Assembly (NCBI RefSeq): GCF_005144585.1
Contig: NZ_SSMQ01000002.1
Location: 186,001-250,000 of the forward strand
Origin: Polyangium fumosum
Lineage (GTDB): Bacteria > Myxococcota_A > Polyangia > Polyangiales > Polyangiaceae
Direction of reading: 5' to 3'
Length of the DNA stretch: 64,000 nucleotides
The translations under genes and the position numbers were made by a program. The number at the start of each line of letters is the position of its first letter. The first letter of the stretch is position 1. Below are positions 1 to 64,000 of the stretch, in pieces. The notes under the pieces were generated by a model. The model made no database searches. It saw nothing but the letters and a program-made list of their open reading frames with translations, and was not told where the DNA came from.

Positions 1-416
1 ATCGCCGAGTAATATCCGCCGGCGCCAAAGGCGAGGGAGACAGGGTCGTGGTTGTCCTCGTCGAGCAAGGCGAAACGCGCTTCGCCGCCCATGCGCTGGA
101 AGCCGAGCGAGGCGCCGAGCTCGAACCAGCGATTGACGCCATAACGAAGGCCGACGTCGTACACGCTGAAGCCCGCGCTCATGAACCAGGGGAACGTCTC
201 GGTCTCGGGGTAGATGTCCGCGCCGCCGGTGGAGACGGAGTCGCCCTCGGCGCCGCCGCGCTCGAAGTGGCCCGTGCCGAAGTTCCAGAGCGCGCCGTGC
301 ACGGACCAGCCGAATTGGCCGGCCGGCGTGGTGTCGCCCGTGCGCGGCGCGATGGCAGGGCTGCACGCGGGGACGGTGACGAGGAGGGCAAGCAAGAAAA
401 GAAGGTGCTGCATCAT
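1..416 (-). CDS. Secreted hypothetical protein, 3' end beyond window edge
   Basis: The reading frame opens with two adjacent ATG codons (416 and 413) and runs without a stop to the left edge, so only the first 138 residues are visible. It begins with a short hydrophobic signal ending LVTVPACSP, a plausible lipobox with Cys near residue 17. The mature part is rich in Gly, Phe, Tyr and Trp with alternating hydrophobic residues (for example GLRYGVNRWFELGASLGFQ), as in an outer-membrane beta-barrel or a surface lipoprotein. No family is recognised with certainty. It lies 33 bp downstream of the hsdS stop on the same strand and may be the last gene of that transcript. Confidence 0.6.
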   Translation of the reverse strand, partial: MMQHLLFLLALLVTVPACSPAIAPRTGDTTPAGQFGWSVHGALWNFGTGHFERGGAEGDSVSTGGADIYPETETFPWFMSAGFSVYDVGLRYGVNRWFELGASLGFQRMGGEARFALLDEDNHDPVSLAFGAGGYYSA

Positions 417-449
417 GGCCTCAGGATAAGGCCATGGGACGCGCGATCG

Positions 450-1128
450 TCACAGCTTCTTCGATACGTCGAGCGCGCCCGAGAGGAGCTGCGGGAGGAG
501 CGCGTCGCGGATGCTCGAAAGGCGTCGGTTTTGCGCCTGGAGCGCGACCATCGCCTCGGGGCGCGTGACGGATTGTTCGAGCGGGAGGCCGAGGAGCGCG
601 GCGAATTGGAGGGCGCTCAGGACTTCAATGATACGATCCTGGACATCCAGCGGGGGCACGGCGAGCTCGAATTCGAAGAGGTCGCTCTGGTAAAGCTCCG
701 GGTACGTCGAGCCGTTCGCCACCTTGTCGAGGTAAGGCCGGTTCGCGCGCAGCCAATATGCGAGGTAGAGCGGGCGCAAGGCCGGGCCGCAGCGGAAGTT
801 CAAAAAACCCTGGTTCGTCGCCATCGGGACGGCATTCACGGCGACGGCCCCGACCGGCGCGCGTTTGCTCAGCATGACGGTCCCGGGGGGCAGGAGCTTC
901 GCCGAGGAGTGTTCCAGGCCGAGCTGCGTGATCGAGCGCTCCGTGCGTGAGACGAAGAGGCCGTCCTGCAGGCTCGTGATTTCTTTTGGCGTGAGCCAGG
1001 GGAGGTCGCCGTCCCAGTAGGCGTCAACGGACGTGCTCGGCGTGCCGCCGCTGTCGACGCGCGTGATCAAGTCTCCGTCCGGCTCCAGCGTGCTCCGGCG
1101 CCAGCTCTTCGGGCAGATCAAATACGGC

Positions 1129-1136
<8 letters not shown>
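450..1136 (-). CDS. hsdS: Type I restriction-modification specificity subunit, half-length (HsdS)
   Basis: A specificity subunit gives a type I methyltransferase its DNA target. The N-terminal part has the target-recognition-domain pattern SGGTPS...[14 protein letters not shown] (about residues 29-52), and the motif [17 protein letters not shown] followed by [10 protein letters not shown] marks the end of that domain and the start of the conserved helix. At 228 residues it holds only one such domain, whereas usual HsdS proteins of about 400-450 residues hold two, so it would have to act as a dimer or recognise a half-site. The start is the GTG at 1136, which overlaps the hsdM stop (GTGGCTGA), implying translational coupling. 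No hsdR lies nearby. Product family is secure; activity is unknown. Confidence 0.85.
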
Positions 1137-2709
<1,573 letters not shown>

Positions 2710-2712
2710 CGC

Positions 2713-5700
2713 TCAGACGCGCCCACGGGGCTGCTCCGTCGACGCAATCTGCAAAGGCCCCGGTCGATCGACGAGCCTGTGCATTCCGAGGCACGCCTGA
2801 TCCACCATGCCGAGGAGCGGCCGCGGCGCCACGCCGAGCAGGACCAATCCGATCGCGAGGGGCAACGCCGCCGCGAGCTCGCGCCTGTACATGGCGGGGA
2901 ACTTGCCGCCGAACGGCTCCAGGTACTTGCTCGTCTGCCACTCCCCGCGGGCCTCGCCAAAGAGAAGGTGCCCCATCGCGAAGATGTGCACCGCCGCGAG
3001 CGCCACGATTCCGATCGCCCCGAAGACGCCCATCGCCCGCTCCCGGGCGAACGCGCCCCAAAGCGCGAGCAGCGGCCCCCAAAAGCCCGCGAGCAGCGGC
3101 AATCCGAGGGACGCGAGCAGGCCGAGGCCAAAAAGCGTCGCGAAGAGCGGCATCTCCCGCGAGAGGCCACCGAATCGCCCGAGGTCCCGCGTCTGGACCC
3201 GCGATTCGAGGACCGACACGAGCACGAAGAGCAGGCCGAGGATCACGCCGTGTGTCGCCGCCACCACGACGCTCGCCTCGAATCCCTGCGGCGTGAGCGT
3301 TCCGATCCCGAGGAGCGCGATCCCTCCGTGTGCACCGGCGATCCGCGCCAAGAAGCGCTTGAGGTCGTCTTGCGCGATCGCCGCGAGCGCGGAGATCAGA
3401 ATGCCCGCCGCGCCGAGGATCGAGATCGTCGTCGCCGCCCAGCGCATGCCCTCCGGCAAGACGCCGACGTTGAGGCGCAACATGCCGTACACCCCCGACG
3501 AGAGCAGCACGCCCGAGAGAAGCACGCTCGTCGGCGCGTCGGATTCGGCATGCATGTCCGCGAGGTACCCGGGGAACGGGAACGCCGACATGCGGAGTGC
3601 GAAAGCGGCGAAGAGCGCGGTCCAGAGGACCTTCACGGCCGAAAAACCGCCAATGACAAGGCCCTTGTCGACCCAGGCCACACGCGCGAGCTCCGGAATC
3701 GCGGCCGAGCGGCGGACGGATTCGCCGGTCGCGAGGTACGTGGGATCGGCGTGTTGCCAGAGGAACCAGGACGCAGCGCAGAGGAGCGCGGCGCCGATCA
3801 GGGACGAGACGAGGACACGGGCCGCGGCGCGGCGCGGGCCCGGGCCGCCGCGGCGCGCGACGAGGAGGCTCGTGGGGAGGAGGCCGAGGAGCCAGAACGC
3901 GCAGAACAGGAAGAGGTCGAGCGAGACGAGGACGCCAAGCGAGGCCGTGAGGAAGACGCCGGCGAAGGCGTGGTAGGTGGCCGCGCGGTCGCGCAAGCCG
4001 GCGCTGGAGATCGAGGCGACGAAGGCGAGGAGGACGGCGGCCGCGACGAGCGCGAGGGAGATGCCGTCGACGCCGAGGAAGTATTCGACGCCGAGCGAAG
4101 GGAAGAGGCGGCCGCGCTCGAGGAGCTGGAAGCCGTCGTTGCCGTCGGCGGGGCTGAAGGCGCGGTCGAACCGGACGCAGAGCCAGGCGACGAAGGCGAG
4201 GAGCGAGCCGTGGACGAGGGCGCTCGTCGCGGCGAGGACACGGGGGCTGTCGCGGCGCGTGACGCGGAGGAGGAGCGCGAGGAGCGTGCCGAGGAGAGGG
4301 AAAAAGACGACGACGGAGAGCGGCGTGCGGCCGAGGAAGCCGAGGCCGAGCGGGCGTTCGGCGTGGATGGCGAGGGCGAGGGGGCGGCCGGGTTCGGCGC
4401 CGTCGCCGGCGCGGGCGTTCGATTCGACGAGGACCTGGCCGTAGAGCTCGCGGGCGCGGGCGGATTCGTACCGCCAGCGGATGCTGACGCGGCGCTCCTG
4501 GCCCGGCGGGATGCGCGTGGAGGCGCGCGGGCCTTCGACGGTGACGGTGATGCCGGGCGGCAGGCGTGGATCGTTCGCGGAAGAGCGGACGTCGACGCGC
4601 GAGAGCTCGATCGGGCCGGGGCCTTCGTTGCGGAGGAAAAACGCGCCCGTCATGTGCTCGCCGTCGGGCGCGAGGGAGAGCTCGACATGATCGCCGCCGA
4701 ACTCGGGGCGAAGGACAGCGCGGCCCGCAGGCTCGTCCGCGAAGGCAGGGGCGGCGAGGCCGAGGATCACGAGCGCGGCGAAGAGGGAGAAGAGGCGCTC
4801 GAAGAGGCGCGCGGGCAAGCCGAGGACGAGGTCGTCGATCGCGGAGACGAGCTTGGAGGCGCCGCGCGCGATCGTGGTGGCCGCCTCGAAGAGAACCTCA
4901 CCGAGCTTCGTGCCGGTGCCTTCGAGGAGGAGACGCGCGCCGGGGAAGGTCTTCGCAGGTCGCGTCTCGCCACGCTCGGTCGCGCGCAGGCAAGTCGCCG
5001 CACGCACGAGCGCATGGAGGGCGAGGAGGACGACAGCGAAGGCAGGCTCGTCGAGGCCCACCGCGACGAAGGCGAGGCCCGTGGCGGCGAGCGCGCCGTA
5101 CACGAGGCGATGGGGGTGTCGTGGGTCGAGCACGGCACGCAGCGCCGCGACCACGGCCGAGAACGCGCCGAAGATGGTGACGACGCCGGCAGCCATGGGG
5201 CTCAACGTGAAGAGGTCGGAGAGGCGCACGAGGAGGAGCGGCCCAGGCGCGAGCGCGAGGCCAAGGACAAGCGCGAGCGCAGGGGGCGAGAGAGACGCCG
5301 CGGCGCCCGGGAGCCAGCCGGAGAAGGGAAAGGTCGCGCTCGTCGCGGCGGCGCCCGCGAAGAGGAGGAGGCACGCGAGGGTGACGAGGCCGATCGAGCC
5401 GGCGCCGAGCTTGCCGAGGAGCGAGCGCGTGACGCTCTGGCGCCCCGCCTCGTCGCGGAGGACGAGCTGATCGTGGATCTCGCGAAACGCGACCGTGGGG
5501 CCGAGCGGCGTGATGCGCACTTCCTCGCCCGCGGGGACGACGAGGCCCTCGATCCAGGCGACCTCGAGGCCATCGCCGGTGACCGTGGCGCCGCCGCCCG
5601 GCGCGATGACGATCGAATGCGGGCCAGCCGCAATCTCCCGGCGCACGAAGGGCGCGACCGCGAAGGGCGCGGGGTTCTGCGCGAGCTGCGCGCGGTCGGA

Positions 5701-6543
5701 GATGCCAACGTACGCACGCGCGCCCGGGTGGCTCGTGAGCGTGAGGAAGCCGCGTTTCTCCGCGCGCTCGGCGACGATCTTCACGTCGCGCTCGCCGCGC
5801 GGGCGTTCGACGTCCTCGGCGAGCGCCGCTTCGGCGGGAATCCGACCCTCGGCATACACCGGGACGAATCGCGCGCGGAAATCCGCGAGGAAATGGCCCT
5901 CGTCGAGCCACGCGCCGCCGAGGCCCCAGAACAGGAAGGCGAGGCCGGAGACGGTCGCAGCGCCGCCGAGGCTCGCCACGACGCCCGCGCGCATGCCCGC
6001 GGACGCGGCAGGCTGCGAGCTCTTGCCCTGCACCACGAAGAGGCCCGTCGCGAGGACGACGGCGCCCCAGCCGAAGAGCCACACGATCGCGTCGGCCGCG
6101 AGCGCGACGAGCGAGAGGCCGGACGAAAAGAGCAACGCCGTCGCGGTGAACCGAATCGCGGCGCGATCGTCCTCGATGCGTTTCCTCGCGGCGACATGCA
6201 CGAGCGCGACGACGAGGAGGGCCGTGAGGAGGAAGCCCGCGCCGAGCGGGTCGAGGGCGAACGAGGCGTTCGCGTCGAGCGAGCCGATACGCACGAGGCG
6301 GAAGGCCACGTCGAAGAGCGCGCGGCGCGCAGGTTCGAGCGAGGCGAGGCGCGTGGTGTCGACGAGGGCGAGCCCGAGCGCGAGCAGCGTCGCGCCGAGG
6401 CCGAGGTGCGTCGCGCGGGATCGCCCCATCCGCGCGCCGAAGAGGGCCACGACGATCGCGGCGAGCAGAGGCACGAGCGGCACGAGGCCGAGCGGCACGA
6501 GGGGCGCCTCGACGGGCGTGAGCGGACCGGCATACGCGGGCAT
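2713..6543 (-). CDS. Fusion of NuoL-like and NuoM-like complex I membrane subunits with two inserted soluble domains
   Basis: A single 1276-residue membrane protein. Residues 20-220 and 385-520 resemble a divergent NuoL; residues 225-380 are a soluble insert with a PEGA-like beta stretch; residues 580-603 are a hydrophobic segment ending APAFADEP, followed by an extracytoplasmic Ig-like domain (about 605-730); residues 740-1276 resemble NuoM (YFLGVDGISL at 821-830, DDLKRFLA near 1059, TRDLGRFGGL near 1118). Residues needed for proton pumping in E. coli are changed: the TM5 Glu is Gly160 in the L part and Leu885 in the M part; the TM7 Lys is Thr401 and Arg984; the NuoM TM8 Lys is Ser1015. No other nuo gene is in the window. 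It may be a scaffold or non-pumping antiporter-like protein; this role is inference. Confidence 0.8.
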   Translation of the reverse strand: MPAYAGPLTPVEAPLVPLGLVPLVPLLAAIVVALFGARMGRSRATHLGLGATLLALGLALVDTTRLASLEPARRALFDVAFRLVRIGSLDANASFALDPLGAGFLLTALLVVALVHVAARKRIEDDRAAIRFTATALLFSSGLSLVALAADAIVWLFGWGAVVLATGLFVVQGKSSQPAASAGMRAGVVASLGGAATVSGLAFLFWGLGGAWLDEGHFLADFRARFVPVYAEGRIPAEAALAEDVERPRGERDVKIVAERAEKRGFLTLTSHPGARAYVGISDRAQLAQNPAPFAVAPFVRREIAAGPHSIVIAPGGGATVTGDGLEVAWIEGLVVPAGEEVRITPLGPTVAFREIHDQLVLRDEAGRQSVTRSLLGKLGAGSIGLVTLACLLLFAGAAATSATFPFSGWLPGAAASLSPPALALVLGLALAPGPLLLVRLSDLFTLSPMAAGVVTIFGAFSAVVAALRAVLDPRHPHRLVYGALAATGLAFVAVGLDEPAFAVVLLALHALVRAATCLRATERGETRPAKTFPGARLLLEGTGTKLGEVLFEAATTIARGASKLVSAIDDLVLGLPARLFERLFSLFAALVILGLAAPAFADEPAGRAVLRPEFGGDHVELSLAPDGEHMTGAFFLRNEGPGPIELSRVDVRSSANDPRLPPGITVTVEGPRASTRIPPGQERRVSIRWRYESARARELYGQVLVESNARAGDGAEPGRPLALAIHAERPLGLGFLGRTPLSVVVFFPLLGTLLALLLRVTRRDSPRVLAATSALVHGSLLAFVAWLCVRFDRAFSPADGNDGFQLLERGRLFPSLGVEYFLGVDGISLALVAAAVLLAFVASISSAGLRDRAATYHAFAGVFLTASLGVLVSLDLFLFCAFWLLGLLPTSLLVARRGGPGPRRAAARVLVSSLIGAALLCAASWFLWQHADPTYLATGESVRRSAAIPELARVAWVDKGLVIGGFSAVKVLWTALFAAFALRMSAFPFPGYLADMHAESDAPTSVLLSGVLLSSGVYGMLRLNVGVLPEGMRWAATTISILGAAGILISALAAIAQDDLKRFLARIAGAHGGIALLGIGTLTPQGFEASVVVAATHGVILGLLFVLVSVLESRVQTRDLGRFGGLSREMPLFATLFGLGLLASLGLPLLAGFWGPLLALWGAFARERAMGVFGAIGIVALAAVHIFAMGHLLFGEARGEWQTSKYLEPFGGKFPAMYRRELAAALPLAIGLVLLGVAPRPLLGMVDQACLGMHRLVDRPGPLQIASTEQPRGRV

Positions 6544-6668
6544 GGCTGTCCGGGAGAATGTCGCGCGCGTCGCAAGGTGCCAGCCCCGTTCGTCACGCCC
6601 CGCGATCGAGCGGGAAAGAGCAGGGCATCGTCAGGGCGAGAAACGGGCGGGCGTGTCACGCTCCGCGG

Positions 6669-7541
6669 ATGCAGACGGACACCGACGTCGCATTCCGGGG
6701 CGACGACGCGGCGAGCGAGCTCGCCAGGCTGCGCAAGGAGAACCGGCGCCTGCGCGAGGACCAGCGCCGCCTGGAGACGCTGGTCGAGGTGACGAACGAC
6801 TGGGTCTGGGAGATCGACGCGAACGGGATCTACACGTTCGTGAGCCCGCGAATCCGCGATTTTCTGGGCTACGAGCCGGAGGATGCGCTCGGAAAGTCGC
6901 CGTTCGACTTCATGCCGCCCGAGGAGGTGGCCCGCATGCGCGCCCTCTTCATCCCGATCGTGACGGCACGCGCGCCGTTCAAGGACGTGGAAAACGTCAA
7001 CGTGCACAAGGACGGGCGGCGCGTGGTGCTGGAGACGAGCGGCGTACCGCTCTTCGACGAGGCCGGCGGCTACTGCGGGTATCGCGGCGTGGACCGCGAC
7101 GTGACGATGCGCAAGGTGGCCGAGTCGGAGCGCGCGCGGATGCAGGAGGAGATCATCCGGGCGCAGGAGTCGACGCTGGAAGAGCTCGAAACGCCGCTCC
7201 TGCCCGTGGCCGAGGGCGTGCTCGTGATGCCGCTCATCGGCTCGGTGGACAAACGCCGCGCCGCGAGGATCGTCGACGCGCTGCTCGCCGCGGTGTCGAC
7301 GCGCGCCGCGACGTTCGCGATCATCGATCTGACAGGGCTACGCGCGGCCGATCACGCCGTGATGGGGCTGCTCTGCGAAGCGGTGCGCGGAGCCCGGCTG
7401 CTCGGCGCGGAGGTGCTCCTGACGGGCGTGCGGTCCGAGGTGGCCCGCACGATGGTGGAGCTCGAGCTGCACGGGGTCCGGACGCTGAGCACGCTGGCGC
7501 GGGGGATCACGTTTGCGCTGGGGGCGCAGAGGAGGCGCTGA
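6669..7541 (+). CDS. PAS-STAS sensor protein, RsbR/stressosome type
   Basis: The 290-residue protein has an N-terminal coiled coil (about 15-40), a PAS domain (about 41-150: TNDWVWEIDANGIYTFVSPR, GYRGVDRDVT) and a C-terminal STAS domain (about 165-285). The STAS part carries RsbR hallmarks: a helix-linker followed by VLVMPLIGSVDKRRA, the DLTG motif with Thr222, and LTGVRSEVARTMV with Thr252, matching the two phosphorylatable positions of RsbR. Stressosome proteins of this kind control a partner switch through a RsbT-like kinase; no such kinase is adjacent. The gene converges on a sigma factor gene, with 1 bp between the stops. The ATG at 6669 was chosen because upstream in-frame residues look non-coding; no clear ribosome binding site is visible. 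Confidence 0.85.
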   Translation: MQTDTDVAFRGDDAASELARLRKENRRLREDQRRLETLVEVTNDWVWEIDANGIYTFVSPRIRDFLGYEPEDALGKSPFDFMPPEEVARMRALFIPIVTARAPFKDVENVNVHKDGRRVVLETSGVPLFDEAGGYCGYRGVDRDVTMRKVAESERARMQEEIIRAQESTLEELETPLLPVAEGVLVMPLIGSVDKRRAARIVDALLAAVSTRAATFAIIDLTGLRAADHAVMGLLCEAVRGARLLGAEVLLTGVRSEVARTMVELELHGVRTLSTLARGITFALGAQRRR

Positions 7542-7542
7542 C

Positions 7543-8160
7543 TTACTCGTCCTCGCCGCCGCTGCCCACGCCTTGCATTTCGAGCGGCCCTTCGAGGGCC
7601 ACGCGCAGCGCCGAGAGGGCGCGCGCCGCGCGGGACTTCACGGTGCCGAGCGGCACGCCGTCGCGCTCGGCGATCTCGGGATAACTGAGCCCTTCGAAAA
7701 ACGCCGTCTCCAGGGTCGCGCGTTGCGCCGCGGGCAAACCACCGAGCGCGGCCCGCACGGCGCGGCGTTCGAGGTCGAGGACCGAGCTCGACTCGGGATC
7801 GACCACGGGCTCGATCGGCTCGTGCCGCAGCTCTTCGTCCGTGATCTGCGCCCGCCGCGTGCGGCGCCGCGCGCGATCGAGGGCGAGGTTTCGCACCGTG
7901 GTGACGAGCCAAGCGACGACGGTGCCACGCTCGGCGCGGTACTGATCGGCGCGCTCGACAATCGCGACGAACGCGTCGTGCACGACGTCCTCGGCTTCGA
8001 GCGCGTCCCGCACGATCTTGAGCGCGAGGCCGTACGCGACGCTCGCGTGGCGATCGTAGATCTCCGCGATGGCGTCGTCGTCCCCATCACAGACGCGGCG
8101 CATGGCGCGCGCGTCCAGCGCGTCACGCTCCGCCCGGCTCTGGCGCCCACCCGCCGTCAT
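7543..8160 (-). CDS. ECF-type RNA polymerase sigma factor
   Basis: A two-domain sigma-70 family factor of about 205 residues. Region 2 covers about residues 25-95 (AIAEIYDRHASVAYGLALKI, then DVVHDAFVAI and WLVTTVRNLALDRAR), and region 4 covers about 140-195 (LPAAQRATLETAFFEGLSY, then the helix-turn-helix IAERDGVPLGTVKSR). The spacing and the lack of regions 1 and 3 fit the ECF group and resemble the SigK-like subgroup. No anti-sigma gene is evident: the downstream neighbour is the convergent RsbR-like gene, so regulation may be by a distant partner. An in-frame GTG at 8166 is an alternative start. A TTGACG box at 8193-8198 (minus strand) could be a -35 element. Confidence 0.9.
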   Translation of the reverse strand: MTAGGRQSRAERDALDARAMRRVCDGDDDAIAEIYDRHASVAYGLALKIVRDALEAEDVVHDAFVAIVERADQYRAERGTVVAWLVTTVRNLALDRARRRTRRAQITDEELRHEPIEPVVDPESSSVLDLERRAVRAALGGLPAAQRATLETAFFEGLSYPEIAERDGVPLGTVKSRAARALSALRVALEGPLEMQGVGSGGEDE

Positions 8161-8300
8161 CGCCACCTAACGAAAGGAGCACACAGGCCGAACGTCAACC
8201 GATTTACGGTGCGCATCGCCGTACGCTCCCGTGCTGCTGGGCACGCGTCCCAAGGGCGGGCACGCCGCGCTCCGGTGGAAAAGGACGCACACGCGCGCCG

Positions 8301-9050
8301 TCAAGCAGGCTCCGGCTCCGGGTCCTTCACGACGGACGTCGCCTCGGGCGTGCCGAGCGTGACCTTGCGCAGGAGCGCCCACAGCTCCGCGCGGCCCTCG
8401 CCCGTGACCGAAGAGAAACCGATCACCTTGCGCCCGGTGCTCTTCGCCATCGCCGCCGTCGCGCTTCGGCTCGCCGAACGGCCGATCTTGTCGGCCTTCG
8501 TGGCGACGATGACGATCTCCACCGGCCGGCGCTGGACGTCACGCGCCTCCTCCACGAACTGGATGAGCTCGAGGTCGTCCTCCTCCAGGCCGCGACGCAC
8601 GTCGACCAGGATGACGAGGGCCGCGAGCGTGATGCGGCCGCGCAGGTACCCCTCGATGAGGTCCCCCCACGCCGTCCGCTCGGCCTTCGAGCGTTTGGCG
8701 TAGCCGTAGCCGGGCAGGTCGATGAGGTGGAAGGTCGCGCCGTCCCGCGCGCGCGCCTCGAAGAGGTTGATCTGCCGCGTGACGCCCGGCGTGGCCCCCG
8801 TGCGCACGAGGCCCTTGCGCTCGACGAGCGTGTTGATGAGGCTCGACTTACCGACGTTCGACCGGCCCGCGAACGCGATCTCGGCCATCGTCGGCGCCGG
8901 GAGCGACGAGCCCGGCGCGGCCGCGGCGAGGAAATCGGCATGCACGATCTGCTTCGGATCGAGCGCCTTCTTTTTGCCGTCCGGCGGCGCGGCCTTGGGC
9001 TTGGGTCCTGCGGCGGGTGTCTTCTTCGCCGGCTTCGTCTTTTCGTTCAC
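8301..9050 (-). CDS. engB: Ribosome biogenesis GTP-binding protein EngB (YsxC/YihA)
   Basis: A GTPase needed for assembly of the 50S ribosomal subunit. The G1 P-loop GRSNVGKSS lies at about residues 62-70, G2 is in GVTRQIN, G3 is DLPGYGY, and G4 is TKAD, all in the order and spacing of the EngB family. Residues 1-45 form a Lys/Ala/Pro-rich extension absent from compact homologues. The start is the GTG at 9050, which overlaps the stop of the upstream DUF971 gene (GTGA), so translation is probably coupled. Identity is secure. Confidence 0.95.
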   Translation of the reverse strand: MNEKTKPAKKTPAAGPKPKAAPPDGKKKALDPKQIVHADFLAAAAPGSSLPAPTMAEIAFAGRSNVGKSSLINTLVERKGLVRTGATPGVTRQINLFEARARDGATFHLIDLPGYGYAKRSKAERTAWGDLIEGYLRGRITLAALVILVDVRRGLEEDDLELIQFVEEARDVQRRPVEIVIVATKADKIGRSASRSATAAMAKSTGRKVIGFSSVTGEGRAELWALLRKVTLGTPEATSVVKDPEPEPA

Positions 9051-9382
9051 GGCACCGATCCTGGGCTGAACGTGGGTTTGCACGCGTCGCACTGGCAGAG
9101 CGAACGGAGGTATCGAAACGAGTAAATTCCCGTGTCGTGCTGGTCGCCCCAGGTGAACTGCAAGGCGTAGTTGCCGACCTGCTGGATGTCACGGAGGGAG
9201 AGGTCGCCCCCCGGCACGAAATGGATGGTGCCGCCGTGCCCCTGGCAGACCGCGCAAGGGCAGTAGCCACGCAGGATCTCGTGCGGAAGCACGCTCTTGT
9301 GCCCGTCAGCCCACTCGATCTCCATGGTCCGCGCCCCATGCGGGGCTTTGACCATCGTGGGTTCGATCCTCGGATCGCTCAT
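9047..9382 (-). CDS. DUF971 domain protein (gamma-butyrobetaine hydroxylase-like N-terminal fold)
   Basis: A 111-residue protein consisting of one DUF971 domain: MEIEWADGHKSVLPHEILRG, then CPCAVCQGHGG and a C-terminal SLCQCDACKP. The cysteine pairs, CPCAVC and CQCDAC, are consistent with metal binding, as in the zinc-binding N-terminal domain of gamma-butyrobetaine hydroxylase; stand-alone forms have been tied to Fe-S cluster handling, but function here is not shown. The ATG at 9382 has a good ribosome binding site (GGGAG, 8 nt away). It overlaps engB by 4 bp and is the first gene of that pair. A TAGCGC box about 30 nt upstream might be a -10 element. Confidence 0.85.
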   Translation of the reverse strand: MSDPRIEPTMVKAPHGARTMEIEWADGHKSVLPHEILRGYCPCAVCQGHGGTIHFVPGGDLSLRDIQQVGNYALQFTWGDQHDTGIYSFRYLRSLCQCDACKPTFSPGSVP

Positions 9383-9473
9383 CGTGCCTGCTCCCTGTGA
9401 TCTTGGGACTCGCGCGCTAGCATGAAGCTTCGGGCGACGTAAAGCAGCCATTTTCCTGGCGGCCCCGAGGGTG

Positions 9474-10622
9474 ATGCGAAGGTTCTGGACTGTCCTCTTT
9501 GCCGTGACGATCGCGCTGCACGTGACGTTCGCCATGGCCACACACGCGATCCTCGCGCGCCTCGACGCGCCAACGCCTTGGCTCCTCACGCTCGTGCTCT
9601 GCGCGCTGCTGGCGTTTGCGTTTCGAGGGCGGATTCAGCTCGCGTCGGCCGATCGTCCGGTCCCACGCCTGCGCCGCCTGCTCGTCGAGGAGCCGTACTA
9701 CGTGCACTGGTGCGCCCTCGTGGCCGCGCTGCCGCTGTGGCTCGTCAGCCTGGCCCTCGCGATGCTGGCGAGCTTCGTCGTGCCGGCGACGCACGTGCCG
9801 ACGTCGGGCTCGCTCGCGATCGTCGCGTACGCGCTCGGGCTCGCGCTCGCCGGCTGGGGCGTGTTCGTGCGGCGCCGCTGGGTCCGCGTGCGGACGATCG
9901 ACGTGCCCATCCGCGGCCTTCCGCCCGCCTTCGACGGCTACCGCATCGCGCACCTGTCGGACCTGCACATCGGCGCGCTTTGCCCCCGCGAGCACGCCGA
10001 TCGCTGGGCGGAGACCGTCCGCGCGCTCGACGTCGACCTCGTCGCGCTCACGGGCGACTACGTGACGAGCGGCAACACGTTCCACGGCGAGGTCGCCGAT
10101 CTCGCGAGCTCGTTGAAGAGCCGCGACGGGGTGCTCGCCGTGATGGGCAACCACGACTATTTCGGCAACGGCGAGGCGCTCGTGGGGAAGCTGCGCGAGG
10201 CCGGCGTCGCCGTGCTGCGAAACGAGCGCAAGGCGATCGAGCGAGACGGCGAGCGCCTCATGATCGCGGGGGTCGACGACACGTGGTCGCGCCGCGCGAA
10301 CGTGCAACGCGCGCTCGACGGCCACGATCACGGCGCGCCGATCGTCGTGCTGGCCCACGATCCGCAGCTCTTCCCGGATCTGTCCGCGCGGGGCGCCTCG
10401 CTCGTGCTCTCGGGTCATACGCACTGGGGCCAGGTCGCCGTGCCCTTTCTTTCGACGCGGTACAATCTGTCGGCCCGCGTCTATCGCTATCACGCGGACC
10501 TCTACCGCGAAGGCGACGCGTGGCTCTACGTGAGCCCGGGGCTCGGGACGACAGGGCCGCCGGTGCGGCTCGGCGCGGCGCCGGAGATCACGGTGCTTCG
10601 TCTCGAAGCGAAGCCGGCCTGA
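9474..10622 (+). CDS. Membrane-anchored metallophosphoesterase
   Basis: Residues 1-130 contain four likely membrane helices, and a calcineurin-like phosphoesterase domain follows from about residue 150. The metal-binding motifs appear in order: DLHIG, GDYV, GNHD, LAHDP and GHTHWGQ. The layout matches the YkuE/YaeI-like group of membrane phosphoesterases, some of which act on lipid or nucleotide substrates; the substrate here is unknown. An in-frame GTG at 9471 is directly next to the ATG and either could be used, with GAGG just upstream. The 3' end overlaps the convergent oxidoreductase gene by 35 bp. Confidence 0.88.
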   Translation: MRRFWTVLFAVTIALHVTFAMATHAILARLDAPTPWLLTLVLCALLAFAFRGRIQLASADRPVPRLRRLLVEEPYYVHWCALVAALPLWLVSLALAMLASFVVPATHVPTSGSLAIVAYALGLALAGWGVFVRRRWVRVRTIDVPIRGLPPAFDGYRIAHLSDLHIGALCPREHADRWAETVRALDVDLVALTGDYVTSGNTFHGEVADLASSLKSRDGVLAVMGNHDYFGNGEALVGKLREAGVAVLRNERKAIERDGERLMIAGVDDTWSRRANVQRALDGHDHGAPIVVLAHDPQLFPDLSARGASLVLSGHTHWGQVAVPFLSTRYNLSARVYRYHADLYREGDAWLYVSPGLGTTGPPVRLGAAPEITVLRLEAKPA

Positions 10623-11562
10623 GGTCCATCTCGCCGAGCACCCGCTCCGCCTGCCCGAGCGCGCGCACGACGACCACGCCCTCCTCCAACGGCGTGCGCG
10701 GCGCGCGGCGCTCCTCCACGCAACGCAGGAAGTGATCGATCTCCACGGCCATCGGCTCGCGCCACGGGACGCGGATCTCCTCGGCCGGCCCTTCGAAGAG
10801 CCCTGCGCTGCTCGCGGGGGAACGGGAGAGAAAAATGCGATCCGGCGCCCGCACGTCGTCGAGCATCGCCACGCAGGACGAGCCCACGACGACGATCCGC
10901 CGCTCCTTCGTCGCATGCACGCGCGAGAGCTCGATCCGCGCGTCAAACCCCGACGCGAGCCGCAAGCCGAGCACGACCGGATCCCCCTCCGGGCCACTCG
11001 TCGCTTCGAGCGCCTCGATGCGGAGCGGTTCGAGCGCGTGCACGATCGAGAGATCATGCGGGCCGAGCGACCAGAGCGCGGGCACCGATCGATCCCCACG
11101 AATGGAGAGGCGCGACGCCGCGAGGTGCCGGATCGTGCCGAGCGCCCCCTCGTGCACCATCGCGACGAGGCGCTCGACCGCCGGATGGTACCGCAAGAGG
11201 TGCCCCACCATCGCCACGCGCCCGAGCGAGGCCGCGCGCAAGGCGCAGCGCTCGGCGTCCGCGGCCGAGAGCGCGAGCGGCTTCTCTACGAGCACGTCGA
11301 GCCCCGCGTCGAGCGCCGTGAGCACGAGCGACGCATGCGAGCGCGGCGGCGTCGCGATCACCACGGCGCGCGCGCCGAGCCCGATCGCCTCCTCCAGGCT
11401 CTCGACGATCGCCGCGGAAGGCGCCTTCACGCGCGCGAGCTCGCGCCGCGCCGCGCTCGTCTCGGCGACCGCGACGAGCTCGGCCCGCGGGCTCTCGCAA
11501 AGCACACGGAGCAGGTTCTCGCCCCACGCGCCGCAGCCGACGAGGGCGACGGGTACGGTCAC
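10588..11562 (-). CDS. Gfo/Idh/MocA family NAD(P)-dependent oxidoreductase
   Basis: The N-terminal Rossmann fold starts at once (VALVGCGAWGENLLRVL, about residues 5-21), and the family Lys motif EKPLA lies at about residues 93-97, followed by the C-terminal alpha/beta domain with the HDL motif (GPHDLSIVH). Members oxidise or reduce sugars, inositols and related compounds; the substrate cannot be read from the sequence. The GTG at 11562 is chosen because GGGAG lies 5 nt before it; an upstream GTG at 11583 sits 8 nt after a TATACG box and is an alternative leaderless start. The gene stands alone, 60 bp after accA in the opposite reading sense of neighbours at its 3' end. Confidence 0.87.
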   Translation of the reverse strand: MTVPVALVGCGAWGENLLRVLCESPRAELVAVAETSAARRELARVKAPSAAIVESLEEAIGLGARAVVIATPPRSHASLVLTALDAGLDVLVEKPLALSAADAERCALRAASLGRVAMVGHLLRYHPAVERLVAMVHEGALGTIRHLAASRLSIRGDRSVPALWSLGPHDLSIVHALEPLRIEALEATSGPEGDPVVLGLRLASGFDARIELSRVHATKERRIVVVGSSCVAMLDDVRAPDRIFLSRSPASSAGLFEGPAEEIRVPWREPMAVEIDHFLRCVEERRAPRTPLEEGVVVVRALGQAERVLGEMDLRPASLRDEAP

Positions 11563-11622
11563 GGCCGCTCCCTGTTGATGCACATCCGCGGCGTATAGCG
11601 CCGGCCCGCCGTGCGGGAAAGG

Positions 11623-12570
11623 TCAGGCGAGGAAAGAGCCGAGCGCGCGGAAGCGACGATACCGATCGTCGACGAGCTCGTCCCCCGAGAGGCCGTCGAG
11701 CGAGGTGAGGTTCGGCCACAAGGCCTCGTCGAGCCGACGCGCCGCTTCGTCGTGGTCCTGGTGCGCGCCGCCCGTCGGCTCTTCCACGACGGCGTCGACC
11801 ACGCCGAGCTGCAAGAGCTCCGGCGCCGTGATCTTGAGCTGCGCCGCGGCCTCGTCCGCGCGCGCGCCGTCGTTCCACAGGATCGCCGCGCACCCCTCGG
11901 GCGAGATGACCGAGTAACAACCGAACTCCATCACGAGCACGCGGTTCGCGACGCCGAGCGCGAGCGCGCCGCCCGACCCGCCTTCGCCGATGATCGTCGC
12001 CAGGATCGGCACGCGCGCCCTCGCCATGGCCGCGAGCGCCGCGCCGATGGCCTCGCTCTGCCCGCGCTCCTCGGCGCCGATGCCGGGATACGCGCCGGGC
12101 GTGTCGATGAACGTGAGCACGGGCAGGCCAAACTTGTCGGCGAGCTCGTACATGCGAATCGCCTTCCGGTAGCCCTCGGGGTGGGGCATGCCGAAGTTGC
12201 GCTTCACGTTCTCCTTCGTGCCGCGGCCCTTCTGGTGGCCGACCACGACGACGCTGCGGCCGTGGTACGACGCGAGCCCCGCGACGATCGCCTGATCCTC
12301 GGCGAAGCGCCGATCTCCTTTGAGCTCAACCCATCCGGTGAAGAGCCGCTTCACGTAGTCGAGCGTGTAGGGCCGGTTCGCGTGCCGAGAGAGCTGGACC
12401 TTCTGAATCGGCGTGAGGTCCGCGAAGATCTCGCGCGCGAGCCGCGACGTCTTCTCTTCGAGGCGCTGAAGCTCGGGTTCGAACCTACGATCGGAGGCGG
12501 CGAGCGCGCGCAGGGCCCTCACCTTCTCGACCAAATCCGCGACCGGCTTCTCGAATGGCAGGACGAACAT
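11623..12570 (-). CDS. accA: Acetyl-CoA carboxylase carboxyltransferase subunit alpha
   Basis: AccA joins AccD to transfer the carboxyl group from biotin to acetyl-CoA, making malonyl-CoA for fatty acid synthesis. The 315-residue protein shows the typical N-terminal helical part (LEEKTSRLAREIFADLTPIQ), the biotin-site loop GHQKGRGTKENVKRNFGMPH, and the oxyanion-hole stretch GEGGSGGALALGVANRV. Length is normal and no zinc finger is expected, as that belongs to AccD. The ATG lies 12 bp after the stop of the FHA-cyclase gene, so the two are probably one transcript. Confidence 0.96.
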   Translation of the reverse strand: MFVLPFEKPVADLVEKVRALRALAASDRRFEPELQRLEEKTSRLAREIFADLTPIQKVQLSRHANRPYTLDYVKRLFTGWVELKGDRRFAEDQAIVAGLASYHGRSVVVVGHQKGRGTKENVKRNFGMPHPEGYRKAIRMYELADKFGLPVLTFIDTPGAYPGIGAEERGQSEAIGAALAAMARARVPILATIIGEGGSGGALALGVANRVLVMEFGCYSVISPEGCAAILWNDGARADEAAAQLKITAPELLQLGVVDAVVEEPTGGAHQDHDEAARRLDEALWPNLTSLDGLSGDELVDDRYRRFRALGSFLA

Positions 12571-12582
12571 GGCAGGCCGAGG

Positions 12583-14580
12583 TCACTCCGAGATCGTCGG
12601 TTCTGCGAGGATGTTCGCAGGGACCTGCACCGACGTCGCCGCCCGGATCACGTTGAACACGCGCAGCGGCTTCTCCTTGCCCTTCACCTTCGCCGACGGC
12701 AGCTCCTCGGTCTCGAAGCGCCCGACGAGCCTGTCGTGCGTCATCTCGCTGACCACGATCTGCCCCGCCAGCGCGACCGAGCAGAGCCGCGCCGAGGTGT
12801 TCGCCGTGTCGCCGATGACCGTGTACGAGAGCGCCTTCGAGCTGCCGATGTAGCCTGCGACGAGCGGGCCCGTGTGAATGCCGATGCCGATCGCGAGCGG
12901 CGCGAGGTCACGCTCGAGGCGCCTCCGATTGAAGTCGCCGAGCACCTCGCCCATCTCGAGCGCGCAATGCACGCTGCGGATCGCGTCGTCGGGGTGGATC
13001 ACGGGCGCGCCCCAGATGGCCATGATCCCGTCGCCCATGAACTTGTCGAGCGTGCCTTCGTACTTGAAGATCGTGTCCACCATGAGCTCGAAGTACTCGT
13101 TCAGCATGTCGACGAGCTCTTCGGGCGGGGTGTTCTCGCTCATCGCGGTGAAGCCGCGGATGTCGCTGTTGAAGACCGTGCATTCGTCGACGCGCTGACC
13201 GCCGAGGCGCACCTCGAGCTGGCCGCTCATCACGCGCTCGGCGATGTTCGGCGAGAGCAGCCGCGAGAAGCGCTCGCGGGCGATGATCTCGTTCTCGATC
13301 TTCTTTCCGAGGATGTTGATCTCGATGAACATCGAGGCCTGGTGGGCCACGGCCACCACGAGCTCGAGGTCCTTCGGCTGGAACTGCGCGAGCGTCTCCG
13401 AGTCGAGCCAGAGCACGCCGAGGACGTCCTGCGTGTTGTTCGGCGCGACGAGCGGCACGACGATGGCCGAGCTGATCCGGTTCAGGATCATGCTCTTGCC
13501 CTTGGAGGCCGCGAAGTCCATGGCCGCGTCGTGCGTGAGGACAGCCGCGCGCTCCTTGACCACGTGGTTCAAGATCGTCGACGAGACGCTGATCGGCGCC
13601 GTGGTCCCGTCGCGCCGCTGCGAGGCGCGCGGCATGAGCTCGCCGTTGTTGTCGTCGCGGAGGAACATCACCCCGCGGTCGGCCTTGATGAACTTGATGA
13701 TGCTCGCGAGGATCTTGTCGAGCAGCTTCGACGTGTCGCGCTCGGAGGCGATGTCGCGCGCGAGCTCGTGCGAGAGGCGCAGCCGCTCGTAGTCGGCGCG
13801 GAGCTGGTTGAGATCGTTCGCGAGGCGGTCGAAGGGCAAGAACCCCTTTTCGACCGCGGCGATCTGCGTGCCGATCTGGCGCGCTTGATCGTTCAGATCG
13901 ATGCGCGTGCCCTGCGCGACGTACGAGTGCGGGCCCGTGATGAACGTGTGCGCGCCCGAGCCCTTCCCCATCATCGTCATGTTGGGGTTCGCGCCCGGAA
14001 TGCCGAGCGCCGGGTTCGGCGCGGGGAGCCCAGGCGCCTGCGGACGCGGCGGCAAGTTCGGCGCGGCCGGACCGGCTTGCGGCGGCGGGCGCGGCGGCAT
14101 CGGCGGCGGCGCGAAGGCGCCCTGCGGCGGTCGGTTCGCCTGCGCGGCCGTGGGCAACGCGGGAAGGACGTGCGCGGACTGCGCGAGCGGGGACGGCGCG
14201 ACGGGCGCAGGCTGCGGCGTCGCGGCCCACGCTTGCGGTTGCTGCTGCGGCGGCGCCACGGGCGGCGGCCCCCCGGCCGTGCCTGCGATCGGCGACGGCG
14301 TGTCATCGAAGCGGCCACGCGTCGATCCGAGGGCGATCTCGTCGCCGTGCTTCAGCGGAGCCTCGCCGCGGACACGCTCGTTGTTGACGAACGTCCCGTT
14401 CAGGCTGCCGAGATCACGCAGGTAAAACTGCGCTCCGCGGAGCTCGATGATGCAGTGCTCCTTGGAGACGATCTTGTCGAGCAACTGGATCGAGTTGTTG
14501 GGGTGGCGCCCCAACGAGTTCACGGGCCGCAGCTCGATGGCCTGCTGCCCTTCGGCGGTCTGCAGGATCAGTCGAGCCAT
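12583..14580 (-). CDS. FHA-GAF class III adenylate cyclase
   Basis: A 665-residue cytoplasmic signalling enzyme. An FHA phosphothreonine-binding domain fills residues 1-95 (GRHPNNSIQLLD, SKEHC, SLNGTFVNN), followed by a Pro/Ala/Gln-rich linker (100-200), a GAF domain (about 270-420) and a class III nucleotide cyclase domain (about 460-640). The catalytic set looks complete: metal ligands Asp473 (NSDIRGFT) and Asp517 (FMGDG), the base-recognition Lys513 and Asp591, and transition-state Asn594 and Arg598 (GDTANTSARL), which fits adenylate rather than guanylate cyclase. FHA suggests control by a Ser/Thr kinase, of which three are encoded in this window. It precedes accA by 12 bp. A TACACT box lies near 14668-14673 upstream. 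Confidence 0.92.
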   Translation of the reverse strand: MARLILQTAEGQQAIELRPVNSLGRHPNNSIQLLDKIVSKEHCIIELRGAQFYLRDLGSLNGTFVNNERVRGEAPLKHGDEIALGSTRGRFDDTPSPIAGTAGGPPPVAPPQQQPQAWAATPQPAPVAPSPLAQSAHVLPALPTAAQANRPPQGAFAPPPMPPRPPPQAGPAAPNLPPRPQAPGLPAPNPALGIPGANPNMTMMGKGSGAHTFITGPHSYVAQGTRIDLNDQARQIGTQIAAVEKGFLPFDRLANDLNQLRADYERLRLSHELARDIASERDTSKLLDKILASIIKFIKADRGVMFLRDDNNGELMPRASQRRDGTTAPISVSSTILNHVVKERAAVLTHDAAMDFAASKGKSMILNRISSAIVVPLVAPNNTQDVLGVLWLDSETLAQFQPKDLELVVAVAHQASMFIEINILGKKIENEIIARERFSRLLSPNIAERVMSGQLEVRLGGQRVDECTVFNSDIRGFTAMSENTPPEELVDMLNEYFELMVDTIFKYEGTLDKFMGDGIMAIWGAPVIHPDDAIRSVHCALEMGEVLGDFNRRRLERDLAPLAIGIGIHTGPLVAGYIGSSKALSYTVIGDTANTSARLCSVALAGQIVVSEMTHDRLVGRFETEELPSAKVKGKEKPLRVFNVIRAATSVQVPANILAEPTISE

Positions 14581-14755
14581 CAGGTGAGCCGTTGCGCTTG
14601 CATTCCGAGAACCACGGGAGGCCCTGCCCGCACGAATGCAGACGGCCGCCGAACCGGTACGCGCAGAAGTGTATTCCTTCTCGTGGAATTAAGCGAGAGG
14701 TTCGACGCGCCGATCCTCCTTCCCTCGGCGCGGCCCCCAGGCTAGGCCCGAAACC

Positions 14756-16267
14756 ATGGCCGCCGACCTTCTGCTCGCGATCGATCAAGGGACGACCGGG
14801 ACGACCGCCCTCGTGCTCGACACAGCAGGGACGACCCGCGGGCGCGCGACGCGCGAGTTCCCCCAGCACTTCCCGCGCCCCGGCCTCGTCGAGCACGAAC
14901 CCGAAGACATCTGGCAAAGCGTGCTCGAATCGGTCGAGGCCGCGCTCGGCTCGGCCGGCGTCAAAGGCGATCGCATCGCGGCCGTGGGTATCACGAACCA
15001 ACGCGAGACCACGCTCGTCTGGCAGCGCGCCACCGGCAAGCCGATCCACCGCGCGATCGTCTGGCAAGACCGACGCACCGCAGACGCCTGCGCGCGTTTG
15101 CGCGAAGACGGCCACGAGCCCGCCGTGAAACGCACGACCGGCCTCGTGCTCGATCCGTACTTCAGCGGCACGAAGCTCACGTGGCTGCTCGACAACGTCG
15201 ACGGCGCCCGCGCGCGCGCCGAGCGGGGCGAGCTCGCGTTCGGCACCGTCGACAGCTACCTCGTCTGGCGCCTGTCCGGCGGCGCGATGGGCGGCTCGCC
15301 CGTGCACGCGACCGACGTGACGAACGCCTCGCGCACGCTGCTCATGAGCCTCGCGACGCTCGATTGGGACGACGCGATGCTCGAGCTCTTCCGCGCCCCA
15401 CGCTCGGTGCTCCCGAAGATCGTCGACTCGGCCGGGCTCATCGCGAAGACGCTCGGCTTTCCGCACCTGCCCGACGGCGTGCCGATCACGGGCATCGCGG
15501 GCGATCAACAAGCCGCGCTCTTCGGCCAGGCCTGCTTCGATACGGGCGACGCGAAATGCACGTACGGCACGGGCGCCTTCGTCCTCGTCAACATCGGCGC
15601 GCAGCCGATCGCGAGCCGCTTCGGGCTGCTGACGACGGTGGGCTGGAAGGTCGGCAGCGAGGTCGTCTTCGCCCTCGAAGGCAGCGCGTTCATCGCAGGC
15701 GCGGCCGTGCAGTGGCTCCGCGACGGCCTCGGCATCATCCGCAGCGCGGCCGAGATCGAGCCGCTCGCCGCGAGCGTGCCGTCGAGCGAGGGCGTGACGT
15801 TCGTGCCCGCGCTCTCGGGCCTCGGCGCGCCGTACTGGGACCCGGACGCGCGCGGCCTCATCCACGGCATCACGCGCGGCACGACGAAGGCGCACCTCGC
15901 GCGCGCCACGCTCGAAGGCATCGCGCTCGAAGTGACGGACCTGCTCCGCGCCATGTGCGACGACCTCGGCAAGCCCCTCGGTCGCATGCGCGTCGACGGC
16001 GGCGCCGCGAACAACGATCTGCTCATGCAATACCAGGCCGACACCGCGGCCCTCACGATCGAGCGCCCGATCGAGCTCGAATCGACCGCCCGGGGCGCCG
16101 CCATGCTCGCCGGCGTCGGCGCCGGCCTCTTCCGCAGCATGCGGGACGCCGCCCGCATGTCCCGGGTCGAGCGGACGTTCGAGGTCGGAATGCCCCCGGA
16201 GGAACAAAAAGCCCACCTCGCCCGCTGGGCCGACGCCGTCGCTCGCGCCCGGTCGTCGCGCGCTTGA
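14756..16267 (+). CDS. glpK: Glycerol kinase
   Basis: Phosphorylates glycerol to glycerol-3-phosphate with ATP. The 503-residue FGGY-family protein has the N-terminal phosphate motif DQGTTGTTALVLD, the glycerol-site segments GITNQRETT and IVWQDRRT, the signature DPYFSGTKLTWLLD, and the C-terminal ATP-site motif MRVDGGAANND, all in the usual order and spacing. There is no glpF or glpD beside it, so it seems to be a stand-alone gene. No clear ribosome binding site precedes the ATG; TAGGCC lies 7 nt upstream of it, similar to other leaderless-looking starts in this window. Confidence 0.96.
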   Translation: MAADLLLAIDQGTTGTTALVLDTAGTTRGRATREFPQHFPRPGLVEHEPEDIWQSVLESVEAALGSAGVKGDRIAAVGITNQRETTLVWQRATGKPIHRAIVWQDRRTADACARLREDGHEPAVKRTTGLVLDPYFSGTKLTWLLDNVDGARARAERGELAFGTVDSYLVWRLSGGAMGGSPVHATDVTNASRTLLMSLATLDWDDAMLELFRAPRSVLPKIVDSAGLIAKTLGFPHLPDGVPITGIAGDQQAALFGQACFDTGDAKCTYGTGAFVLVNIGAQPIASRFGLLTTVGWKVGSEVVFALEGSAFIAGAAVQWLRDGLGIIRSAAEIEPLAASVPSSEGVTFVPALSGLGAPYWDPDARGLIHGITRGTTKAHLARATLEGIALEVTDLLRAMCDDLGKPLGRMRVDGGAANNDLLMQYQADTAALTIERPIELESTARGAAMLAGVGAGLFRSMRDAARMSRVERTFEVGMPPEEQKAHLARWADAVARARSSRA

Positions 16268-16626
16268 AGCGCGGGATCCGCCGCCCGGGACAGATGAACT
16301 CCGGCCAGACAAGCTCGGCCGCTCGCTGGACGAGCATTTCCGGCGCGAACCTGCTACTTCGCTGTTTTCGGATGCCAGACGTGGGACGCTTGGCAAGCCG
16401 GCACACCCGACGCCTTGGACGAATCTGTCGCGGCGGCGCCCATCGCACGGAGATGGCCGAGCTTCCGGCCTGGGGAACAGGCACTATGTTGCGAGAGTTC
16501 ACCCCAAAGCGACCTCACAGAGCGTAAAATTCTATGTCAACGGAGAGCTCCCGTTCTCACTTGGTTCCCCTGCAGAGGCCCGGCCGGCCCGCCACACGTC
16601 GGGTCGTGTCGCTCGATGAGGAGGAA
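16268..16626. other. Gap between glpK and UPF0158 gene, no feature seen
   Basis: No open frame with coding character, tRNA or strong hairpin is visible. TAAAAT at 16525-16530 sits 3 nt before an alternative ATG (16534), too close for a normal promoter; TATGTT near 16486-16491 is another weak candidate. Confidence 0.5.
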
Positions 16627-17436
16627 ATGCCGAAGCCTGAAAATCCTTCCACCTCGGGGGTGGTCTACCGGGACATCCCGATCGATTGGGAGGCGCTGGA
16701 GGACGCGTTCGAGAACAACGCGCCCGAGGTCCACTCTTACCTTCACCTCGTGACGGGTGATGTCCTGCGCGTCGTCGACGGAGTCGCGGACCCGCAGATG
16801 CACGCGCGCATCGCGGCCGATCCGAACTACCTCCGCATCGATCCCGTGAGCTCTCGCGAGCAGTACCGCTGGATGGAGCGCTTCATCCCGATGGTGGAGG
16901 ACCCGGAGCTGCAGGGAAAGCTGACGCAAGCGATCGACGGGAAGGGCGCCTTCCGCCGCTTCAAGGACGTGCTGATGAGCTACGGCCCGGAGCGCGAGCG
17001 CTGGTTCTCGTTCCGCAGCGAGCGGCTCCGCATCTTCATGGAAGCGTGGCTGAACGCGCACGCGCTGAACCCGATCGCGCGTCCCGTGTGGGTGCCCGAG
17101 CAGCCGCCTTCGCGCACGGGCGCAGAAGGCCAACCTGCGGACGCCCCCGTCGCCCCGCCCGCCCCGAGCACGCGCGAGCTCCGCGAAGAACCGCCGCGCG
17201 AGCTGCGCCGTGGCAAGAGCGTGGAGACGCTGCGCAAGAACCTACGCGACATCGCCGACGCGCTCGGCCCGCGCGACCTCGACACGCTCACGGCCTTCGC
17301 AGAGTTCCTGAAGGCACGCCGCGCCGCGCGCTCGTTCGCCCATCACTACGAGGGCAGCCACACGCACACCGAGGAGGAGCCCGCTCCCGCCTCGCAAGAG
17401 ATCGTCGGCGGCGAAGCGCGCTCCGCTTCGTCCTGA
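16627..17436 (+). CDS. UPF0158 family protein with C-terminal extension
   Basis: Residues 14-145 match UPF0158: DIPIDWEALEDAFENN, YLHLVTGDVLRVVDG, then the conserved SREQYRWMERFI and GKGAFRRFKDVL followed by a Trp-Phe pair. The function of this family is not known. The usual protein is about 130-160 residues; here a Pro/Ala/Arg-rich stretch and a further helical region (about 205-245, SVETLRKNLRDIADALGPRD) extend it to 269. The ATG at 16627 is preceded by GAGGAGGAA, a strong ribosome binding site; an upstream in-frame ATG at 16534 would add 31 poorly conserved residues. The stop codon is part of a palindrome shared with the convergent gene. Confidence 0.82.
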   Translation: MPKPENPSTSGVVYRDIPIDWEALEDAFENNAPEVHSYLHLVTGDVLRVVDGVADPQMHARIAADPNYLRIDPVSSREQYRWMERFIPMVEDPELQGKLTQAIDGKGAFRRFKDVLMSYGPERERWFSFRSERLRIFMEAWLNAHALNPIARPVWVPEQPPSRTGAEGQPADAPVAPPAPSTRELREEPPRELRRGKSVETLRKNLRDIADALGPRDLDTLTAFAEFLKARRAARSFAHHYEGSHTHTEEEPAPASQEIVGGEARSASS

Positions 17437-17447
17437 CGCGCGCGTCA
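17434..17447. other. 14-bp perfect palindrome formed by two convergent stop codons
   Basis: TGACGCGCGCGTCA contains the stop of the UPF0158 gene on the plus strand and the stop of the SurA-like gene on the minus strand. It could form a small hairpin but lacks a T tract. Confidence 0.6.
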
Positions 17448-18122
17448 GCGCGAGCGAACGATCGTGACCGTCACGCGCGAGCGCGCGGTCTGGAAGTAAC
17501 TCGCGATCGCCTCGCCGAGCCGCTGCGCCACGACCCACCGACCGAGCGCGACCGAGACCTGTTCGTACGGACGGCCCGTGAACGGCGTCGTGCCCGTGCG
17601 CAAGAGCGCGCGGAGCTCCGGGTCACTCGGCGCGAGCATCGGCGCGACCATGCGGTCGAGGTAGAGGCTCGCGCGGGCGTGGCGGCGCAGGAGCGCGTCG
17701 ATCTCGTCCGAGCCGATCCCCTCGGCCTTGGCCGCGGCGATGAGCTTGTCGCGCCCCTTCACGCGTTGCTCGAGCACCGCGCGCGCGGACTCGGCGCGGC
17801 TCGCGATCTCGGTCGCGTCGGGCGCAGGCAGGACGGGCAAGCTCGCGAGGAGCGTCTCGGCGATGTGGCGATCGAGCGCCGCGCGGACGTGGCGATCCGT
17901 GAACGGCGCGGGCTCCGGATCCGGATCGGCCATCGCCTCGATGCGCGCTTCGAACGCGAGCTCGCGCTCGTAGACGAACTGCGGACGCACGACGCCGCCC
18001 GTCTCGGGCGCATGCCAGCGGACGACCACGCGATCGAGGAGCGCAGGCTTCGCCTCAGCCTGTGCGCCGGCGGGCGCAGCGAACGCGAGCGCGGCGAGGA
18101 CGAGAAGGACGGCCGGGCGCAT
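17445..18122 (-). CDS. Secreted hypothetical protein, weakly SurA-like
   Basis: A 225-residue protein with a clean signal peptide (VLLVLAALAFAAPAGAQA). The mature part begins with a beta-rich stretch (LLDRVVVRW) and is then mainly helical with many charged residues (RHIAETLLASLPVL, RARASLYLDRMV). This pattern resembles the N-terminal chaperone part of SurA/PpiC-type periplasmic proteins, but no parvulin catalytic domain is present, so I leave it as a hypothetical periplasmic protein. The gene has a near-consensus -10 box (TATAGT) 11 nt before its ATG and no ribosome binding site. It is divergent from the BMP-type binding protein gene, with 74 bp between starts. Confidence 0.72.
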   Translation of the reverse strand: MRPAVLLVLAALAFAAPAGAQAEAKPALLDRVVVRWHAPETGGVVRPQFVYERELAFEARIEAMADPDPEPAPFTDRHVRAALDRHIAETLLASLPVLPAPDATEIASRAESARAVLEQRVKGRDKLIAAAKAEGIGSDEIDALLRRHARASLYLDRMVAPMLAPSDPELRALLRTGTTPFTGRPYEQVSVALGRWVVAQRLGEAIASYFQTARSRVTVTIVRSR

Positions 18123-18133
18123 CGAGGGTACGG

Positions 18134-18139
18134 ACTATA
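18134..18139 (-). promoter_or_regulatory. Putative -10 box TATAGT, leaderless-type
   Basis: TATAGT lies 11 nt before the ATG of the secreted SurA-like gene, which has no ribosome binding site. No clear -35 hexamer is present at 17 nt. Confidence 0.42.
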
Positions 18140-18184
18140 CCGCGGCCACGCCGCTCCGCCGCTCCATCGAACGAGCGTCTGCGC

Positions 18185-18190
18185 TAGCCT
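18185..18190 (+). promoter_or_regulatory. Putative -10 box TAGCCT, leaderless-type
   Basis: TAGCCT ends 6 nt before the ATG of the BMP-type binding protein; no Shine-Dalgarno sequence intervenes. Confidence 0.38.
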
Positions 18191-18196
18191 CGTTCC

Positions 18197-19246
18197 ATGG
18201 CCGAAAGGAGCCCCCCTGCCGGATCTCGGCTGACCGTGGTCACGCTCGTCGTGTCGCTCGCGGCGGCTGCGTCGACGCTCCTCCCGGCACGCGCGGAGGA
18301 GCCGCGTCCGGAGGGCCCGCACGCGAACGTGCGCGTGGGCCTCGTGTTCGACGTCGGCGGACGCGGCGACAAGAGCTTCAACGACGCGGCGTACGAGGGG
18401 CTGTCACGCGCGTCGCGCGAGCTCGGCGTGACGACGGAGGTGCTCGAGCCGAGCGGCGCGGAGGATCGCGAGGCGGCGATGCGCCTCTTCGCGGCGCGCG
18501 GCTTCGACCTCGTGATCGGCGTGGGGTTCATCTTCTCGACCGACGTGAACGTGGTGGCGCGTGATTTCCCGAGCACGCGCTTCGCCTGCATCGACTACGC
18601 GCCGCCGATGGAAGGCGTGATGCCGCCGAACGTGACGGGGCTCCGTTTCCGCGAAGAGGAAGGTTCGTTCCTCGTCGGCGCGGTCGCGGGGCTCATGTCG
18701 AAGACGGGCCACGTGGGGTTCGTCGGCGGCATGGACATTCCGCTCATCCGCAAGTTCGAGGCGGGCTACCGCGCAGGCGTGCACGAGGTTTGTCCGCGCT
18801 GCGAGGTGCACGCGGCCTTCGCGGGCACGACCCCCGAGGCGTTCCGCGATCCGGTGAAGGGCAAGGCGCTCGCGAACAGCGAGATCGCCGCGGGCGCGGA
18901 CATCGTCTACCACGCGGCGGGGACGACGGGGCACGGCGTCTTCGAGGCGTCGCGCGACATGGGCGTGAAGGCGATCGGCGTCGACGCCGATCAGCACGAC
19001 GAGATGCCCGGCACCGTGCTGACGAGCATGATCAAGCGCGGCGACGTCGCCGTCTTCGACACGATCCACGACGTGGCCGAGGGCCGCTTCCAGGCCGGGC
19101 TGCGCACGTTCGGCCTCGCCGAGGGCGCCGTCGGGTACGTCGACGAAGGGCCCCACGCCGCGGGCATCCCCGAGGACACGAAGCAGAAGGTCGAGGCGCT
19201 CGCGCAGCGCGTGATCCGCGGGGAGATCAAGATCCCCGAGCGCTAG
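18197..19246 (+). CDS. BMP/Med family ABC-type substrate-binding protein
   Basis: A periplasmic binding protein of the BmpA/PnrA/Med family, whose known members bind purine nucleosides or act in autoinducer responses. After a signal peptide (residues 15-34, no lipobox Cys) come the family motifs GLVFDVGGRGDKSFND (ligand-loop Asp and Phe), IGVGFIFSTDV, EEGSFLVGAVAG, GFVGGMD and IGVDADQHDE. Length (349) is normal. No permease or ATPase gene is adjacent, so the transporter, if any, is elsewhere. TAGCCT lies 6 nt before the ATG with no Shine-Dalgarno sequence. Confidence 0.9.
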   Translation: MAERSPPAGSRLTVVTLVVSLAAAASTLLPARAEEPRPEGPHANVRVGLVFDVGGRGDKSFNDAAYEGLSRASRELGVTTEVLEPSGAEDREAAMRLFAARGFDLVIGVGFIFSTDVNVVARDFPSTRFACIDYAPPMEGVMPPNVTGLRFREEEGSFLVGAVAGLMSKTGHVGFVGGMDIPLIRKFEAGYRAGVHEVCPRCEVHAAFAGTTPEAFRDPVKGKALANSEIAAGADIVYHAAGTTGHGVFEASRDMGVKAIGVDADQHDEMPGTVLTSMIKRGDVAVFDTIHDVAEGRFQAGLRTFGLAEGAVGYVDEGPHAAGIPEDTKQKVEALAQRVIRGEIKIPER

Positions 19247-19280
19247 AGCAGCGAGCCCTTCGCTCCCTCGGGACGACCCC

Positions 19281-20228
19281 TCACCACTTCACGAGCACCT
19301 TCGGCGGATCGACCACGACCTTCACGTGCGGCACTTCGAGCAGCACGTCGAGGTAAACGCTGCCCGGCTTGCTCACGTCCGCGCCGGAGCTCTTCGGCTC
19401 CACGCGCGGCACGAGCGACTCGGGCGAGACCGCGTTCACGTCCTCGTTCGAGCCGACGAGGCGCACCTTCACCGTGGGCGGCGTCGTCACGGCGCGCGGC
19501 AGACCCACGACCTCCACGCGCAGGTTCGCGAACTCCTTCTTCGCGAGCTCACGCGCGATCTCGACCGTCGCGATCACGCTGTCGACGACGTCGTAGTTCA
19601 CGAGCTTCGGCGGCTTGTCGAGCGGGAGCGGCCGGCGGTAGACGCCCTCGGTCAAGCCCGTCACGTCGAACGGCGCCGCGCGCGCGTACTGCATGACGTC
19701 CACGATCGAGCGAGCGCCCCGCGCCCGCACGACCTTCGGCTCGGAGCCGATCACGCCCTTCACCGCGAACGTCGGCGCCGGCTCGCCCGTGCGCGCGATC
19801 TGCACCGGGATCTCGCGCTCGACGACGTCGTCCCAGCGCAGCTCGATCGACGGCGGCTGGACCTCCTCGATCTGCACGCCCGTGGGCACGCGGAACATGC
19901 TCGGCTTGAGGTCGAGGTTCGTCTCGCGTCCGCTGCGCAGGTTGAGCTGGAGCGTGCCGAGATCGTCGCTGCGCAGGTCGTCGAGTTGCGTGCGCGAGCC
20001 GCGCAGCGTGACCTTCACCTCGTTCGGGATCTGCGTCATGAGCTGCCGGTTCGCGCTCTCCGGCGGCATGATCGTCACGACGCTGACCGAGAACGTGCGC
20101 TGCGCGTTCTCGGCGCCGTGGATGAACGCGTAGATCCCGAGCGCGCAGAGGAGCGACAGGATCTTCAGCCCGATGTTGTCGAGCAACGCCGCGCGGATGT
20201 TCTCGCGAAGCCCGTCCTTGGCCGTCAT
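19281..20228 (-). CDS. cdaR: YbbR-domain protein, CdaR-like regulator of diadenylate cyclase
   Basis: An N-terminal membrane anchor (about residues 18-36, GLKILSLLCALGIYAFIHG) is followed by tandem YbbR domains outside the membrane (for example VKVTLRGSRTQLDDL, GVQIEEVQPPSIELRWDD, VKVRLVGSNEDV). In Gram-positive bacteria the YbbR protein CdaR binds and controls the diadenylate cyclase CdaA. Here its ATG overlaps the cdaA stop by 4 bp (ATGA), which strongly supports the same pairing. The 315-residue length suggests three YbbR units. No glmM follows, unlike the Firmicute operon. Confidence 0.88.
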   Translation of the reverse strand: MTAKDGLRENIRAALLDNIGLKILSLLCALGIYAFIHGAENAQRTFSVSVVTIMPPESANRQLMTQIPNEVKVTLRGSRTQLDDLRSDDLGTLQLNLRSGRETNLDLKPSMFRVPTGVQIEEVQPPSIELRWDDVVEREIPVQIARTGEPAPTFAVKGVIGSEPKVVRARGARSIVDVMQYARAAPFDVTGLTEGVYRRPLPLDKPPKLVNYDVVDSVIATVEIARELAKKEFANLRVEVVGLPRAVTTPPTVKVRLVGSNEDVNAVSPESLVPRVEPKSSGADVSKPGSVYLDVLLEVPHVKVVVDPPKVLVKW

Positions 20229-21568
20229 GAGTCGTCACCATGGGTGGGGCTGCCAGCGCCTTCACCCGCGCGTGCAGGGTTGCCTTCGCCCGCGCGCGCG
20301 GTCGTCGGCGACGTGCCCGGCGGCGCGCTCGAAGGCGGACCGGGGGGCGTACTCGGAGGCGTGCTCGGAGGCGTGCTCGGAGGCGTCGCGGCCTGCGGCG
20401 CCACGGGGACCACGCCGGGCGGCGGCATCGTGGCCGCAATCGCGGCCGTGGGCGCGGGGTCCGAGGACGGCGGCGGCGGCGGCACGGTCGACGTGGGCAC
20501 GAACGTGTTCGGCCGCAGGGTCGGCGCCGCGACCGAGGCCGGCGGCATCTCCACGGTCGCGGCCGGGCGCATCGGCATGGCCGCGCTGCTCTGCGGCATG
20601 CGCGACGCGGGCGCGCCCGGAACGCCGGGCATCGGCGTCGCGCCGACCGAAGGGGGCGTCGGGATCGACGGACGCACGGGCGGCGCGGGCGGCGGGATCG
20701 CCGGCGTGCGCGAGGGCTGCGGCGGGGCCTGCGTGGGCGGGGCCGGGGGCTTGCGCGCGGCAGCGGCCTTTTGCTTCTTGCGCGACGAGCGCCCGAAGAG
20801 GCCGAGCAGCGCGTGCCGGAGCGACTGGCCGTCGAGGTTCGAGACGATGTTGCCGCTGAAGCAGAAGCTGATCGTCCCGCGCTCCTCGCTCACCACGACG
20901 ACGACCGCGTCGGTCTCCTCCGTGATGCCGAGCGCGGCGCGGTGGCGGGAGCCGAGGCTCGCGTCGAGCACCTTCGTCTCGGGCATCGGGAAGAACACGC
21001 CGGCGCGCGCGATCTTGAGGTCGCGGATCAAGACCGCGCCGTCGTGAAGCTTGTTCACCGACTCGGGGACGAACATGCTGACGAGCAGCTCTCGCGTCAC
21101 GACCGAGTCGAGGACGATGCCCTCGCTCTTGCAGAACTCGAGCACGTTCGCGTCCTGCTCGAAGGCGATGATCGCGCCCATGCGATGGCGCGCGAGCTCC
21201 GTCGCCGCCGCCACGACCTCGTCGATGACGCGCGACTGCTGCTCGCGCCCTCCGGCGAGCCACGCCTTCGAGCCCATGCGGATCAGCGCGCGACGGATGT
21301 CGTTCTGGAAGACGACGACGACGATCAGGATGATCGACGAGAGCAGCCACGAGAGCAGGTGCAGGAGCGTGACGAGCTCGAACGTCTTCGCCGCGAGGTA
21401 GAGCAAAAAGACGATGCCGAGCCCGAGGCCCATCTGCATCGCGCGCGTCCCGCGCATCACGAGGAGCGCGCGGTAGATGACGTACGCGACGATGAAGATG
21501 TCGATGAAGTCCCGCAGGATCTGCAGGAACGGGCGCGGGGCGAAGAGGCGGAGCAGGCCGTCGAGCAT
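20225..21568 (-). CDS. cdaA: Diadenylate cyclase CdaA (c-di-AMP synthase) with long Pro-rich tail
   Basis: Condenses two ATP into cyclic-di-AMP at the inner membrane face. Three membrane helices (about residues 18-38, 45-62, 68-88) precede a DAC/DisA_N domain (about 105-260) with the catalytic motifs DGA (176-178) and RHR (208-210), both intact. After residue 262 comes a basic patch (SSRKKQKAAAARK) and an approximately 180-residue Pro/Ala/Thr tail not found in typical CdaA proteins of about 270 residues. The tail includes a TPPS repeat coded by a 12-bp tandem repeat. The gene follows folP by 3 bp and overlaps cdaR by 4 bp. Confidence 0.94.
   Translation of the reverse strand: MLDGLLRLFAPRPFLQILRDFIDIFIVAYVIYRALLVMRGTRAMQMGLGLGIVFLLYLAAKTFELVTLLHLLSWLLSSIILIVVVVFQNDIRRALIRMGSKAWLAGGREQQSRVIDEVVAAATELARHRMGAIIAFEQDANVLEFCKSEGIVLDSVVTRELLVSMFVPESVNKLHDGAVLIRDLKIARAGVFFPMPETKVLDASLGSRHRAALGITEETDAVVVVVSEERGTISFCFSGNIVSNLDGQSLRHALLGLFGRSSRKKQKAAAARKPPAPPTQAPPQPSRTPAIPPPAPPVRPSIPTPPSVGATPMPGVPGAPASRMPQSSAAMPMRPAATVEMPPASVAAPTLRPNTFVPTSTVPPPPPSSDPAPTAAIAATMPPPGVVPVAPQAATPPSTPPSTPPSTPPGPPSSAPPGTSPTTARAGEGNPARAGEGAGSPTHGDDS
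20353..20388. repeat. 12-bp tandem repeat in cdaA tail
   Basis: Three copies of CTCGGAGGCGTG code on the minus strand for a TPPS repeat in the Pro-rich tail of CdaA. Confidence 0.8.
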
Positions 21569-21571
21569 GGC

Positions 21572-22444
21572 TCAGGCGTCCCCCCCTCGGCGCGCGTCGA
21601 TCGCCGCCGCCACGGCGAGCGCTTGCACCACCGCCTTCACGTCGTGCACCCGCACGATCGCCGCGCCGCCCGACACGCACGCGAGCACCGCGGCGATCGT
21701 CCCGCCAAGCCGCTCGTCCGGCGGCGCGAGCGCGCTCGCGTCCGGATTTGCCGCGCGCGCGACGAACGATTTCCGGCTCGGCCCCACGAGCACCGGGAAG
21801 CCGAGCGCCGCGAGCTCGTCGAGCCGCGCGCAAAGCTCGATCGAGTGACGCGCGTTCTTCGCGAACCCGAGCCCCGGATCGAGCACGAGGTCGTCGCGCG
21901 GCAGGCCCTCCGCGAGCGCCCGCTCGGCCGCTTCGGTCCACTCGCGCGCGACGTCCGCGACGACGTCCCCGTACGCGGCGTCGTCGTACATCGAGAAGCC
22001 GCGCATGTCGGTCATCGATCCGCGGCAATGCATGAGGACGAGCGAAGCGCCGGCGCGTGCGCAAAGCGCGCCGAGCTCGGCCGCAGGCTCGAGCGACACC
22101 GTGTTCACGATGCGCGCGCCCTCGCCGAGGGCCCACGCGGCGACGTCGGGCAAGGTCGTGTCGATCGAGACCACCACGCCGAGCTCCACGCTCGCACGGA
22201 TGAGCCCGCCGATGCGCCGGATCTGCTCAGCCGCGTCGATCGGGGAAGAACCCGGCCGCGTCGATTCGGCGCCGATGTCGAGGATGTGCGCTCCTTCGAT
22301 CACGAGCCCCCGCACATGCGCAACGGCTGCCGCATCATCCAGGAATCGTCCCCCATCCGAGAAAGAGTCCGGGGTGCGATTACAAACCCCCATGACGAGC
22401 GCGCCCCGTCGGCTCGAAAGAAGCGCGCGGAGCGGGGACGACAT
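21572..22444 (-). CDS. folP: Dihydropteroate synthase
   Basis: Joins p-aminobenzoate to 6-hydroxymethyl-dihydropterin diphosphate in folate synthesis. Family motifs are in order: MGVCNRTPDSFSDGG, ILDIGAESTRPG, SIDTTLPDVA, IVNTVS, LMHCRGSM, LDPGLGFAKN, GPSRKSF and VRVHDV. The ATG at 22444 gives a normal 290-residue protein; the frame stays open further upstream but the residues there are not conserved. There is no ribosome binding site; TACGCA lies 6 nt before the ATG. First gene of the folP-cdaA-cdaR unit and divergent from the PgpH-like gene. Confidence 0.95.
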   Translation of the reverse strand: MSSPLRALLSSRRGALVMGVCNRTPDSFSDGGRFLDDAAAVAHVRGLVIEGAHILDIGAESTRPGSSPIDAAEQIRRIGGLIRASVELGVVVSIDTTLPDVAAWALGEGARIVNTVSLEPAAELGALCARAGASLVLMHCRGSMTDMRGFSMYDDAAYGDVVADVAREWTEAAERALAEGLPRDDLVLDPGLGFAKNARHSIELCARLDELAALGFPVLVGPSRKSFVARAANPDASALAPPDERLGGTIAAVLACVSGGAAIVRVHDVKAVVQALAVAAAIDARRGGDA

Positions 22445-22709
22445 TGTGTGTGCGTAGCAAGTTCCGAGCCGGCCGGCAATCTTCGACCGTGTGCGGCAAA
22501 AACCCCACGATCCGTCAGCGAAATCCTTGGACTTTCCCGAGGTCGTCCTTGCAGGCGTCCGGGCGCGGCCGGTCGGTGTGTGTTCGTCGGGTGGCGCGGC
22601 ACGTGCGATCTCCCTGACGCGCGGCGAAATGCCTGCTACGGTCGGCCGATCCGCGTGTCCGAGGCGTCTCGGGCCGCATTCGGCCGAGGCCACGCCGCGG
22701 CCCGAGCGA
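22445..22709. other. Shared divergent control region of folP-cdaA-cdaR and pgpH-like genes
   Basis: The 265-bp region between the c-di-AMP synthase operon and the phosphodiesterase gene. It holds the TACGCA box for folP and TACGGT (22637-22642) in the rightward direction. No clear riboswitch fold for c-di-AMP was recognised. Confidence 0.5.
22451..22456 (-). promoter_or_regulatory. Putative -10 box TACGCA before folP
   Basis: TTGCTACGCA places a -10-like hexamer 6 nt before the folP ATG. The same TTGCTAC core precedes the genes at 24532 and 59668. Confidence 0.33.
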
Positions 22710-24491
22710 ATGATGCTAGCCACGCGTGTTCGAGCAGGGGCGACGGCCGGCCTCGTGCTGAGCCTGATTTTCGCCGCACTGTTCACGGCCATCGGCACCT
22801 TCGACCTGTACGTACCCTCCCTGGCACCTCGCCTCGGAGAAACGGCGCCGGTCACGCTGCGAATTCCCTACGGCCCGCGGATCGTCCGCGACGCTCGCTC
22901 GGGCCGGCTCGCCTACGAGCACGCCCGCGTGATCGTGCCGCGCGGCACCCTCCTCCACGAGGAAAACGACGAGCACCGCGCCGCCTTCGCCTACGAATCG
23001 ACGCGCAGGCCCCCGGCGACGGCGCGCCTCGTCTCGGTGTTCGTCATCCATTTCATCGTCTGCCTCATGCTCACCGCGTACCTGCGGCGCTTCGGGCAGA
23101 ACCGCGTGCGGCTCTTGCGCGCGCAGATCGGGCTGCTCAGCCTCATGGCGGGCAGCGTCGCGCTCGCCAAGGGCATGCTCCTGCTCACGGCGCTGCCGGA
23201 GTTCTGGGTGCCGATGGCGGCGCTGCCGCTCTGGGTCGCGCATGCCTTCGATCGACGCACGGCCTTCCTCGTCGATCTCGCCGTCGCCTTCGTCGCCGCC
23301 TCGCTCCTGCGCTTCGACAACCTCCTCTTGTCGGTGCTGCTCGTGCGCGGCGTCGCGGCCACGCTCTTCTTCTTCGATCGCAAGCACGCGCGGCAAATGG
23401 TCATCGCCGGCACGCTCGCCGGCATCTCGGGCGCGGTCGTGTTCATCGCGCTGACCGTCGTCTACGAGGGCCGCTTCAACGTGCTCGCCGACATCTTCCG
23501 CGGCACGAGCTCGAACGTGCTCGCCTGCATCGGCGGCGGCATGCTCGCCGGCATCCTGGCGCGCGCGCTGCGAGATCCGGCCGAGCGCGCGATGGGCCAT
23601 GTGTCCCGCGAAAAGCTGATCGATCTCACCGACCTCGAACAACCGCTCCTGCGGAAGATGGCCGCGGAGGCGCCGGGGAGCTGGGAGCACGCGCGCGCGA
23701 TGGCGAACCTCGCGGAGGCCGCAGCGAGCGCGATCGGCTCGGACGCGCTGCTCACGCGCGTCGGCGCGTACTACCACGACCTCGGCAAGACCGTGCAGCC
23801 CAAGTACTTCGTCGAGAACCTCGCGCACGGCGAGAAATCGCCCCACGAGGAGCTCGACCCCGAGGTCTCGGCCGACGCGATCATGGCGCACGTCGTGATG
23901 GGCACGAAGATCCTGCGCGACGGCCGCATCCCCGAGCCCGTCGTCGAGTTCGCCTACACGCACCACGGCACGCAGGTCGTCGAGTTCTTCTGGCACAAGT
24001 GCAAGGAGCAAGGAAACCCGCGTGGCCTCACGCAGGAGTACTTCCGCTACCCGGGCATGAAGCCGCAGACGAAGGAGACGGCGATCCTCATGCTCGTCGA
24101 CTCCATCGAGGCCGCGAGCCGCACGATCTGGCCGCCCGAGCAGAAGAAGTTCGAGGAGATGATCCAGCGCGTCATCTTCACGAAGCTGTCGAGCGGTCAG
24201 CTCGACGAGTCGGGCCTCTCCCTGGAAGACCTGCGCATCATCACGACGCGCATGGCGACGACGCTCGTGAACCTCTACCACGGCCGCATCAAGTACCCGT
24301 GGCAACGCGACAGCGCGAAGCAGGAGGCCGAAAAGACGCCCATCGTGCACGGCGCGCCGCCCGCGAACACGACCCCCGTCGTGCACTCGCCCGCCGAGCT
24401 GCCCGAGCCAAAGAGCTCGAAGGACGGCCCGAAATCCGGCGAGGCGAAGGGCGAAGGCAAGTCCGCGACGACCGAGGAGTCCGCGAGCTGA
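22710..24491 (+). CDS. pgpH: 7TM-HD family c-di-AMP phosphodiesterase, PgpH type
   Basis: Predicted to hydrolyse c-di-AMP to pApA. One N-terminal membrane helix (about 10-30), an extracytoplasmic segment of only about 75 residues, then a block of about six helices (105-290) and a cytoplasmic HD domain (about 320-525). Metal ligands of the PgpH HD domain are present: His327, His356-Asp357 (YYHDLGK), His394, His418-His419 and Asp464 (VDSIEAASR). The extracytoplasmic domain is much shorter than in Listeria PgpH. The last 60 residues are Lys/Pro/Ser-rich. Two ATGs are adjacent at 22710; an upstream in-frame ATG at 22629 is an alternative. It sits divergent from the c-di-AMP synthase operon. Confidence 0.9.
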   Translation: MMLATRVRAGATAGLVLSLIFAALFTAIGTFDLYVPSLAPRLGETAPVTLRIPYGPRIVRDARSGRLAYEHARVIVPRGTLLHEENDEHRAAFAYESTRRPPATARLVSVFVIHFIVCLMLTAYLRRFGQNRVRLLRAQIGLLSLMAGSVALAKGMLLLTALPEFWVPMAALPLWVAHAFDRRTAFLVDLAVAFVAASLLRFDNLLLSVLLVRGVAATLFFFDRKHARQMVIAGTLAGISGAVVFIALTVVYEGRFNVLADIFRGTSSNVLACIGGGMLAGILARALRDPAERAMGHVSREKLIDLTDLEQPLLRKMAAEAPGSWEHARAMANLAEAAASAIGSDALLTRVGAYYHDLGKTVQPKYFVENLAHGEKSPHEELDPEVSADAIMAHVVMGTKILRDGRIPEPVVEFAYTHHGTQVVEFFWHKCKEQGNPRGLTQEYFRYPGMKPQTKETAILMLVDSIEAASRTIWPPEQKKFEEMIQRVIFTKLSSGQLDESGLSLEDLRIITTRMATTLVNLYHGRIKYPWQRDSAKQEAEKTPIVHGAPPANTTPVVHSPAELPEPKSSKDGPKSGEAKGEGKSATTEESAS

Positions 24492-24519
24492 CGAGGGCGA
24501 TCCTCGTGGGAAAACTTGC

Positions 24520-24525
24520 TACAAC
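24520..24525 (+). promoter_or_regulatory. Putative -10 box TACAAC before acyl-CoA dehydrogenase
   Basis: TTGCTACAAC ends 6 nt before the GTG start; no ribosome binding site is present. Confidence 0.33.
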
Positions 24526-24531
24526 GAGCGA

Positions 24532-26259
24532 GTGCCCCCGCTGATCGAGCAAAGCTTCACGAAGGCGCTCTTCCACGGCGTGATCGCCGAGGACATGATC
24601 TTCCCGTACCCGGAGATGACCTCCGAGGAGCGGCAGAGCACGTCGATCATCCTCGACAGCGTCCGCCGGTTCTTCGCGGCGAACGTGGACAGCGCCAAGA
24701 TCGACCGCGACCACGAGATCCCGAAGGCGGTCCTGGACGGCCTTCGCTCGCTCGGCCTCTTCGGCCTGCAAATCCCCACCGAGTACGGCGGCATCGGCCT
24801 CTCCACCGCGGCCTACGCGCGCGTGATGCAAGAGATCGGCGGCATGGATGCCTCGATCGCGGTCACGCTCGGGGCGCACCAGTCGATCGGCTACAAGTCG
24901 CTCCTGCTCTTCGGCACCCACGAGCAGAAGCGACGGTATCTGCCGCAGCTCGCGACCGGCGAGTCGGTCGCGGCCTTCGCGCTCACCGAGCCGTCCGCGG
25001 GCTCCGACGCGGCGGCGATCAAGACCCGCGCGGAGGCGGTCGACGGCGGCGCAGCCTACGTGCTGAACGGCTCGAAGATCTGGATCACGAACGGCGGCTT
25101 CGCGGACGTCTTCACCCTCTTCGCCCGCACGAGCGCGCTCGAAGAGGGCTCGAAGCCGAAGATCACCGCCTTCCTCGTCGAGCGCGGCATGGGCGTCACG
25201 AACGGGCCGAACGAGCACAAGCTCGGCATCCGCGGCTCCTCCACGACCGAGCTCTTCCTGGAGAACGTGCGCGTGCCCCGCGAGAACGTGGTCGGCGACG
25301 TGGGCAAGGGCTTCAAGGTCGCGATGGAGGTCCTGAACTCGGGGCGCCTCGGCCTCGCCTCGGGCTGCGTCGGCGTATGCAAGACGCTGCTCCGCCTGGC
25401 GATCGCGCGCGTCGAGGAGCGCCGCGCCTTCGGCCGGAACATCGGCGACTTCGGCCTCATCAAGGACAAGATCGCGCGCATGCTCGCCGAGACGTACGCG
25501 CTCGAGTCGATGACGTACCTCACGGCCGGCCTCGTCGACTCGAAGATCGCCGACTACTCGATGGAGAGCGCGATCTGCAAGGTGAAGGGCTCCGAGACGC
25601 TCTGGAGCGTCGTCAACGATACGCTCCAGATCGCGGCGGGCATCGGCTACATGCAGGACTATCCGTACGAGCGGATCCTGCGTGACTCGCGGGTGAACCT
25701 CATCTTCGAGGGCACGAACGACATCCTCCGTTGCTTCATCGCGCTCTCGGGCATGGCCGCGCCGGGCAAGGCGCTCGCCGAGGTCGTGAAGGCGATGCGC
25801 GAGCCCATCAAGGGCTTCGGCCTGCTCAGCGATTTCGCGCTCCGCAAGGCGCGCGCCGCGCTCGGCCGCGAGCGCATGACCCGCGTGCACCCGCTGCTCG
25901 GACGCGAAGCCGTGATCTTCGAGGAGTACGTCTCGGAGCTCGCCGTGCAGGCGGAGAACGTGCTGCGCAAGCACGGCCGCGACATCGCCGAGATGCAGTT
26001 CACGCAGCTCCGCATCGCCGACATGGTGATGGATCTCTTCGCCGTGGCCGCGTGCCTCACCCGCACGACACGCGCGATCGAGCGGCGCGGCGAGGACGGG
26101 GCGCGGCGCGAGATCGATCTCTGCTCGCTCTACCTGAACATGGCCCACAAGCGCCTGCGGCAGAACGTCTCGGACTTCGCGCGCAACGACGACGAGCTGC
26201 GCAAGGCGATCGCCGGGCGCGCCTACATCGACGGCGCGTATCCGTTCGACGTGCTCTAG
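24532..26259 (+). CDS. Acyl-CoA dehydrogenase, ACAD9/VLCAD-like
   Basis: FAD-dependent first step of fatty acid beta-oxidation. Residues 30-420 form the acyl-CoA dehydrogenase fold (FGLQIPTEYGGIGLS, ALTEPSAGSDA, KIWITNGG, RAFGRNIGDF), with the catalytic base Glu393 in IFEGTNDILR. The 575-residue length and the extra helical C-terminal domain (about 430-575) match very-long-chain/ACAD9-type enzymes. The start is the GTG at 24532; there is no ribosome binding site, but TACAAC lies 6 nt before it. Preceded by the PgpH-like gene at 40 bp and followed by an acetyltransferase gene. Confidence 0.92.
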   Translation: MPPLIEQSFTKALFHGVIAEDMIFPYPEMTSEERQSTSIILDSVRRFFAANVDSAKIDRDHEIPKAVLDGLRSLGLFGLQIPTEYGGIGLSTAAYARVMQEIGGMDASIAVTLGAHQSIGYKSLLLFGTHEQKRRYLPQLATGESVAAFALTEPSAGSDAAAIKTRAEAVDGGAAYVLNGSKIWITNGGFADVFTLFARTSALEEGSKPKITAFLVERGMGVTNGPNEHKLGIRGSSTTELFLENVRVPRENVVGDVGKGFKVAMEVLNSGRLGLASGCVGVCKTLLRLAIARVEERRAFGRNIGDFGLIKDKIARMLAETYALESMTYLTAGLVDSKIADYSMESAICKVKGSETLWSVVNDTLQIAAGIGYMQDYPYERILRDSRVNLIFEGTNDILRCFIALSGMAAPGKALAEVVKAMREPIKGFGLLSDFALRKARAALGRERMTRVHPLLGREAVIFEEYVSELAVQAENVLRKHGRDIAEMQFTQLRIADMVMDLFAVAACLTRTTRAIERRGEDGARREIDLCSLYLNMAHKRLRQNVSDFARNDDELRKAIAGRAYIDGAYPFDVL

Positions 26260-26307
26260 CGCGGGCGGTCGAGCGATCCCGGCGCGTGCCTTGCACGACG
26301 CCCGGGC

Positions 26308-27276
26308 GTGACGACGTCTCCTGGATTCCTCATCGAACGCGCCGACGCGCGACATCGCGACTTCGTGCAGCATTTGCTCTCGGAGCACCTGCCCGGGTCG
26401 GACGTCGCGCGCAGGTACACTTGGCTCTACGAGCAGAACCCGCACGGCCGCGCCGTGACGGTCATCGCCCGCGACGAACGGACCGGGGAGCCGCTCGGGA
26501 TCACCTCGGCCTTCCCGCGCCGCATGCTCATCGCCGGCCGCACACGCCTCGGCTCGGTCGGAGGCGACGGCTACGTGCGTCCCTCGGCCCGCCGTCGTGG
26601 CATCGCCACCGCCATGCACCGCGCCGCGCTCGAAAGCATGCGCGCCGAGGGCGTCGAGATCATGTTCGGCCCGCCCGAGCCGCACAACCTCCGCGCCCTC
26701 GAACGTGCCGGCGCGCGCGTGGTTTGTCACGTCCGCCGCTTCTCCCGCCCGCGCGTCTTGCAGAGTTTCCTCGGCCCCCTCGGCCGCTTCCTCGTCCGCG
26801 GCGCGCGCCTCGTGCCGATCGAGGGGCGCGACCGCCGGGTCGATCAGATCTTCGAGCGCGCCGTCGACGGAAGCGTCGTCACGCCCGTGCGCGACGCCGC
26901 CCACTACGCGTGGCGCTTCGTCGACAGCCCCGCCCGCGCGCAGCGCGCCTACGTCGTCCTGCGCCGGGACAAACCGCTCGGCCTCTGCGTGCTCGAACGC
27001 TCGGACCGCCGCGTCGCCCTCGTGGACGTCTTCGCGCATCCGGACGATTTCGGCGACGCGCTCACGATCATCGCCTCGGCCTCGGGCGCGGACTCGCTCG
27101 TGACGCAGCTCAACGACCGCGGACCGCACGCGCGGAGCCTCGCGCGCGCTGGGTTCTTCCCGCGCGAGGGAAAACCCTTCCAGGTCCACGCCTGCGAAGG
27201 CATGGATCCGGCCGTATTCGACGCGAATCGCTGGTACCACACCTGGGGCGACGGCGACCTCGATCGCGTGCTCTAG
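26308..27276 (+). CDS. GNAT family N-acetyltransferase
   Basis: The N-terminal half (about residues 8-150) has the GNAT acetyl-CoA signature: GDGYVRPSARRRGIATAMHR contains the R/Q-x-x-G-x-G/A pyrophosphate loop, followed by the strand that ends at GPPEPHNLRALERAG. The C-terminal half (about 170-320) looks like a second, degenerate GNAT-like domain, as in other 320-residue bacterial members. Substrate unknown. The GTG start at 26308 follows the acyl-CoA dehydrogenase by 48 bp. It converges on the next gene with 4 bp between stops. Confidence 0.83.
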   Translation: MTTSPGFLIERADARHRDFVQHLLSEHLPGSDVARRYTWLYEQNPHGRAVTVIARDERTGEPLGITSAFPRRMLIAGRTRLGSVGGDGYVRPSARRRGIATAMHRAALESMRAEGVEIMFGPPEPHNLRALERAGARVVCHVRRFSRPRVLQSFLGPLGRFLVRGARLVPIEGRDRRVDQIFERAVDGSVVTPVRDAAHYAWRFVDSPARAQRAYVVLRRDKPLGLCVLERSDRRVALVDVFAHPDDFGDALTIIASASGADSLVTQLNDRGPHARSLARAGFFPREGKPFQVHACEGMDPAVFDANRWYHTWGDGDLDRVL

Positions 27277-27280
27277 CCCC

Positions 27281-27919
27281 TCAGCGCACCGCCATCGGAC
27301 CGATCACTTCGAGGATCGCATCGATCTCCAGCACGCGGGCAAACGCCGCGAGCGACACGCGCTTCTGCGATCCCGAGCTCGCCTCGTTCACCCCGATCTG
27401 GCCCGCGGTGATCGCCTCGCGCAGCGTCGCGATCGCGTCCTTGTGCTGCCCGAGCGGACCGTCGCTCGGATCGAGCGTCGTCTCCGGCTGCACCTTTCGA
27501 CCGGGCAGCTCCACCTCGAACATACAGCCGGTGCGGTTGTCGATGACCCCGTAGATGTACACGCTCACCTCGGGCGCGGGCAGCGCGCCGAAGGTCCGCT
27601 CGAGCTCGTGCAGGAGCGCCGCGAAACGCGCGCCGTCGAGGCCCGTCGGGAGCAGCACGCCGTCGCGGGAGAGCTCGACCATCCGCTCGTGCAGGTACCC
27701 GAGCAGCATGCTGCGCAGCCGCTCCGTGAACACCGGCGACGACGCGCGCCCCGACGACGCTGCCGCCGCCTCCTCGACGGCCGTGATCAGATCCTCCGCC
27801 GAGAAGACCGACACGTCGATGCAAAGATCCGTACAGAATGCGTGGACGAACGCGGCTGCGTCTCTCCGAATCCCTTCGTCGAACCCTGCGAGCGCCTTCG
27901 TGAGCGGCTCGGTGATCAT
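27281..27919 (-). CDS. Hypothetical protein
   Basis: A 212-residue soluble protein with no signal peptide or membrane segment and no family I recognise. The N-terminal half is helical and acidic (DEGIRRDAAAFVHAF, LITAVEEAAAASSGR); the middle has a beta segment VSVYIYGVIDNRTGCMFEVE; the C-terminus ends in FARVLEIDAILEVIGPMAV. The ATG at 27919 is chosen for its ribosome binding site GAGGAGG, 9 nt upstream. A TACGCT box lies about 32 nt upstream of the start. It is 82 bp from the NamZ-like gene on the same strand and may be co-transcribed with it. Confidence 0.72.
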   Translation of the reverse strand: MITEPLTKALAGFDEGIRRDAAAFVHAFCTDLCIDVSVFSAEDLITAVEEAAAASSGRASSPVFTERLRSMLLGYLHERMVELSRDGVLLPTGLDGARFAALLHELERTFGALPAPEVSVYIYGVIDNRTGCMFEVELPGRKVQPETTLDPSDGPLGQHKDAIATLREAITAGQIGVNEASSGSQKRVSLAAFARVLEIDAILEVIGPMAVR

Positions 27920-28001
27920 GCAGGTGGGCCTCCTCGGTCGACGCCCCAGCGTAGCGCCGGAAGTCGCCCGCAGGTAGGCGCGCAAAAGCCGCGCTTCGTG
28001 T

Positions 28002-29204
28002 TCAGATCGCCGCTTCTTGCAGGGCCGCGCTCGCCTCGGCCGTGACGTCCGGCCAGGTCGGATCCGGCGTCGACACGTACTCGGCGATCGAACGAGCGTC
28101 CTCGCCTGCCTCGATCGCGCGCCGCGCCTGATCCGATCCCGTGAGCAGATCGAACGCGGGGATCGTGTCGATGTATTCGTACCGCTCCGTGCGGAACGTG
28201 AAGTTCTGCGGGTTCTGCCGGCGCGCCAGGGCGACGAGCGCGGTGTACGTGGCGACGGGGCGGAACGTCATGCGATCGGCGACGTGGATCTGCACGCCGC
28301 CGCAGATCTGCCCGGCGTGCTTCTGGAAGGTCGGCCGGAACGTGAGAGGCCGGGCGACGAATCCTTGCAGGCCCGTCGCCCGGAGCCCCTGCGCGAGCTG
28401 ATGCCCGTCGATCCACGGCGCGCCGACGATCTCGAAGGGCTGCGTCGTGCCGCGCCCCTCCGAGAGGTTCGTCCCTTCGAGCAAGCAGCCGCCCGGATAC
28501 ACGATCGCCGTGCAGCACGTCGGCATGTTCGGTGAGGGCATCACGAACGGCCGGTCCCAGGCGTCCGCGTACTTCTCGCGGTCCCAGCCTTCGACCGTCA
28601 CGATCGAGAGCGCGTCGCCGAGCGGGATGCCCTCGCGCCGCGCAAAGAGCGCCACGGTCTCGCCGATCGTGAGCGAGTGCCGGACCGGGATGGGCTCGAG
28701 GCCAACGAACGACAGGAAACCCGGCACTTGCGAACGGCCTTCGATCGTGCGGCGTGATCCCGTGATCGGGTTCGGTCGATCGAGCAGGATCACCGGCACG
28801 CCAGCCTTCGCCGCCGCGCGCGTCGCGAGCAACGCGGTCCAGACGAACGTGTAGTACCGCGAGCCGACGTCAGCGAGATCGATGAGCAACACGTCGATCG
28901 ACGCGAGGTGCTCGGGCCGCGGCGAGAGGTCCTCGAAGCGGTCGCCGTAGAGGCTGATGATCGGCGCGCCCGTGCGCTTGTCACGCGCGTGCGGCACGTC
29001 GACCATGTCCTGCGCTTCGCCTCCGTAGCCGTGCTCTGGCCCGAAGAAGAGCGCGGGCTTGGCGCCGATACGCGCGAGCACGTCACCGATGTGCTCGATG
29101 CCCCGATCCACGCTGGCCGGATGCGCGAGCACGCCGAAACGCGTGCGGTTCAGGCGGGAGGTGACCGAAGGGAGGCGAGGGAGCCGATCAAGTCCTACGA
29201 GCAC
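28002..29204 (-). CDS. DUF1343 / NamZ-type exo-beta-N-acetylmuramidase
   Basis: The family was described as exo-lytic N-acetylmuramidases that release MurNAc from peptidoglycan fragments. Family landmarks are present: GVLAHPASVDRGIEHIGDVL, the active-site region FFGPEHGYGGEAQDMV, IDLADVGSRYYTFVWT, LDRPNPITG, MPSPNMPT and LLEGTNLSEGRGTTQPFE. The 400-residue length is normal. No signal peptide is visible, so it may act on cytoplasmic muropeptides during cell-wall recycling. The start is the GTG at 29204, with GGAG about 12 nt upstream. It is divergent from the pseudokinase gene; a CCCTGG/CCAGGG inverted repeat (29223-29242) lies in the shared promoter region. Confidence 0.9.
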   Translation of the reverse strand: MLVGLDRLPRLPSVTSRLNRTRFGVLAHPASVDRGIEHIGDVLARIGAKPALFFGPEHGYGGEAQDMVDVPHARDKRTGAPIISLYGDRFEDLSPRPEHLASIDVLLIDLADVGSRYYTFVWTALLATRAAAKAGVPVILLDRPNPITGSRRTIEGRSQVPGFLSFVGLEPIPVRHSLTIGETVALFARREGIPLGDALSIVTVEGWDREKYADAWDRPFVMPSPNMPTCCTAIVYPGGCLLEGTNLSEGRGTTQPFEIVGAPWIDGHQLAQGLRATGLQGFVARPLTFRPTFQKHAGQICGGVQIHVADRMTFRPVATYTALVALARRQNPQNFTFRTERYEYIDTIPAFDLLTGSDQARRAIEAGEDARSIAEYVSTPDPTWPDVTAEASAALQEAAI

Positions 29205-29372
29205 TTTCCGGCCGTACTCCGGCCCTGGCCGCTCGTCCAGGGGTGAGCACGTGACTTACCAGGGTCTCCACAATTCTGAGGGAAATCATAGGGGTTCGCG
29301 CTTTGCGCGCGCAGGAATCCGTCGCCGTGGTAGCTTACATTTCGTCTTTTCGGGGGGTTACGGCGCCGCACG

Positions 29373-30842
<1,470 letters not shown>

Positions 30843-30912
30843 GCGCCTCGGAGATCGTACGAGGCCGTCGGTCCGACCGTCGAGAACTCGACTCCATGCG
30901 CCTTCCGCGCGG

Positions 30913-30918
30913 TATGAT
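30913..30918 (+). promoter_or_regulatory. Putative -10 box TATGAT before Ser/Thr kinase
   Basis: A near-consensus TATGAT in the 139-bp gap between the pseudokinase and kinase genes, 63 nt before the kinase ATG. A poor -35 (TCGACT) lies 19 nt upstream. If real, the kinase can be expressed apart from the pseudokinase. Confidence 0.35.
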
Positions 30919-30981
30919 GCAACGCCCACGCGCGCTCCGGGACCGTTCCCGGATCTTCCTCCCGACCCGATAGGGCAGCCG

Positions 30982-32565
30982 ATGACGCTTCAGCCCGGCA
31001 ACACCATCGAAGGCAAATACCGCATCGTCCGCCTCCTCGGGCAGGGCGGCATGGGCGCGGTGTACGAGGGCGAGAACGAGCGCATCCATCGCCGCGTGGC
31101 CATCAAGGTCCTGCACGCGTCCGTCTCGGGCAAGGAAGACGTCGTCCAGCGCTTCGAGCGCGAGGCGCAAGCCGCGGGCCGCATCGGCTCCGAGCACATC
31201 GTCGAGGTGCTCGACCTCGGCAACCTGCCGAGCGGCGAGCGCTTCATGGTGATGGAGTTCCTCGACGGCCAGAGCCTCGGCGATCGCATCAAGAAGCGAA
31301 AGCGCCTCACGCCGCAGGAGCTCGCGCCGCTCATCCACGGCATGCTCGAAGGGCTCGCGGCCGCGCACGACGCGGGGATCGTCCACCGCGATCTCAAGCC
31401 CGACAACGTCTACCTGATCAACAACAAGAACCAGCGCGACTTCGTCAAGATCCTCGACTTCGGCGTGTCGAAGTTCTCCGCGCTCGACACCGACATGAGC
31501 ATGACCAAGACCGGCGCGGTCATGGGCACGCCCTACTACATGTCGCCGGAGCAAGCGCGGGGCGGAAAGATCGACGCGCGCAGCGACCTCTACTCGGTCG
31601 GCGTGGTCATGTACCAGGCGATCACGGGGCGCCTGCCCTTCCAGGCGCAGACGTTCAACGAGCTCGTCTTCAAGATCGCGCTCGAGTCGCCCGATCCCGC
31701 CGAGCTCGTCGTGCCGAACCTCGACCCGAACTTCGCGGCGATCATCGCAAAGGCCATGATCCGCGACGCGAACGTCCGCTTCCAGACGGCGCGCGAGTTC
31801 CAGGCGGCCATCGCGCAGTGGATGATGGCGAATCCGGCGGGCCCCGAGCTCAGCGCCGGCCGCATCCCCACGATCCAGCCGGGCATGTTCGACCCGCGCA
31901 TGAGCCAGCAGAACCCGCTCGTCGGCACGGGGCCGCTCGGTTTGCCCGCGGGGTTCGATCCGCGCATGAGCCAGCAAAACCCGCTCGTCGGCACGGGTCA
32001 GCTCGGTTTGCCCGCAGGGTTCGATCCGCGCATGAGCCAGCAAAACCCGATGGTCATGGGCCAGCAGCCCATCCCGGGGACGAGCCTCGGCATGTCGCAC
32101 CCGAACCTCGGCATGTCGCACGCCGGTCTCACGGTCGCAGGCGCGCCCCCGAAGAGCGGCAACGGCGCCATGGTCGCGATCGGCTTGCTCGGCACGTTGC
32201 TCGTCGCCGCGAGCGGGCTCATCGTCTGGAAGTTCGTGCTCGACAAACCGGCGACAGGAACGCCGCCGGCCATGACCACGCAAGCCGCGGCGACACAGCC
32301 GCCGCCGATGCCGACGCCCACGCCGACGCTCGCGCCGACGCCCACGGCTGCGGCGACGGAGGAGGCGCCGACGCCGGCCGATACGAACACGGCCGCGGTC
32401 GGCACAACGACGCCGCCGATCGGCGCGGGAGGTCCGCTGCCGACGGGCGCGCGCACGAGCAACACGGCGCCCTTGGGCACCGGGACTGGGACGGGCAAGA
32501 AGCCGCCCACACCGACGACGACGGCGACGTCGACGGGCGGTCGCAAGATGGGCAGCGATCTCTGA
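30982..32565 (+). CDS. Transmembrane Ser/Thr protein kinase (PknB-type), active
   Basis: A 527-residue kinase with an intact catalytic core: glycine loop LGQGGMGAVYEG, VAIK Lys42, HRDLKPDN, DFG, MSPEQ and the lower lobe through RDANVRFQTAREF. After the kinase (about 12-280) come three copies of a 22-residue repeat beginning GFDPRMSQQNP, one membrane helix (about 392-415) and a Thr/Pro-rich tail ending GRKMGSDL. The tail end resembles that of the upstream pseudokinase. Kinases of this type sense envelope or other signals and phosphorylate FHA proteins and regulators. A TATGAT box lies 63 nt upstream of the ATG. Confidence 0.95.
   Translation: MTLQPGNTIEGKYRIVRLLGQGGMGAVYEGENERIHRRVAIKVLHASVSGKEDVVQRFEREAQAAGRIGSEHIVEVLDLGNLPSGERFMVMEFLDGQSLGDRIKKRKRLTPQELAPLIHGMLEGLAAAHDAGIVHRDLKPDNVYLINNKNQRDFVKILDFGVSKFSALDTDMSMTKTGAVMGTPYYMSPEQARGGKIDARSDLYSVGVVMYQAITGRLPFQAQTFNELVFKIALESPDPAELVVPNLDPNFAAIIAKAMIRDANVRFQTAREFQAAIAQWMMANPAGPELSAGRIPTIQPGMFDPRMSQQNPLVGTGPLGLPAGFDPRMSQQNPLVGTGQLGLPAGFDPRMSQQNPMVMGQQPIPGTSLGMSHPNLGMSHAGLTVAGAPPKSGNGAMVAIGLLGTLLVAASGLIVWKFVLDKPATGTPPAMTTQAAATQPPPMPTPTPTLAPTPTAAATEEAPTPADTNTAAVGTTTPPIGAGGPLPTGARTSNTAPLGTGTGTGKKPPTPTTTATSTGGRKMGSDL
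31888..32051 (+). repeat. 66-bp in-frame tandem repeat in kinase gene
   Basis: Units begin at 31888, 31954 and 32020 (period 66 bp, third copy partial), coding for a 22-residue unit starting FDPRMSQQNPLVGTG between the kinase domain and the membrane helix. Confidence 0.9.
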
Positions 32566-32584
32566 GATCGCCGCCCGCGCAGAC

Positions 32585-33964
32585 CTACCGAACCGCCGTG
32601 TAAAACGTCGCCTTGTCGCGACGAATCCGCAGCAAGAGCCGCCCGTCCTGCGCCGCTTTCTGCACGTCGGCCGACAAGGGCAGCCGCGCGAAGTCTGCCT
32701 CCAGCACGACGTCGCCGGGCTTGAGCCCCGCTCGATCCGCCGGCGAATCCGCCGACACGGCCACGATCTGCGCGAGCGAGCTGCCGCCGTCGATCTCCAC
32801 GTCCCGCAGCGTGATCCCGAGTCCCTGCGGGCTCGACACCTTGCGCTCGACCGGCAAGGCCGGCGGCGACGTCTCGCTCTTCGCTTCGAGCGTCACCTTC
32901 GTCTGGTAGCGCTTGCCGCTGCGGATCACCTCCATCGCCAGCACTTCGCCGTCGTCGTGCAGGAAGAGCTCGCGGATCACGTCCTGCGCGTCGGCGATCG
33001 AGCGCGCGCCGATCTTCGTGACGATGTCGCCCGGCTCGAGGTGCGCCTTCTGCGCAGGCCCGCCTGTCACCACGGTGTTGACGAGCGCCCCCGAGGTCGG
33101 CGCGCTCGGAATCTCGGCCGCGAGCTGCGGCGTGAGGTCCTGGATTCCGATGCCGATCCAGGCGCGCATCACGCGCCCCGTCTTCAGGATCTGCGTGGCC
33201 ACGCGCCGCGCGATATTCGAAGGCACGGCGAGGCCGATGCCCTGGCCCTTGCTCACGATCATCGTGTTGATGCCGAGCACCTGGCCGTCGAGGTTCACGA
33301 GCGGCCCGCCGGAGTTGCCCGGGTTGATGCTCGCGTCCGTCTGCAGATAGTCCTCGATCGCGTTCATCCCCACGCCGCCGCGTCCCTTCGCGCTGAGCAC
33401 GCCGGTGGTCACGGTGTGGCCGAGGCCGAAGGGCGATCCGATCGCCACGACCCACTCGCCCACGCGCGCGGCGTCGCTGTCGGCGAACGCCGCGACGGGC
33501 AGGTTCGTCGCGTCGACGCGGAGCACGGCGAGGTCGGTCGCGGGGTCACGGCCGGCCACGCGCGCGGGCAAGGTGCGGCCGTCCTTGAGGCGCACGTTGA
33601 TGGCGCGCGCGTCCTCGATGACGTGGTTGTTCGTGAGGATCGCGCCGTCGGCCGAGAAGATCACGCCCGAGCCCATCCCGCGCGTCGTCGCGTCGGCGCG
33701 GAACCAGCGGCCCGCGGAGCTCTCGCCGCTTCCGACCGTCACGTCGATCTGCACGACGGCCGGGCTCGTCTTCTCGGCGACCGCGACGAACGTATCGCCG
33801 AGCGCGCGCACGTCGGCCGCCGTGGGCAAACCTCGCGCGGGCGTGGGGAGCGCGGGCGGCGGCGGCGGGGCCTTCGGGCGCGGGACCTGCGCGGAAGCGA
33901 CCGCAGAGGCCGAGCCGAGCCCGGCCATGACCAGCATCGAGGCGAGCATGCAGCGAGGGCGCAT
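32585..33964 (-). CDS. HtrA/DegP-type periplasmic serine protease
   Basis: A trypsin-like quality-control protease. After a signal peptide (residues 1-25) and a Pro-rich spacer, the protease domain carries the catalytic triad His114 (TNNHVIED), Asp144 (ATDLAVLRVD) and Ser218 (PGNSGGPL). Two PDZ domains follow (about 285-365 and 385-455; GALVNTVVTGGPAQKAHLEP and VSADSPADRAGLKPGDVV). The ATG at 33964 is chosen over an upstream in-frame start because GGAGG lies 4 nt before it. A CATAAT box is at 33992-33997 on this strand. It converges with the kinase gene, 19 bp apart. Confidence 0.94.
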   Translation of the reverse strand: MRPRCMLASMLVMAGLGSASAVASAQVPRPKAPPPPPALPTPARGLPTAADVRALGDTFVAVAEKTSPAVVQIDVTVGSGESSAGRWFRADATTRGMGSGVIFSADGAILTNNHVIEDARAINVRLKDGRTLPARVAGRDPATDLAVLRVDATNLPVAAFADSDAARVGEWVVAIGSPFGLGHTVTTGVLSAKGRGGVGMNAIEDYLQTDASINPGNSGGPLVNLDGQVLGINTMIVSKGQGIGLAVPSNIARRVATQILKTGRVMRAWIGIGIQDLTPQLAAEIPSAPTSGALVNTVVTGGPAQKAHLEPGDIVTKIGARSIADAQDVIRELFLHDDGEVLAMEVIRSGKRYQTKVTLEAKSETSPPALPVERKVSSPQGLGITLRDVEIDGGSSLAQIVAVSADSPADRAGLKPGDVVLEADFARLPLSADVQKAAQDGRLLLRIRRDKATFYTAVR

Positions 33965-34036
33965 CGTTCCTCCGACGAAAACAGGGGTTCGATTATGGAT
34001 CTCTCGGGGCCACGAAAGCACGCGGAAGACGCGCGC

Positions 34037-34870
34037 CTACGTCCTCGTCTCGCTCGGCCACGCCTCCCGCCCCTCGTCAGCGAGCGTCACCGAGACCAGA
34101 TACAGCCCATCCGGAGGCGCGGTGATGCCCGCGTCGTCCCTGCGCTTCGAGGCGAGCGCGCGCGACACGGCGCCTGGCGCGAGCCGCTCCCGCGCGACGT
34201 CCACGAACGTCCCGACGAGGATACGCACCATGTTGTGCATGAACGCGTCGCCCTCGACCTCGATCCGGACGAGGCGGGGATCGTCCCGGTCGACCTCCAC
34301 CGAGACACGCCGCAACGTTCGCACCGTGTTTTCCCGCGGATCCGCGGCGGACCGGAACGCAGCGAAGTCGTGCGTGCCGACGGCGAGGCTCGCTTCGGCC
34401 GCGGCGCGCGTGATCGCGGCGTCGTCGCGGAGCTGATCCACGCGCCACACGCGCCCTTCGAGGAAGGGATCCCGCACGAGGTCGCGCAGGAGCAGATATC
34501 GATACCGCTTGCCCTGGCTCGCGAACCGCGGCGTGAACCCGCGCGGCACGAGCGACGCGCGGCGCACCGCGATCTCCTTCGGCAGATGCCTCGCCGTGCC
34601 GAGCACCCATCCTCGCGGCGGGACCACGCGCGACGGATCGAACGCGACGCGCTGGCCGAAGGCGTGCACGCCCGCGTCGGTGCGGCTCGACCCGCGGATC
34701 TCGCGGATCGTCGGATCGAGGGCGCGGACCGCGGCGAGCAGCTCGCCTGCGATCGTGCGGCGATCCGGCTGGTGGGCGAAGCCAGAGAAGATGCGGCCGT
34801 CGTAGGCGACGGTGAGAAGAATGCCGTCGGGAAGGGGGGATTCGCCCCTCTCGTCAGCGGGCTCGTTCAT
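34037..34870 (-). CDS. truA: tRNA pseudouridine(38-40) synthase TruA
   Basis: Converts uridines 38-40 of tRNA anticodon arms to pseudouridine. The catalytic Asp lies in GSSRTDAGVHAFGQ, and the other family motifs are present: VAYDGRIFSGFAHQP near the start, KRYRYLLL, HDFAAFRSA and FMHNMVRILVGT. The 277-residue length is normal. It lies 15 bp after a small lipoprotein gene on the same strand. Confidence 0.96.
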   Translation of the reverse strand: MNEPADERGESPLPDGILLTVAYDGRIFSGFAHQPDRRTIAGELLAAVRALDPTIREIRGSSRTDAGVHAFGQRVAFDPSRVVPPRGWVLGTARHLPKEIAVRRASLVPRGFTPRFASQGKRYRYLLLRDLVRDPFLEGRVWRVDQLRDDAAITRAAAEASLAVGTHDFAAFRSAADPRENTVRTLRRVSVEVDRDDPRLVRIEVEGDAFMHNMVRILVGTFVDVARERLAPGAVSRALASKRRDDAGITAPPDGLYLVSVTLADEGREAWPSETRT

Positions 34871-34885
34871 GGAAGGGGTCGCTGG

Positions 34886-35227
34886 CTAATTGCCACCGCC
34901 ACCGCCGCCGGAGCCTCCGGTCGGCTCGGGCGCGGCGCCGTAGCCGTAGAGGCAGGCTTGGAGCTCGTAGCCCTGGAGGTCCTTGCAGCACTCGGCCGGG
35001 GGCGAGACCTTGCCGTTGACGACGCAGGTGGCGAACGGGTTGCAGCCGTTGTCGACGTCGATGTGCCCGTTCTCGCTGAGGTCCTGGTTGCACGTGGGCG
35101 TCGTGCCCTCCTCGGACGCGCACGCCGCGGCGCCGCACAGGAGCGCCACGACGATCGCCGCGAGCAGCGGAGAGGCCTTACCGACGCCTTTCGGGGAAGT
35201 GAGGGGTTTCATCGAGGTCGTGCTCAT
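34886..35227 (-). CDS. Small Cys-rich lipoprotein
   Basis: A 113-residue secreted protein. A hydrophobic signal (LLAAIVVALLCGAAACASEE) ends in a lipobox Cys. The mature part has six more cysteines, including one adjacent pair, in a short span (TPTCNQDLSENGH, NGCNPFATCV, AECCKDL, QACLYG), consistent with disulfide bonds, and ends with a Gly/Ser run. No family is recognised. It sits between rsmD and truA on the same strand, close enough to share a transcript with truA. Several starts are possible; the first ATG is used. Confidence 0.75.
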   Translation of the reverse strand: MSTTSMKPLTSPKGVGKASPLLAAIVVALLCGAAACASEEGTTPTCNQDLSENGHIDVDNGCNPFATCVVNGKVSPPAECCKDLQGYELQACLYGYGAAPEPTGGSGGGGGGN

Positions 35228-35293
35228 GGCTGGAAAGGGGTGCGCGCGAGCGCGGTGCGTGCGCTCTCTCGCGAAGCGATGCGTTCCTGTACC

Positions 35294-35875
35294 TTACCCA
35301 TCTGCGGCCCCGGAGGGAACGTCCTCCGCGCGCGTGTACAAGGAGATCGCCGTATCTCCGTAGATCCGCGTCTCGTCGCGGACGAGGCGCGCAGGCTCGG
35401 GCGGAGCATCGCGGCTCGCGTGTTCGAGCACGACGCGGGCCCCGGGCGCCGCGAGGCTCGACGTCTCGGCGGCGAGCGCATCGAGCACGCGCGCCGCTTC
35501 GGCGAGCGCGGCGTACGGCGGATCGAGCAGGATGAGCTCGAAAGGGCCGAACGGCGCGAGCGACGCGAGGGCGCGCGTCACCGGCTGCGTGATCACCCGC
35601 GACGCGCTCTCGATCCCGAGCGACGCGAGGTTTTGCCGGAGCGCGGCGAGCGCGGGGCGGCCGTTCTCGACGAACACCACGCGCGAGGCGCCGCGCGAAA
35701 ACGCCTCGATCCCGAGCGCGCCCGTGCCTGCGTAAAGGTCGAGCACGGCCGCGCCCGAGACATCGCCGAGCACGTTGAAGAGCGCCTCGCGCACGCGGTC
35801 GCTCGTCGGCCGCGTGGCGTGCCCCGACGGGGCGACGAGCCTGCGTCCGCCGAGCGAGCCGCCGATCACGCGCAT
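35294..35875 (-). CDS. rsmD: 16S rRNA (guanine(966)-N2)-methyltransferase RsmD
   Basis: Methylates G966 of 16S rRNA in the 30S subunit. The start MRVIGGSLGGRRL is typical of the family; the SAM site VLDLYAGTGALGIEAFSRGA and the catalytic DPPY motif (LLDPPYAAL) follow. The ATG at 35875 gives the normal 193 residues; upstream in-frame sequence is not family-like. It is 28 bp downstream of the PEGA-protein stop. Confidence 0.95.
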   Translation of the reverse strand: MRVIGGSLGGRRLVAPSGHATRPTSDRVREALFNVLGDVSGAAVLDLYAGTGALGIEAFSRGASRVVFVENGRPALAALRQNLASLGIESASRVITQPVTRALASLAPFGPFELILLDPPYAALAEAARVLDALAAETSSLAAPGARVVLEHASRDAPPEPARLVRDETRIYGDTAISLYTRAEDVPSGAADG

Positions 35876-35903
35876 GGGTGGAGAGGTGGAGAGCGCTTCG
35901 GGG

Positions 35904-37049
35904 TCAGAAGCGGAAGCCGACGTCGAGCTTGCCGCCGGTCCGATCGACGCGGGGCAGGACCATGAAGCCCGTCGTGGGTTTTTCCTTCGAGGCCGTACCA
36001 CTCGTCGCGATGAGGAACACGCCTGCGCCCGCCGCGACGGCCGCGAGCGGGTAGAAGACGAGCTGCAGGAGCTGGCCCGTCTCGCCCTTCGAGCAGAGGC
36101 TGTCCACGGCGGGCTTGTCGAAGCCGAGGGCGGTCGGCTGGCTGCCCCGCGCGAGCTCGCAGATGTTCGTCTGCTGGTCGTAGAGCGCCTGGTTCTGGTC
36201 GTACACCGGATCCTTGTTGACCCCGTTCACGGTCACGGTGCCGTAGATCCCGACTGCGCCGAACGCGACGCCCGCGCCGATCGCGGCGAAGCCGCCGATG
36301 CGCTTCCAGTTCGTCGGCGACGTGTCGCCGGCGGGGACGGGCGCGACGACCACGTCCGTCGGCGAGTTCGGCTTGACCGTGATCTCGGTCGACATGTCGG
36401 CGTATCCGGGCGCCTTCACCACGAGGTTGTGCGTGCCCGAGGGGACGAAGAACGTGCCCTCGCCGTTCGCGAGCGCGCCGAGCGGCTGACCATCCACGAA
36501 GACCTGCCCGGCCACGCTGCCGGCCTTGACCTTCACCTCGCCCTTGGGCGGGCCGTCCGTCAGCTTGTTGAGCGCCTCGGTGGCGATCTTCCGCAGCGCC
36601 TCGTCCTGCGACTCGGTCAGGTTCGCGGTGTATTCGACCTTGTGGTCCGTCGTGCCCTTGCCGCGCACCCAGAAATGCAGCTCGCCGACGACGTTGCCGC
36701 CTTTGCCCTTGTCGAGCTTGCCCCACACGTACCGGTCGGCGCGGATCTGATCGGCGATGCGCGACTGACACCCCGCGTCCGGCGGATCCGGGCACTTCAG
36801 CGAGAGCGTGAGCACCTCGAGCGAGTAGTCCCCTTCGCCCTGCGACCAACCCGGCGTCGCGCGGACCGCGTTCCGCAGCGCCTTCGTGAGCGCCTCCGCC
36901 TGGTCGTCGGCGTCCATCGTTTGGACCGAAATGATGTGGATCGGCAGCGTGTCGGGCCCTGGCTCGGAGGCCTGGGCCGCGCCGACGGACATCCACATCG
37001 CAAGCGCGAGCGTCGTCGCCAGACCGTATCGGGGTGCGCGCGTGGTCAT
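35904..37049 (-). CDS. Secreted PEGA-domain protein with two C-terminal membrane helices
   Basis: A 381-residue envelope protein with a signal peptide (LATTLALAMWMSVGAAQA). Residues 30-165 look like a domain related to surface-receptor or TolB-like N-terminal folds (DADDQAEALTKALRNAVRAT, with a CPDPPDAGC loop). A PEGA domain follows (about 175-235: VAGQVFVDGQPLGALANGEG, VPSGTHNLVVKAPGYA), then two membrane helices (about 255-280 and 330-350) around a loop with two Cys. PEGA domains are common in myxobacterial surface proteins and may bind cell-wall material; the exact role is unknown. A GGAGGAGAG purine tract precedes the ATG. Confidence 0.85.
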   Translation of the reverse strand: MTTRAPRYGLATTLALAMWMSVGAAQASEPGPDTLPIHIISVQTMDADDQAEALTKALRNAVRATPGWSQGEGDYSLEVLTLSLKCPDPPDAGCQSRIADQIRADRYVWGKLDKGKGGNVVGELHFWVRGKGTTDHKVEYTANLTESQDEALRKIATEALNKLTDGPPKGEVKVKAGSVAGQVFVDGQPLGALANGEGTFFVPSGTHNLVVKAPGYADMSTEITVKPNSPTDVVVAPVPAGDTSPTNWKRIGGFAAIGAGVAFGAVGIYGTVTVNGVNKDPVYDQNQALYDQQTNICELARGSQPTALGFDKPAVDSLCSKGETGQLLQLVFYPLAAVAAGAGVFLIATSGTASKEKPTTGFMVLPRVDRTGGKLDVGFRF

Positions 37050-37143
37050 CTTGCCGCTCTCTCTCCTCCGCGCGACCACGTTATCCTCCCTTGGGCTGGT
37101 TCCGCAATTATGCGGTGACGGGGCGAGGAGGATCACGCTGGGC

Positions 37144-38739
37144 TCAGCCGATCTCGACCTTGCTCCACATGTCGCGGCGCATCTTCTCCTTGCGGCGGTC
37201 GGTCCGCGTGACGAGCCGTGCCGCCCCCCACGCCGCGAGGAGCTGTCCCTCTTGCCCGAGGCCGGGCAGCACGCTGCGACCCACGAGCAAGGTGCGCTCG
37301 ATCGGCCCGCGAATCGGCTCACCGCCGAGCCCGAGGTACCCCGGCGGATCCACGTCGAGCTGCCGAACCATGGGCTCCGGCGCGAGCCCGGCGCCCGTGA
37401 GCGAGCCGCGATCCACCGGGCGAAATCGGCCGTCCTCGTACACCCAGACCGGGAGGCCATCGTGCACCGAGTCGACCACGCGCAGGTGACGTTCGAGGAA
37501 CGGCAGCTCCGCCGCGAGCGTCGACAACACCACTTCGCGCATGCCGAGGACCGGGATCGGGCTCCGATCGGGCAGGAGCACCTCCGCGACGAGCAGCGAT
37601 TCTCCGCGCACGCCGGGCATCACGTGCCGCTCCAGGTGAATCACGGGGCGCTGCGCGGCCGGCGGCGCGCTCGAACGCGTGCCCGCCGCCGCAGCCGTGC
37701 GCGCCGTGCTCCGGAGCGCGGGACGATCGCCGGTCAGCACGAAGCTCTCCACGCCGAGCGGCGCGGGCAACCCCTCGTCGCGCACCACGAGCGACACGAC
37801 GAACCTGCCGACCGACGACGTGATCCGCGGCCACTCGCGCTGGGCGCGCTTGTGGATGCCCTCGCCCCCGGAGAGCGCCGCGAGACCCTCGCCGTCGAGG
37901 TCGGCGATCACGAAGCTCGCGCCCGTCGGCCCCTCGTCGCCGTCGACGACCACGCCCGCGGCCGCGCCACGCCGGAGGTGCAAGGCCCGCGCGCGCGCCG
38001 AGAGCATGCAACGGCCGCCGTGCGCCACGATGCGATCGACGAGGAACTGTTCGAGCTCGTCCTCGCCGCCGGGGAGCGTGTAGAGGCCACGCGTCCACGC
38101 GCCGTGCAGACGCGCGACCGCGAACGGCGGCGGCAGCGAGGCGAGATCGGTCGCGAACGAGACCGACGACGTCACGACCTGCCGAAAAAAATGCCCGCGC
38201 GGCAGCTCGACCAGGAGATCCGCGTCCGGCTCGGCGCGCACGTAGGGCAACATCGCGGCATACCGCCCCGTCTCGCGCCGCTCCCAGAACGTACCGGGCG
38301 GCCAGACCGCGTCCCTCTCGAAGGCCTCGTCGGCGGCGCCGTTCACGCGGGCGAGCTCGGCGTAGAGATCGTCCACGACGCGGCGCACCTCGGGCATCTC
38401 GCGATCGATCTCGCGACCGAAGAGCACGAGATCGGGCGGGATGTCGAGCCTACGCCGCGGCGCGAGCACCTGCATCATGGGGCTCGCCGACACCACGCGC
38501 CGCTTCCACGTCTGCGACTGCGCGAGCTCCACGAGCACACGCGTCCACGCGGGCGAGCTCGCCGCGAGCATGGTGAACGCGCGCCTGCGCAGCGTGCGCT
38601 CGCCGAGCTTGTAACTCGCGGGCCTCCCGCCCTGGCCGAGCACGAGCACCGTGAAGTCGCGCCGCGCGAGCAGCGCGGCCGTCACCAGAGCGCCGAGCGA
38701 TCGACCCAGGACGACGACGTCGAAATGCTTCGAGGTCAC
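37144..38739 (-). CDS. FAD-dependent oxidoreductase, phytoene-desaturase-like fold
   Basis: The N-terminal Rossmann motif VVVLGRSLGALVTAALLARR (about residues 8-27) and the C-terminal FAD-site stretch LLVGRSVLPGLGQEGQLLAAW (near 495-515) mark a two-dinucleotide-domain flavoprotein like carotenoid desaturases and isomerases. The first glycine motif is GRSLGAL rather than GxGxxG, so FAD binding may be altered. No carotenoid pathway genes are nearby and the substrate is unknown. It starts 13 bp upstream of the purN stop region on the same strand, so both may be one transcript. Confidence 0.8.
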   Translation of the reverse strand: MTSKHFDVVVLGRSLGALVTAALLARRDFTVLVLGQGGRPASYKLGERTLRRRAFTMLAASSPAWTRVLVELAQSQTWKRRVVSASPMMQVLAPRRRLDIPPDLVLFGREIDREMPEVRRVVDDLYAELARVNGAADEAFERDAVWPPGTFWERRETGRYAAMLPYVRAEPDADLLVELPRGHFFRQVVTSSVSFATDLASLPPPFAVARLHGAWTRGLYTLPGGEDELEQFLVDRIVAHGGRCMLSARARALHLRRGAAAGVVVDGDEGPTGASFVIADLDGEGLAALSGGEGIHKRAQREWPRITSSVGRFVVSLVVRDEGLPAPLGVESFVLTGDRPALRSTARTAAAAGTRSSAPPAAQRPVIHLERHVMPGVRGESLLVAEVLLPDRSPIPVLGMREVVLSTLAAELPFLERHLRVVDSVHDGLPVWVYEDGRFRPVDRGSLTGAGLAPEPMVRQLDVDPPGYLGLGGEPIRGPIERTLLVGRSVLPGLGQEGQLLAAWGAARLVTRTDRRKEKMRRDMWSKVEIG

Positions 38740-38752
38740 GACGCGCTCTCCC

Positions 38753-39418
38753 TCAATCGTTCGTCGTCTCGACCCCGAGCGCGCCGGGGACGCCCACGAG
38801 CTCCACGCGAGCCCTCGCCGCGACCGTGGTCGGCGGATGCACCGTGAGGTGTCCCGCGGCGATCGCGGCGAGCACGTGCACGAGCAGCGCGTGCTCGCGG
38901 GCGAGGATCCGCTCGGACAAACGCTCCTCCGTGTCGTCCGGCAGCACGGGCACCGCGGCTTGCGCGAGGATCGGCCCCGTGTCCGTCCCGGCGTCGACGA
39001 GGTGCACCGTGCAACCCGTGATCCGCACGCCGTGCGCGAGCGCCTGCGCCTGCGCGGAGACGCCCGGGAACGCGGGCAGAAGCGAGGGGTGGATGTTGAG
39101 CACGCGAGCCGGGAACGCGTCGAGCAGCACGCTCGTCACGATCCGCATGAAGCCCGCGAGCACCACCCACGACGCGCCAGCTTGCCCGAGCGCGCCCACG
39201 AGCGCGGCGTCGAACGACGCCCGGTCCGGGTGATCCTTGTGGCTGATCACGGCCGTCGGCACGCCGGCTTCCCGTGCGCGATCGAGGCCCGGCGCGCCGG
39301 CGCGGTTCGAGATCACCAGGCGGACGCGCGCGTCGAGCTTCCCCGCGGCGATCGCGTCGAGGATCGCCTGGAGGTTGCTTCCGCGGCCGGAGATGAGCAC
39401 ACCGAGGTCGAGGGTCAT
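38753..39418 (-). CDS. purN: Phosphoribosylglycinamide formyltransferase
   Basis: Transfers formyl from 10-formyl-tetrahydrofolate to GAR in purine synthesis. Motifs: SGRGSNLQAI (phosphate loop), LAGFMRIV, NIHPSLLPAFPG with the catalytic Asn-His, and GCTVHLVDAGTDTGPIL with the catalytic Asp. The ATG at 39418 gives 221 residues. TACGAT lies 11 nt before it, without a ribosome binding site. Confidence 0.95.
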   Translation of the reverse strand: MTLDLGVLISGRGSNLQAILDAIAAGKLDARVRLVISNRAGAPGLDRAREAGVPTAVISHKDHPDRASFDAALVGALGQAGASWVVLAGFMRIVTSVLLDAFPARVLNIHPSLLPAFPGVSAQAQALAHGVRITGCTVHLVDAGTDTGPILAQAAVPVLPDDTEERLSERILAREHALLVHVLAAIAAGHLTVHPPTTVAARARVELVGVPGALGVETTND

Positions 39419-39429
39419 CGGGCCGGGCC

Positions 39430-39435
39430 ATCGTA
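39430..39435 (-). promoter_or_regulatory. Putative -10 box TACGAT before purN
   Basis: GGCTACGATGG places TACGAT 11 nt before the purN ATG, with no ribosome binding site. Confidence 0.4.
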
Positions 39436-39477
39436 GCCGAGGATGGGGGACGCGCATCGACCGCGCGCTCGTTCGGA

Positions 39478-39483
39478 TATCAT
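39478..39483 (+). promoter_or_regulatory. Putative -10 box TATCAT, leaderless-type
   Basis: GATATCAT ends 6 nt before the GTG of the propeller lipoprotein gene. Confidence 0.4.
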
Positions 39484-39489
39484 CGCCGC

Positions 39490-40419
39490 GTGCGCCCTTG
39501 TTTTTCGTGCCCCCTTTTCGCGGCTCTCTTGCTCCCGCTCGCGTGCCAGCCGTCGCGCTCCTCGCCCGTCCCGGCCGGAGACGGCGGGACGCCGCGGCAG
39601 ATCCTGGTGACCGGGACCGACGTGGTGGGCCTCTCGTCGCTCGCGGTTGGCCCGTCCGGCGCGCTCTTCACGATGACGGAGAGACAACCGCTCTTGCTCG
39701 AGCTCTCGCCGGACGGGGCTTTGGTCCGCAAGACCGCGGTGAGCGGCGTGCCCGAGGGCCTCGATTTCGAATCGCTCGCGTGGCTCTCGGGGGAATCGTT
39801 CGCGATCGGCACCGAGGGCGGCTGCTCGAAGACGGGCGCCGACCGCATCCTGCTCGCCACGCGCGAGGGCGACGCGGCGCGCGTGACGCGTACGCTCGAC
39901 GTCCCGCTCTCGGCGTGGGGCGCGTCGTGCGACGAGGGGCATGGCCTCGAAGGCCTGTGCGCCGCGTCGGGGCAGATCGTCGCGGCGATCGAGGACGTGA
40001 TGAACGGCGAGGGCAAGGCGCGTCATGCGCCGATCGAGCGGATCGACCCGGCGACGGGGGACCGGGCGGCCTTTCGCCTGTCGCTCACGAGCACGAAGGA
40101 CGAAAAAGGAAAAATCTCCGGCCTCGATTGCCGTGCCCGGGGGGACGATCGAATCGAGGTCCTGGCGATCGAGCGGCATTTCGCGGTTTCGCGCATCCTC
40201 TCGTTCACGCTCCCTGCAAAAGGCCCGGGGACCGCGGCCCCGATCGAGCCCCGCGTCCTCGTGGACCTCGCGCCGCATTCGAACGGGGGCAAACGCAATT
40301 TCGAGGGGATCGTCTGGAAGGACGAGACCCACGCGCTGCTCATCGTGGACAATCAATATGGCGAAAAGGTCTCCGGACCGAACGAGCTCCTCGAAGTGAC
40401 GCTGCCCGGCTCGCCGTAA
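39490..40419 (+). CDS. Lipoprotein with beta-propeller, esterase-like phytase/SdiA-regulated type
   Basis: A 309-residue lipoprotein: signal FAALLLPLACQPS with lipobox Cys19. The rest reads as a six-bladed propeller, with repeated strands such as GLSSLAVGPSGALFTMTERQ, EGLDFESLAWLSGESFAIGT and FEGIVWKDETHALLIVDNQYG, which resemble the 'esterase-like activity of phytase' and SdiA-regulated families. Catalytic residues cannot be assigned. The start is the GTG at 39490; TATCAT lies 6 nt upstream. It converges on the truncated kinase gene, 11 bp apart. Confidence 0.78.
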   Translation: MRPCFSCPLFAALLLPLACQPSRSSPVPAGDGGTPRQILVTGTDVVGLSSLAVGPSGALFTMTERQPLLLELSPDGALVRKTAVSGVPEGLDFESLAWLSGESFAIGTEGGCSKTGADRILLATREGDAARVTRTLDVPLSAWGASCDEGHGLEGLCAASGQIVAAIEDVMNGEGKARHAPIERIDPATGDRAAFRLSLTSTKDEKGKISGLDCRARGDDRIEVLAIERHFAVSRILSFTLPAKGPGTAAPIEPRVLVDLAPHSNGGKRNFEGIVWKDETHALLIVDNQYGEKVSGPNELLEVTLPGSP

Positions 40420-40430
40420 CGCATCGTTCG

Positions 40431-41165
40431 TCAGCGCGCCCCTCCGGGCCCGAGCATTCCAACGAGCGACAGCCACAAGGCCTTCACCGTCGGAAATCGC
40501 TGCTCCGGCTCGATCGCGAGCGCGCGGAAGATCACGGCGCCAATCGCGTATACATCGGCCGCCGGCGTGATCCGATCGGGCCTGCCCTGCCAGCCTTCGG
40601 GCGCGATGTACGACGGCGACCCCACGACGAGCCCTTCCTGCGTGAGCGGCGTCAACACCGAGAGCACCTTGACCAGACCAAAATCGAGCAGCCGCACCGG
40701 CCCTCGCGCCGTCGATTCCAGCACGAAGATGTTCGCCGGCTTGATGTCGCGATGCACGATCCCCCGCTGGTGCGCGACGTCGAGCGTGTCCACGATCGGC
40801 GAGATCAGCTCGAAGAGCTTCGATCGCGAGAGCCTCCCCACCTCGCGCTCGTGGTCGGCGAGGAAGCCCTCGAAATCCTTGCCGCGGAGCAGCTCCATCA
40901 CGATGTACATCTGCCCCGACTTCGTGCGGTTCAGCGCGAAGATCTGCACCGCGCTCGTCCCCGACAGGGCGCCCATCGCGCGCGCCTCCCTGCGCATACG
41001 CGTGGCGAACTCGGGCGCGTCCGCGACCTCGGGGCGCAGGAACTTGACGGCCACGGGCGCGCCGATGTCGAGATCCTCGGCCTCGTAGACGGTCCCATGC
41101 CCGCCTTCACCAATCCGCCGCAGGATGCGGTACTGCTCGTCGATCACCTCGTTTACCAGAAACAT
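40431..41165 (-). CDS. Ser/Thr protein kinase with internal deletion in the C-lobe
   Basis: A 244-residue kinase. The N-lobe and active site are intact: GEGGHGTVYEA, VAVK Lys41, HRDIKPAN (139-146), DFG (161-163), IAPEGW and ADVYAIGAV. The chain then passes directly from GAVIFRALA to EPEQRFPTVKALW, where intact kinases (including the one at 30982) have about 45-50 more residues forming the end of helix F, helix G and most of helix H. The short C-terminus has no membrane helix. The ATG at 41165 follows a strong ribosome binding site (GGAGGAGCGGGGG). Whether it folds as an active kinase is unclear. Confidence 0.88.
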   Translation of the reverse strand: MFLVNEVIDEQYRILRRIGEGGHGTVYEAEDLDIGAPVAVKFLRPEVADAPEFATRMRREARAMGALSGTSAVQIFALNRTKSGQMYIVMELLRGKDFEGFLADHEREVGRLSRSKLFELISPIVDTLDVAHQRGIVHRDIKPANIFVLESTARGPVRLLDFGLVKVLSVLTPLTQEGLVVGSPSYIAPEGWQGRPDRITPAADVYAIGAVIFRALAIEPEQRFPTVKALWLSLVGMLGPGGAR

Positions 41166-41249
41166 CCCCCGCTCCTCCGCAGGCCACACAGCCAAGGCAA
41201 GGCCACGAGAGCCTCCTACACGAAGCGCTGGACTTGTCAGGACGGTGGG

Positions 41250-41255
41250 TACACT
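41250..41255 (+). promoter_or_regulatory. Putative -10 box TACACT before Cys-rich lipoprotein
   Basis: TACACT with TGGACT 15 nt upstream (41229-41234); the predicted leader is about 35-40 nt and carries the GGGAG ribosome binding site. Confidence 0.3.
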
Positions 41256-41297
41256 AACGCCTCCATTGTCCGCGACGCACAGCCGGGAGACCTCACC

Positions 41298-41744
41298 ATG
41301 CTCGAACGACGATTCCACTTCCCCGCCGCTCATCCCCTCGCCCGCGCCGCCGTACTCGCGGCCCTCACCCTGTTCGGCGCGGCGTGCGGCGCCAAGGTCG
41401 TCGTCGACGCCGAAGGCGAGACCGGCGGCGGCGGCACGGGCGGCACGGGCCCCGGCAGCGGCGGCGGCACGGGCGGCACAGGCGGCCTGAAGTGCGGCGA
41501 GGAGCCCAATATCGGCAAGCTCAACGCCGTGTGCGTCTCGATGAACGGCGGCGACGTCTGCCCCCCTGCGTCGACCCCCGGCCTGCTCACGACCCTCGCG
41601 GACGCGACCGGCTTCTGCGCCGAGACGACCCCCACGGCGTGCTGCAACAAGCCTGCGTACCGCCAGGTCGTCTGCGATTTGCCGCCGCTGGACGACGAGT
41701 GTTGTTACCACGTCCATTACATCCCGAACGTGGTTTGTCCGTGA
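41298..41744 (+). CDS. Small lipoprotein with Gly-rich linker and Cys-rich domain
   Basis: A 148-residue secreted protein: a signal with lipobox LFGAAC near residue 30, a Gly/Thr-rich linker (about 42-63) and a Cys-rich domain with two Cys-Cys pairs (ACCNKP and DECCYHVHY). No family is recognised; Cys and His together could bind metal or form disulfides. The ATG is preceded by GGGAG. Its stop overlaps the GTG of the next lipoprotein gene (GTGA), so the two are coupled. TACACT at 41250-41255 may be the -10 element. Confidence 0.75.
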   Translation: MLERRFHFPAAHPLARAAVLAALTLFGAACGAKVVVDAEGETGGGGTGGTGPGSGGGTGGTGGLKCGEEPNIGKLNAVCVSMNGGDVCPPASTPGLLTTLADATGFCAETTPTACCNKPAYRQVVCDLPPLDDECCYHVHYIPNVVCP

Positions 41745-42262
41745 AGCGCGCGCCGGGCCTCCTCCTCACCGCGCTCGTCTTCACGAGCGGCTGCGCCCCT
41801 GCGCCGCCGCCTGCGCGCGCCGCCAACGACGCACCGCCCGCTCCGAGCGCGCCTCCGGACGACCTGCTCGTCCTCGCGGATCTCCGCGTGCTTCGCCAGG
41901 ACGAGCCGTACCTCGTGCTCTACCGGAACGGCTTGCTCGTGCAGCGCGGCGAGGTGCTCGGGACGCTGCATTCCGATGGGACGTTCGTCGACCTCGGCGG
42001 CACCCTCGTCATCACCATGAACGCCGACGGCACGGTCCCGATCTCTGTGGGCACGCTCGTCCTCGACGAGGCCGGCGTCGCGACGATGCGATCGCCGGAC
42101 CGCCCGCCGCAAAGGATGCATTTCGACGCCGTGGGGCACATCGTCGGAACCGAGAGGGACTTCCACGTCGAAGGAATGACCCTGGCCACGCGCCGGACCG
42201 CGATGTTCGTGTTCCTCCTGCCGGATCTCCTCCTCGACGCGCGCCCTCCCCGGATCCAGTAG
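41741..42262 (+). CDS. Lipoprotein, hypothetical
   Basis: A 173-residue lipoprotein: signal LLLTALVFTSGCAPAP with lipobox Cys18, a Pro/Ala-rich spacer, then a beta-rich domain (LVLYRNGLLVQRGEVLGTL, FVDLGGTLVITMNADG, GTLVLDEAGVATM). No family is recognised. The GTG at 41741 overlaps the previous stop by 4 bp, so it is co-translated with the Cys-rich lipoprotein. A 7-bp hairpin (42278-42296) follows 15 bp after the stop. Confidence 0.75.
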   Translation: MKRAPGLLLTALVFTSGCAPAPPPARAANDAPPAPSAPPDDLLVLADLRVLRQDEPYLVLYRNGLLVQRGEVLGTLHSDGTFVDLGGTLVITMNADGTVPISVGTLVLDEAGVATMRSPDRPPQRMHFDAVGHIVGTERDFHVEGMTLATRRTAMFVFLLPDLLLDARPPRIQ

Positions 42263-42277
42263 CCCACATCCCCGCAC

Positions 42278-42296
42278 TCGGACATTCCCTGTCCGA
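42278..42296 (+). terminator. Hairpin after lipoprotein gene
   Basis: A 7-bp stem (TCGGACA / TGTCCGA) with a 5-nt loop, 15 bp after the stop at 42262, followed by TTCT. Weak T tract, so termination is likely but unproven. Confidence 0.45.
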
Positions 42297-42484
42297 TTCT
42301 GGCCGTCATTTCCCTGGAAATCGCACGCGCATGCGGTAATCTGTGCGCCGTTCCAACGAAGAACAACACGCGGCTCGGCGACGAGCGGCGTGACCCAACG
42401 GCGGTTCATCGAGGGGGGCCGGTGAAGGCGCGGAGAGCGCCCCCGGCAACTTGTATCGATCCGCCCTCACATCAGGAGGTCCTC

Positions 42485-42721
42485 GTGACGCTCGCGATGC
42501 ATCATTTCGACGGCGTTCGTATCCGCATGCCCATGATCGTGGCAGCCGTTGCTGCTTTTATCCTCCTCAGCGCCGTGCTGCTCGGCGTCGCCTCGTGGAT
42601 CGTGGAATCGAAGGGGCATTCCGCTTCGGGCAGCATGCAAACGTCGAGCGTGTCGCCCTCGGACGCGCCCGATCCTGCGCGCCTGCTCGAAGATCGGGGC
42701 CGCCCCGGACGCCGTTACTGA
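42485..42721 (+). CDS. Small single-pass membrane protein
   Basis: A 78-residue protein with one strong membrane helix (MIVAAVAAFILLSAVLLGVA, about residues 16-36), followed by a short Ser/Pro-rich tail ending RGRPGRRY. The start is the GTG at 42485, chosen because AGGAGG lies 5 nt upstream. A TAATCT box about 145 nt upstream and a stable stem-loop between them suggest a structured leader. A GC-rich hairpin (42763-42792) follows the stop. No family is recognised; coding status is likely but not certain. Confidence 0.6.
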   Translation: MTLAMHHFDGVRIRMPMIVAAVAAFILLSAVLLGVASWIVESKGHSASGSMQTSSVSPSDAPDPARLLEDRGRPGRRY

Positions 42722-42762
42722 TTCACGTCCCAGGGGGATTTGAAACCACAACACGAACCATC

Positions 42763-42792
42763 GGGGGCGCTCGCCGGCCGGCCGGCGCCCCC
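42763..42792. terminator. GC-rich hairpin between convergent genes
   Basis: An 8-bp stem GGGGGCGC / GCGCCCCC around a CCGGCCGG core lies between the stops of the small membrane protein (42721) and the STAS-like gene (42840). It has no T tract but is well placed as a bidirectional terminator. Confidence 0.42.
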
Positions 42793-42839
42793 GCGCCCGC
42801 CTCCGCGCCGTGTCCCCGGAAACGCCTCCCTGCGCGCCG

Positions 42840-43301
42840 TCAGTGCACGGGCGGCGGACGGGAGCCGCGCGACGCCACGCCCTGCGTACCGCATCGGATC
42901 GCCTCGATGTAGGCCCGCGCTTCCGCCTCGGTCGCGACGAATTTGAACGGGGTCAGGACGCGCGAGGGCTTGAGCACGCGCGCGGCCTTGATCGCGAGGT
43001 TCGCGATCGCGCGTTGCTTGAAGTTGCCGCCGTAGATCGCCGTGCCCCGCAGGTTCTTGTTGGTGTCGGATTCGATCGCGAGCTTGCGCGCCTCGGCGCG
43101 CACGTGCCCCATCTGCGTGATGTCCGAAAGCCAGAAGACCAGCCCCCCCACCTGCGCTCGGGCCGCCCGGATCAGCTCGAACATCCGCTGCATGTCCTCC
43201 AGGGCGACGTCGCCGACGTTCCGGATGTGCACGACATCCGGCGCCTCGAAGCGATAGACGTGCTCCCCGAACCCCTCCCAGCCCGTATCCGATAACGTCA
43301 T
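42840..43301 (-). CDS. STAS/SpoIIAA-like domain protein
   Basis: A 153-residue cytoplasmic protein. The pattern of a beta start (HVYRFEAPDVVHIRNVGDVA), a helix (LEDMQRMFELIRAAR), GGLVFWLSDITQMGHV, a helix of RAEARKLA and then a strand (GTAIYGGNFKQRAI) matches the STAS-like fold seen in many uncharacterised myxobacterial proteins. The usual phosphorylated Ser/Thr is not evident. The ATG at 43301 is the best start given where similarity begins, although no ribosome binding site is seen. It converges on the small membrane protein gene, with a GC-rich hairpin between them. Confidence 0.7.
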   Translation of the reverse strand: MTLSDTGWEGFGEHVYRFEAPDVVHIRNVGDVALEDMQRMFELIRAARAQVGGLVFWLSDITQMGHVRAEARKLAIESDTNKNLRGTAIYGGNFKQRAIANLAIKAARVLKPSRVLTPFKFVATEAEARAYIEAIRCGTQGVASRGSRPPPVH

Positions 43302-43505
43302 GCAACCCGAAGGAAAAACGCTGATTGTGGGCGCAATGCCCACCCGCACAGGATGAGCCCGCCGCCGCGACCGTGTCAAGCCCCGCGGCGGGCGTTGACG
43401 TACGGACGCACCCATTGTAATCGGGCCGCCGACGTCGTCCGCGCCGCGCGCGCCGAGGCCCTTGCGGCCAGGCCCCTTGCGCCAAACGGAGACGCAACAA
43501 GCCCC

Positions 43506-44204
43506 ATGCGTACGCTCTTCCTGTTCCTGCTCGCCAGCCCGTGGCTCCTCGCCTGTCGTGACGCCGCGCCCGACAGCACCGCGCCCGACAGCACGAAAAC
43601 CCCCGCCGCCAGCGCGGTGGCGCCGACGACGCCGACCACGGCCGCACCGTCCCCCGCGGAGCCGCCCGCGAAGGCCGCCGAGCCGCCTTCCTCGGCGAAA
43701 CCCCCGGAGCCCACGCAGGGGACGAAGGAGCCCGGGGACACGGCGCCCGAGGCGTTCGAGGGGACGGCCGCGCCGATCGAGAAAAAGATCCCCGAGGTGC
43801 ATACGGTCGAGCTGCGGTCGGTCCGGGCAGGCCGTCACGCGGGGTTCGATCGTGTCGTCTTCGAATTTTCGGGCCAGGCATTGCCTGGCTACCGGGTCGA
43901 GTACATCGACAAACCCGTGCGCCTTTGCGGCACGGGCGACACAGTGACGGTGGCAGGTGAGGGATGGCTCCGGGTCCGGATGACGCCTGCACGGGCCCAC
44001 ACCGACGCGGGCCTCCCGACGCTCGGTCCCATCGAGCGAAAGCCGAAGCTGCCCGTGCTGCTCGAGCTCGCAGCGACCTGTGATTTCGAGGGACAGCTCA
44101 CCTGGGTGCTCGGTGTCGGCTCGAAGAATCGGTATCGCGTGCAGGAACTCCGTGAGCCTCCGCGGATCGTCGTCGACGTCCGGCACGCCCGCAGCTCCCC
44201 TTGA
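43506..44204 (+). CDS. AMIN-like domain lipoprotein
   Basis: A 232-residue lipoprotein: signal FLLASPWLLAC with lipobox Cys17, a Pro/Ala/Thr-rich linker (20-95) and an AMIN-like domain (about 100-230) with the family pattern GRHAGFDRVVFEF, LPGYRVEYIDKPVRLCGTG, RMTPARAHT, TWVLGVG and PPRIVVDV. AMIN domains place proteins at the cell wall. The last base pairs lie 38 bp before the P450 start, so the two are probably co-transcribed although functionally unrelated. Confidence 0.85.
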   Translation: MRTLFLFLLASPWLLACRDAAPDSTAPDSTKTPAASAVAPTTPTTAAPSPAEPPAKAAEPPSSAKPPEPTQGTKEPGDTAPEAFEGTAAPIEKKIPEVHTVELRSVRAGRHAGFDRVVFEFSGQALPGYRVEYIDKPVRLCGTGDTVTVAGEGWLRVRMTPARAHTDAGLPTLGPIERKPKLPVLLELAATCDFEGQLTWVLGVGSKNRYRVQELREPPRIVVDVRHARSSP

Positions 44205-44242
44205 CGCGCCTCGCAAGCGCTCCTACCGCCGCAGGAGGGACC

Positions 44243-45688
44243 ATGAAGACCGTCGCAGACATCCCCATCCTGTCGGGACAAACGTTTTCCGGACACGCGA
44301 CGGAGTTCCGGACCACGCAAGCGGCGATCTTCCTGCGCCTCGCGCGCGAGCTCGGCGACCTCGGGCAGATTCGATTCTTCAAGTTCCCGCTCGTCGTCCT
44401 CTGCGCGCCCGAGCTCGCGCACGAGGCGCTCGTGGAGAAGCAAAAGAGCTTCGAGAAGAGCCTCGCCACGAAGATGATGTTCTACCCCTTCGCTGGCCGT
44501 GGCCTCTTCACGAGCGAAGGCGAGCCGTGGCGCAAGCAACGCAAGCTCATGGCGCCGCTCTTCCACCCGCGCGCCATCGAAGGGTATGCGCCGATGATGA
44601 ACGACGTCATCACGCGCTGCCTCGACGACTGGAAGGACGGCCAGATCCTCGACGCCGGGCGCGAGATGACGCGGATCACCATGGGCATCGCCGCGAAGGT
44701 CCTCTTCGACGCCGACACGCTCGACGAGTCCGACGAGATCAGCGCCGCGATCCGCGCGATGTTCAACTACCTCGGCGAGCAGACCGCCAGCGTCTCGATC
44801 TTCGTCCGCGCGAACTTGGCCCAGCTCCTTCTCCTGCCAGAACACCTCCCCGCGCCGCTCGAACGCGCACGAGAAGCGATGATCGAGGCCCTGCACCGGC
44901 CCGTCCCCCTGCCCACGGCTGAGCGGCGCAAGCTCTTCGCCGCGATCCGGACGGTCGACGACCGCATTCAGCGCATGATCACCGATCGCCGGCAAAAAGG
45001 CGGCGACCGGCCCGACCTGCTCTCGCGGCTGCTCGCGGCGCGGGACGAGGACGACGGCTCGTTCATGAACGACCGCCAGGTGCGGGACGAGGCCATGACG
45101 TTGTTCATCGCCGGCCACGAGACGACGGCGACCTCCACGACCTGGTGCCTCTATTTTCTCGCGCGACACCCCGAGGTGTACCGCCGCTGGAAGCAGGAGG
45201 TCTCTGGCCTGTCCGGAAAAATCCCGACCGCCGAGGAGGCTTCCCGGCTCGAATACACGCGCGGCGTCTTCCGCGAAGCGCTGCGGTTTTATCCGCCGGC
45301 CTTCGCGATCGACCGTGTCGCCATCGAGGACGTGGAGGTCGGCGGATACCACCTGCCCAAGATGACGTCGATCATCGTCCCGATTCACGCGCTCCACCGG
45401 CGCGCGTCGATCTTCCCCGACCCGGAGCGCTTCGATCCGACGCGCTTCTCGGCGGAGAACGAGGCGAAGCGACCGCGCGGCGCCTACATGCCCTTCGGCG
45501 CCGGCCCGCGCGTCTGCATCGGCGCGACCTTCGCCACGCTCGAAGCCGAGCTCCTGCTCGCGCAGATCGCCCAGCGCTTCGATTTCGAGCCCGTGAGCGA
45601 CGCGCCGATCGGCCCCGATTACACCGCGGTCCTCCGCCCCGAAAGACCCGTCCTCCTCCGCGTCCGCGCGAGGCGCGCCGCGAACTAA
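44243..45688 (+). CDS. Cytochrome P450
   Basis: A haem-thiolate monooxygenase of 481 residues. The oxygen-activating I-helix motif AGHETT is at 290-295, the ExxR motif EALR at 345-348, and the haem ligand Cys425 in FGAGPRVCIG. No N-terminal membrane anchor is present, so it is soluble; sequence style resembles the CYP102/CYP4-like fatty-acid hydroxylase branch, but the substrate is not known. No ferredoxin or reductase gene is adjacent. The ATG at 44243 is set by GGAGGG 4 nt upstream. The 3' end overlaps the convergent PAP2 gene by 4 bp. Confidence 0.95.
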   Translation: MKTVADIPILSGQTFSGHATEFRTTQAAIFLRLARELGDLGQIRFFKFPLVVLCAPELAHEALVEKQKSFEKSLATKMMFYPFAGRGLFTSEGEPWRKQRKLMAPLFHPRAIEGYAPMMNDVITRCLDDWKDGQILDAGREMTRITMGIAAKVLFDADTLDESDEISAAIRAMFNYLGEQTASVSIFVRANLAQLLLLPEHLPAPLERAREAMIEALHRPVPLPTAERRKLFAAIRTVDDRIQRMITDRRQKGGDRPDLLSRLLAARDEDDGSFMNDRQVRDEAMTLFIAGHETTATSTTWCLYFLARHPEVYRRWKQEVSGLSGKIPTAEEASRLEYTRGVFREALRFYPPAFAIDRVAIEDVEVGGYHLPKMTSIIVPIHALHRRASIFPDPERFDPTRFSAENEAKRPRGAYMPFGAGPRVCIGATFATLEAELLLAQIAQRFDFEPVSDAPIGPDYTAVLRPERPVLLRVRARRAAN

Positions 45689-46548
45689 TCCAAGATCCCG
45701 CTGAAGCCCACGAACGGCCCGCCGCCGGGCAGCGGGCTCGCCATCATCCCCGAGAGCCGCGCTCCTGCGTCTTTGCTCGGGTTCGCGCTCGGCCGGTGCA
45801 GCCACGGCACCACGAACCCGACGGCCGATCCGACGATCGCGCCGACCATCACGTCCGAAAAATAATGTTTGTCCGCGGCCATGCGCAGATACCCCGTGGC
45901 CGTGGCAATCGTGAGCCCCGTGGCCCAGATCCAGGGCGCCGCGCGGTATCCCTTCAGCGTGGCCAGCGTCCCGGCCGAGACCGCCGCGGAGAACGTGAAC
46001 GACGTGTGCCCGGAAAAGAACGAAAGGTTGTTGTCGCGGTTGTCCCGATCCTCGGCCGACACGGAGTTGTATTCGAGCAGCGGCCGCTCCCGCGCTACGG
46101 AAAACTTCACGATTTGCGTGAGGTCCGCGGCCACGACCATCGACTGCAACAGGACGATCACGTCCGTCCCCCACTCCGTGAGCGTGCCGCCGCTCGCGTA
46201 CACGACGGCCGCGTCGAACCCGAACGCGGCGAGCGGCGCGAGCCCATACAACCCGACATCGCTCATCCGCGCCGCCGTCTTCGTGTTGCTCCAGCGCAGC
46301 GCGCGCGCGATCGAATCGTCGAACCCCGGCGGGCTGCACCATCGGCACGTCGCCGGCGCGATCTTCGATTTCAGCACCTCCGTCGTGATCCACGCCGCGC
46401 CGCCCACGCCGATCACGGTGAGATCGATCGGCAGGTTCACCCGCATCATCGGCCGGGCGGGCGGAGGCTCTTGTGCCGAGGCCACCCCCGGCGCGGCGAG
46501 GCACGTGACGAAGGCAAACGAAAGCAGGAAGCGCGGCATCGAGGACAT
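45685..46548 (-). CDS. PAP2 superfamily phosphatase
   Basis: A 287-residue exported membrane protein. A signal peptide (LLSFAFVTCLAAPGVASA) is followed by several hydrophobic segments, and the three PAP2 motifs are present: KFSVARERP, SGHTSFTF and RMAADKHYFSDV. Such enzymes remove phosphate from lipid phosphates or undecaprenyl diphosphate in the periplasm. TAGCAT lies 6 nt before the ATG; there is no ribosome binding site. The gene is divergent from miaA, 54 bp between starts. Confidence 0.9.
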   Translation of the reverse strand: MSSMPRFLLSFAFVTCLAAPGVASAQEPPPARPMMRVNLPIDLTVIGVGGAAWITTEVLKSKIAPATCRWCSPPGFDDSIARALRWSNTKTAARMSDVGLYGLAPLAAFGFDAAVVYASGGTLTEWGTDVIVLLQSMVVAADLTQIVKFSVARERPLLEYNSVSAEDRDNRDNNLSFFSGHTSFTFSAAVSAGTLATLKGYRAAPWIWATGLTIATATGYLRMAADKHYFSDVMVGAIVGSAVGFVVPWLHRPSANPSKDAGARLSGMMASPLPGGGPFVGFSGILD

Positions 46549-46554
46549 CCGGAG

Positions 46555-46560
46555 ATGCTA
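46555..46560 (-). promoter_or_regulatory. Putative -10 box TAGCAT before PAP2 gene
   Basis: TAGCAT ends 6 nt before the ATG at 46548; no ribosome binding site is present. Confidence 0.4.
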
Positions 46561-46602
46561 CAGGAAGTCCCCCGCGCGGAAGACCCCTCGCGGGCCCGAA
46601 CG

Positions 46603-47580
46603 ATGCGCCCGAACGATCACGAAACCGTGGATGCCCGTCCCCCGGACGAAAACGACGAGCCGAACGAGCCCCCTCGAACGGCCCCCTCGTGGCGCACGAT
46701 CGAGCCGCCGCGCGAGGGCGAGCTCCTCGTCGTCGTCGGCCCCACCGCGAGCGGAAAAACCGAGCTCGCGCTCCGCCTCGCCGAGACGTTCGGCGGCGAG
46801 ATCATAAACGCCGACAGCGTGCAGATCTACCGCGGCTACGACGTCGGCTCGGGCAAACCCACGGCCGAGGAGCGCGCGCGGGCCCCGCACCACCTCGTCG
46901 ACATCGCCGACCCGCTCGTGCCCCTCGACGCGCAGACCTTCGCCGGGCTCGGCGAGCGCGCGATCGAGGACGTCAAACGCCGCGGCCGCGTGCCCATCGT
47001 CTGCGGCGGCACGTACCTCTGGATCAAATCGCTCGTCTACGGCCTCGCCCCCGCGCCGCCCGCCGACCCCGCGATCCGCGCGCGGCACGCAGCGGTCGCC
47101 GAGGCCGAAGGGCGCGCGGCCCTGCACGCCATGCTCGCCGCCGTCGACCCCGAGAGCGCCGCGCGCCTCGCGCCAAACGACCTCGTCCGCGTGAGCCGCG
47201 CGCTCGAAATTCACGAGCTCTCGGGCAAACCGCAGAGCCAGTGGTTCGCCGAGCACGGCTTCCGCGAGAAGCGCCACGACACGCGCCTCGTCGGCGTCGC
47301 CTGGCCCCGCGAGACGCTCGACGATCGCATGCGCGCGCGCGTCCGGCGTTGGCTCGACGCGGGCTGGATCGACGAAGTGCGCGCGCTGCTCGGCGCGGGC
47401 CACGCCGCGGCGCGACCGATGGGATCGGTCGGATACAAGCAGGTGCGCGCGCACCTCGAAGGCGAGCTCCCGCGGGAGGAGCTCGAAGACACGATCGTCC
47501 GCGCGACACGCGTCTTCGCGCGCCGCCAGCGCACGTGGCTGCGCGACGAGCCCGTCCTTTACGTCGCGCTCGACGCCTGA
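46603..47580 (+). CDS. miaA: tRNA dimethylallyltransferase MiaA
   Basis: Adds a dimethylallyl group to A37 of tRNAs that read UNN codons. The P-loop GPTASGKT (46-53), DSVQIYRG, the catalytic-region GGTYLW and the tRNA-binding C-terminal part (GSVGYKQV, TRVFARRQRTWLR) are all present. Residues 1-40 form an acidic/Pro-rich extension not seen in most homologues, so a later start is possible, although no other ATG lies before the P-loop. It converges on the next gene with 4 bp between stops. Confidence 0.94.
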   Translation: MRPNDHETVDARPPDENDEPNEPPRTAPSWRTIEPPREGELLVVVGPTASGKTELALRLAETFGGEIINADSVQIYRGYDVGSGKPTAEERARAPHHLVDIADPLVPLDAQTFAGLGERAIEDVKRRGRVPIVCGGTYLWIKSLVYGLAPAPPADPAIRARHAAVAEAEGRAALHAMLAAVDPESAARLAPNDLVRVSRALEIHELSGKPQSQWFAEHGFREKRHDTRLVGVAWPRETLDDRMRARVRRWLDAGWIDEVRALLGAGHAAARPMGSVGYKQVRAHLEGELPREELEDTIVRATRVFARRQRTWLRDEPVLYVALDA

Positions 47581-47584
47581 TCCA

Positions 47585-48565
47585 TCACGCGCCCTTGTCG
47601 CTGATATCGAGCGTGATCACGAGCGAGAGCAACGCCGGCCCCTTCGAGGCTTCGAGCTTCTGCTCCACCTCGCGCACCGCCTCGGCCAGGAGCGCGCGCG
47701 CGGACTTTCGGTCGGGCATCGATCCACGCCGCTCCACGCTCACCCGCGTGAACGGCAAGACGCCCTCCGACGCCAGCGTCTGCGTGAGCGACTTGCGCTT
47801 TGTGCTCTCCGCGCGGGACCGCGTCGCGCTCGGCGGCGGTGTCCCGCGCGATGCCTCGATCCGCACCGCGGCAGGCGCCACGACGCTCGCGAGCACCGCG
47901 CTCTTGGGCAACACGCCATCCTCGGGAAGGCCGTGCAGCGGCGCTCCATCAGCGCTCGGCATGCCGCTCAGGAGATACGCCTGCGCCGCGCCCGCCACCA
48001 TGCGCAGCTCCACCGACAGCGACCGCCGCATCTCGTCCTGCCGCAGGATTGCGCGCGCCTCGCGCAGATACTTGGACGCCGAAAGATCATTCTTCTCGCG
48101 CCCCGCGAGCTGCTTGAGCACGCCGAGCACCAGCGGGTCGTCGAGCGTCTCCAGCGAATCGTCCGCAGCGCCGAGGCTCGCCTGCACGGCCGACGAGCTC
48201 GTCTCCAGGCGCGCGGAGGCGAGCGCCTCGACGATCTCGCGCGCTTCGCGCAGCGACCTACCGGCGAGCGCCTCGCAGAGGAGGCGCGCGCTCCGGGCCG
48301 TGCGCAGCCTGTCGCAGTCGTGATCGATGCCGAGCTCGCTCATGCGTGCTTCGAGCACCTCGACGAGCTTGCGCGTCGCGGGCGTGATGGCGCGGACGAC
48401 CTCCAGCACCTTGCGCGCGAACTCTTCCAGGGCCTTCGCAGAGAGCGCGCGCTCCGTCAGGCTCACGCCGAGGATCCCCGTCCCGAGGACGACGGCGCGC
48501 GCCCATGTCGTCGTTTCCGGCAGGGAGCCTGCGCTGCTGTCGATGCCCGTCCTGCTCTTCCCCAT
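47585..48565 (-). CDS. Hypothetical protein
   Basis: A 326-residue protein of no recognised family. A hydrophobic segment (about residues 22-38, ARAVVLGTGILGVSL) near the N-terminus could be a weak anchor. The middle is helical with many charged residues and two Cys (IDHDCDRLRTARSARLLCEA). The C-terminal part mixes strands with helices (VLASVVAPAAVRIEA, SARALLAEAVREVEQKLEAS) and ends in a strand-like LLSLVITLDISDKG. TATACT at 48584-48589 and a GAGAGG purine tract before the ATG support this start. It is divergent from the carboxypeptidase gene. Confidence 0.72.
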   Translation of the reverse strand: MGKSRTGIDSSAGSLPETTTWARAVVLGTGILGVSLTERALSAKALEEFARKVLEVVRAITPATRKLVEVLEARMSELGIDHDCDRLRTARSARLLCEALAGRSLREAREIVEALASARLETSSSAVQASLGAADDSLETLDDPLVLGVLKQLAGREKNDLSASKYLREARAILRQDEMRRSLSVELRMVAGAAQAYLLSGMPSADGAPLHGLPEDGVLPKSAVLASVVAPAAVRIEASRGTPPPSATRSRAESTKRKSLTQTLASEGVLPFTRVSVERRGSMPDRKSARALLAEAVREVEQKLEASKGPALLSLVITLDISDKGA

Positions 48566-48583
48566 TCGACCTCTCCGCGGCGG

Positions 48584-48589
48584 AGTATA
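48584..48589 (-). promoter_or_regulatory. Putative -10 box TATACT
   Basis: A near-consensus TATACT 18 nt before the ATG at 48565, with a GAGAGG tract between, giving a very short leader with a ribosome binding site. Confidence 0.42.
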
Positions 48590-48684
48590 GGCGAAACGGC
48601 CCCGCACGCCGGGGCCTTCGCCATGTGCGGGACACACCCGCGCGCGGGCCCACGATCGCTCCCCGCTCGCCCGCTCTTCGTGGC

Positions 48685-49803
48685 ATGATGCATTTCATGC
48701 ACGTCGACGCGGACCTCTGCGGCGGAAGCATTGTCGTCACCGGCCACCACGGGGCCGAGGCCGAGCTCTCCTTGCGCGCCGACAGCGCCGCCGGCATCCG
48801 GCAATGGTTCCATTTCCGGGTTCGAGGCGCGCGCGGCCGCCACGTCGAGCTCACGATCCACGACGCGGGCGAGGCGATGCACCCCGACGCCTTCCATGGC
48901 TACCGCGCGCTCGCATCGTATGACCTCGAACGATGGTTCCGCGTCCCCACCCATTTCGATGGACGCCGCCTCGTCCTCCAGCACCGGCCCGAGCACGACA
49001 CGGTCCATTATTCGTATTTCGCCGCGTATCCCCTCGATCGCCTCGCTGCGCTCCTCTCCGTCGTCGATCGCTCGCCGCGGGCGCGCGTGCTCCCGATCGG
49101 CGCGAGCGTCGAGGGACGCCCGATCCACATCATCGTCCTCGGCGAGGAGCACCCGGGCAAGCCCCGCCTCTGGATCACGGGGCGGCAGCATCCTGGCGAG
49201 ACGATGGGCTCGTGGTTCGTCGAGGGCGCGCTCGTCCGGCTCCTCGCCGAGGACGACCTGGTCACGGACACGCTCCTCCACGAGGCCGTGGTGTACGTCG
49301 TGCCGATCGTGAACCCGGACGGCAGCACGCGCGGCAATTTCCGCACGAACGCGGCCGGGCGGGACCTCAATCGTGAATGGCAGGCGCCGAGCGACGAGCT
49401 GAGCCCCGAGGTCGCCTCCGTGCGCAGCGCCATGGAGCAGGCGGGCGTGGACCTCTTCCTCGACGTGCACGGCGACGAGCACGCCGACGTCGCGTTCGCC
49501 ATCGGCTGCGCGGGAAACCCCGGCTACTCCGAGCGCCTCTACGAGCTGGAACGGCGCTTCACGCGGAGCCTCGCGCGGCGCGACGGAGGTTTTTCCTCGG
49601 AGCTCGATTATGGAGCAGACGACCCGGGCAAGGGTGATCTGCGCATCGGAAACAACTGGGTCGGCGAGCGCTTTGATTGCTTGTCGATGACGATCGAGAT
49701 GCCGTTCAAGGAGGGCCCGAGCGGCTTCGGCCCTGACCGCGCCGCCGAGCTTGGCCGCTCCTCGCTCGAGGCCGTGCTCGAATCTTTGGGCGCGCTGCGC
49801 TAG
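48685..49803 (+). CDS. M14 metallocarboxypeptidase of the cytosolic carboxypeptidase (CCP/AGBL) type
   Basis: A 372-residue zinc peptidase. An N-terminal beta-sandwich (about 1-130) typical of CCPs precedes the peptidase domain. Zinc ligands are His169 and Glu172 (RQHPGETMGS) and His262 (DVHGDE); the catalytic Glu is Glu338 (MTIEMPFK). The substrate-site signature NPDGSTRGNFRTNAAGRD then LNREW is the CCP hallmark. Eukaryotic relatives trim glutamates from tubulin; bacterial members act on unknown protein or peptide tails. No signal peptide is present. It precedes the glycosyltransferase gene by 14 bp. Confidence 0.92.
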   Translation: MMHFMHVDADLCGGSIVVTGHHGAEAELSLRADSAAGIRQWFHFRVRGARGRHVELTIHDAGEAMHPDAFHGYRALASYDLERWFRVPTHFDGRRLVLQHRPEHDTVHYSYFAAYPLDRLAALLSVVDRSPRARVLPIGASVEGRPIHIIVLGEEHPGKPRLWITGRQHPGETMGSWFVEGALVRLLAEDDLVTDTLLHEAVVYVVPIVNPDGSTRGNFRTNAAGRDLNREWQAPSDELSPEVASVRSAMEQAGVDLFLDVHGDEHADVAFAIGCAGNPGYSERLYELERRFTRSLARRDGGFSSELDYGADDPGKGDLRIGNNWVGERFDCLSMTIEMPFKEGPSGFGPDRAAELGRSSLEAVLESLGALR

Positions 49804-49817
49804 GGTAGCGCCCCTCG

Positions 49818-51347
49818 ATGCTTGCTCGGCTCCTCCCCCTTTGGCGGCGCCTCCCCGCCTTCCTCGGCCGCGGCCTGCCCTGGCTCGTCGGCCTCGGCGC
49901 CGTCGCGTACGTCGGCATCTATCTCGTGCTCGCGGTCCTGCACCTCCGGTATCCATTCGAGATCGAATGGATGGAAGGCGGCGCCGTCGACCACGTCCGC
50001 CACATCCTCTCGGGCAAACGCCTCTACGATCGCCCCACGATCGATTTCGTCCCCTTCATCTACACGCCGCTCTACTTCTACGTCTCCGCGGCCGTGAGCA
50101 AGCTCTTCGGCCTCGGTTTTTTCTCCCTGCGCCTCGTCTCGCTCCTCTCGTCGCTCGGCTGCCTCGCGTTCATCGCGCTCTTCGTGCATCGCGAGACGAA
50201 AAACCGCCTCGCGGCCGTGCTCGCGGCGGGCCTCTTCGCGGGCACGTACCGCGAGAGCGTCGCGTTCATGGATATCGCGCGGGTCGACTCGCTCGCGCTC
50301 CTCTTTTTGCTCCTCGGCCTCTACGTCCTCCGCTTCCGCGAGGGCCTCGGCTTCCGGCTCCTCGCCGTCGCCTTGTTCCTGCTCTCGTTCCTGACGAAAC
50401 AATCGATGCTCGTGGCCGCGGCGCCTCTTGCGGCGTATGCGCTCTTCGCGGACGGCTGGAAGCGCGGGCTCGGGTTTGGCGTGGCGCTCTTCGGCACGAT
50501 CGGCCTCTCGGTCCTCGCGCTCGATCGCCTGCACGGCGGCTGGTTCCGTTATTACGTCTTCTTTTTGCCCTCGCAGCACCCGAACGTGCCGGCGATGTGG
50601 GTCGATTACTGGGTCGAGGACCTCTTCGCGCCGCTCGCCGTCTCGTTCGCCGCGGCGCTTTACTGGTTCGCGGCCTCGGGCGAAGGCGCGCGCAAGGCGC
50701 GTCTCTTCTGGTTCTTCGCCGCGGCCGGCGCGCTCGGGACCTCGTGGGGCGGGCGCCTGCATGCGGGCGGCTGGCCGAACGTGCTCATGCCCGCGTTCTC
50801 CGTGCTCGCCATTCTCTTCGGCCTCGGCATCGCCACGGCCCTCGAAAGCATCGGCCAGGCGCCGGAAGCCCTACGGGCCCGCCTGCGCGCCGCGACCTTC
50901 GGCGTCGCGGCCCTCCAGCTCGCCTGCGTCATCTACGATCCTCGCCGCCTCGTGCCCTCGCGCAGCGACGAGCAGGCGGGCCACGCCTTCGTGAAGAAGC
51001 TCGCCGCATTGCCCGGCGAGGTATGGCTCCCGGCGCACGGCCACCTCCCGACGCTCGCGGGCAAGCGCCCGTTCGCGCACGAGATGGCGATGCAGGACAT
51101 CCTGGGCATTGGCGGCGGCCCGCCGGGCATCGCGCTCCGGGACGAGCTCCGCGAGGCGCTGAAGACGCAGCGCTTCGGCGCGGTCATCCCAGATACCGAT
51201 TTCTACAAGAAAGAGATCAACCTGTTTTACCAACGCAACGAAAAGGACCCGCCGCTCTTCGGGGGGAACGATTTCTTCCCGGTGACGGGCATGAAGACGC
51301 GGCCGCGGGGGGTGTTTTCCCCGCGGCCGGCGGGGCAGCGGCGGTGA
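49818..51347 (+). CDS. GT-C fold membrane glycosyltransferase, family 39-like
   Basis: A 509-residue integral membrane protein with about ten helices in residues 20-370 and a soluble C-terminal part of about 140 residues. The first periplasmic loop carries the acidic motif EIEWMEGG (about 49-56), in place of the Asp-Glu motif that binds metal and lipid-linked sugar in GT39/PMT enzymes, followed by YTPLYFYV. A second conserved site is FMDIARVDSL. It probably adds a sugar from a polyprenyl donor in the periplasm; acceptor unknown. TAGGGT, overlapping the upstream stop, lies 11 nt before the ATG. A strong GC hairpin lies in its last codons (51301-51328). Confidence 0.83.
   Translation: MLARLLPLWRRLPAFLGRGLPWLVGLGAVAYVGIYLVLAVLHLRYPFEIEWMEGGAVDHVRHILSGKRLYDRPTIDFVPFIYTPLYFYVSAAVSKLFGLGFFSLRLVSLLSSLGCLAFIALFVHRETKNRLAAVLAAGLFAGTYRESVAFMDIARVDSLALLFLLLGLYVLRFREGLGFRLLAVALFLLSFLTKQSMLVAAAPLAAYALFADGWKRGLGFGVALFGTIGLSVLALDRLHGGWFRYYVFFLPSQHPNVPAMWVDYWVEDLFAPLAVSFAAALYWFAASGEGARKARLFWFFAAAGALGTSWGGRLHAGGWPNVLMPAFSVLAILFGLGIATALESIGQAPEALRARLRAATFGVAALQLACVIYDPRRLVPSRSDEQAGHAFVKKLAALPGEVWLPAHGHLPTLAGKRPFAHEMAMQDILGIGGGPPGIALRDELREALKTQRFGAVIPDTDFYKKEINLFYQRNEKDPPLFGGNDFFPVTGMKTRPRGVFSPRPAGQRR
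51301..51328 (+). terminator. Intragenic 10-bp GC hairpin at the end of the glycosyltransferase gene
   Basis: GGCCGCGGGG and CCCCGCGGCC pair perfectly around an 8-nt loop that contains TTTT. It lies 20 bp before the stop codon and 29 bp before the convergent stop at 51357, so it may terminate transcription from either side. Confidence 0.4.
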
Positions 51348-51356
51348 GGCGGCGGC

Positions 51357-51983
51357 TCACGGCCCGATCGAAAACGTCACCGCCTCCCCCGTGAACGGCC
51401 CTCCGTCCTGCGCCACGCGGTTGTCCTCGAAGATCGCGTTCGTCACGACGAGCGTCACCGGCTCCCCCGTGAGCGCGAGTTTCGTCCACGAGGCCGCGTC
51501 GAACGTGTACGAAAGCTCCGTCGTGAAGACGCGCACGAGCTCGGGGCTCTTCGGCGTCGAGAACACGAGCAGATACGCGCGGCCGTTCACCGGCGCCCCG
51601 TGCGCCCAGGCCTCGCGCGGACCGAAAAACGAGGCGATCGCCTTCGCGGCCCCGACAAACCTTTCTCCCGCCGAAGGCTCGCGCGCCGCGGAGGACCCGC
51701 CCACGTGCCATTCGATCGTCGGCGGCACGTCCTTCGGCAGCGTCGCGCCCGCGGCCGGCGTGTCCACCACCACGCCTTGCGCCGCGTCGGTCTTTGGCGC
51801 GGCCAAGAGCAGCGCTTCGAGCGCCTCGTCCGTCGCCGCGCCCGTGTAGATCACGCCGGTCAGGTCCGGCTCGTTCGTCGCGGGCGGGTTCTCCGTCTCG
51901 CCTCCGCACGCGCCCACGCTCGTCCCGACGAACACCGCGCCGGCGAGTGATACGATTCCCACGATTCGTCCGATTCTCTTCAC
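51357..51983 (-). CDS. Lipoprotein, third gene of the MbnP/MbnH operon
   Basis: A 208-residue secreted protein: signal VSLAGAVFVGTSVGACGGE with lipobox Cys26, then a mostly beta domain (GVVVDTPAAGATLPKDVPPT, EWHVGG, RAYLLVFSTPKSPELVRVF, VTLVVTNAIFEDNRV). No family is recognised. The GTG at 51983 overlaps the stop of the MbnH-like gene (GTGA) and has a good ribosome binding site (GGGAGGAA), so it is co-translated with the metallo-mystery pair and may share its role in copper or another metal. That role is inference from position. Confidence 0.75.
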   Translation of the reverse strand: MKRIGRIVGIVSLAGAVFVGTSVGACGGETENPPATNEPDLTGVIYTGAATDEALEALLLAAPKTDAAQGVVVDTPAAGATLPKDVPPTIEWHVGGSSAAREPSAGERFVGAAKAIASFFGPREAWAHGAPVNGRAYLLVFSTPKSPELVRVFTTELSYTFDAASWTKLALTGEPVTLVVTNAIFEDNRVAQDGGPFTGEAVTFSIGP

Positions 51984-53188
51984 GGCATTCCTCCCGCGCT
52001 GTCCTGCTTCCAAGGGTCCGCGAAGCGCGGATCGGTGAGCAGCGCATCGTCCGTCAGCGCCGCGAGGAAAGCAAGCACGTCGGCCTTCTCGTCCTCGGTC
52101 AACACAAAGCCATTGATGAGTTCGCTCTTGTACGGGTTCGTGCTCCCCACGCCGGCGTACGGGCCATCCGCGATCGTGCGCCCGCCGGCCGCGTAATGAT
52201 CGAGCACCTCGCTGAGCGTTGCAATGCTCCCGTCGTGCATGTAGGGCGCCGTGAGCGTGATGTTGCGGAGCGTCGGCGCGCGGAACCGGCCCATGTCCGT
52301 GGTGACGCTCGTCACCTCGTAGACGCCTCGATTGCCCTCCGGATACGCGCCCGTGCCGCCGAGGTTGTAGAGGCCCGTGTTGTGGAACATCGTCTCGGTG
52401 AACGTGCTGCCGTCGTGCACCACGGAGTCCGAGAAATTGAAGCCGCCGTGGCAATGGAAGCACTCGAGCTTCTCCGAGAAGAACAGGTCCTTGCCGCGCT
52501 TCTGGGCCTCCGACAGCGCCTTCGAATCGCCGCCGTAGTTGTACCGATCCCAGGCCGATTGGTAGGAGATCACGCTGCGCTCGAACGCGCCGATCGCCCG
52601 GACGACGTTCTCCAGCCGCACGGGGTCCGCCTCGTCTGGAAACGCCTTCGGAAAGAGCGCCTCGTACACCGGCTCCTTGCGCAATCGTTCGAGGAGCACG
52701 TCTTCCTTGCCCGCGAGCCCGAGCTCGACCGGCGTCTCGCCAAAGAGCGGCAGGAGCGCCTGCTCTTCGAGCTCCGTGATCAACGGGTTTGCCCAGGTGA
52801 GCGTCGACAGATAGCCCACGTTCACGATCGACATCGAGCTCCGCGGGTGCACCTCGCCCGTCGATCCGAGCCCGCCCGCGCGCCCATCCGTGAACGCGAG
52901 CTTCTGGTCGTGGCACGACGCGCAGCTCTGCGTCTCGTTCCCGGACAACCGTTTGTCATAGAACAGGCGCCGGCCGAGCTCGACCTTGTCGACCGACATC
53001 GGGTTGTCCGCGGGGACCTTGGGCTTCGGATACCCCGCGGGCAGGCCAAAATCCCACGTCGCGGGGGCCGGGGGCACGGGCGCGGGCGGCCCCTCCCCCT
53101 CCCCACCGCAGCCTGCGAAGGCGCCAAGAAGCAAAAGCGCGGCGAAAGACCCCCGCGCGGCCAAGGGGAGGAGGGGAAGGTATTTCAT
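51980..53188 (-). CDS. MbnH-like di-haem cytochrome c peroxidase (metallo-mystery pair)
   Basis: A 402-residue exported protein with a lipoprotein-type signal (LLLLGAFAGCGGE) and two haem c sites, CASCH (89-93) and CFHCH (243-247), in the bacterial CcpA/MauG fold; conserved segments include LGRRLFYDKRLSGNET and FRAPTLRNITLTAPYMHDGS. The TIGR04039-type members sit beside an MbnP partner, as here, and MbnH of methanotrophs oxidises a Trp of MbnP to kynurenine. The ATG lies 4 bp after the MbnP stop. It is therefore likely a protein-modifying di-haem enzyme rather than a simple peroxidase. Confidence 0.9.
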   Translation of the reverse strand: MKYLPLLPLAARGSFAALLLLGAFAGCGGEGEGPPAPVPPAPATWDFGLPAGYPKPKVPADNPMSVDKVELGRRLFYDKRLSGNETQSCASCHDQKLAFTDGRAGGLGSTGEVHPRSSMSIVNVGYLSTLTWANPLITELEEQALLPLFGETPVELGLAGKEDVLLERLRKEPVYEALFPKAFPDEADPVRLENVVRAIGAFERSVISYQSAWDRYNYGGDSKALSEAQKRGKDLFFSEKLECFHCHGGFNFSDSVVHDGSTFTETMFHNTGLYNLGGTGAYPEGNRGVYEVTSVTTDMGRFRAPTLRNITLTAPYMHDGSIATLSEVLDHYAAGGRTIADGPYAGVGSTNPYKSELINGFVLTEDEKADVLAFLAALTDDALLTDPRFADPWKQDSAGGMP

Positions 53189-53192
53189 GGGT

Positions 53193-54125
53193 TCACTCCG
53201 CCACGAAGAGCTTCTGTTCGTCCGGATGCACCGAGCCGTCATCCACGTGGATGCCGAGGCGGCCCAGGATGGCCTGGCATTCGGGGTCGTCCTTGCCCGC
53301 CATGCAGCCCGGTGCGCCGCCCGCGTTCTGCGAGAGGTCACTCTCGGCGACGAGCGCCGCGTAATCGACCACGAACTTGCCACTGAGCGGATCGTAGTTG
53401 GTCAGGTGCACCTCGGGACGGTTCGCCCGGTCGCAGGCCGTGACGACCCCCGACGCGTCCTCCGTGCACCCCGTGCTGCCGATGTGCACGTTGAAGGCCC
53501 CGCCGCCCGCCGTGGGCGCCGCGTCCACGCGGAGGAACTTGTACCCGCCGTTCCAGTTCCAGAAGAGCGCGCTCAGGTTGAGCGGCGAAGGCGCCGTCGC
53601 CGCGTCGGCGTGGTTCAGGTTGAAAGGCACCCCGACCTTGAACGTGATGCCTTGGTAGCTCCCGGCCTGCACCCGGCCCTTGATCGTGGTGTTCGTCTCG
53701 CTGGTGCCGTTCGCGCAGGCGCCGGCCTTGTTCTCGAAATCGAGGAGCGCCAGGTTCTCGTGTTGCCACAGCCCGTCCTGCGTGAGCTCGACCGGGAACT
53801 CGCTGCCGTCCTTGCGCAAGAGGCGTACGTCGTGCACGTAGAGCCGGAAATCGGTGATCTGCACCTCGGTGTTCGTGCTGCCCAAGGTGTAGGTGTCTGT
53901 GCAATCGAAGACCTGGTTCCCGACGCGCCCCTCGAACGCGATCGCCACGTCCATGAGCGCCGGCCCGCCGCCCGCGCCGCCGCTTCCGCCGCTTCCGCCG
54001 CTGCCGCCGCTGCCACCAGCACCGCCGCTGCCATCCGCGCCGCCGTCACCGCACCCGACGGCGAGCGCCGCGACGAGTGCCATGCCGAGCCACGTTCCAC
54101 GCGAAGTCACAAATTGAGAAGCCAT
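53193..54125 (-). CDS. MbnP family copper-binding protein (metallo-mystery pair four-Cys protein)
   Basis: A 310-residue lipoprotein: lipobox LAVGC25, then a Gly/Ser linker (27-54) coded by a triplet-like repeat, then an MbnP domain. Family features: VFDCTDTY (Cys75), ITDFRLYVHDVRLL, WQHENLALLDFE (Trp120, His122), Cys137, GVPFNLNHAD (His172), FWNWNGGYKF (Trp189, Trp191), FNVHIGSTGC (His214, Cys220) and Cys231. In methanotroph MbnP a Trp becomes kynurenine and takes part in copper binding. The ATG at 54125 is fixed by GGAGG 7 nt upstream. First gene of the operon. Confidence 0.9.
   Translation of the reverse strand: MASQFVTSRGTWLGMALVAALAVGCGDGGADGSGGAGGSGGSGGSGGSGGAGGGPALMDVAIAFEGRVGNQVFDCTDTYTLGSTNTEVQITDFRLYVHDVRLLRKDGSEFPVELTQDGLWQHENLALLDFENKAGACANGTSETNTTIKGRVQAGSYQGITFKVGVPFNLNHADAATAPSPLNLSALFWNWNGGYKFLRVDAAPTAGGGAFNVHIGSTGCTEDASGVVTACDRANRPEVHLTNYDPLSGKFVVDYAALVAESDLSQNAGGAPGCMAGKDDPECQAILGRLGIHVDDGSVHPDEQKLFVAE
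53955..54046. repeat. Gly/Ser-coding repeat in MbnP linker
   Basis: Repeated CCGCCGCTTCCGCCGCTGCC-type units code on the minus strand for a Gly-Ser-Gly-Gly linker between the lipobox and the MbnP domain. Confidence 0.75.
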
Positions 54126-54315
54126 GTCGTACCTCCGTGCGAGAGCCATGTACCCGTTCCCGCGTCCAGGCAATGCGACAAATTGATGCATCCCCCATGC
54201 CAGCAGGATCTGGGCTCTCCTCGGTGCGCGGCAGCGACATTGACGTAACCTTTCGGGGATGTTGAAGCCACGGGGATCCGCTTGCAACCCGCGTGCGTCG
54301 TGACCGCGTTTCTTG

Positions 54316-54321
54316 TAGGGT
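54316..54321 (+). promoter_or_regulatory. Putative -10 box TAGGGT before triple-DsbA gene
   Basis: TAGGGT ends 7 nt before the ATG at 54329; no Shine-Dalgarno sequence is present. Confidence 0.35.
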
Positions 54322-54328
54322 GCCGGCC

Positions 54329-56473
54329 ATGCTCGTGAAGCTCTTCCGAATCGGGTTCGTGACGGCCCTCTCGGCCGCAGTCGCCTGCGGCCCGGCGCCT
54401 ACGCCGCAGGCCGCCTCGCCCGGAGACGGGTCCCAGGGGCCCGCTGATCAGGGCGCGAACGGCGCCATCGCTGGAAAGGGCGCCGAAACCGCCGGCCGCG
54501 GCGGGGACAAAGGCGCAGGCGCGCCACGTGCCGCCGGCGCAGCCGAAGGTGACGGAGAAAGGGCCCTCGTCGGCGGCGCCGAAGACGACAACACCGGAAA
54601 CGGATTCCCCGTGCGCACCGTGGCCCCCGCCGAAGTCGGCACGTGGACCGGTGGAACCGAGGCCGACACGGGCGAAGGCGCGAAGAGCCCGGTGCCCGTC
54701 ACGGCCGCGGATCCGAGCTGGGGCAGCCCGAAAGCGCCCGTCACGATCGTCGCGTTCTCCGACCTCGAGTGTCCGTTCTGCGCGCGCGCCGCAGGCACGC
54801 TCGCGGAGCTCGGAAGAATCTACGGCAAGGACCAGCTCCGGATCGTCTGGAAAAACTTCCCGCTCGTGTTCCACAAGAATGCGCGCCCGGCCGCCGAGAC
54901 GGCGATGGCCGTGTTCAAGCTGAAGGGATCGCCCTGGTTCTGGGCCTATCACGACGCGCTCTTCGCCGGCCGGCTCGACCCGCAGGTCATCGACGGCTCG
55001 CTGCCGCGGGGCATCACGCGCAAGTTCGTCGACGCCACGCTCGCGAGCGGCGAGATCGGCAAGAAGCTCGACGAGGACATCGAGCTCGGCAAGAAACTCG
55101 GCGTGACGGGCACGCCTGCGTTTTTCATCAACGGCGTGCACCTCTCCGGCGCGCAGCCGGTCGACAAGTTCCGCGCCGTCATCGACGAGCAGATCGCGGC
55201 CGCACGCAAAGCGACGGCGAGCGGCACCGCGCCCGAGAAGGTCTATGCGGTGCTCTCGGCGCAGAATTACCAGAAGCCCGAAGACCGGCCCGGCGCGAGC
55301 CCGAGCCAGGCCGAGGACACGAAGACGGTCTGGCGCGTGCCCGTCGACGGCTCGCCGGTGCGGGGCAAGAACACGGCGCTCGTGACGCTCGTGATGTTCA
55401 CGGATTTCCAGTGCCCGTTCTGCGTCAGGGTGACGCCGACGATCGAGCAGCTCGCCCGCGATTACGGCGACAAACTCCGGATCGTGTACAAGAATAACCC
55501 CCTGCCCTTCCACAAGGACGCCGAGCCCGCGGCCGAGCTCGCGCTCGAGGCGCGCGCGCAAAAAGGCGAAGCGGCGTTCTGGCAGGCGCACGACCTGCTC
55601 TTCGCGGCGAACGGCAAGCTCGCGCCCGAGGACCTCGAGGCCATCGCGAAGAACCTCGGGCTCGACGTGAAGAAGGCGAGCGACGCGATCGCGAAGAAGA
55701 AGCACAAGGCCCGCATCGAGCAGGACCTGGACCTCGCCGACGACGTGCAGGCGAGCGGCACGCCGCATTTCTTCATCAATGGCCGCCGCCTCGTCGGCGC
55801 GCAGCCGATCGACAAGTTCAAGGCCCTCATCGACGAGGAGATCACGAAGTCGGAGGCGCTCGTCAAGAAGGGCACGCCCGCGGCGAAGCTCTACGACACG
55901 ATCATCAAGGACGGCAAGGCCGCGACGTTCGAGAAGGTGAAGGCGATCCCCGCGTTCACGAAGGAGAACCCCACCAAGGGCCCGGCGAACGCGAAGGTCA
56001 CGGTGCAGATCTTCTCCGATTTCGAGTGCCCGTTCTGCAAGCGCGTCGAGCCCACGCTCGCCGAGCTCGACGCGGCCTTCCCGGGCAAGATCCGGTTTGT
56101 CTGGCGAAACAAGCCGCTGCCGTTCCACAAGAACGCGATGCCCGCCGCGCTGGCGGCCATGGAGGCGTTCAAGCAAAAGGGCAACGACGCATTCTGGAAG
56201 ATGCACGACGCGTTCTTCCAGGACCAGACGCAGCTCGACCGCGCCGGCATCGAGCGGACGGCCGCCGCGCTCGGGCTCGACGTACAGAAGGTCCTCGCCG
56301 CGATCGACGGGCAGACGCACAAGGCGCTCATCGACGCGGACATCAAGGCCGCCGACGACGCCTCGATCTCGGGCACGCCGACGTTCGTGATCAATGGGTA
56401 TCTCATCTCGGGCGCGCAGCCGCTGTCGAAGTTCAAGAAGGCCGTGAACCTCGCCCTCAAGGAAGCGAAGTAA
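54329..56473 (+). CDS. Lipoprotein with three tandem DsbA-like thioredoxin domains
   Basis: A 714-residue envelope protein. Lipobox VAC at Cys20, a Gly/Ala/Asp-rich linker (25-125), then three DsbA/thioredoxin_4 domains, each with a CPFC active site (148-151, 362-365, 567-570) and the cis-Pro loop GTPAFFING (261-269), GTPHFFING (477-485) and GTPTFVING (682-690). All three look catalytic. Single-domain forms are about 200-250 residues, so this is a triplication in one chain. It likely handles thiol-disulfide exchange in the periplasm and is divergent from the MbnP/MbnH operon, whose products are Cys-rich or haem c proteins. A strong hairpin (56487-56512) follows. Confidence 0.92.
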   Translation: MLVKLFRIGFVTALSAAVACGPAPTPQAASPGDGSQGPADQGANGAIAGKGAETAGRGGDKGAGAPRAAGAAEGDGERALVGGAEDDNTGNGFPVRTVAPAEVGTWTGGTEADTGEGAKSPVPVTAADPSWGSPKAPVTIVAFSDLECPFCARAAGTLAELGRIYGKDQLRIVWKNFPLVFHKNARPAAETAMAVFKLKGSPWFWAYHDALFAGRLDPQVIDGSLPRGITRKFVDATLASGEIGKKLDEDIELGKKLGVTGTPAFFINGVHLSGAQPVDKFRAVIDEQIAAARKATASGTAPEKVYAVLSAQNYQKPEDRPGASPSQAEDTKTVWRVPVDGSPVRGKNTALVTLVMFTDFQCPFCVRVTPTIEQLARDYGDKLRIVYKNNPLPFHKDAEPAAELALEARAQKGEAAFWQAHDLLFAANGKLAPEDLEAIAKNLGLDVKKASDAIAKKKHKARIEQDLDLADDVQASGTPHFFINGRRLVGAQPIDKFKALIDEEITKSEALVKKGTPAAKLYDTIIKDGKAATFEKVKAIPAFTKENPTKGPANAKVTVQIFSDFECPFCKRVEPTLAELDAAFPGKIRFVWRNKPLPFHKNAMPAALAAMEAFKQKGNDAFWKMHDAFFQDQTQLDRAGIERTAAALGLDVQKVLAAIDGQTHKALIDADIKAADDASISGTPTFVINGYLISGAQPLSKFKKAVNLALKEAK

Positions 56474-56486
56474 CCCCGCGGCGCCG

Positions 56487-56512
56487 GGCCACGTCGGGGT
56501 TTCGACGTGGCC
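56487..56512 (+). terminator. 9-bp hairpin after triple-DsbA gene
   Basis: GGCCACGTC and GACGTGGCC pair perfectly around GGGGTTTC, 14 bp after the stop at 56473. It is followed by CCTTCC, not a T run. Confidence 0.5.
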
Positions 56513-56540
56513 GGCCTTCCGCTGGCGGCACGCTTCTTGA

Positions 56541-56546
56541 TATCCT
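56541..56546 (+). promoter_or_regulatory. Putative -10 box TATCCT before Pro-rich membrane protein gene
   Basis: TTGATATCCT places TATCCT 8 nt before the ATG at 56555; no ribosome binding site is present. Confidence 0.38.
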
Positions 56547-56554
56547 CGCCGCCG

Positions 56555-57436
56555 ATGCGCACACGCTTGCTGCTCGGCCCCGCCCTCGCCCTCGCCACGA
56601 TCACCCTCGCGACGCGCGTGAACGCGCAGCAACCGGACGTGGCGCCCCCGCCCCCTCCGCCCCCGCCTTCCGCGACGAACCCGGCGCCGCCGCCGCCCGC
56701 GGTCCCCACGCCGCCCCAAGCCAATCCCTTCCCTGCGCCGCCCGCAGGCCCCCTGACACCCACGCCAGGGGTGCCGGCTCCACCGCCGCCGCCAGGATCG
56801 GCTGCGAATGGGGCTTCCCTTCCGCCGCCGCCGGCCCCGCCGCCGGGCGCCGGACCTTACGCGCCTTATCCGCCCGGACCTTATGCGCCGTATCCGCCGG
56901 GGCCGTATCCGCAACCTCCACCCAACGGGGCCTGGGGGCGAGGGTACGCGTTGCCCCTGCCCGGCTGGAGCACGGAGGTCCCCACGCAGAAGGTGAAACG
57001 CTGGTATGGGTGGCAAACCTTGATTGGCGTGGTCGCGGGTGATCTCGTGTCGGTCGTCGGCATGGGAACCCCGATCACGTACGTCGGCATCGCGGGGCAC
57101 GTGCTCACGGGGCCCATCGTTCACTGGGCGCACGGGCACGTCGGCAAGGGTTTTGCGAGCCTCGGCCTCAACGTCGGCCTTCCCCTCGGAGGCGGGCTCC
57201 TCGGGCTCATGGCCGGCGCGGGGACCGGGTACGAAGCCATCGGGTATGTCGCCATCGGGGCCCTCGTCGGATACGTCGCCGCACCCGCGCTCGACATGGC
57301 CGTTTTCTCGACGGAGACCGTGGAGGCGCCCCAGGAATCGGTGAAAGGCGCGCGCGCGATCCTGCCGAGCTCGGTCACGGTCGTGCCGATGATGGGTCAG
57401 GATCGGATGGGGCTGTCGGTCATGGGGTTGTTCTGA
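56555..57436 (+). CDS. Pro-rich membrane protein
   Basis: A 293-residue protein: signal peptide (LLLGPALALATITLATRVNA), a long Pro-rich region (about 25-130) that includes an 8-residue repeat PYAPYPPG, then a hydrophobic C-terminal domain with four likely membrane segments (TLIGVVAGDLVSVVGMG, YVGIAGHVLTGPIVHW, SLGLNVGLPLGGGLLGLMAG, GYVAIGALVGYVAAPALDM). Similar Pro-rich plus four-helix proteins are common in myxobacteria; function unknown. TATCCT lies 8 nt before the ATG. The 3' end overlaps the convergent GCS2 gene by 40 bp. Confidence 0.78.
   Translation: MRTRLLLGPALALATITLATRVNAQQPDVAPPPPPPPPSATNPAPPPPAVPTPPQANPFPAPPAGPLTPTPGVPAPPPPPGSAANGASLPPPPAPPPGAGPYAPYPPGPYAPYPPGPYPQPPPNGAWGRGYALPLPGWSTEVPTQKVKRWYGWQTLIGVVAGDLVSVVGMGTPITYVGIAGHVLTGPIVHWAHGHVGKGFASLGLNVGLPLGGGLLGLMAGAGTGYEAIGYVAIGALVGYVAAPALDMAVFSTETVEAPQESVKGARAILPSSVTVVPMMGQDRMGLSVMGLF
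56852..56899 (+). repeat. 24-bp repeat in Pro-rich membrane protein gene
   Basis: Two near-identical 24-bp units (56852-56875 and 56876-56899) code for GPYAPYPP twice. Confidence 0.8.
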
Positions 57437-58929
57437 GCACCTCCCTCGACCGGCGCCCACGTATGCACGGGCTCGCCGGAGGCCGCGCGCTCCTCGTACT
57501 GGGCGAGCATCCGCCGCAACGCTTCCTCGTGTGCATGTCGGCCCCGCAAAGCCGCGAGCGCCGCGCGTTGCCAGCGCGCGCCGGTTTGCCCGGATCGTAC
57601 CCGGGCGGCGAAGACATCGAGAAAGCGGTCGGCCTCGCTTTCGAGCACGCCCGCGCCCACGAGGCCGCTCCGGGCGAGGGGCAGGAGGCGCTCGCATAAC
57701 GTGACGATCGGCGTCGCGCGGGGGGACGGGGCCTCGTCGCACGGAAACGGAACGACGGCGTCGAGGCCATGCTGCGCCGCTCGATGGAACGCGTGGCGCG
57801 CGAGTTCGAACGGATAGGCGGGCAAGAGGCGATCGACGTCCGGGGCGAGGCCGAGCGTGGCGCCGAGGAGGAACGCGGCGCTCGCGAGCATGTCGACCAC
57901 GGTGGGCCCGGCGGGCAAGGCGCGATATTCGATACGAAAATGGCCGCCGCTGCCCGGGTCGTAAACGGCGCGGTTCCAGCGCCAGACGGTGCCGTGGTGC
58001 AAACGCAGCTCGGCGAGGCCGGGGACGCCGCCCGCGGCGAGGGTTTGTCGGGGGTCCTCGCTCCCGAGCACGGGCAGGAGCGGGGCGTGGAGCCGGACGC
58101 TCTCGGCAAAAAGCTCGGCGGCCCCGTCGCGGGCCCAGCCATACCCGAAGGACACGCGCGACGGCGGGTGAAAGGCTGCCGGGGCGTCCAGACGATCGTC
58201 GACGGCCTGGCGAAAGAGCGCGATGCGCGTCTCGTCCCAGAGGCGATGGCCGATGAGGATCGGCGCGTTGCACGAGGCGGCGAGGGCCGGGATCGTGGCG
58301 ATCTGCGCCGCATTGTAATATCGGGAGAAACTTTGCGGCGGGACGCGGAGGTGGACCTGGAACGAGGTGCCGGCGCCCTCCATCGCGACGTCGTCCGTGT
58401 CGAGGACGAGCGGGTCTTCGCCGTGAATGCGGACGTGAAAAGGTCCGCCGCGCAGGCGTCGGATGCGCTTGCCGAGGGCGCGATAGCGGGGGACGTCGGT
58501 CAGCTCCGCGGCGGTGAGATCCTCGCGGCGCAGCGTGGGCAAGATGCCGATGGGCACGATACGCCCGCCTTGCTCCCGCGCCGCGCGCGTGATCTCCACG
58601 AGCGCGCCGGCGAGCTCGTCCGCGAGCGCCGTGAACGGGCGGCCGGCGAGCGGGCACGGGCTCGCGTTGAATTCGAGGTTGAACCGGTCGAGCTCGACAG
58701 TGAACCGCCGATCGACCGTGCGCGCGAGGACCTCGCGGTTCGCCGACAGCGGCAGGCCCGCCGGGTCGACCAGGAACAGCTCGAGCTCGGCGCCGACCGT
58801 GGCCGGCCCTTCGCCGAAGCCGGGGAGGCTTGCGAGCGTGCCGAGGACGTCGAGCTGATCGGAAAGACGCTCGGAGAAACGGGCGAACTCGTCCTCGGTG
58901 AAATCGTCGCGCGTGATCAGGAGGCCCAT
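57397..58929 (-). CDS. Glutamate-cysteine ligase family 2 (GCS2) type carboxylate-amine ligase
   Basis: A 510-residue ATP-dependent ligase. GCS2 landmarks: VGAELELFLVD near residue 45, FNLEFNASPCPLAG, the metal and substrate region EGAGTSFQVHLRV, and FRIEYRALPAGPTVVDM. Family members join glutamate to cysteine or to other amines; the long N-terminal part resembles the EgtA/GCS2 group in actinobacteria and myxobacteria. Substrate not certain; no gshB or ergothioneine genes are adjacent. The ATG at 58929 is the first in-frame start. Confidence 0.85.
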   Translation of the reverse strand: MGLLITRDDFTEDEFARFSERLSDQLDVLGTLASLPGFGEGPATVGAELELFLVDPAGLPLSANREVLARTVDRRFTVELDRFNLEFNASPCPLAGRPFTALADELAGALVEITRAAREQGGRIVPIGILPTLRREDLTAAELTDVPRYRALGKRIRRLRGGPFHVRIHGEDPLVLDTDDVAMEGAGTSFQVHLRVPPQSFSRYYNAAQIATIPALAASCNAPILIGHRLWDETRIALFRQAVDDRLDAPAAFHPPSRVSFGYGWARDGAAELFAESVRLHAPLLPVLGSEDPRQTLAAGGVPGLAELRLHHGTVWRWNRAVYDPGSGGHFRIEYRALPAGPTVVDMLASAAFLLGATLGLAPDVDRLLPAYPFELARHAFHRAAQHGLDAVVPFPCDEAPSPRATPIVTLCERLLPLARSGLVGAGVLESEADRFLDVFAARVRSGQTGARWQRAALAALRGRHAHEEALRRMLAQYEERAASGEPVHTWAPVEGGAQNNPMTDSPIRS

Positions 58930-59023
58930 GCCTACCGAGCTTTGCGTTCACGCGCGGCGGGCGGGAGCGGGGGAGGCGCGATTCGTGCGTCGAACGGTTC
59001 GACGCTCTGGAAGATCGTGAGGA

Positions 59024-59557
59024 CTAATCGATGAACTCGATGCCTGTCGCCTCGATGTTCACCTGGGCCATCTTGGCGCTGCCGCCCTGGCCGCAGCCGT
59101 CGTCGGCGCCGCAGACGCCCTTGTCGGCCTCGGGCGTGAGGACCTTGCCCTGGATGACGGCGCGGTGGCCCGAGCTGTCGCGCGGGACGAAGAAGCTGTG
59201 GCCCGCCATCTTGATGTGCGCCTTGCCCGTGGTGTCGGCGATCTCCATCCAGCAGCCCATCGACTTGCAGACCGCCGAGACCACGCCCTCGGTGCGCACC
59301 GTCTGCTCGGCGAACTTCGCGGGCTCCTTCGTCAGGTCCGTGAGCGCCGTCGTCTTCGTCTCCGTCACCGGCTGGCCGAACTTCTTCTGCGCGAGCGGCT
59401 TGATGCTCTCCGCGACCGCGCCCTGCGGCTGCCCGGGCACCTGCGTCGGCAGGGCGGCCGGCGGATCGGCCTGCGCGGCGGGCGCTTCGGACTTGTTGCA
59501 AGCCGCGACAAGAAGGGTGAGACCGGCGAGCGAAACGAAAAGCCGAGACATGTGCAT
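59024..59557 (-). CDS. DUF4920 lipoprotein
   Basis: A 177-residue lipoprotein: signal LFVSLAGLTLLVAACNKSE with lipobox Cys, a Pro/Ala/Gln spacer, then a DUF4920 domain (about 75-177) built on an OB-like fold: VRTEGVVSAVCKSMGCWMEI, GHSFFVPRDSSGHRAVIQGK. The Cys-x3-Cys-Trp motif suggests metal or redox chemistry, but no function is known for the family. Cys pairs near the end (VCGADDGCGQGG) are extra. The ATG at 59557 (or 59551) opens the frame. Confidence 0.82.
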   Translation of the reverse strand: MHMSRLFVSLAGLTLLVAACNKSEAPAAQADPPAALPTQVPGQPQGAVAESIKPLAQKKFGQPVTETKTTALTDLTKEPAKFAEQTVRTEGVVSAVCKSMGCWMEIADTTGKAHIKMAGHSFFVPRDSSGHRAVIQGKVLTPEADKGVCGADDGCGQGGSAKMAQVNIEATGIEFID

Positions 59558-59667
59558 GGCGGGCGGAGTGTGCCGCAGATTTCGGGACCGTGCCAGAAGG
59601 GATCGAAACGGACCAAAGCCGTGGTCGGTCGACCGAGGAGCCCGAACTTTGCTACAAGGGGCACGCG

Positions 59668-60504
59668 ATGCGAGCACGGGTGAAGCGCCTCGAAGACCGA
59701 CGGCGGAGAGGCCGACGTGCGCTCGCGTCCGCGGCCGCCATCACACTCGCGCTCGGCGGGGTGATGGGGACGGCGCGCGGCGCGAGCGCGAGCGAAGAGG
59801 CGGCGGACGCGGCCGCGGCGCCGGCTGCGCCCGAGCCGCCGCCACGGCCGAAGGAGCTGCCTCCGCTCGACATCCCGGAGCCGCCGTTCACGCGCCACGT
59901 CGACTTCGGCGGAGGCGTGGCGCTCGTGCATCGCATCCCGAGCGGCGACACGGGCGTGCGGTATCCGGCGTCCGTCGGCATGGGGCTCTGGGCGCGGGTC
60001 GACATCACGCGGTACCTGCGCGCGAGCCTGTACGCGGTGCGCACGGAGCGCGACTTCAACATGCCTTCGGGCGCGCTTGGGCTCGTCGGGGATCCGGGGG
60101 ATGCCGAGTTCTACACGTACTCGTTCGGCCTGCGGATCGCGCCGACGTGGCGCCTCACGCCGCGGGCGCGGGCGTGGGTCTCGGTGGGCGCGGGCTGGGG
60201 GCGGCTCGAGCTCGGGCGGTTCTCGGTCGAGACGTCGGGGGGGAGCGTGTTTCCCGTGCGCGAGCGGGCTGCGTCGTTCGTGGAGATTCCGCTCGGCCTC
60301 GGCGCGTCGTTCGACGTGGTGCCGCGGTGGCTCGCGGTGGAGATCGAGACGACGGGCGCGTTTTACCCCGAGACGGCGCAACGAGGTCGTGCCTTCGAGG
60401 AAGAGCAAGCGATCGACGCTTCGGGGCGCCGCGTGACGGTGGGGCCTTTCCCCAGGTTTGCTGGGGGTTTCGTGACGACGCTCGGGCTTTCGCTCGTGCT
60501 TTGA
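59668..60504 (+). CDS. Outer-membrane beta-barrel protein
   Basis: A 278-residue exported protein with a signal peptide (LASAAAITLALGGVMGTARG, cleavage near ASASEE) and a Pro-rich spacer. The rest shows alternating amphipathic strands with aromatic belts (VDFGGGVALVHRI, SVGMGLWARVDITRYLRASL, FYTYSFGLRIAPTWRL, FVTTLGLSLVL) and a C-terminal aliphatic end, as in an 8-strand barrel. No ribosome binding site; TACAAG lies 9 nt before the ATG. It is 18 bp upstream of the deoxynucleoside kinase gene. Confidence 0.78.
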   Translation: MRARVKRLEDRRRRGRRALASAAAITLALGGVMGTARGASASEEAADAAAAPAAPEPPPRPKELPPLDIPEPPFTRHVDFGGGVALVHRIPSGDTGVRYPASVGMGLWARVDITRYLRASLYAVRTERDFNMPSGALGLVGDPGDAEFYTYSFGLRIAPTWRLTPRARAWVSVGAGWGRLELGRFSVETSGGSVFPVRERAASFVEIPLGLGASFDVVPRWLAVEIETTGAFYPETAQRGRAFEEEQAIDASGRRVTVGPFPRFAGGFVTTLGLSLVL

Positions 60505-60521
60505 GGGGAGCGGAGGACGAG

Positions 60522-61172
60522 ATGGTCGAGAGCCGGCGGGATGGCGCGCGCCCCCGGATCATCGCGGTGGCTGGGAACATGGGAGCTGGGAAATCGAGCC
60601 TCGTGAAATGGCTCGAGCAGCAGTTCCGAATGGTGCCGTTCTTCGAGCCCAACGAGGAGAACCCGTACCTGTCCGACTTCTACGGGGACATGTCGCGCTG
60701 GGCGATGAGCTCGCAGCTCTTCTTCCTCGTCAAGCGCTTCCACATCCACCGCGACGTCGTACGCCGCGCGGCCGTGGATCCTCGGCCGATCGTGCAGGAT
60801 CGGACGCTCTACGAGGACGCGGAGATCTTCGCCGCGCACCTGCACCGGGCCGGCTACATCGACGCCCGCGACTGGCAGATGTACGACGATCTCTATCGGA
60901 CGCTGCGCGAGGAGATCCGGCCGCCGGACCTGATGATCTACCTCCGCTGCCCTCTGCCGACCCTCGTGCGGCGCATCCGGCAGCGCGGACGAAACTTTGA
61001 ACGCAAAGTGCCGAAGAGCTACCTCGCCGCGCTCGACAAGCTTTACGAGGAATGGCACGCGCGTTACGATCTCTCGCCGACGATGGTCATCGAGACCGAT
61101 CGACTCGACTACGTGGAGCGGCTCTTCGACAGGCTCGAGGTCATCCGCGCGATCGAGAAGCACCTCGGCTGA
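60522..61172 (+). CDS. Deoxynucleoside kinase (dNK family)
   Basis: Phosphorylates deoxynucleosides for the salvage pathway. A 216-residue protein with P-loop GNMGAGKS (18-25), the base-recognition region SSQLFFLVKRFH, the catalytic DRTLYED segment and the Arg-rich lid RRIRQRGRNFE. This matches the dCK/dGK-like family used by bacteria such as Lactobacillus and Bacillus and by animals. The ATG at 60522 follows GGAGG by 5 nt. Probably co-transcribed with the barrel gene upstream. Confidence 0.9.
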   Translation: MVESRRDGARPRIIAVAGNMGAGKSSLVKWLEQQFRMVPFFEPNEENPYLSDFYGDMSRWAMSSQLFFLVKRFHIHRDVVRRAAVDPRPIVQDRTLYEDAEIFAAHLHRAGYIDARDWQMYDDLYRTLREEIRPPDLMIYLRCPLPTLVRRIRQRGRNFERKVPKSYLAALDKLYEEWHARYDLSPTMVIETDRLDYVERLFDRLEVIRAIEKHLG

Positions 61173-61346
61173 ACATTTCGCCTGGCAGCCGCACCATTGC
61201 GTTCATTGCGACACGCGGCGTCGGTGTCAATCCATTGGCACTAGACAACAAATTGCCGCATGCTTGCTCTTGGCGCTTGCGCAATGCTCGGCGATGGGCG
61301 ACCTAATGGGATTCCTGGAGTTTTCGTGGGGCTCATTGGCACGACG

Positions 61347-61772
61347 ATGGGAACGACGGCGGGACATGGGGGATCCGCGCGGCGGACGCGCGTGTTGCTC
61401 GTCGACGACGAGCCGTTCATCGTGGCTTCGATCCGACGGCTCCTCGCGAACGAGCACGAGGTGACCGCGGTGTCGAGCGGGCACGAGGCGCTCGCGGTGG
61501 TGGAGGCGGGCGCGCGCTTCGACGTGGTGCTGTGCGACGTGCGGATGCCGGGGATGAACGGGTTCGAACTCTATGAGCGGCTGCTCGTGACGGCGCCGGA
61601 GGTGGCGCGGCAGATCGTCTTCTTCACGGGCGCGGCGTTCACGAGCGACGTGCGCGCATTCTTCGCGCGCGTAGAGAACCTGCTCCTGGAAAAACCCTAC
61701 GACCCGTCCGAGCTGCGCGCGCTCGTGCGCAAGCTGGCGACCGGCAAGCCCGACACGCCGACGAACCTTTGA
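61347..61772 (+). CDS. Single-domain response regulator
   Basis: A 141-residue CheY-like receiver with acidic pair Asp20-Asp21 (VLLVDDEPF), phospho-acceptor Asp64 (VVLCDVRMPG), Thr94 (VFFTGA) and Lys116 (LLEKPYD), so it should be phosphorylatable. There is no output domain; it must act through a protein partner. The ATG at 61347 is closest to the domain; in-frame starts at 61260 and 61287 would add 20-29 residues of no known domain. No kinase gene is adjacent. Confidence 0.88.
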   Translation: MGTTAGHGGSARRTRVLLVDDEPFIVASIRRLLANEHEVTAVSSGHEALAVVEAGARFDVVLCDVRMPGMNGFELYERLLVTAPEVARQIVFFTGAAFTSDVRAFFARVENLLLEKPYDPSELRALVRKLATGKPDTPTNL

Positions 61773-61797
61773 GCACGAAGGGGGCGTCCGGGATGGC

Positions 61798-62751
61798 TCA
61801 CGAGAGCGCGAGCATCCGGTCGATCGGCACACGCGCGCGCTCGCGCAGGTCGAGGGGCATCTCGATGCGGGGCTCGAGGTCGCGCAGCGCGAGGTAGACC
61901 TTCTCCATCGTGTTGAGGCGCATGAAGGGGCACTCGTTGCAGGCGCAGTTCTTCTCGGGCGGCCCTTCCAGGAACGTCTTGTGCGGCGAGGCCTTGCGCA
62001 TCTGGTGCACGATGCCGCTCTCGGTCGCGACGATGTAGGCCTCTGCGTCGTCGGTCTGCGTGTACTTGAGCAGCGCGGTCGTCGAGCCGATGAACGCGGC
62101 CATGCGGAGGAGCGCCTCTTCGCACTCGGGATGCGCGATGAGCTTGGCCGTGGGGTGTTGCTCGCGCAGGGCGATGATCTTGCGCAGGCTGAAGGTCTCG
62201 TGCACGACGCAGCTCCCCTGCCAGAGCCGCATCTTTCGGCCGGTCTTCTGTTCGAGCCAGCGGCCGAGGTTCTTGTCGGGCGCGAAGAGGATCTCCTTGT
62301 CCTCGGGGATCGCGCGGACGATCTTCTCGGCGTTCGACGAGGTGCAGATGTAGTCGCTCTCGGCTTTCACCTCGGCCGTGCAGTTGATGTACGTGATCGA
62401 GACGGCGTCGGGGTATTTCGCGCGCCAGGCGCGGAACCGGTCGACCGGGCAGCCGTCGGCGAGCGAGCAGCCGGCTTCGAGGTCGGGCACGACGACGATC
62501 CGATCGGGGTTCAGGATCTTCGCGGTCTCGGCCATGAAGTGCACGCCCGCGAAGAGGATGACGTCGGCCGTGGTCTTCTTCGCCTGCTGGGCGAGCTGGA
62601 GCGAGTCGCCGAGGAAGTCCGCGAGATCCTGGATGTCGCCCTCCTGGTAGTAGTGGGCGAGCAGGACGGCGTTGCGCTCCTTCTTGAGCCGCACGATCTC
62701 GGCCTCGAGATCCAGACCCGGGTCGATCTTGCCTCGGACGGTTTCGCTCAT
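61798..62751 (-). CDS. nadA: Quinolinate synthase A
   Basis: A [4Fe-4S] enzyme that condenses iminoaspartate with dihydroxyacetone phosphate to quinolinate for NAD synthesis. Family motifs: [33 protein letters not shown], the cluster Cys95 (EAGCSLAD), YICTSSNA, a second Cys in WQGSCVVHE, and the C-terminal CACNECPFM. The ATG at 62751 has GAGG 6 nt upstream and a normal 317-residue product. The acyltransferase stop lies just before it on the same strand. No nadB or nadC is in view. Confidence 0.96.
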
Positions 62752-62759
62752 CGTGGGCC

Positions 62760-63692
62760 TCAACGTAGAGGCTCCGCGGGCGCCGCGCCAGGGGGGCGCA
62801 GGACGGCGCGCGCGAGGCGTTCGAGGGCGAGGCGCAGGTGCGTGGAGGGCTCGGCGCCAAGCTCCGCGACGTCGAGCGCGGGGCCGATCGTGACACGCAC
62901 GTCGACGTCGCCGAAGCCGGGGAGCGTGAGCTGGAGGAGCGGCACGAACGCGTCGGTCAACCCCGCGCGGCCCGCGAGCGCGGAGGCGAAGGCGCGCGCG
63001 CGGAGCGAGACGACCCCCGAGACGATCACGGGCACGACGACGAGGTCGGGGCGCGCGCGCGCCGCGAGCGTGACGAGCGCGTCGAGGCCGGGTTGAAAGG
63101 CGTGGAGCGCGCTTTCGCCGGGAGGGACGAGGCGTGGGTCGGGCTCGATGCGGCCCGCGGGGAAGTGCAGGAGCGCGCCGCCGCGCGTGAGGTGACGGGC
63201 GGCCGCGCGGAGGGCGAGGCCGGCGCGCGCGTCGGGCGGCGCGGAGAGGAGGTGCTTGCGGACGTGGGGCAAGGCGAAGAGCAGATCCCGCGCGGCGGCG
63301 ATGACGGCGAGGTCGTCGCGGCCCACCGCCGAAAAGAGCGCGAGGGCGTCGTAAAGGCCGGGGTGGTTCGACACGACGAGGAGAGGGCCCCGCTCGGGCA
63401 GCGCTGCGCGTCGCGCGGTGAGGTCGTGCGGGCCGCCGGAGGTGTCGGCGAGGCGCGCGTGCACGCCGTACCGATCGAGCATGGCGAGCGAAGCGCGGCG
63501 GAGCGAGCCGAGGCGCGCGAGGTCGTGGTCGAAGGCGACGAGGTGTTTCGCGAGCGAGAGCGCCGCGGGGTGGAGGAGGATCTCGGCTGCGCGATGGGCG
63601 AGCGGGCCGCGATCTTTCGCGAGGTGCCCGGCCATCTCGGCGCGCGCGATGTGGAGGATCTCGGCGAGGTCGGCAGAGCGCGCGGCGTTCAC
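62760..63692 (-). CDS. PlsC-like acyltransferase
   Basis: A 310-residue protein with the acyltransferase signature [11 protein letters not shown] (His and Asp spaced as in the NHxxxxD motif) and a later [13 protein letters not shown] that matches the FPEG-type phosphate-binding motif with Ala in place of Glu. This is a divergent member of the glycerophosphate/lysophosphatidate acyltransferase family. The start is the GTG at 63692; TATCTT lies 9 nt upstream. It ends 8 bp before the nadA start, so the two form an operon. Confidence 0.82.
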
Positions 63693-63701
63693 GACGGGCC
63701 C

Positions 63702-63707
63702 AAGATA
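63702..63707 (-). promoter_or_regulatory. Putative -10 box TATCTT before acyltransferase gene
   Basis: TATCTT ends 9 nt before the GTG at 63692; no ribosome binding site is present. Confidence 0.38.
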
Positions 63708-63737
63708 CTCCGGTTGCAGCGGCCGAGCGTGCTCGAC

Positions 63738-64000
63738 ATGATGCGTTTCATGCTCGACGTTTCACGCCGTTTCGCCCTTGTCGTCACGCTCGCCGGAGCG
63801 GTGTTTACGCCAGGCTGCCGCGAGGCGGCGAGTCCGCCCCCGGGGGCCGAAGAGCCAAAGGCTGCGTCCGCGCCGAAGCAGGCCGAAGAGGGCGTCGAGA
63901 CGCGCGAGGGCGAGCTTCATCCGAGCAAGGGATTCGGGTCGGTCGCCGATGTGTTGATCCCGCGCGACGACCTGAAAAAGCACCTCGGCGAGGATTGGCA
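63738..64000 (+). CDS. Lipoprotein, partial, cut by window edge
   Basis: The frame opens with two adjacent ATG codons (63738, 63741) and stays open to the right edge (87 residues). The signal [18 protein letters not shown] ends in a lipobox Cys near residue 27, followed by a Pro/Ala/Glu/Lys-rich spacer and the start of a charged domain ([19 protein letters not shown]). No family can be assigned from this part. It is divergent from the acyltransferase gene; GATACT (63704-63709) may be its -10 element. Confidence 0.68.

Follow-up and report, generated by a model that had tools for sequence, protein, structure and literature searches.

NuoL (ND5) and NuoM (ND4) belong to the membrane subunits of respiratory complex I, where they stand as 1:1 neighbours in contact within the structure and, as complex I subunits in general, are usually treated as parts of the pump. 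NuoL/NuoM-like subunits also occur outside complex I, in the DAB (DabA-DabB) and Mrp systems, and complex I-like enzymes of 11 subunits devoid of NuoEFG are described in PMC11238625. A literature search that included parts of PMC9271201 and PMC11238625 found no NuoH carrying a PDZ domain (PDZ-NuoH), no myxobacterial NuoL-NuoM fusion and no NuoM without pump charges. The gene considered here, located in a window of 64,000 nucleotides from Polyangium fumosum, encodes a protein (LM) of the same sequence families and fold as NuoL and NuoM, and suggests the reuse of a respiratory enzyme's membrane arm for another job.

The open reading frame of LM starts with ATG, contains no internal stop and associates a truncated NuoL half and a full NuoM half with two soluble domains, as follows:

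2713 to 6543, minus strand: whole open reading frame, NuoL'-NuoM' fusion (LM) of 1276 residues
5917 to 6501, minus strand: NuoL-like helices TM1-6 (residues 15-209), the TM5 Glu position being G160 (codon 6064-6066)
5389 to 5916, minus strand: soluble insert between TM6 and TM7 (residues 210-385), presumably periplasmic, also found in the intact NuoL2 of relatives
4984 to 5388, minus strand: NuoL-like helices TM7-11 (residues 386-520), the TM7 Lys position being T401 (codon 5341-5343)
4735 to 4983, minus strand: junction (residues 521-603), with TM12 and most of the remaining NuoL deleted
4324 to 4734, minus strand: Ig-like β-sandwich domain (residues 604-740), presumably periplasmic
2770 to 4323, minus strand: NuoM-like membrane half (residues 741-1258), with L885 (3889-3891), R984 (3592-3594), S1015 (3499-3501) and P1157 (3073-3075) at the pump positions

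The NCBIfam model TIGR01972 (NuoM) matches residues 742-1251 (3.6e-92, 309.6 bits) above its curated cut-off of 263.8, whereas TIGR01974 (NuoL) remains below its cut-off of 407.5 (4.7e-46, 157.9 bits) and, given also the deleted TM12 region, G160 and T401, LM does not qualify as a full NuoL. The predicted M half resembles a solved NuoM (8qby_M, Foldseek TM-score of 0.92 on the target) and the predicted L half resembles NuoL (Z of 41-43 and 1.7-2.0 Å over 356-360 residues among the top rows of VIA), so that LM is predicted to keep the antiporter-like fold of NuoM. The junction, for which model confidence is low, comprises a remnant of the NuoL C-terminus and a signal-peptide-like helix that corresponds to the NuoM start in unfused relatives. 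No Pfam match was obtained for the insert (stretch 5401-5910) and no significant one for the Ig-like domain. Under the usual N-out topology, which we assume for LM and with which its loop charges are consistent, both domains would face the periplasm. The single NuoL-NuoM protein with a soluble insert and an Ig-like domain, a conserved fold and periplasm-facing domains that an earlier note had read from this sequence thus agrees with the reading frame, the TIGR profiles and the predicted folds.

According to alignments with E. coli K-12 NuoL and NuoM, residues E144, K229, H254 and K342 of NuoL are replaced by G160, T401, V426 and R514, and K399/D400 fall within the deleted stretch. In the NuoM half, none of the four pump charges is kept, E144, K234, K265 and E407 being replaced by L885, R984, S1015 and P1157, respectively. 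All five replacements listed previously (G160, L885, T401, R984 and S1015) are therefore correct, and P1157 represents a further loss. A shifted register, which could have restored the charges, is ruled out in the predicted helices bearing these positions, which contain no Asp, Glu or Lys at least 4 residues from their ends. The missing charges support the earlier view that the protein seems unable to pump in the usual way, and the loss of the normal pump path is well supported. A general selective loss of charged residues was rejected, since 112 NuoM columns are conserved across the intact rows and the two canonical NuoM, of which Polyangium retains 13 of the 20 charged ones and 49 of the 92 others (Fisher p 0.46). 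What is special about the NuoM of Polyangium is which charges go: E144, K234 (to Arg), K265 and E407 are gone, and so are K173 (to Arg), H241 and H367, whereas D84, R273, D310, R365, E464 and others are retained.

Other Polyangiaceae possess, at dispersed loci, a second complex I encoded by nuoABCD2, PDZ-NuoH, nuoIJK2 and nuoL-Ig-M-N2, which comprises eleven subunit genes and apparently lacks a dedicated NADH module; nuoABCD2 is clustered without E, F and G in 11/11 fetched loci and, among the 22 genomes in which NuoF (PF10589) was counted, 6 of 13 intact ones contain a single copy. The intact enzyme has all its charges and already bears a PDZ domain on NuoH, the insert on NuoL and the Ig-like domain on NuoM, so the soluble domains, which had been taken as inserted in LM, are not new. 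The genes around LM (parts of accA-Gfo-MPE-YihA-sigma) are also those surrounding the unfused, charge-complete nuoL-M-N of G023, G008, G034, G148 and G169-G172. Because of this shared synteny and domain anatomy, LM is considered a remnant of the second complex I, and its descent from such an enzyme, carried beside the canonical one by the forebears of Polyangium, is well supported. The canonical NuoD of this genome shares 37-38% identity with NuoD2. Within the order, a match to Ig-NuoM is present in 65 of 183 genomes; outside it, the Ig-like domain gave only weak matches (at most 46.7 bits) in 32 genomes, with 377 sampled from the phylum.

Depending on the genome, the second NuoM (NuoM2) is followed or not by nuoN. 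Leaving aside G136 (a weak match at a contig end) from the 65 matching genomes, 65 rows from 64 genomes were available, of which 62 have all four charge columns (the first contig of G021, whose second contig was counted, G141 and G167 do not). With nuoN behind, 21 of 22 rows keep the four charges (EKKE), the other one, G131 with a diverged nuoN, keeping one; among the 40 rows without nuoN, 36 keep none, two keep one and two keep two. The NuoN profile detected nothing significant within 4 kb downstream of these 40 rows, and at least 2 kb of downstream sequence exists for 40 of the 41 rows of the lost type. Counts of NuoD and NuoJ cover a choice of 30 genomes, of which 13 are intact and 16 are of the lost type, the remaining one being G024. 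A second NuoD occurs in 13/13 intact genomes and a single one in 13/16 lost-type genomes; the extra NuoDs of lost-type G018, G025 and G035 belong to other lineages (24-43% to NuoD2), and NuoD2 was not found in the 16 lost-type genomes sampled. Likewise, all 13 intact genomes have a second NuoJ and 12 of the 16 lost-type genomes have one NuoJ; the second NuoJ of G131 is degenerate, and those of G018, G025 and G035 adjoin their own K-L-M-N and fall into a group apart, with 34-43% identity to the NuoJ2 rows (themselves 62-76% alike), no sound NuoJ2 being found among these 16. In many genera, the charges have disappeared together with NuoN and the redox module.

PDZ-NuoH persists in lost-type genomes; its PDZ domain was confirmed by Pfam for 4 proteins, the remaining rows being assigned by similarity. 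In 18 lost-type genomes from 10 genera, its gene lies close to L-M, mostly just upstream. A protein of about 590 residues with no Pfam family follows PDZ-NuoH (L235, 7418-9187). The acids of the NuoH quinone loop and E-channel are unchanged in all 15 intact rows but eroded in the 29 lost-type rows, in which some NuoH charges are nevertheless retained (K274 in 28/29, E216 in 11/29).

In the full gene tree, which left out the first contig of G021 and G141, all lost rows are grouped (98 SH-aLRT); in the rpoB tree, the lost-type genomes are interleaved with others (50 rows, some of them partial, rpoB being matched in 52 of the 60 genomes searched). In a reduced tree built after the first had been seen, so that its p-values are not blind, neither a single clade of lost rows (13.4 lnL worse, p-AU 0.099) nor a clade of Polyangium with its species-tree neighbours (p-AU 0.419) is rejected. 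A repeated loss is considered likelier than a single one.

LM could also transport another ion or solute along a path rebuilt in the two antiporter-like folds, a different ion carrier having been among the roles proposed earlier. The fold, the NuoM half-channel histidines H322 and H348 (H1072 and H1098), kept in all six Polyangium genomes, and R984 standing for K234 agree with it; however, these histidines persist in just 6/35 and 5/35 of the other lost-type rows, the replacements at the four pump positions differ by lineage and there was no sign of a new conserved polar path, which makes such a carrier very unlikely.

The fusion itself recurs as one open reading frame in 5/5 other Polyangium genomes (76-94% identity), that is 6/6 of the genus, and in 2 contigs of one of the six. 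Most relatives encode the two halves as separate genes, which would favour an assembly error or a chance joining, but the independent assemblies sharing the fusion refute this explanation, whose probability is practically nil.

Alternatively, the second complex I could be dead and slowly decaying, the genes for L, M and H being merely not yet lost. At an rpoB identity of 0.88-0.97, the membrane-core identity of M collapses from 0.84 between intact pairs to 0.39 between lost-type pairs (0.59 to 0.45 for the Ig-like domain), the NuoL half has lost its last part and 118/183 genomes of the order lack an Ig-NuoM match, an absence that may be original in some of them. Against this, each of the 41 lost-type rows counted retains an uninterrupted NuoM frame of about 550-725 codons. 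Among the six Polyangium genomes, dN/dS amounts to a median of 0.30 for LM, 0.22 for the M half and 0.31 for the Ig-like domain, and to 0.083 for PDZ-NuoH (P. fumosum versus G004). A simple neutral simulation left the LM gene free of stops in 33%, 14% and 4% of the runs at 10, 20 and 30% substitution, an argument that is weak for one lineage, not across many. LM is under purifying selection in Polyangium, and since the Ig-like domain is no more conserved there than the NuoM membrane part, the membrane part matters as well. A slow decay consequently appears rather unlikely.

No other nuo gene occurs among the genes called around LM, as previously noted. Elsewhere in the genome, canonical nuo genes are located on C99 and C124 and PDZ-NuoH on C117; NuoD and NuoJ, the two subunits counted, are each represented once, in canonical clusters. 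Proteins with PF00361 are restricted to C44, C123, C124 and C132; an MrpA/MrpD set is located on C44, and DabA (PF10070) with NuoL/M-like proteins on C132. By position, LM is not part of the DAB complex or of the Mrp antiporter, other genes being called beside it. HsdM, encoded behind LM in just 5/6 Polyangium, was rejected as a functional partner. LM, with PDZ-NuoH, might rather dock onto the canonical complex I, an Mrp/DAB complex or the ATP synthase as a shaping or regulating accessory subunit. The genome contains the canonical nuo, Mrp and DabA genes, and 12 lost-type genomes from 6 genera have atp genes in the vicinity of L-M; however, these atp genes are on the opposite strand, are absent from the genes called near LM in Polyangium, and no operon shared with a candidate complex was seen, so that this role is unlikely.

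The explanation we favour as probable is that LM belongs to an H-L-M part of a membrane arm that has lost its electron input and proton path and is kept as a periplasm-facing membrane scaffold. The forebears of Polyangium had a second complex I next to the canonical enzyme; Polyangium and other lineages have lost the redox/quinone module (seen as the absence of NuoD2), NuoJ2 and NuoN2, and the proton path of their remaining H, L and M has decayed. L and M are fused and the NuoL part is shortened, the fusion fixing their 1:1 contact. Lacking electron input, NuoN and a Lys/Glu path, LM would not pump, and the PDZ, insert and Ig-like domains would offer a periplasmic platform to a putative partner. 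LM and PDZ-NuoH may still form one complex in Polyangium. Against this explanation, neither a partner protein nor a function was identified by the analysis, the genes of LM and PDZ-NuoH lie apart in Polyangium, and G024, G029 and G033 retain PDZ-NuoH without L-M. The NuoH charges that remain in lost-type rows, and an Ig-like domain no more conserved within Polyangium than the membrane part, also speak against it. Among the three roles suggested in the earlier note, a scaffold and a part of a distinct membrane complex fit, whereas the ion carrier finds little support in two retained histidines and an Arg. More tentatively, the H-L-M arm may have become, probably repeatedly, a membrane machine with neither redox nor pumping activity that acts through its periplasmic PDZ, insert and Ig-like domains; the ancestral enzyme would therefore have been bifunctional, its structural function being bared by the loss of the enzyme.

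Three complex I subunits thus outlive the pump in dozens of genomes, their pump residues gone and selection still acting where measured, in Polyangium. As a natural experiment, they could separate the residues of NuoH, NuoL and NuoM needed for energy conversion from those that maintain the fold alone, and they point to a non-energetic role of the membrane arm that is testable in culturable myxobacteria. As a warning, the curated TIGR01972 model already names LM as NADH-quinone oxidoreductase subunit M.

Compared to NuoL and NuoM of respiratory complex I, LM is fused, truncated in its L half, deprived of all four NuoM and of the NuoL pump charges and enriched with an insert and an Ig-like domain, and NuoN, NuoD and NuoJ of its own type were not found. 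The DAB and Mrp systems resemble LM in using NuoL/NuoM-like subunits outside complex I but have their own partners, encoded elsewhere in this genome. The intact second form of the relatives (A-D, H, I-K, L-N, with no co-located NADH module) resembles the 11-subunit enzymes (PMC11238625) and differs from them by its dispersed loci and its PDZ, insert and Ig-like domains, whereas H, L and M only are left in Polyangium. Other close counterparts are the unfused PDZ-NuoH, NuoL' and Ig-NuoM' genes of G015, G018, G025, G146 and other Polyangiaceae, which encode the same three proteins with losses of the same kind but as separate L and M genes adjoined by H; G050, from another family, possesses an L-M fusion of its own, H lying upstream.

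The NuoL'-NuoM' fusion protein LM of Polyangium fumosum lacks the usual proton path, keeps its fold and is under selection. The reading frame and two of its neighbours in the window are the following:

2713-6543, (-) strand: LM, 1276 residues, uninterrupted
1129-2709, (-) strand: HsdM-type N6 methyltransferase, co-oriented with LM and starting 3 nt past its stop codon
6558-7541, (+) strand: PAS-STAS protein, divergent from LM in 6/6 Polyangium genomes

NCBIfam assigns LM residues 742-1251 to NuoM, above the curated cut-off, and recognizes NuoL-like stretches within the first half. Alignment with NuoL and NuoM of E. coli K-12 bears out each of the five residue calls made in the earlier note, according to which the TM5 Glu and TM7 Lys of both halves and the TM8 Lys of NuoM are replaced, and reveals further replacements (NuoM E407 to P1157, NuoL H254 to V426) together with a deletion of the NuoL TM12 region including K399/D400. 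The predicted structures (mean pLDDT 87 for the Ig-like domain plus NuoM part, 79 for the NuoL half) match solved NuoM and NuoL. The domain order comprises NuoL TM1-11, a short remnant, a helix, an Ig-like sandwich and the NuoM fold, the helix being the signal-peptide-like start of NuoM in unfused relatives. The canonical NuoL of the same genome (locus L062, 11384-13996, (-) strand, 870 aa) carries about 130 extra residues at its C-terminal end.

The fusion, for which an assembly error had been considered, is not peculiar to one assembly: a single fused ORF occurs at the same place, with 76-94% identity, in all five further Polyangium genomes compared. Across the six genomes, dN/dS amounts to 0.30 for the whole of LM and 0.22 for the M half, and the medians of seven neighbour genes range over 0.07-0.31 (five genomes only for two of them). 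LM is adjoined by YihA, sigma and PAS-STAS genes, and hsdM, possibly part of an inserted restriction-modification system, follows LM in 5/6 Polyangium, being absent there in genome G001.

In other genera of the family, separate nuoL, nuoM and nuoN genes occupy an LM-type neighbourhood (parts of accA, Gfo, MPE, YihA and sigma), within a nuoIJKLMN set in G027, G020 and G019, or as JKL(M) and MN split over two contigs in G021. The NuoL of these unfused relatives already has the insert, their NuoM already has the Ig-like domain, and both retain all pump residues. A search with the Ig-like domain alignment found such a NuoM in 65 of the 183 genomes of the order; beyond the order, weak matches only turned up among 377 genomes sampled from the phylum. 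A second L-M fusion, in another family (G050, L057:8940-12704), has upstream a PDZ-NuoH, i.e., the PDZ-containing NuoH of the second complex I; it retains two of the four key NuoM charges and probably arose independently.

The 62 NuoM rows having all four key columns (E144, K234, K265 and E407, E. coli numbering) fall into two states with few intermediates. A nuoN gene lies behind NuoM in 22 rows, 21 of which possess the full E-K-K-E set (intact type); it is absent from the other 40, which retain no charge in 36 cases, one in two and two in two (lost type). A NuoN profile run downstream of the 41 lost-type rows, G131 included, 40 of which have at least 2 kb there, gave a sole significant match, in G131; the search elsewhere than downstream of L-M covered the Polyangium fumosum genome. 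G131, the exception with nuoN, has one of the four charges; its nuoN is diverged and its NuoJ degenerate. The G131 cluster (L118, contig C796), which groups PDZ-NuoH, degenerate NuoJ, K, L, M and N, with NuoM charges Q-L-G-E, is an apparent intermediate.

The NuoH of the second enzyme, which is encoded by a gene of its own and carries a PDZ domain, points the same way as the NuoM charges. The PDZ-NuoH query matches 49/50 genomes, canonical NuoH included, and the PDZ-type rows obtained number 47, of which 15 are intact, 29 are lost-type and 3 lack L-M. The lost-type genomes with this gene in the L-M neighbourhood, mostly immediately upstream, number 18 and span 10 genera. Residues R51, E157, D213, E216, E218, E220, E228 and R291 (E. 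coli numbers) are canonical in 15/15 intact rows. Among the 29 lost-type rows, E228 is never kept (gap in 10), D213 is kept in 3, E157 in 5, E216 in 11 and K274 in 28. The P. fumosum PDZ-NuoH, whose gene lies on contig C117, is under strong constraint (dN/dS 0.083 relative to G004); it retains E157, E216, E218 and R291, and has lost D213, E220 and E228. In each of three genera tested, the gene immediately following PDZ-NuoH encodes a Pfam-less protein of 579-600 aa (L235:7418-9187, (-) strand; L237:11812-13614; L239:11232-12971), a candidate partner.

With respect to the other subunits, NuoD and NuoJ each have a second copy in 13/13 intact genomes examined, and there is a single NuoD in 13/16 and a single NuoJ in 12/16 lost-type genomes; G024, devoid of L-M, has one of each. 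No NuoN was found beside LM, and no second NuoD or NuoJ in its genome. The extra NuoD and NuoJ of G018, G025 and G035 are of other lineages, and belong to a third complex since the extra NuoJ stands beside its own K-L-M-N or K-L. This distinct complex I lineage of some lost-type genomes (L261, L262, L263, L267, L268) has its own NuoD and NuoJ, with more subunits adjoining NuoJ. The second NuoD lies within a nuoA-B-C-D group in 11/11 intact loci fetched, with no NuoE, F or G nearby, and in G023 and G010, whose second LMN locus lacks them, I-J-K or J-K of the second enzyme are placed elsewhere. Only one NuoF is present in 6/13 intact genomes, so a dedicated NADH module is probably lacking in the second enzyme, which might borrow one.

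Pump loss likely occurred repeatedly. In the rpoB tree (one gene, some partial rows), Polyangium falls in a well supported 10-row group with six intact rows and G036; the well supported branches require the intact label to change at least three times. The full NuoM tree groups all lost rows together, which long branches could cause. In a reduced NuoM tree, Polyangium is located close to its neighbours in the species tree, and G015/G128/G131 join the IJKLMN group (89/86, not starred); a single clade of lost rows is not rejected there (p-AU 0.099).

Between genome pairs at rpoB identity 0.88-0.97, the identity of the NuoM membrane core is 0.84 for intact (14 pairs) versus 0.39 for lost-type (44 pairs), and that of the Ig-like domain 0.59 versus 0.45 in the same pairs. 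The Polyangium NuoM part has lost the path residues; several charges in loops are retained, as are most of the glycines and prolines. Accordingly, the constraint of energy conversion is gone, and the fold, the inferred topology and the periplasmic domain remain. LM would not pump, and may serve as a scaffold that works through the PDZ, insert and Ig-like domains on the periplasmic side; decay, an accessory subunit of another complex and a new carrier were weighed against this role.

In 12 lost-type genomes, drawn from 6 genera, the L-M neighbourhood also contains, beyond NuoM' and on the opposite strand, genes for the gamma, alpha, delta and b subunits of ATP synthase (L055, L060, L066, L131 and others). 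In E. coli, E144 and K234 of NuoM are essential. The NuoM substitution E407K by itself reduces pumping in E. coli to roughly three quarters (PMC9271201). On contig C132 of the P. fumosum genome (G000), L063:2294-14803 encodes DabA (PF10070, 1311 aa) together with a SulP transporter and four proteins resembling NuoL/NuoM. DAB systems usually have fewer antiporter-like subunits than this locus.
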